Positions 1 to 11,173 of a stretch of 11,173 nt of DNA are shown here, in pieces. The DNA lies in NCBI GenBank assembly GCA_018432645.1, contig JAHDSP010000336.1, forward strand, positions 1-11,173. The letters are read 5' to 3'. The position numbers were made by a program, and so were the translations under genes. Under the pieces are notes generated by a model. That model was not told the origin of the DNA. It did not search any database and worked only from the letters and a program-made list of their open reading frames with translations. The first letter of the stretch is position 1. The number at the start of each line of letters is the position of its first letter. The DNA is from Bacteroidales bacterium (lineage in GTDB: Bacteria > Bacteroidota > Bacteroidia > Bacteroidales > DTU049).

Positions 1-641
1 GCAATTATTCCTATTATTTTATGAGAAACTTCAGAAAAATGCCATTCTAATAGAGATAATTTTATATTATTAAAAAAGTATTGATTTAAAAAGTTATAAT
101 CTATCGTATATATTAATATGCTCATTGTTATGAAACCTACTATAGGCGATAAAAATTTTTTTATGTTTATTATATCTTTAAATGAAATTGTTATATATAA
201 TGATATGAATAACAATATAAATATAGGATTTATTAATATAAATATCGAAATTAATATTCCATAAATATATAATTCGTAAATATTAAAATAATTTTTTTTA
301 AGTAGAACTGTTTGAAATGTAAACCATGTTAATGATACAAGACTTTGCTCAATGTAATTATTTGATTTTATCAGAATTAATAGTAAAGTGAATGTTGGTA
401 ATAGAGAGATTATATATTTTATATTATAGTTTGTTTTTTTATTATATGAAATAATGAAGATTAAAATGGTTGTAATAATAAAAGGAATAATAGGGGAAGT
501 ACTGATTGGAGTTATATATTTGAAATTATATGTTATTTTAGGTTGGTTAATAATTTGATAAATTAATATGATAGAAATAGCAATATTCAGGATTAGAATT
601 ATTATATCAAATAGTTTAATACTTTTGGATTTATTTCGCAT
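1..641 (-). CDS. Polytopic membrane protein, DUF6427-like (3' end outside the window)
   Basis: An open frame runs without a stop from an ATG at 641..639 to the left edge (213 codons seen). The product is very hydrophobic. It has a short basic N-terminus (MRNKSKSIK) and about six membrane segments near residues 11-31, 50-66, 77-92, 101-115, 123-155 and 163-182, joined by short Lys/Asn-rich loops. Its size, its pattern (a paired helix around residues 123-155 followed by a basic loop and FLSPIVGF) and its place directly after purD resemble the Bacteroidota family DUF6427, which has no assigned function. That assignment is from memory of the family and its neighbourhood, not a search. It starts 37 bp after the purD stop on the same strand, so it is probably the third gene of the lptB-purD unit. 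No Shine-Dalgarno sequence precedes the ATG. That it is a real coding membrane protein is fairly sure; the family name is tentative. Confidence 0.72.
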   Translation of the reverse strand, partial: MRNKSKSIKLFDIIILILNIAISIILIYQIINQPKITYNFKYITPISTSPIIPFIITTILIFIISYNKKTNYNIKYIISLLPTFTLLLILIKSNNYIEQSLVSLTWFTFQTVLLKKNYFNIYELYIYGILISIFILINPIFILLFISLYITISFKDIINIKKFLSPIVGFITMSILIYTIDYNFLNQYFFNNIKLSLLEWHFSEVSHKIIGII

Positions 642-678
642 GATTAATAAGCAGCAATAATATTATTTTTTAATAAAT

Positions 679-1968
679 TTAAAAATTATTTTTAATATTT
701 AATAAGTCATCGCCAATATCTTTTCGGTAATATATTCCGTCAAAGTGTATTTTTTTAATGTCATTATAGGCCATTAATTGTGCTGCTTGTAGTGAATCTC
801 CATATCCTACTATGTATAGAACTCTTCCTCCTGATGTTATGATATTACCTTGACTATCTAGTTGTGTACCTCCGTGAAATATGAAGGAGTCTATTTTTTC
901 ATTTTTTATTTCAATAATTTTATTTTTTTCATAATGATTTGGATATCCTTTAGATGCTAAAGTAATGCAGCAATGATATAATTTATTAGTTTCTATTTTA
1001 TATTTATTTAGATTCTCATTTTTTATGGATAAGCATAATTCGGTGAATGATGTTTCAAATCTAGGTATTACAACTTGAGTTTCTGGATCACCTAATCTCA
1101 CATTATATTCTAGCAGATATGGTTCATTATTTTTTATTATTAAGCCAAAGAATATAAATCCATTAAACAGTATTTTCATATCTTGCAATCCAAATAGTGT
1201 GGGATGTATTATTTTGTTAATAATTTTATCTTTCAAGGTTTCATTTAATAAATTTGTAGGTGATACAGACCCCATACCGCCAGTATTTGGACCAGTATCT
1301 CCTTCGCCTATTTTTTTATAGTCTTTAGCTTCTGGTAGCAATACGTAATCTTTGCCATTAGTAGCTATGAAAGCACTCATTTCTATACCATCAATAAATT
1401 CTTCTATTACAATTTCTTTGCCGGCTTCTCCTAATGCATTCTGATAAAAAAATTGTGATATTGTTTCTATAGCTTCATTAATATCATTTGTTATTACTAC
1501 GCCTTTGCCAGCAGCGAGGCCAGAAGCTTTTATTACATATGGTGCGGTTAAACTGTTTAGAAAAATATTAGCTTCTTCGAATTGTGTATAATTAAAATTT
1601 GCAAAATTTGCTGTAGGTATCTGATATTGTTGCATAAAATTTTTTGCAAAAGTTTTGCTAGATTCTAGTTTAGCTGCCTGCTGTGATGGGCCTATAAATA
1701 TTTTTTTATTTAGTGAAGCATCATTATTAAAGTAATCTGCTATACCATTAGCTAGTGGCTGTTCAGGACCACAAATTATCAAATCTATATTATTTTCTAA
1801 TACTATTTTTTTTATTTGATCGAATTTATTTAAATCACTTTTGATGGCATATTTAGCAGTACCTCCGTTGCCTGGTGTTATGAGTGCATTATTTTCACCT
1901 AGTTCTTTTTGAATTTTATAAAAAATTGCATGCTCACGGCCTCCTGATCCTAATATTAAAGCTTTCAT
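679..1968 (-). CDS. purD: Phosphoribosylamine--glycine ligase (GAR synthetase)
   Basis: This cytoplasmic ATP-grasp enzyme joins 5-phosphoribosylamine and glycine to make GAR, the second step of de novo purine synthesis. The 429 residues match the usual family length. The N-domain begins MKALILGSGGREHAI (1-15) and has GPEQPLANGIAD at 68-79. The ATP-grasp region has YVIKASGLAAGKGVVI (144-159), the EEFIDGIEMS segment (189-198) and GEGDTGPNTGGMGS (221-234). Metal-binding E287 and N289 lie in LEYNVRLGDPETQ (286-298), and a C-terminal domain with the conserved SGGRVL follows at 379-384. No key residue is missing. The gene starts 9 bp after the lptB stop and is followed 37 bp later by a membrane protein gene, so the three are likely co-transcribed. 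No other purine gene is in the window, and no purine riboswitch is visible. Confidence 0.97.
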   Translation of the reverse strand: MKALILGSGGREHAIFYKIQKELGENNALITPGNGGTAKYAIKSDLNKFDQIKKIVLENNIDLIICGPEQPLANGIADYFNNDASLNKKIFIGPSQQAAKLESSKTFAKNFMQQYQIPTANFANFNYTQFEEANIFLNSLTAPYVIKASGLAAGKGVVITNDINEAIETISQFFYQNALGEAGKEIVIEEFIDGIEMSAFIATNGKDYVLLPEAKDYKKIGEGDTGPNTGGMGSVSPTNLLNETLKDKIINKIIHPTLFGLQDMKILFNGFIFFGLIIKNNEPYLLEYNVRLGDPETQVVIPRFETSFTELCLSIKNENLNKYKIETNKLYHCCITLASKGYPNHYEKNKIIEIKNEKIDSFIFHGGTQLDSQGNIITSGGRVLYIVGYGDSLQAAQLMAYNDIKKIHFDGIYYRKDIGDDLLNIKNNF

Positions 1969-1977
1969 ATAAAAATT

Positions 1978-2733
1978 TTACTGATTATTTTTATCTTTGT
2001 AAACAAAATATTTACGTAATTCGAAATTTGTCCCTAGATAGAGCCTTTTCACTTCTTCATCATTTGCTAAATCCTCAGCAGAACCACTTTTCATTATATT
2101 ACCATCGATGAGCAAATAGGCTCTATCAGTTATCGATAATGTCTCGTGAACATTATGATCTGTTATTAATATTCCAATATTTTTGGTCTTTAGTTTATAA
2201 ATTATCGATTGTATATCTTCTACAGCTATAGGATCGATGCCAGCAAAGGGTTCATCTAATAGCATAAATTTTGGATCTATAGCTAGTGAACGAGCTATCT
2301 CTGTTCTACGTCTTTCTCCACCGCTGAGTTGAATTCCTTTACTTTTTCTAATGTGCTGTAAACCAAATTCATCTAATAATTGTTCGAGTTTGTCATCTTG
2401 CTCTTTTTGTGTTAATTTAGTGAATTCTAATGCTACTCGAATATTATTCTCTACTGATAAATTTCTAAAAATACTCGGCTCTTGTGCTAAATATCCAATA
2501 CCTAGTTTTGCTCTTTGATACATCGGGTATGTGGTTATATCTAGATCATCCAAATATACTTTTCCTTCGTTTGGTTTTATGATACCTACTATCATATAAA
2601 ATGAAGTGGTTTTTCCTGCACCATTAGGTCCTAGTAAGCCTACTATTTCTCCTTGATTTACATTAAAAGATACTCCTTTTACTACTGTCCTTTTGCCATA
2701 TATTTTTACTAAATTATCAGCTTTTAATTCCAT
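1978..2733 (-). CDS. lptB: LPS export ABC transporter ATP-binding protein LptB
   Basis: LptB is the cytoplasmic ATPase that powers LptFG and drives lipopolysaccharide from the inner membrane toward the outer membrane. The 251-residue product has Walker [10 protein letters not shown] (35-43), Q-loop Q84, signature LSGGE (136-140), Walker B FMLLDEP (156-162) and switch H193 in ITDHNVHET. LptB-specific stretches include the [11 protein letters not shown] block, [15 protein letters not shown] and the C-terminal [11 protein letters not shown]. The ATG at 2733..2731 is preferred because homology begins at once ([13 protein letters not shown]). An upstream in-frame TTG at 2787 would add 18 residues unlike the family and falls inside a promoter-like box. 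It is the first gene of a leftward unit with purD. The partner genes lptF, lptG, lptC and lptA are not in the window. The similar LivF/LivG-type ATPases are less likely given the specific motifs. Confidence 0.95.
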
Positions 2734-2759
2734 TGATATTTTTCTAATTTTTCTGATTT

Positions 2760-2789
2760 CAAAATTAATAATAATTATGCTAATCAAAA
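2760..2789 (-). promoter_or_regulatory. Putative Bacteroidota-type promoter of lptB-purD
   Basis: On the minus strand TTTTG (2789..2785) is followed after 17 nt by TAATTTTG (2767..2760). This fits the Bacteroidota -33 TTG / -7 TAnnTTTG pattern with slightly short spacing. Transcription would begin about 20 nt before the lptB ATG. A second TAATTTTG at 2792..2785 overlaps the -33 box and could be an alternative -7 element, but no TTG precedes it at a suitable distance. Confidence 0.45.
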
Positions 2790-2835
2790 TTAAAAAGCTT
2801 TTTACATCTATTGTGTCTTTATTTTTAAATTAATA

Positions 2836-2867
2836 GAAATAGGGGTTTATTGAAATAGGCGTTTATA
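2836..2867. repeat. Tandem 16-nt direct repeat in the lptB/phoH spacer
   Basis: Two adjacent 16-nt units, GAAATAGGGGTTTATT and GAAATAGGCGTTTATA, agree at 14 of 16 positions. They lie between the divergent genes lptB and phoH. The second unit also forms the left arm of the inverted repeat that follows. Role unknown; a binding site for a regulator is possible. Confidence 0.5.
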
Positions 2868-2971
2868 TAATAAAGTCTTTTTCAACATTTTGTATAAAAA
2901 GAATACTTTTACAATAAATAGTTATTATTGATGCATTCACAGTAATAATTTAGTTATTAATTAAACGCCTA
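2856..2971. repeat. 18-nt inverted repeat spanning the divergent lptB/phoH spacer
   Basis: The left arm at 2856-2873 (TAGGCGTTTATATAATAA) pairs with the right arm at 2954-2971 (TTATTAATTAAACGCCTA) at 16 of 18 positions, with 80 nt between. Its GC-containing core, AGGCGTTTA/TAAACGCCT, is perfect and stands out in an otherwise A/T-only spacer. Inside lies a smaller TCTTTTT (2876-2882) / AAAAAGA (2896-2902) pair. The spacer holds no open reading frame of note. The structure could be an operator, a cruciform or a decayed mobile element; the sequence does not decide. Confidence 0.45.
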
Positions 2972-3003
2972 ATTAATTTTCTTTATTTTTTTAATTTATT
3001 TCG

Positions 3004-3011
3004 TAAATTTG
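3004..3011 (+). promoter_or_regulatory. Putative -7 box (TAAATTTG) of phoH-lipB
   Basis: TAAATTTG matches the Bacteroidota -7 consensus TAnnTTTG. Only 11 nt separate it from the phoH ATG, so the transcript would have a very short leader. No clear TTG is found at the -33 distance. Its position, repeated before other genes in the window, supports it. Confidence 0.45.
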
Positions 3012-3022
3012 AAAAAAAAATT

Positions 3023-4363
3023 ATGACTACAAATATTTCTGCAACAAAATCTCTACCTAAAATTTTTGTATTAGACACTTCTGTGATTTTATATAATCAT
3101 GAAGCTTTATATAGTTTCGATGATAATTTTGTTGCTATTCCTATTACTGTATTAGAGGAAATAGATAATTTTAAAAAAGGAAATGAATTAATCAATTTTG
3201 AAGCTCGTGGGTTCATCAGAATTTTAGATCAGATTTCCTATAACAATCCTATTAATGAATGGATAAAATTTAAAGAAAATGGAGCTTCTATAAAAGTAAT
3301 TTTAGATGAAGATTCAGAGCCTAATGCCAATAAGGTCTTTGGTGGTTATAAGCCTGATCATAGAATTTTGAATGTTGCTATTAAGCTATCTAAAGCTTAT
3401 CCTCAGCAAAAAGTTATTTTAGTTTCTAAAGATATTAATCTTAGATTAAAAGCTAGAGCTCTAAATATTATGGCTGAGGACTATGAAACTGGTAAAGTAA
3501 AAGATCTTGAAAAATTATATACTGGTAAAGCAACTTTAGAAATTGAAGATAAATCTGTAATTGATTTAATATATCAGCAAGGTTATATCGAGCCCGCTGT
3601 ATTAGGTATTAGTGATCCGCTTCCTAATCATTATTTTATTATTAAGTATAATAGTAGTTCTGTTTTAGGTTATTATAATCCTTTAACTCAGGTAATAGAA
3701 AAGATTGTGAAGAAACCTGCTGCACATATTTATCCTCGTAATGCAGAGCAAGTGTTTTCTATCCATGCCATTACAATGCCTAATATTAAGTTAGTAACTT
3801 TGCAGGGAGTTGCAGGCACAGGTAAAACTTTATTAGCTCTTGCTGGGGCTCTTGAGACTAAAGATGATTTTAAGCAAATATATCTATCTAGGCCCATAGT
3901 ACCTCTTAGCAATAAAGATATTGGTTTTCTACCGGGTGATATTAAAAGTAAGGTAAATCCATATATGGAACCTTTATATGATAATTTACGTTTTATCAAA
4001 TCTCAAAGTAATAATCATGCTTTTCAATCAGATATCGATAAAATGTTAGAAGAGGATAATCTCGTTATAGCTCCTTTGGCTTATATTCGAGGGCGAAGTA
4101 TATCACAAGTGTGTTTCATTGTTGATGAAGCTCAAAACCTCACTCCTCATGAGGTAAAAACTATTATCACGCGTGCTGGTGAAGGTACTAAAATTATTTT
4201 CACTGGAGATATTCGTCAGATTGATACACCTTATTTAGATGCCCGTAGTAATGGGCTTTCTTATCTAATTGATAGATTAAAAGGACAACCTCTGTATGCT
4301 CATGTAACATTAGAAAAAGGTGAAAGAAGTGAATTAGCAAATATAGCAAATGAATTATTATGA
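3023..4363 (+). CDS. phoH: PIN-domain / PhoH-type ATPase (PhoH2-like RNA-processing protein)
   Basis: This is a two-domain protein of 446 residues. The N-terminal PIN nuclease domain (about 13-155) keeps its acidic residues: D18 in KIFVLDTSV, E45/E46 in VLEEID, D112 in YKPDHRIL and D137 in VSKDINL. The C-terminal PhoH P-loop ATPase (about 240-446) has Walker A GVAGTGKT (262-269), the PIVPLSNKDIGFLPGD block, Walker B CFIVDEAQN (364-372) and TGDIRQID. Proteins with this architecture (PhoH2, YlaK) are described as RNA helicase/ribonucleases; the RNA target here is unknown. The ATG at 3023 follows a TAAATTTG box. The stop overlaps the lipB start by 4 bp (ATGA), which points to translational coupling. 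The pairing with lipB is probably an operon of convenience rather than a shared pathway. Confidence 0.93.
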   Translation: MTTNISATKSLPKIFVLDTSVILYNHEALYSFDDNFVAIPITVLEEIDNFKKGNELINFEARGFIRILDQISYNNPINEWIKFKENGASIKVILDEDSEPNANKVFGGYKPDHRILNVAIKLSKAYPQQKVILVSKDINLRLKARALNIMAEDYETGKVKDLEKLYTGKATLEIEDKSVIDLIYQQGYIEPAVLGISDPLPNHYFIIKYNSSSVLGYYNPLTQVIEKIVKKPAAHIYPRNAEQVFSIHAITMPNIKLVTLQGVAGTGKTLLALAGALETKDDFKQIYLSRPIVPLSNKDIGFLPGDIKSKVNPYMEPLYDNLRFIKSQSNNHAFQSDIDKMLEEDNLVIAPLAYIRGRSISQVCFIVDEAQNLTPHEVKTIITRAGEGTKIIFTGDIRQIDTPYLDARSNGLSYLIDRLKGQPLYAHVTLEKGERSELANIANELL

Positions 4364-5028
4364 AAATTCAAATTATTGACATTGGAACTAAAAGTTTCGA
4401 AGATGCTTATCAATATCAATTAGAAAAAGTTGATAAATTAGTAGACAAAAGAAATGACCAAGAGTTTGCAGGGTATTTTATTTATGTCGAGCATCCACAT
4501 GTATATACTCTCGGCAAGCATGGTAAAACTGATAATTTACTTATTTCTGAGCAACTTTTATCTAAAATTAATGCTAGTTTTGTGAGAACTGATCGTGGTG
4601 GAGATATCACTTATCATGGACCAGGTCAGATAGTGGGCTATCCTATTTTAGATTTAATGAAGCTACAAATATCACCTAAAAATTATGTTTTTAATTTAGA
4701 AGAGCTTATTATTAGAGTATTAGCCAAATATGGCATTAAAGGTGATAGGATAAATGGTTCTATTGGTGTGTGGCTGGATGTAGATAAACCTCAACCTCGC
4801 AAAATCTGTTCTATAGGCATTCGTATTACTAGAAATATTACTATGCATGGTTTTGCTCTTAATGTGAATAATGATTTAAAGTATTTCTCCTATATTAATC
4901 CTTGTGGATTTACCAATATTGCTGTTACTTCTATAGCTAATGAACTTGCCCATTCAGTAGATTTAGAGGAAGTTAAAAAAGAAATTTTAATAAATTTTCA
5001 AAAAATTTTTGCTATTCAGCTAATATAA
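4360..5028 (+). CDS. lipB: Octanoyl-[acyl-carrier-protein]:protein N-octanoyltransferase
   Basis: LipB moves octanoate from acyl carrier protein to a lysine of lipoyl domains (pyruvate dehydrogenase type E2, GcvH), the first step of endogenous lipoylation; LipA then adds sulphur. The 222 residues fit the family. Motifs are VEHPHVYTLGKHG (43-55), the substrate loop RGGDITYHGPGQ (79-90), the lysine in RKICSIGIR (K148) and catalytic Cys182 in NPCGF. The order matches the LipB cysteine/lysine acyltransferase rather than LplA. The ATG overlaps the phoH stop by 4 bp. A palindromic mobile-like element begins only 8 bp after the stop, so the transcript's 3' end probably lies inside that element. lipA is not in the window. 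Confidence 0.96.
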   Translation: MKIQIIDIGTKSFEDAYQYQLEKVDKLVDKRNDQEFAGYFIYVEHPHVYTLGKHGKTDNLLISEQLLSKINASFVRTDRGGDITYHGPGQIVGYPILDLMKLQISPKNYVFNLEELIIRVLAKYGIKGDRINGSIGVWLDVDKPQPRKICSIGIRITRNITMHGFALNVNNDLKYFSYINPCGFTNIAVTSIANELAHSVDLEEVKKEILINFQKIFAIQLI

Positions 5029-5035
5029 GTTTTTT

Positions 5036-5430
5036 GGTTCTATAATGTTTCGTATGGGTAAATTATTTTACCACAAAGAACATGAGTTATAAATTAAAGT
5101 TGATTAGTGATGAGATAAGGAGTTTAGTAGGATATTAGTTGTAAATTAGTCCACAAATGTACACAAATAACCAAAAATAAAATTCATCCCGTGAGATAAC
5201 TAATTATTCTTCTTTTAATGTTTCTTTTACTATATATACTATATATCTCACGTGATAAATTCTAATATCCTTTAATCCCATAAATCTCTTTTTAGACAAT
5301 TAATTTCTATCGTTCTCTGTGTTCTTTTTGGATTCTTTGAGAACTCTGTGGTTAATATTTAACGGTCTAAAATTCATTTTTATAAAATTATTCTTCTTTA
5401 ATCTCTAACCCTATAAAACGTTATAGAACC
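5036..5430. mobile_element. MITE-like palindromic non-coding element, copy 1
   Basis: This 395-bp stretch between lipB and the next gene has no plausible reading frame and is built as a nested palindrome. The ends GGTTCTATAATGTTT (5036-5050) and AAACGTTATAGAACC (5416-5430) pair at 14 of 15 positions. Inner arms follow: AGGATATTAG near 5129-5138 with CTAATATCCT near 5262-5271, then an 18-nt arm ending CGTGAGATA (left) with TATCTCACG (right), 16 of 18. The left arm holds about 43 nt with no partner on the right, including CCACAAATGTACACAAAT (5151-5168). Other parts are ACCACAAAGAACATGAG (5070-5086), its degenerate counterparts at 5313-5354, and a perfect 6-bp hairpin GGTAAA/TTTACC (5057-5072). 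The left terminus matches copy 2 (8352-8681) at 21 of 27 positions. Flanking octamers AGTTTTTT and AAATTTTT agree 6 of 8, a possible decayed target duplication. Confidence 0.6.
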
Positions 5431-5442
5431 AAATTTTTATTA

Positions 5443-5450
5443 TAAATTTG
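5443..5450 (+). promoter_or_regulatory. Putative -7 box (TAAATTTG) upstream of the exported protein gene
   Basis: TAAATTTG is identical to the box before phoH and ends 15 nt before the ATG at 5466. It starts 12 bp beyond the right end of the palindromic element, so any -33 contact would lie inside the element's terminal repeat. No good TTG is visible there. Confidence 0.42.
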
Positions 5451-5465
5451 TAAAAATATTAAAAT

Positions 5466-6371
5466 ATGAAAAAAATATTATTAATTAGTGCAATGTTTAT
5501 GATTGCTAATATTATTTGTTTTTCACAAGATACTATTAATAAAAAGTGGAGACTATCATCCATAGATTTTAGTTTTGGTTATTTTGATATTTATAATTTT
5601 AAAACACCAAACTCAACCCCAGCTTATATAGATTATTTCAAAAATCCAGATGCAGTGAGTGATTATAAATATGACTATGAAAATTATTGGACAAATTATA
5701 AAAGTGAAAAAACTGATGGCACAAATATTAAATTTTTAATAGGATTACAATCTGCTAAAATGAAAATTAAAAATAGAAGTGAATTTCTATTTGGCATAAA
5801 TTTTCATCAAAATATTAATTTCAGAAATTCACTAATAGTACTTGAGAGACATCCTATAGATACATTTGCTAATATACACAATGGACAAGATATCTTTTTT
5901 GATTCTGTGCATGTGATATCAGATGATTACAATTATAGTTTTAATTTGTTTGATTTTGTCTTCGGTTATAATTACATGTTTTTCCCAGATAAAAGATATC
6001 AAATACATATATCTCCATATTTAGGACTTGGAATTACTTTGAATAGGCATGCATATATGAATAGATATATGTATGATAAATATATGTTTTTTTTAACTCA
6101 AGATTCTTTATTTGCGCAAGGAGAAATTATCAAAGACTATGGATCTATAGAAACTCTATATGATGATAAACTAACTAATTTATTTTATATGAAAGTAGGT
6201 GTACCTATTAGAGCATCTTTAGGATTAGGTAATGAAGAAAAAGATATAGATGAAATATCAATATTTTTCGAAATAAGTCCAAACTATTTATATATACCAA
6301 CTCATTATCCTGTTATTAATAGTTTTGCATTATATTGTTCTTTTGGAGTAAAAATTAATTTTTTAAATTAA
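5466..6371 (+). CDS. Exported, beta-rich protein of unknown function
   Basis: I do not recognise this 301-residue protein. It begins with a clear signal peptide: MKK, then a hydrophobic stretch to about residue 19, with likely cleavage near CFS-QDT. The cysteine there lacks a proper lipobox. The mature part is very rich in Tyr, Phe, Asn and Asp. It has alternating hydrophobic/polar strands such as FNLFDFVFGYNYMFF and ISPYLGLGITLNR, and it ends in a beta-strand-like tail (FALYCSFGVKINFLN). This resembles small outer-membrane beta-barrels of Bacteroidota, where the last strand carries an aromatic or hydrophobic end. Barrel identity is inference. The gene is alone: a mobile-like element lies upstream, and rho converges 6 bp downstream. 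It has its own TAAATTTG box, and its A+T-rich codon use matches its neighbours. Confidence 0.75.
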   Translation: MKKILLISAMFMIANIICFSQDTINKKWRLSSIDFSFGYFDIYNFKTPNSTPAYIDYFKNPDAVSDYKYDYENYWTNYKSEKTDGTNIKFLIGLQSAKMKIKNRSEFLFGINFHQNINFRNSLIVLERHPIDTFANIHNGQDIFFDSVHVISDDYNYSFNLFDFVFGYNYMFFPDKRYQIHISPYLGLGITLNRHAYMNRYMYDKYMFFLTQDSLFAQGEIIKDYGSIETLYDDKLTNLFYMKVGVPIRASLGLGNEEKDIDEISIFFEISPNYLYIPTHYPVINSFALYCSFGVKINFLN

Positions 6372-6381
6372 AAAAAATTAA
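6355..6381. terminator. Possible bidirectional terminator between convergent genes
   Basis: TTAATTTTTT (6355-6364) and AAAAAATTAA (6372-6381) form a perfect 10-bp A/T-only inverted repeat with a 7-nt loop. It overlaps the stop codons of both the exported protein gene and rho. Each strand ends in a T-tract after the dyad, which suits termination in both directions. The all-A/T stem would be weak. Confidence 0.35.
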
Positions 6382-8135
6382 CCATTCATAGTGAGGAGAA
6401 ATTCTTCATTGTTTTGAGTATATCGCATTCTCTCTTGAATAAAAAGTATAGCTTCTTGTGTGGTCATATCGGCTAAATGATTTCTTAAAATCCATACTCG
6501 CTGCAGAATATCTTTGGGGACTAAAAGATCATCTCGTCTAGTACTAGATGCCACAATGTCAATAGCTGGGAAAATACGTTTATTAGATAATTTACGATCT
6601 AGCTGTAGCTCCATATTGCCAGTACCTTTGAACTCTTCGAAAATAACTTCATCCATTTTGGAGCCGGTATCTACTAGAGCAGTAGCAATTATAGTTAACG
6701 ATCCACCATTTTCTATTTGACGAGCAGCACCAAAGAAGCGTTTAGGTTTTTGTAAAGCATTAGATTCTACACCACCTGATAATATTTTGCCGCTAGGAGG
6801 TGCCATTGTATTGTGAGCACGAGCTAGACGAGTAATAGAATCTAATAAAATAACTACATCATGGCCACATTCTACCATACGTTTAGCTTTTTCTAAAACT
6901 AATTGAGATATTCTTACTTGTTTTTCAGCAGGTTCATCAAAAGTAGAAGCTATCACCTCCGCCCTAACACTTCTTATCATATCAGTTACTTCTTCTGGTC
7001 TTTCATCTATAAGTAAAATTATTAAGTACGCTTCTGGATGATTATAAGCAATAGCATTTGCTATTTCTTTTAAGATCATCGTTTTACCAGTTTTAGGTTG
7101 CGATACTATCAAGCCACGTTGTCCTTTGCCTATAGGGCAAAATAAATCTATTATACGACTCGTTAAAGTTTCTTGGGGATGGCCTGTAAGATTGAATTTT
7201 TTATATGGAAATAATGGAGTCATATAATCAAAAGGGACTCTATCTTTGACAATTTGTGGGTCTAATCCATTAACTTTCAATACTTTAACAAGTGGAAAAT
7301 ATTTTTCCTTTTCTCTTGGAGGCCTTATAGTACCTTCAATAGTATCACCTATTTTTAATCCCAATGTTCTTATCAATGTATTACTAACATACACATCATC
7401 TGGTGAATTGTAATAATTAAAATCTGAACTTCTTAAAAAACCAAAACCTTCAGCTAAAATATCTAATACACCTTGTACCTCTATAATGCCTTCATTTTCC
7501 CAAGAATAAATTTTAGGAGATTTTGAACTTTTCTCTTCAATTAATTCTTCATCTTTTGGAAGAATTTTAGTATCTATTTTTTTATCTTCTTTCGCATGCT
7601 CTACTGGCACCACTTGTTGTTCTGTATCTATAATTTCCTCATCATCTATCGTTGATATTTCTAAAGTTTCAGTATCAATTATTTTAGGTTGTTCTTCATT
7701 ATGAATTTTATTTTCTTTTTTAGCTTTTTCATTTAAGGCATTTGGTTGCTGAACTTTTGTTTCATCCTTAGAAACATTCGAATTATTAGTACTTTCATTG
7801 TTGTTTTTTATCACTTTTTTAGAATTATTTTCAGTTTTATTAGATGAGGCTACCATTACTTTTTTATTAGTAGCAATCCTTTTTCTCGGTGATTTATTTT
7901 GTGTGTCTACAATATTTTCTGATTTTTGAGGAATAGTAGTATCTGTAATATTTTTAGTCATCTCAGAATTATTTTCAGTATTGTCTATGAGTTTTGGTAT
8001 ATCATCTTCATTATACAAAGGATGCTTTAAAATTTGAGTAATAAGTTGATCTTTTTTATACTTTCTAGGATTACTTATTTTTAAATATTTAGCAATAATA
8101 AGTAATTGATTGAATTTTAAATCATTTAGATTCAT
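6378..8135 (-). CDS. rho: Transcription termination factor Rho, with long disordered insertion
   Basis: Rho is a hexameric RNA-dependent ATPase that pulls RNA out of the transcription complex. The 585 residues are about 165 more than E. coli Rho. Order: Rho N-terminal helical domain (1-40); a low-complexity linker rich in Lys, Glu, Asn, Ser and Thr (about 50-208); the cold-shock-like RNA-binding domain (213-292, with [12 protein letters not shown]); and the ATPase core with Walker A SQPKTGKT (345-352), IDERPEEV (376-383), Walker B VVILLDS (427-433), the loop [19 protein letters not shown] (454-472) and [12 protein letters not shown] (505-516). All key residues are present, so it should be active. 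The insertion between the N-terminal and RNA-binding domains is typical of Bacteroidota Rho. The gene converges on its neighbour, and its promoter lies about 140 nt upstream, leaving a leader where Rho could act on its own message. Confidence 0.97.
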
Positions 8136-8237
8136 ATGTTTTGTGATTAATTAACAAATTCAAAAAAATATTTATAAAAATACACTATATGCAGTAGTTA
8201 TTAAAATTTATTATAGAGATTAATATTTTTGGGATTA

Positions 8238-8258
8238 ACTTATTTATAAAAAATAAGT
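8238..8258 (-). other. Small hairpin in the rho leader
   Basis: ACTTATTT (8238-8245) and AAATAAGT (8251-8258) form a perfect 8-bp stem with a 5-nt loop. It lies about 12-30 nt downstream of the predicted rho transcript start. The stem is nearly all A/U and so weak. The rest of the leader (8136-8237) shows no clear structure or short reading frame. Confidence 0.25.
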
Positions 8259-8276
8259 ATTTAAAAATTTCTTTTG

Positions 8277-8307
8277 CAAAATTAAATATAATATTTAAAA
8301 TAGCAAA
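8277..8307 (-). promoter_or_regulatory. Consensus Bacteroidota promoter for rho
   Basis: On the minus strand TTTG (8307..8304) is followed by exactly 19 nt and then TAATTTTG (8284..8277), a full match to the Bacteroidota -33 TTTG / -7 TAnnTTTG pattern. Transcription would start near 8270, giving a rho leader of about 135 nt. This is the best promoter match in the window. Confidence 0.6.
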
Positions 8308-8343
8308 ATTTAATATTAATTCAAGCCAAAGAAAATATATAAG

Positions 8344-8351
8344 ATTAGTTT
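8344..8351. repeat. Left 8-bp target-site duplication (ATTAGTTT) of element copy 2
   Basis: ATTAGTTT directly abuts the left end of the 8352-8681 element and recurs without mismatch at 8682-8689 against its right end. With this boundary the two terminal repeats align without gaps, which supports a true duplication made on insertion. Confidence 0.6.
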
Positions 8352-8681
8352 GATTCTATATCGTTTTGAGTGGGTAAAGATTAGTTTTTTCCAATAATTA
8401 GCTTATAAAAACTTTAATCTATTACTCATCACTCAACGCTCATTATTCCTAAACTTCTAAATTCCTCAAAATTAATTTATAGTTTATGGTCATTTGTGTG
8501 CATTTGTGGACAATAAATAAAACCCCGCAATGTATATAATTTTATCCACAGATTTACACAAATTAATACTGTTGATTTAGATATATTTGTGCTCATTTGT
8601 GTTTATTTGTGGATTAATAACAACAATTGGACAGTTAAATATTAATCTAAATAATTTACCCACAATAAACGTTATAAAACA
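8352..8681. mobile_element. MITE-like palindromic non-coding element, copy 2
   Basis: This is a 330-bp non-coding stretch between rho and the S41 protease. Its 27-nt ends, starting GATTCTATATCG (8352) and, read inward on the other strand from 8681, TGTTTTATAACG, pair at 20 of 27 positions and share a perfect GTGGGTAAA. The left end matches that of copy 1 (5036-5430) at 21 of 27. A perfect 8-bp duplication flanks it. Inside are TTACTCATCACTCA (8419-8432), related to a TGATGAG stretch in copy 1, and three copies of a TTTGTG repeat that can form alternative hairpins. No transposase is encoded, so it is non-autonomous. The 8-bp duplication and termini with a G(G/A)-T-TCT start and a GTGGGTA core recall ISL3-family insertion sequences, but that link is inference. 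Confidence 0.68.
8492..8614. repeat. Three TTTGTG-type repeat copies able to form rival hairpins
   Basis: ATTTGTGTGCATTTGTGGA (8492-8510) and ATTTGTGTTTATTTGTGGAT (8595-8614) are direct copies. ATCCACAGATTTACACAAAT (8544-8563) lies between them in inverted orientation. The middle copy pairs with the left one at 16 of 19 positions and with the right one at 17 of 20, so only one of the two stems can form at a time. A related unit, CCACAAATGTACACAAAT, is in copy 1 at 5151-5168. Confidence 0.65.
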
Positions 8682-8689
8682 ATTAGTTT
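8682..8689. repeat. Right 8-bp target-site duplication (ATTAGTTT) of element copy 2
   Basis: Exact repeat of 8344-8351, adjoining the right terminus of the element. It ends 19 bp before the -7 box of the S41 protease gene, so it occupies the place where the -33 element of that promoter would be. Confidence 0.6.
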
Positions 8690-8708
8690 TTTATTTACAG
8701 ATATTAAT

Positions 8709-8716
8709 TAATTTTG
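8709..8716 (+). promoter_or_regulatory. Putative -7 box (TAATTTTG) of the S41 protease gene
   Basis: TAATTTTG matches TAnnTTTG and ends 8 nt before the ATG at 8725, so the message would be almost leaderless. The -33 region falls in the target-site duplication of the neighbouring element and has a TTTT run but no TTG. Confidence 0.42.
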
Positions 8717-8724
8717 TAAAAAAG

Positions 8725-10296
8725 ATGAAACGCTCAAATCTTTTTATTTGGATAGGAATTAGCCTTACTATAGGTATAATTTTAGGTTGGATACTAAATA
8801 ATAGACAACCAAGATTTAATTTGTCCACTAACGAAGGGAAAATTTATGAAATTATTAAATATCTAGAAAAGAATTATGTAGATTCTGTGAGTTATAAACA
8901 ATTAGAAGATTTATCTATAGAGAAATTGCTCTCATCATTAGACCCACACTCCACCTATTTAACTAAAGAAGAAATAATAGCTAGTACAGATCCAGTATTG
9001 GGAGAATTTGAAGGCATAGGTATACAATTTAGAATGGTGAAAGATACTGTTAGAATAATATATGTAATACCATATGGCCCAGCATTTCTAAAAGGCTTAA
9101 AAGCAGGAGATAAAATTATAGAAGTAAATGGCAATCCTATTGCTGGTCAAAAGATTAAAGATATAGAAATCGTAAAAATGCTAAAAGGACCTAAAGGAAC
9201 TAAAGTAAAGCTAGGAATAAAACGTGAAGGATATGATGAGATACTACATTACGAGCTAACAAGAGATGTGATACCATTATATACAGTAGATGATTCATTT
9301 TTAATAAATCCTCAAACTGGTTATATACGAATAAATAGTTTTTCATCAAATACAGCAGAAGAATTTAAATCAGAATTAAAAGATCTTAAAAACCGATATC
9401 AAATAAAAAATTTAATTATCGATCTACGAGATAATGGAGGAGGGGTTTTAGAAAGTGCAGTAGAAATAGCAAATATTTTTTTACCTAAAGGAGCATTAAT
9501 AGTTTACATTGAGGGACAACATAGACCAAGAAAAGATTTTTATGCATGGGGAGATACGTTGGGAAAAGATCTAAATGTTGCTGTATTAGTAAATCAATTC
9601 ACAGCATCTGCATCTGAAATAATAGCTGGCGCCTTACAAGATAATGATAGAGCAACTATAATAGGTAGGAGAACTTTTGGCAAAGGACTAGTGCAAGAAC
9701 AAATAATGTTAAAAGATTCTACTGCACTGAGAATAACGGTTGCTAGATATTACACACCATCAGGTAGATGTATTCAACGTCCATACAATGAAGGTTATGA
9801 AAAATATTTTTTAGACTACTATGAATCTATTATAGACACTACTAGCTTACATTCATTAATAAAAAATATAGATACAGTAAAATATTATACAGTAAACGGT
9901 AGAGTAGTTTACGGCAACGGAGGAATAATGCCAGATACAATTGTAATAAAAGATTATGATATACCAATACTATCATATTCAAAAATATTAAATTCACAAA
10001 CATTTTTTGATAAATTAGCTGATTTTGTTCAAAATAATAGGCAAGAATTATTAAAACTCTATCCAAATGAAGATGATTTTGCTAAACAATATAAAATTAC
10101 AGATGAACAAATGAAGACATTACTAGGTGATAGTTATTATTACATAGGGAAACAATACAAGAGTACTTTTGCCAAAATAATAACAAGTTATATTGCTAGA
10201 GAAATATATTCACCATCGGCATATATAAAGGTTAGCTATCCAATAGATAAATGCATACAGACTGCGTTAGGAATATTAAAGACAGAGGGTAAGTAA
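8725..10296 (+). CDS. S41-family C-terminal processing protease (CtpA/Prc type)
   Basis: This 523-residue periplasmic serine protease is anchored by one N-terminal membrane segment (about 7-24). It has an N-terminal helical part ending SLDPHSTYLT, a PDZ domain (about 95-180, with GPAFLKGLKAGDKIIEVNG), then the S41 core: LIIDLRDNGGG (230-240), catalytic Ser295 in TASASEI and Lys320 with Gln324 in TFGKGLVQEQ. The final 120 residues are a C-terminal extension common in Bacteroidota members. Family members trim or degrade periplasmic and secreted proteins from the C-terminus; the substrate here is unknown. The ATG at 8725 is chosen because MKRSNLFIWIGI begins the anchor and follows a TAATTTTG box. 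The 46 codons upstream in the same frame are mostly element-derived sequence and are unlikely to be translated. The gene appears to stand alone. Confidence 0.94.
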   Translation: MKRSNLFIWIGISLTIGIILGWILNNRQPRFNLSTNEGKIYEIIKYLEKNYVDSVSYKQLEDLSIEKLLSSLDPHSTYLTKEEIIASTDPVLGEFEGIGIQFRMVKDTVRIIYVIPYGPAFLKGLKAGDKIIEVNGNPIAGQKIKDIEIVKMLKGPKGTKVKLGIKREGYDEILHYELTRDVIPLYTVDDSFLINPQTGYIRINSFSSNTAEEFKSELKDLKNRYQIKNLIIDLRDNGGGVLESAVEIANIFLPKGALIVYIEGQHRPRKDFYAWGDTLGKDLNVAVLVNQFTASASEIIAGALQDNDRATIIGRRTFGKGLVQEQIMLKDSTALRITVARYYTPSGRCIQRPYNEGYEKYFLDYYESIIDTTSLHSLIKNIDTVKYYTVNGRVVYGNGGIMPDTIVIKDYDIPILSYSKILNSQTFFDKLADFVQNNRQELLKLYPNEDDFAKQYKITDEQMKTLLGDSYYYIGKQYKSTFAKIITSYIAREIYSPSAYIKVSYPIDKCIQTALGILKTEGK

Positions 10297-10392
10297 AAAG
10301 GAGAAAAAGAAGTGGTATAATGGCAATAGTTATTGAATATTAAAAATGTTTAAAACAGTTAATGATATTAATATTATATAAAAATTATTATG

Positions 10393-10400
10393 TATATTTG
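10393..10400 (+). promoter_or_regulatory. Putative -7 box (TATATTTG) of the transposase gene
   Basis: TATATTTG fits TAnnTTTG and ends 17 nt before the ATG at 10418. No TTG is seen at the -33 distance. The 121-bp spacer 10297-10417 otherwise holds a CAATAGTTATTG dyad at 10324-10335 and A/T-rich sequence that should include the left end of the insertion sequence. Confidence 0.35.
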
Positions 10401-10417
10401 CCAAAAAATCAGTATTT

Positions 10418-11173
10418 ATGAAGACTTTAGTCGATAACATTGATAAGCATCTGTCCATGAGTAAGGAAGATTCCCAAGCCTTCTACGATAATCTCTACGA
10501 TTTCCTGTTAGAGAACGAAGCAGACGCAGTAGATTACCAAGGTCTAAAAATTCAAAGTACTCCTCCACTATGTCCAAATTGTCGTAGCAACGATATTGTA
10601 AAAAATGGCAAACAAAAAGGTATGCAAAATTATCTTTGCAAACATTGTGGCAGACAATTTAGAATTACCACTGGAACTTTTGTGTATCGATTACAGAAAC
10701 CACAACTTATGCTCGAGTACATTCGTTGTATGGTTGCAGGTAAAAGTCTTAGAGCTTGTGCTAGAGAGATTGGCATTAGTCTGCCAACAAGCTTCACCTG
10801 GCGACACAAAATTCTCGCTGCTTTGAAGAATTTTGACAAAAATGTCAATTTCTTTGGCATAGTAGAAACAGACGAATTGCTGATGGATTATTCTGAAAAG
10901 GGAAGAAAATATTCTAGTGCCAAAGAGATGAAACAAGCAATGAGAAAAAAGCCAAAGAAGGTTGCTGTAATAGTTGCTACAGATAGATGTGGAAATATAT
11001 TATTCAGAAACACTGAGAACAAAAGAGCAAAGCGAGAAGACATCGAGAAGTTTCTAAAAGGTAGAATAACAGAAGATGAAGTTTTATGTACCGGTACCAA
11101 ATACGCATTTAGACATATAAGAAAGAGCAAAGTGAAACACAAAGAGATTGTAGGAGCCAAAAAGAAAAAACGA
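10418..11173 (+). CDS. IS1595-like transposase, 3' end outside the window, probably inactive
   Basis: The frame from ATG 10418 stays open to the right edge (252 codons). Residues 52-77 form a zinc ribbon: Cys52-x2-Cys55 in LCPNCRSNDI and Cys74-x2-Cys77 in LCKHCGRQF. A helix-turn-helix-like stretch follows (KSLRACAREIGISLPTS, 109-125), then the start of a DDE nuclease domain with D152 in VETDELLMDYSEKG and VAVIVATDRCGN (182-193). This order is that of IS1595/ISXO2-type transposases. The second catalytic Asp is expected in a CTD-type motif at about residue 226, but the sequence reads VLCTGTKYAF with Gly226, so the enzyme is likely dead unless alignment differs. The gene is clearly richer in G+C than its neighbours and uses codons such as CTG, GTC and GCC, which suggests acquisition from outside. 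The inverted repeats were not identified. Confidence 0.85.
   Translation, partial: MKTLVDNIDKHLSMSKEDSQAFYDNLYDFLLENEADAVDYQGLKIQSTPPLCPNCRSNDIVKNGKQKGMQNYLCKHCGRQFRITTGTFVYRLQKPQLMLEYIRCMVAGKSLRACAREIGISLPTSFTWRHKILAALKNFDKNVNFFGIVETDELLMDYSEKGRKYSSAKEMKQAMRKKPKKVAVIVATDRCGNILFRNTENKRAKREDIEKFLKGRITEDEVLCTGTKYAFRHIRKSKVKHKEIVGAKKKKR

Follow-up and report, generated by a model that had tools for sequence, protein, structure and literature searches.

Between two bacterial genes of a Bacteroidales genome lies a 330-bp segment (8352–8681) with repeated ends and a duplicated flanking word, and the question it raises is what kind of element this is, what moved it, and from what larger element it may descend. 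The window, by which we mean the whole stretch of 11,173 nucleotides that was analysed, is contig C64 of an assembly of 2.46 Mb in 572 contigs, a bin with a stated contamination of 7.14%. An initial annotation, prepared from the letters of the window, had described the segment as a non-coding MITE with an exact 8-bp target duplication and gapless 27-nt ends, had named a matching copy at 5036–5430, and had suggested mobilisation by an ISL3-type transposase encoded elsewhere.

Results

The 330-bp element and its empty site

The left terminal repeat (8352–8378, forward strand) reads GATTCTATATCGTTTTGAGTGGGTAAA, and the right one (8655–8681, reverse strand) reads TGTTTTATAACGTTTATTGTGGGTAAA as its reverse complement; the two pair at 20 of 27 positions without a gap, as the initial annotation had it. 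The flanks are identical copies of ATTAGTTT (8344–8351 and 8682–8689), so that the 8-bp duplication is indeed exact. When the family 15-mer GGTTCTATAACGTTT was searched for with up to three mismatches, the window gave four matches, which are the four ends of its two elements, and none elsewhere, while shuffled windows averaged 0.53 matches and 0 of 200 reached four. The absence of a protein within 8352–8681 was likewise reproduced, as only one listed open reading frame of at least 60 aa overlaps the element, and it is the forward-strand S41 peptidase gene read from an earlier TTG start, ahead of its ATG at 8725. No Rfam model matched the window at its gathering score.

The orthologous spacers between rho and the S41 peptidase gene were inspected at 5 of 12 loci, those with an S41 identity of at least 76%. 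Two of them (L127 and L124) read AAG-ATTAGTTT-TTTATTTA, with one copy of the target word and without the element, and thereby present the clean empty site for which the initial annotation had proposed to look among relatives. The spacers of L128 and L126 are also without the element, as is L125 within the 295 bases upstream of its gene. The named relatives of the S41 peptidase are from Bacteroidales MAGs, the nearest being 'Rikenellaceae bacterium DTU049' at 95% identity.

A family in the genome and the genus

The genome contains dozens of members of the element's family. Blastn returned 90 pieces for the 330-bp element and 135 for the 395-bp one (several pieces per copy), and the exact end 15-mer was counted 61 times, its reversed control not once. 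From 114 loci we collected 43 end pairs spaced 213–711 bp apart, after removal of 13 pairs that enclosed a smaller pair and with exclusion of pairs above 800 bp (including the 922-bp element described below) or at locus edges. An exact 8-bp duplication accompanies 13 of the 43, against 0.25% of mismatched pairs, and duplication lengths of 4–7 and 9–12 are found in 0 to 2 of the 43; the other 30 pairs are without an exact 8-bp duplication, and some of the 43 look false and were kept in the count. The search of the genome with the ends thus yielded the further duplicated copies that a non-autonomous family, as originally proposed, should have. Congeners added exact duplications in 4 of 12 further end pairs (rows counted by hand). 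MITE DNA is matched in 4 of 5 same-genus genomes and 0 of 24 others, and the 27-nt end pattern in 4 of 393 genomes of the order, namely three of this genus and G118; IMG/VR holds 0 stretches with the end pattern. Terminal inverted repeats, a target duplication, shortness, want of a transposase gene, many copies and an empty site are therefore all found in the 330-bp element, and its identification as an ISL3-ended MITE, an ordinary kind of element, is well supported.

The second member of the window (5036–5430, 395 bp) has the arms of the 230-bp class, between which additional modules lie. Its terminal repeats (5036–5062, forward; 5404–5430, reverse) pair at 21 of 27 positions and are flanked by AGTTTTTT and AAATTTTT. 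As such, its description as a matching copy stands with regard to the common ends but not otherwise, as the flanks form no exact duplication and the interior is that of another subclass with extra modules. Read from the sequence, the word TTACCACAAAG (5068–5078, forward) corresponds to the left arm, and the words TCTCTGTGTTC..GAACTCTGTGGTTAATA (5313–5356, forward) to the right arm, of the repeat bracket that surrounds GxxExxY genes (see below). At L127 the 395-bp element is absent beside the orthologous gene, the upstream side there being non-orthologous, and the comparison with G004 covers one side of the lipB gene only. In this genome, the MITE interiors at L031, L018, L045, L052, L057, L087, L006 and L007 are mosaics of small modules, including ATCCTTTAATCCC..CAGTTCAGACAATT, CCCTGACCTTTAGGTCAGGG, CCCCGTGAGATA palindromes, arrays of GAGACTGGG and GTGATTAGT, and a TATCCTGTTAAAT..ATTTAACAGGATGAA palindrome embedded in the CACAAAGTTCACAAAG arm.

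ISL3 remnants with nearly the same ends

Matches to the ISL3 transposase family (PF01610) in this genome consist of a degenerate copy (C427:840–1503) together with pieces at the contig edges of C310 and C352. The left terminal repeat of the 330-bp element is identical at 25 of 27 positions to the 5'-side end of the C310 copy, and the right one at 22 of 27 to the 3'-side end of the C310 and C352 copies (and also at 22 of 27 to the 5'-side end), the best score elsewhere in the window being 18 of 27. The ISL3-type character ascribed to the ends is accordingly supported by remnants in the same genome. An 8-bp duplication together with ends like those of a resident ISL3 is what an ISL3-mobilised element would display, and an ISL3-type apparatus supplied from outside the 330-bp element is its most likely means of movement.

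As to the proposal that the transposase lies elsewhere, ISL3 remnants are present, but a complete ISL3 gene with these ends was not found, the copies of this genome being deleted or cut by contig ends and PF01610 being matched in 0 of 9 others (eight relatives and the genome of L127). The left ends of C310 and C140, cut by the contig ends, encode MNSKEIFSLALNIEKPW shortly before the second-aspartate region (NIVFDKFHV), which by-eye comparison with a complete ISL3 protein from G111 indicates to be an internal deletion. The same arrangement, an N-terminus shortly before the second-aspartate region, is seen in C310, C140, C352 and C427; the frame is open where visible in C310 and C140, and such a truncated transposase could perhaps act as an inhibitor. 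Similar left ends in G004 and G118 run out within 150 bases of contig edges (7 loci inspected), which is what fragmentation of a multi-copy IS during assembly should produce. With a 64-aa N-terminal ISL3 peptide as query, 5 of 295 order genomes gave matches, and in all but one these were fragments or copies at contig edges. The exception, in G111, is a complete 418-aa ISL3 (PF01610 E-value 6.7e-71), 49% identical over the matched part, with one end unrecognisable. As the assembly holds only internally deleted or contig-edge copies, we infer an autonomous ISL3 partner.

Members that carry a GxxExxY gene

The only match to the GxxExxY family (TIGR04256) in this genome sits within a 922-bp member of the MITE family (C56:1674–2595), bounded by the family ends and by an exact duplication of AATAATTT; its GxxExxY reading frame, of 126 aa, is intact. 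In the congener G005, a 579-bp member with the same ends holds a different GxxExxY gene, 31% identical to that of C56; its flanks TATTTTTT/ATTTTTTA have seven bases in common, in a register shifted by one. IS ends, a passenger gene and no transposase are thus found in both.

The 213–290-bp class of one subclass aligns to the 579-bp element minus its gene. The 280-bp copy L085 is identical to the G005 element at 240 of 271 positions, with the gap lying within the gene, and coding nucleotides from both gene ends are retained in L085 (82), L059 (79) and L004 (58). L085 and L059 keep the first codons and the last ~20 codons, L059 reading KFNVILLKDRTKRLKNGTL-stop where G005 reads NFNVILLKDGIKRVINGTL-stop (read by hand), while L004 has a different junction. 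Among the 18 copies of 213–243 bp, 16 align to nt 93–105 of the G005 element and resume at nt 448–452, one common junction within the blur of local alignment, with at most 39 nt of the 3' end of the gene left; L010 belongs to the 330 class and L079 resumes 20 nt later. Given the differing junctions and the coding remnants from both gene ends, the class arose by at least two, probably three, deletions, one product of which was amplified.

The 330-bp element of the window aligns to the 922-bp element across 318 bases, of which 288 (90.6%) are identical, and the alignment is broken by a single large gap and by minor ones. The C56 element has the arrangement R–gene–R, in which R is a repeat containing words like CACAAATGCACACAAATG and ATTTGTGGA; the window element has a single R (8474–8601, reverse strand, converted by hand from positions 81–208 of the reversed element). 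Copies of the 330 class have a single R and 0 coding nucleotides (6 edge nucleotides in L023). This class would therefore correspond to a 922-bp-type element that lacks the gene and one of the repeats beside it, and recombination between the repeats would be the simplest reading of the loss; as no gene sequence is kept, however, the gene could instead have inserted into R.

The GxxExxY protein

The C56 protein scores 134.6 bits against TIGR04256 (cut-off 35), and that of the relative L169 also matches PF13366. Residues E32, Y35, D72, E82, K84 and Q96 are common to 40 aligned GxxExxY proteins, a layout that we take to be that of a PD-(D/E)XK active site. An AlphaFold2 model (mean pLDDT 93, pTM 0.85) submitted to Foldseek gave four matches with E ≤ 0.001, all chains of 4ic1 (SSO0001, a Cas4 protein); LHK-Exo and lambda exonuclease come next in the ranking, and the TM-scores are modest (0.53–0.59 for 4ic1) with high rmsd. 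TIGR04256 is assigned to the PD-(D/E)XK superfamily, and the protein is predicted to have the corresponding nuclease fold. A sequence search of the PDB gave nothing significant. The family is very common, with at least 7984 matches among the 7999 scored candidates listed for one query. We know of no role for GxxExxY proteins, and a full-text search of the open-licence literature found the name mentioned only in passing.

Repeat brackets around GxxExxY genes

The 230-bp-class arms (TTACCACAAAG...CTTTGTGGTTAA) are made of words that are also found around GxxExxY genes. A strict word, CTNTGTGNNCTNTGTGGTTAA, occurs at 7 places in this genome and in 32 of 393 genomes of the order, from 30 genera (control hits, 0); the bracketing words reach far beyond the range of the ISL3 ends. 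A GxxExxY gene is present in 31 of the 32 word-bearing genomes (G068 has the word and no match) against 20 of 48 word-free ones (Fisher, 1.7e-7), the latter being a non-random set taken from the start of the list with G004 added, and 2 of the 51 matching genomes lying below the family cut-off.

The two 350-nt flanks of each gene were then compared by their best direct or inverted local alignment. A score of at least 25 was reached at 15 of 26 GxxExxY loci (4 of 30 having been omitted for short flanks), 0 of 20 distant windows and 2 of 67 ordinary genes (Fisher, 1e-8), and no alignment at that score was found at the other 11 of the 26 loci. Both ordinary-gene exceptions trace to L185, where copies of one neighbouring gene stand to either side of the GxxExxY gene; this duplication accounts for the two exceptions and perhaps for L185 as well. 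Shared flank 12-mers are direct at 9 of 24 GxxExxY loci and inverted at 4 of 24; in 20 distant windows the corresponding counts are 1 and 0. By eye, clean inverted repeats flank the gene at L209, L189 and L196, and at L208 a complete gene-less palindrome lies at each side. L189 (G210, contig C15) is a very compact unit, with the inverted repeat TTGTTACACGAAATTCCACGAAG flanking the gene. A list of words, drawn up after the loci were inspected, matched at 12 of 30 loci against 1 of 102 positions.

Away from GxxExxY genes, from where 42 dispersed words were picked, an inward partner lies within 300 nt upstream of 12 (11 of 14 in G149 and G252, and 1 of 28 elsewhere, in G154), and 7 others, all in G210, have the partner downstream instead. 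That 0 of 40 word regions contain a GxxExxY gene is partly by choice, as the places were picked away from known ones. At five plasmid-borne GxxExxY loci, two pass the score (Gemmatirosa and Prevotella nigrescens), two below it show words by eye, and one has words on one side only. The plasmid genes of Gemmatirosa, Bacteroides finegoldii and Bernardetia (L219–L221) adjoin CTCTGCGG/CTCTGTGG-type words by eye. A search of the open-licence literature for the bracketing words found no relevant paper, the one relevant-looking match being PCR primers.

Discussion

The explanation that we consider likely is that of a non-autonomous, ISL3-ended element moved in trans, in a family whose larger members carry a GxxExxY gene and whose short members have lost it. 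An ISL3 transposase supplied in trans would recognise the 27-nt ends (GGTTCTATAACG-N6-GTGGGTAAA) and insert the element at A/T-rich targets, duplicating 8 bp. The larger members, with the same ends, would hold a GxxExxY gene of predicted PD-(D/E)XK fold in place of the transposase, bracketed by internal repeats, and would represent the mobile insertion cassette (MIC) form; the short members would have lost that gene and then multiplied. In the 330 class the loss would presumably have come about as the internal repeats recombined or slipped, and the class would not have been a target into which the gene inserted. The ends, the duplication, the empty site, the copy number, the gene-bearing members and the coding remnants of the 213–290-bp class are observed directly, and to these the explanation would add ISL3 movement in trans and gene loss in the 330 class. 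Counting against it are the failure to find a complete ISL3 gene with these ends, the 30 of 43 end pairs without an exact duplication, the want of gene sequence in 330-class copies and the contamination of the bin.

Other readings have to be weighed against this one, and they differ mainly in what is made the mover and in which came first, the MITE or the gene. Members of the IS1595 family are conspicuous here, with 45 matches in the genome, one of them at 10418–11173 of the window itself, where the contig end cuts the gene and leaves the 5' part of the transposase; the 8-bp duplication is also compatible with such a mover, as the target duplication length of that family fits 8 bp. However, an end pair like that of the MITEs (at least 12 of 15) surrounds the IS1595 gene at 0 of 20 loci scanned, 8 of the 20 having both flanks, and at nine loci the flanks carry other end-like sequences (TGTTTAAAACA..., ...TTTACAGTATG... 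and TATAGAATAAATATG..., the ends of IS1595 not being delimited), the sole partial likeness being TTCTATAACATTTA in the opposite orientation. As the window ends match ISL3 remnants directly, we rejected IS1595 as the mover and regard it as highly improbable. The IS1595 copies of the genome have at least three kinds of end-like flanks. That the GxxExxY protein itself mobilises the elements, the ISL3-like ends being incidental, gains something from the frequent bracketing of its genes by repeats across the order and from the conserved active-site residues of a predicted nuclease; but the 8-bp duplications and the 27-nt ends track the ISL3 remnants, and those ends were found in only 4 of 393 order genomes, the bracketing word in 32 of them, and we consider this quite improbable.

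The order of events is a separate matter. ISL3 MITEs that lacked the gene and had R or CACAAAG words may have come first and the GxxExxY gene been captured later, for which speaks the single R, with no coding remnant, that 330-class copies have where C56 has R–gene–R. The coding pieces from both gene ends in L085, L059 and L004, with at least two junctions, are those of deletion and not of a state before insertion, and secondary capture is in our estimation unlikely. A somewhat better though still doubtful prospect is that GxxExxY genes and CACAGAG/CACAAAG-type words form widespread tiny mobile units, a nuclease-based counterpart of REPIN/RAYT systems, in which the protein would act on the words, the gene would move between them or home into them, and gene-less palindromes would be the offspring; here such a unit would have ridden into an ISL3-ended element, of which the MITEs of the window would be the wreckage. 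Against this wider idea count the GxxExxY loci whose flanks fall short of the score, the word-bearing G068 in which no GxxExxY match was found, the word-free genomes that do have the gene, and the small number of dispersed words with an inward partner.

The non-autonomous, gene-losing ISL3-ended element that we favour has parallels among several known systems. An MIC consists of IS-type ends enclosing a passenger gene, without a transposase, which is the form of the 922-bp and 579-bp members; these are unlike other MICs in that the passenger is a GxxExxY nuclease-like gene with bracketing repeats of its own, and we know of no MIC with such a passenger. MICs depend on a transposase for their mobility (PMC6542083). 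The ISL3 transposon Tn7546 has ends of 11 bp, GGGTCTTCGGA, and duplicates 8 bp of its target, AAAATAAG (PMC9782665), and with it and the ISL3-family ISs the present element shares an 8-bp A/T-rich duplication, ends that start with GG and a link to an ISL3 transposase; it differs in being 330 bp long without an internal transposase gene and in the sequence of its 27-nt ends. BrickBuilt and other MITEs of Porphyromonas gingivalis are, like these, Bacteroidales MITEs with internal repeats, and their ends are common to full ISs; in those, however, the ends are of IS5 type and the duplications irregular, and members bearing a nuclease gene are not described in the available text (PMC4596501). Dispersed small palindromes that also flank the gene of a DNA-processing enzyme are a likeness to REPIN/RAYT systems (PMC3116915). 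RAYTs are tyrosine transposases, whereas GxxExxY proteins have a predicted PD-(D/E)XK fold and the mobility of their repeats is putative. The bracketed gene is not the tyrosine (HUH) transposase gene of a REPIN/RAYT system: it belongs to TIGR04256, and the fold of its model is nearest to SSO0001 and lambda-type exonucleases.

Both the parentage of these MITEs, from an element carrying a GxxExxY gene, and the repeat-bracketed GxxExxY unit look new. For an orphan protein family, the presence of intact copies within elements that have terminal repeats and a target duplication provides a tie to mobile DNA, and the element-borne copies, the coding remnants in MITEs and the bracketing repeats across an order provide a testable context in which to consider it. 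They also offer a possible origin for the CTTTGTG/CTCTGTG words scattered in Bacteroidales genomes.
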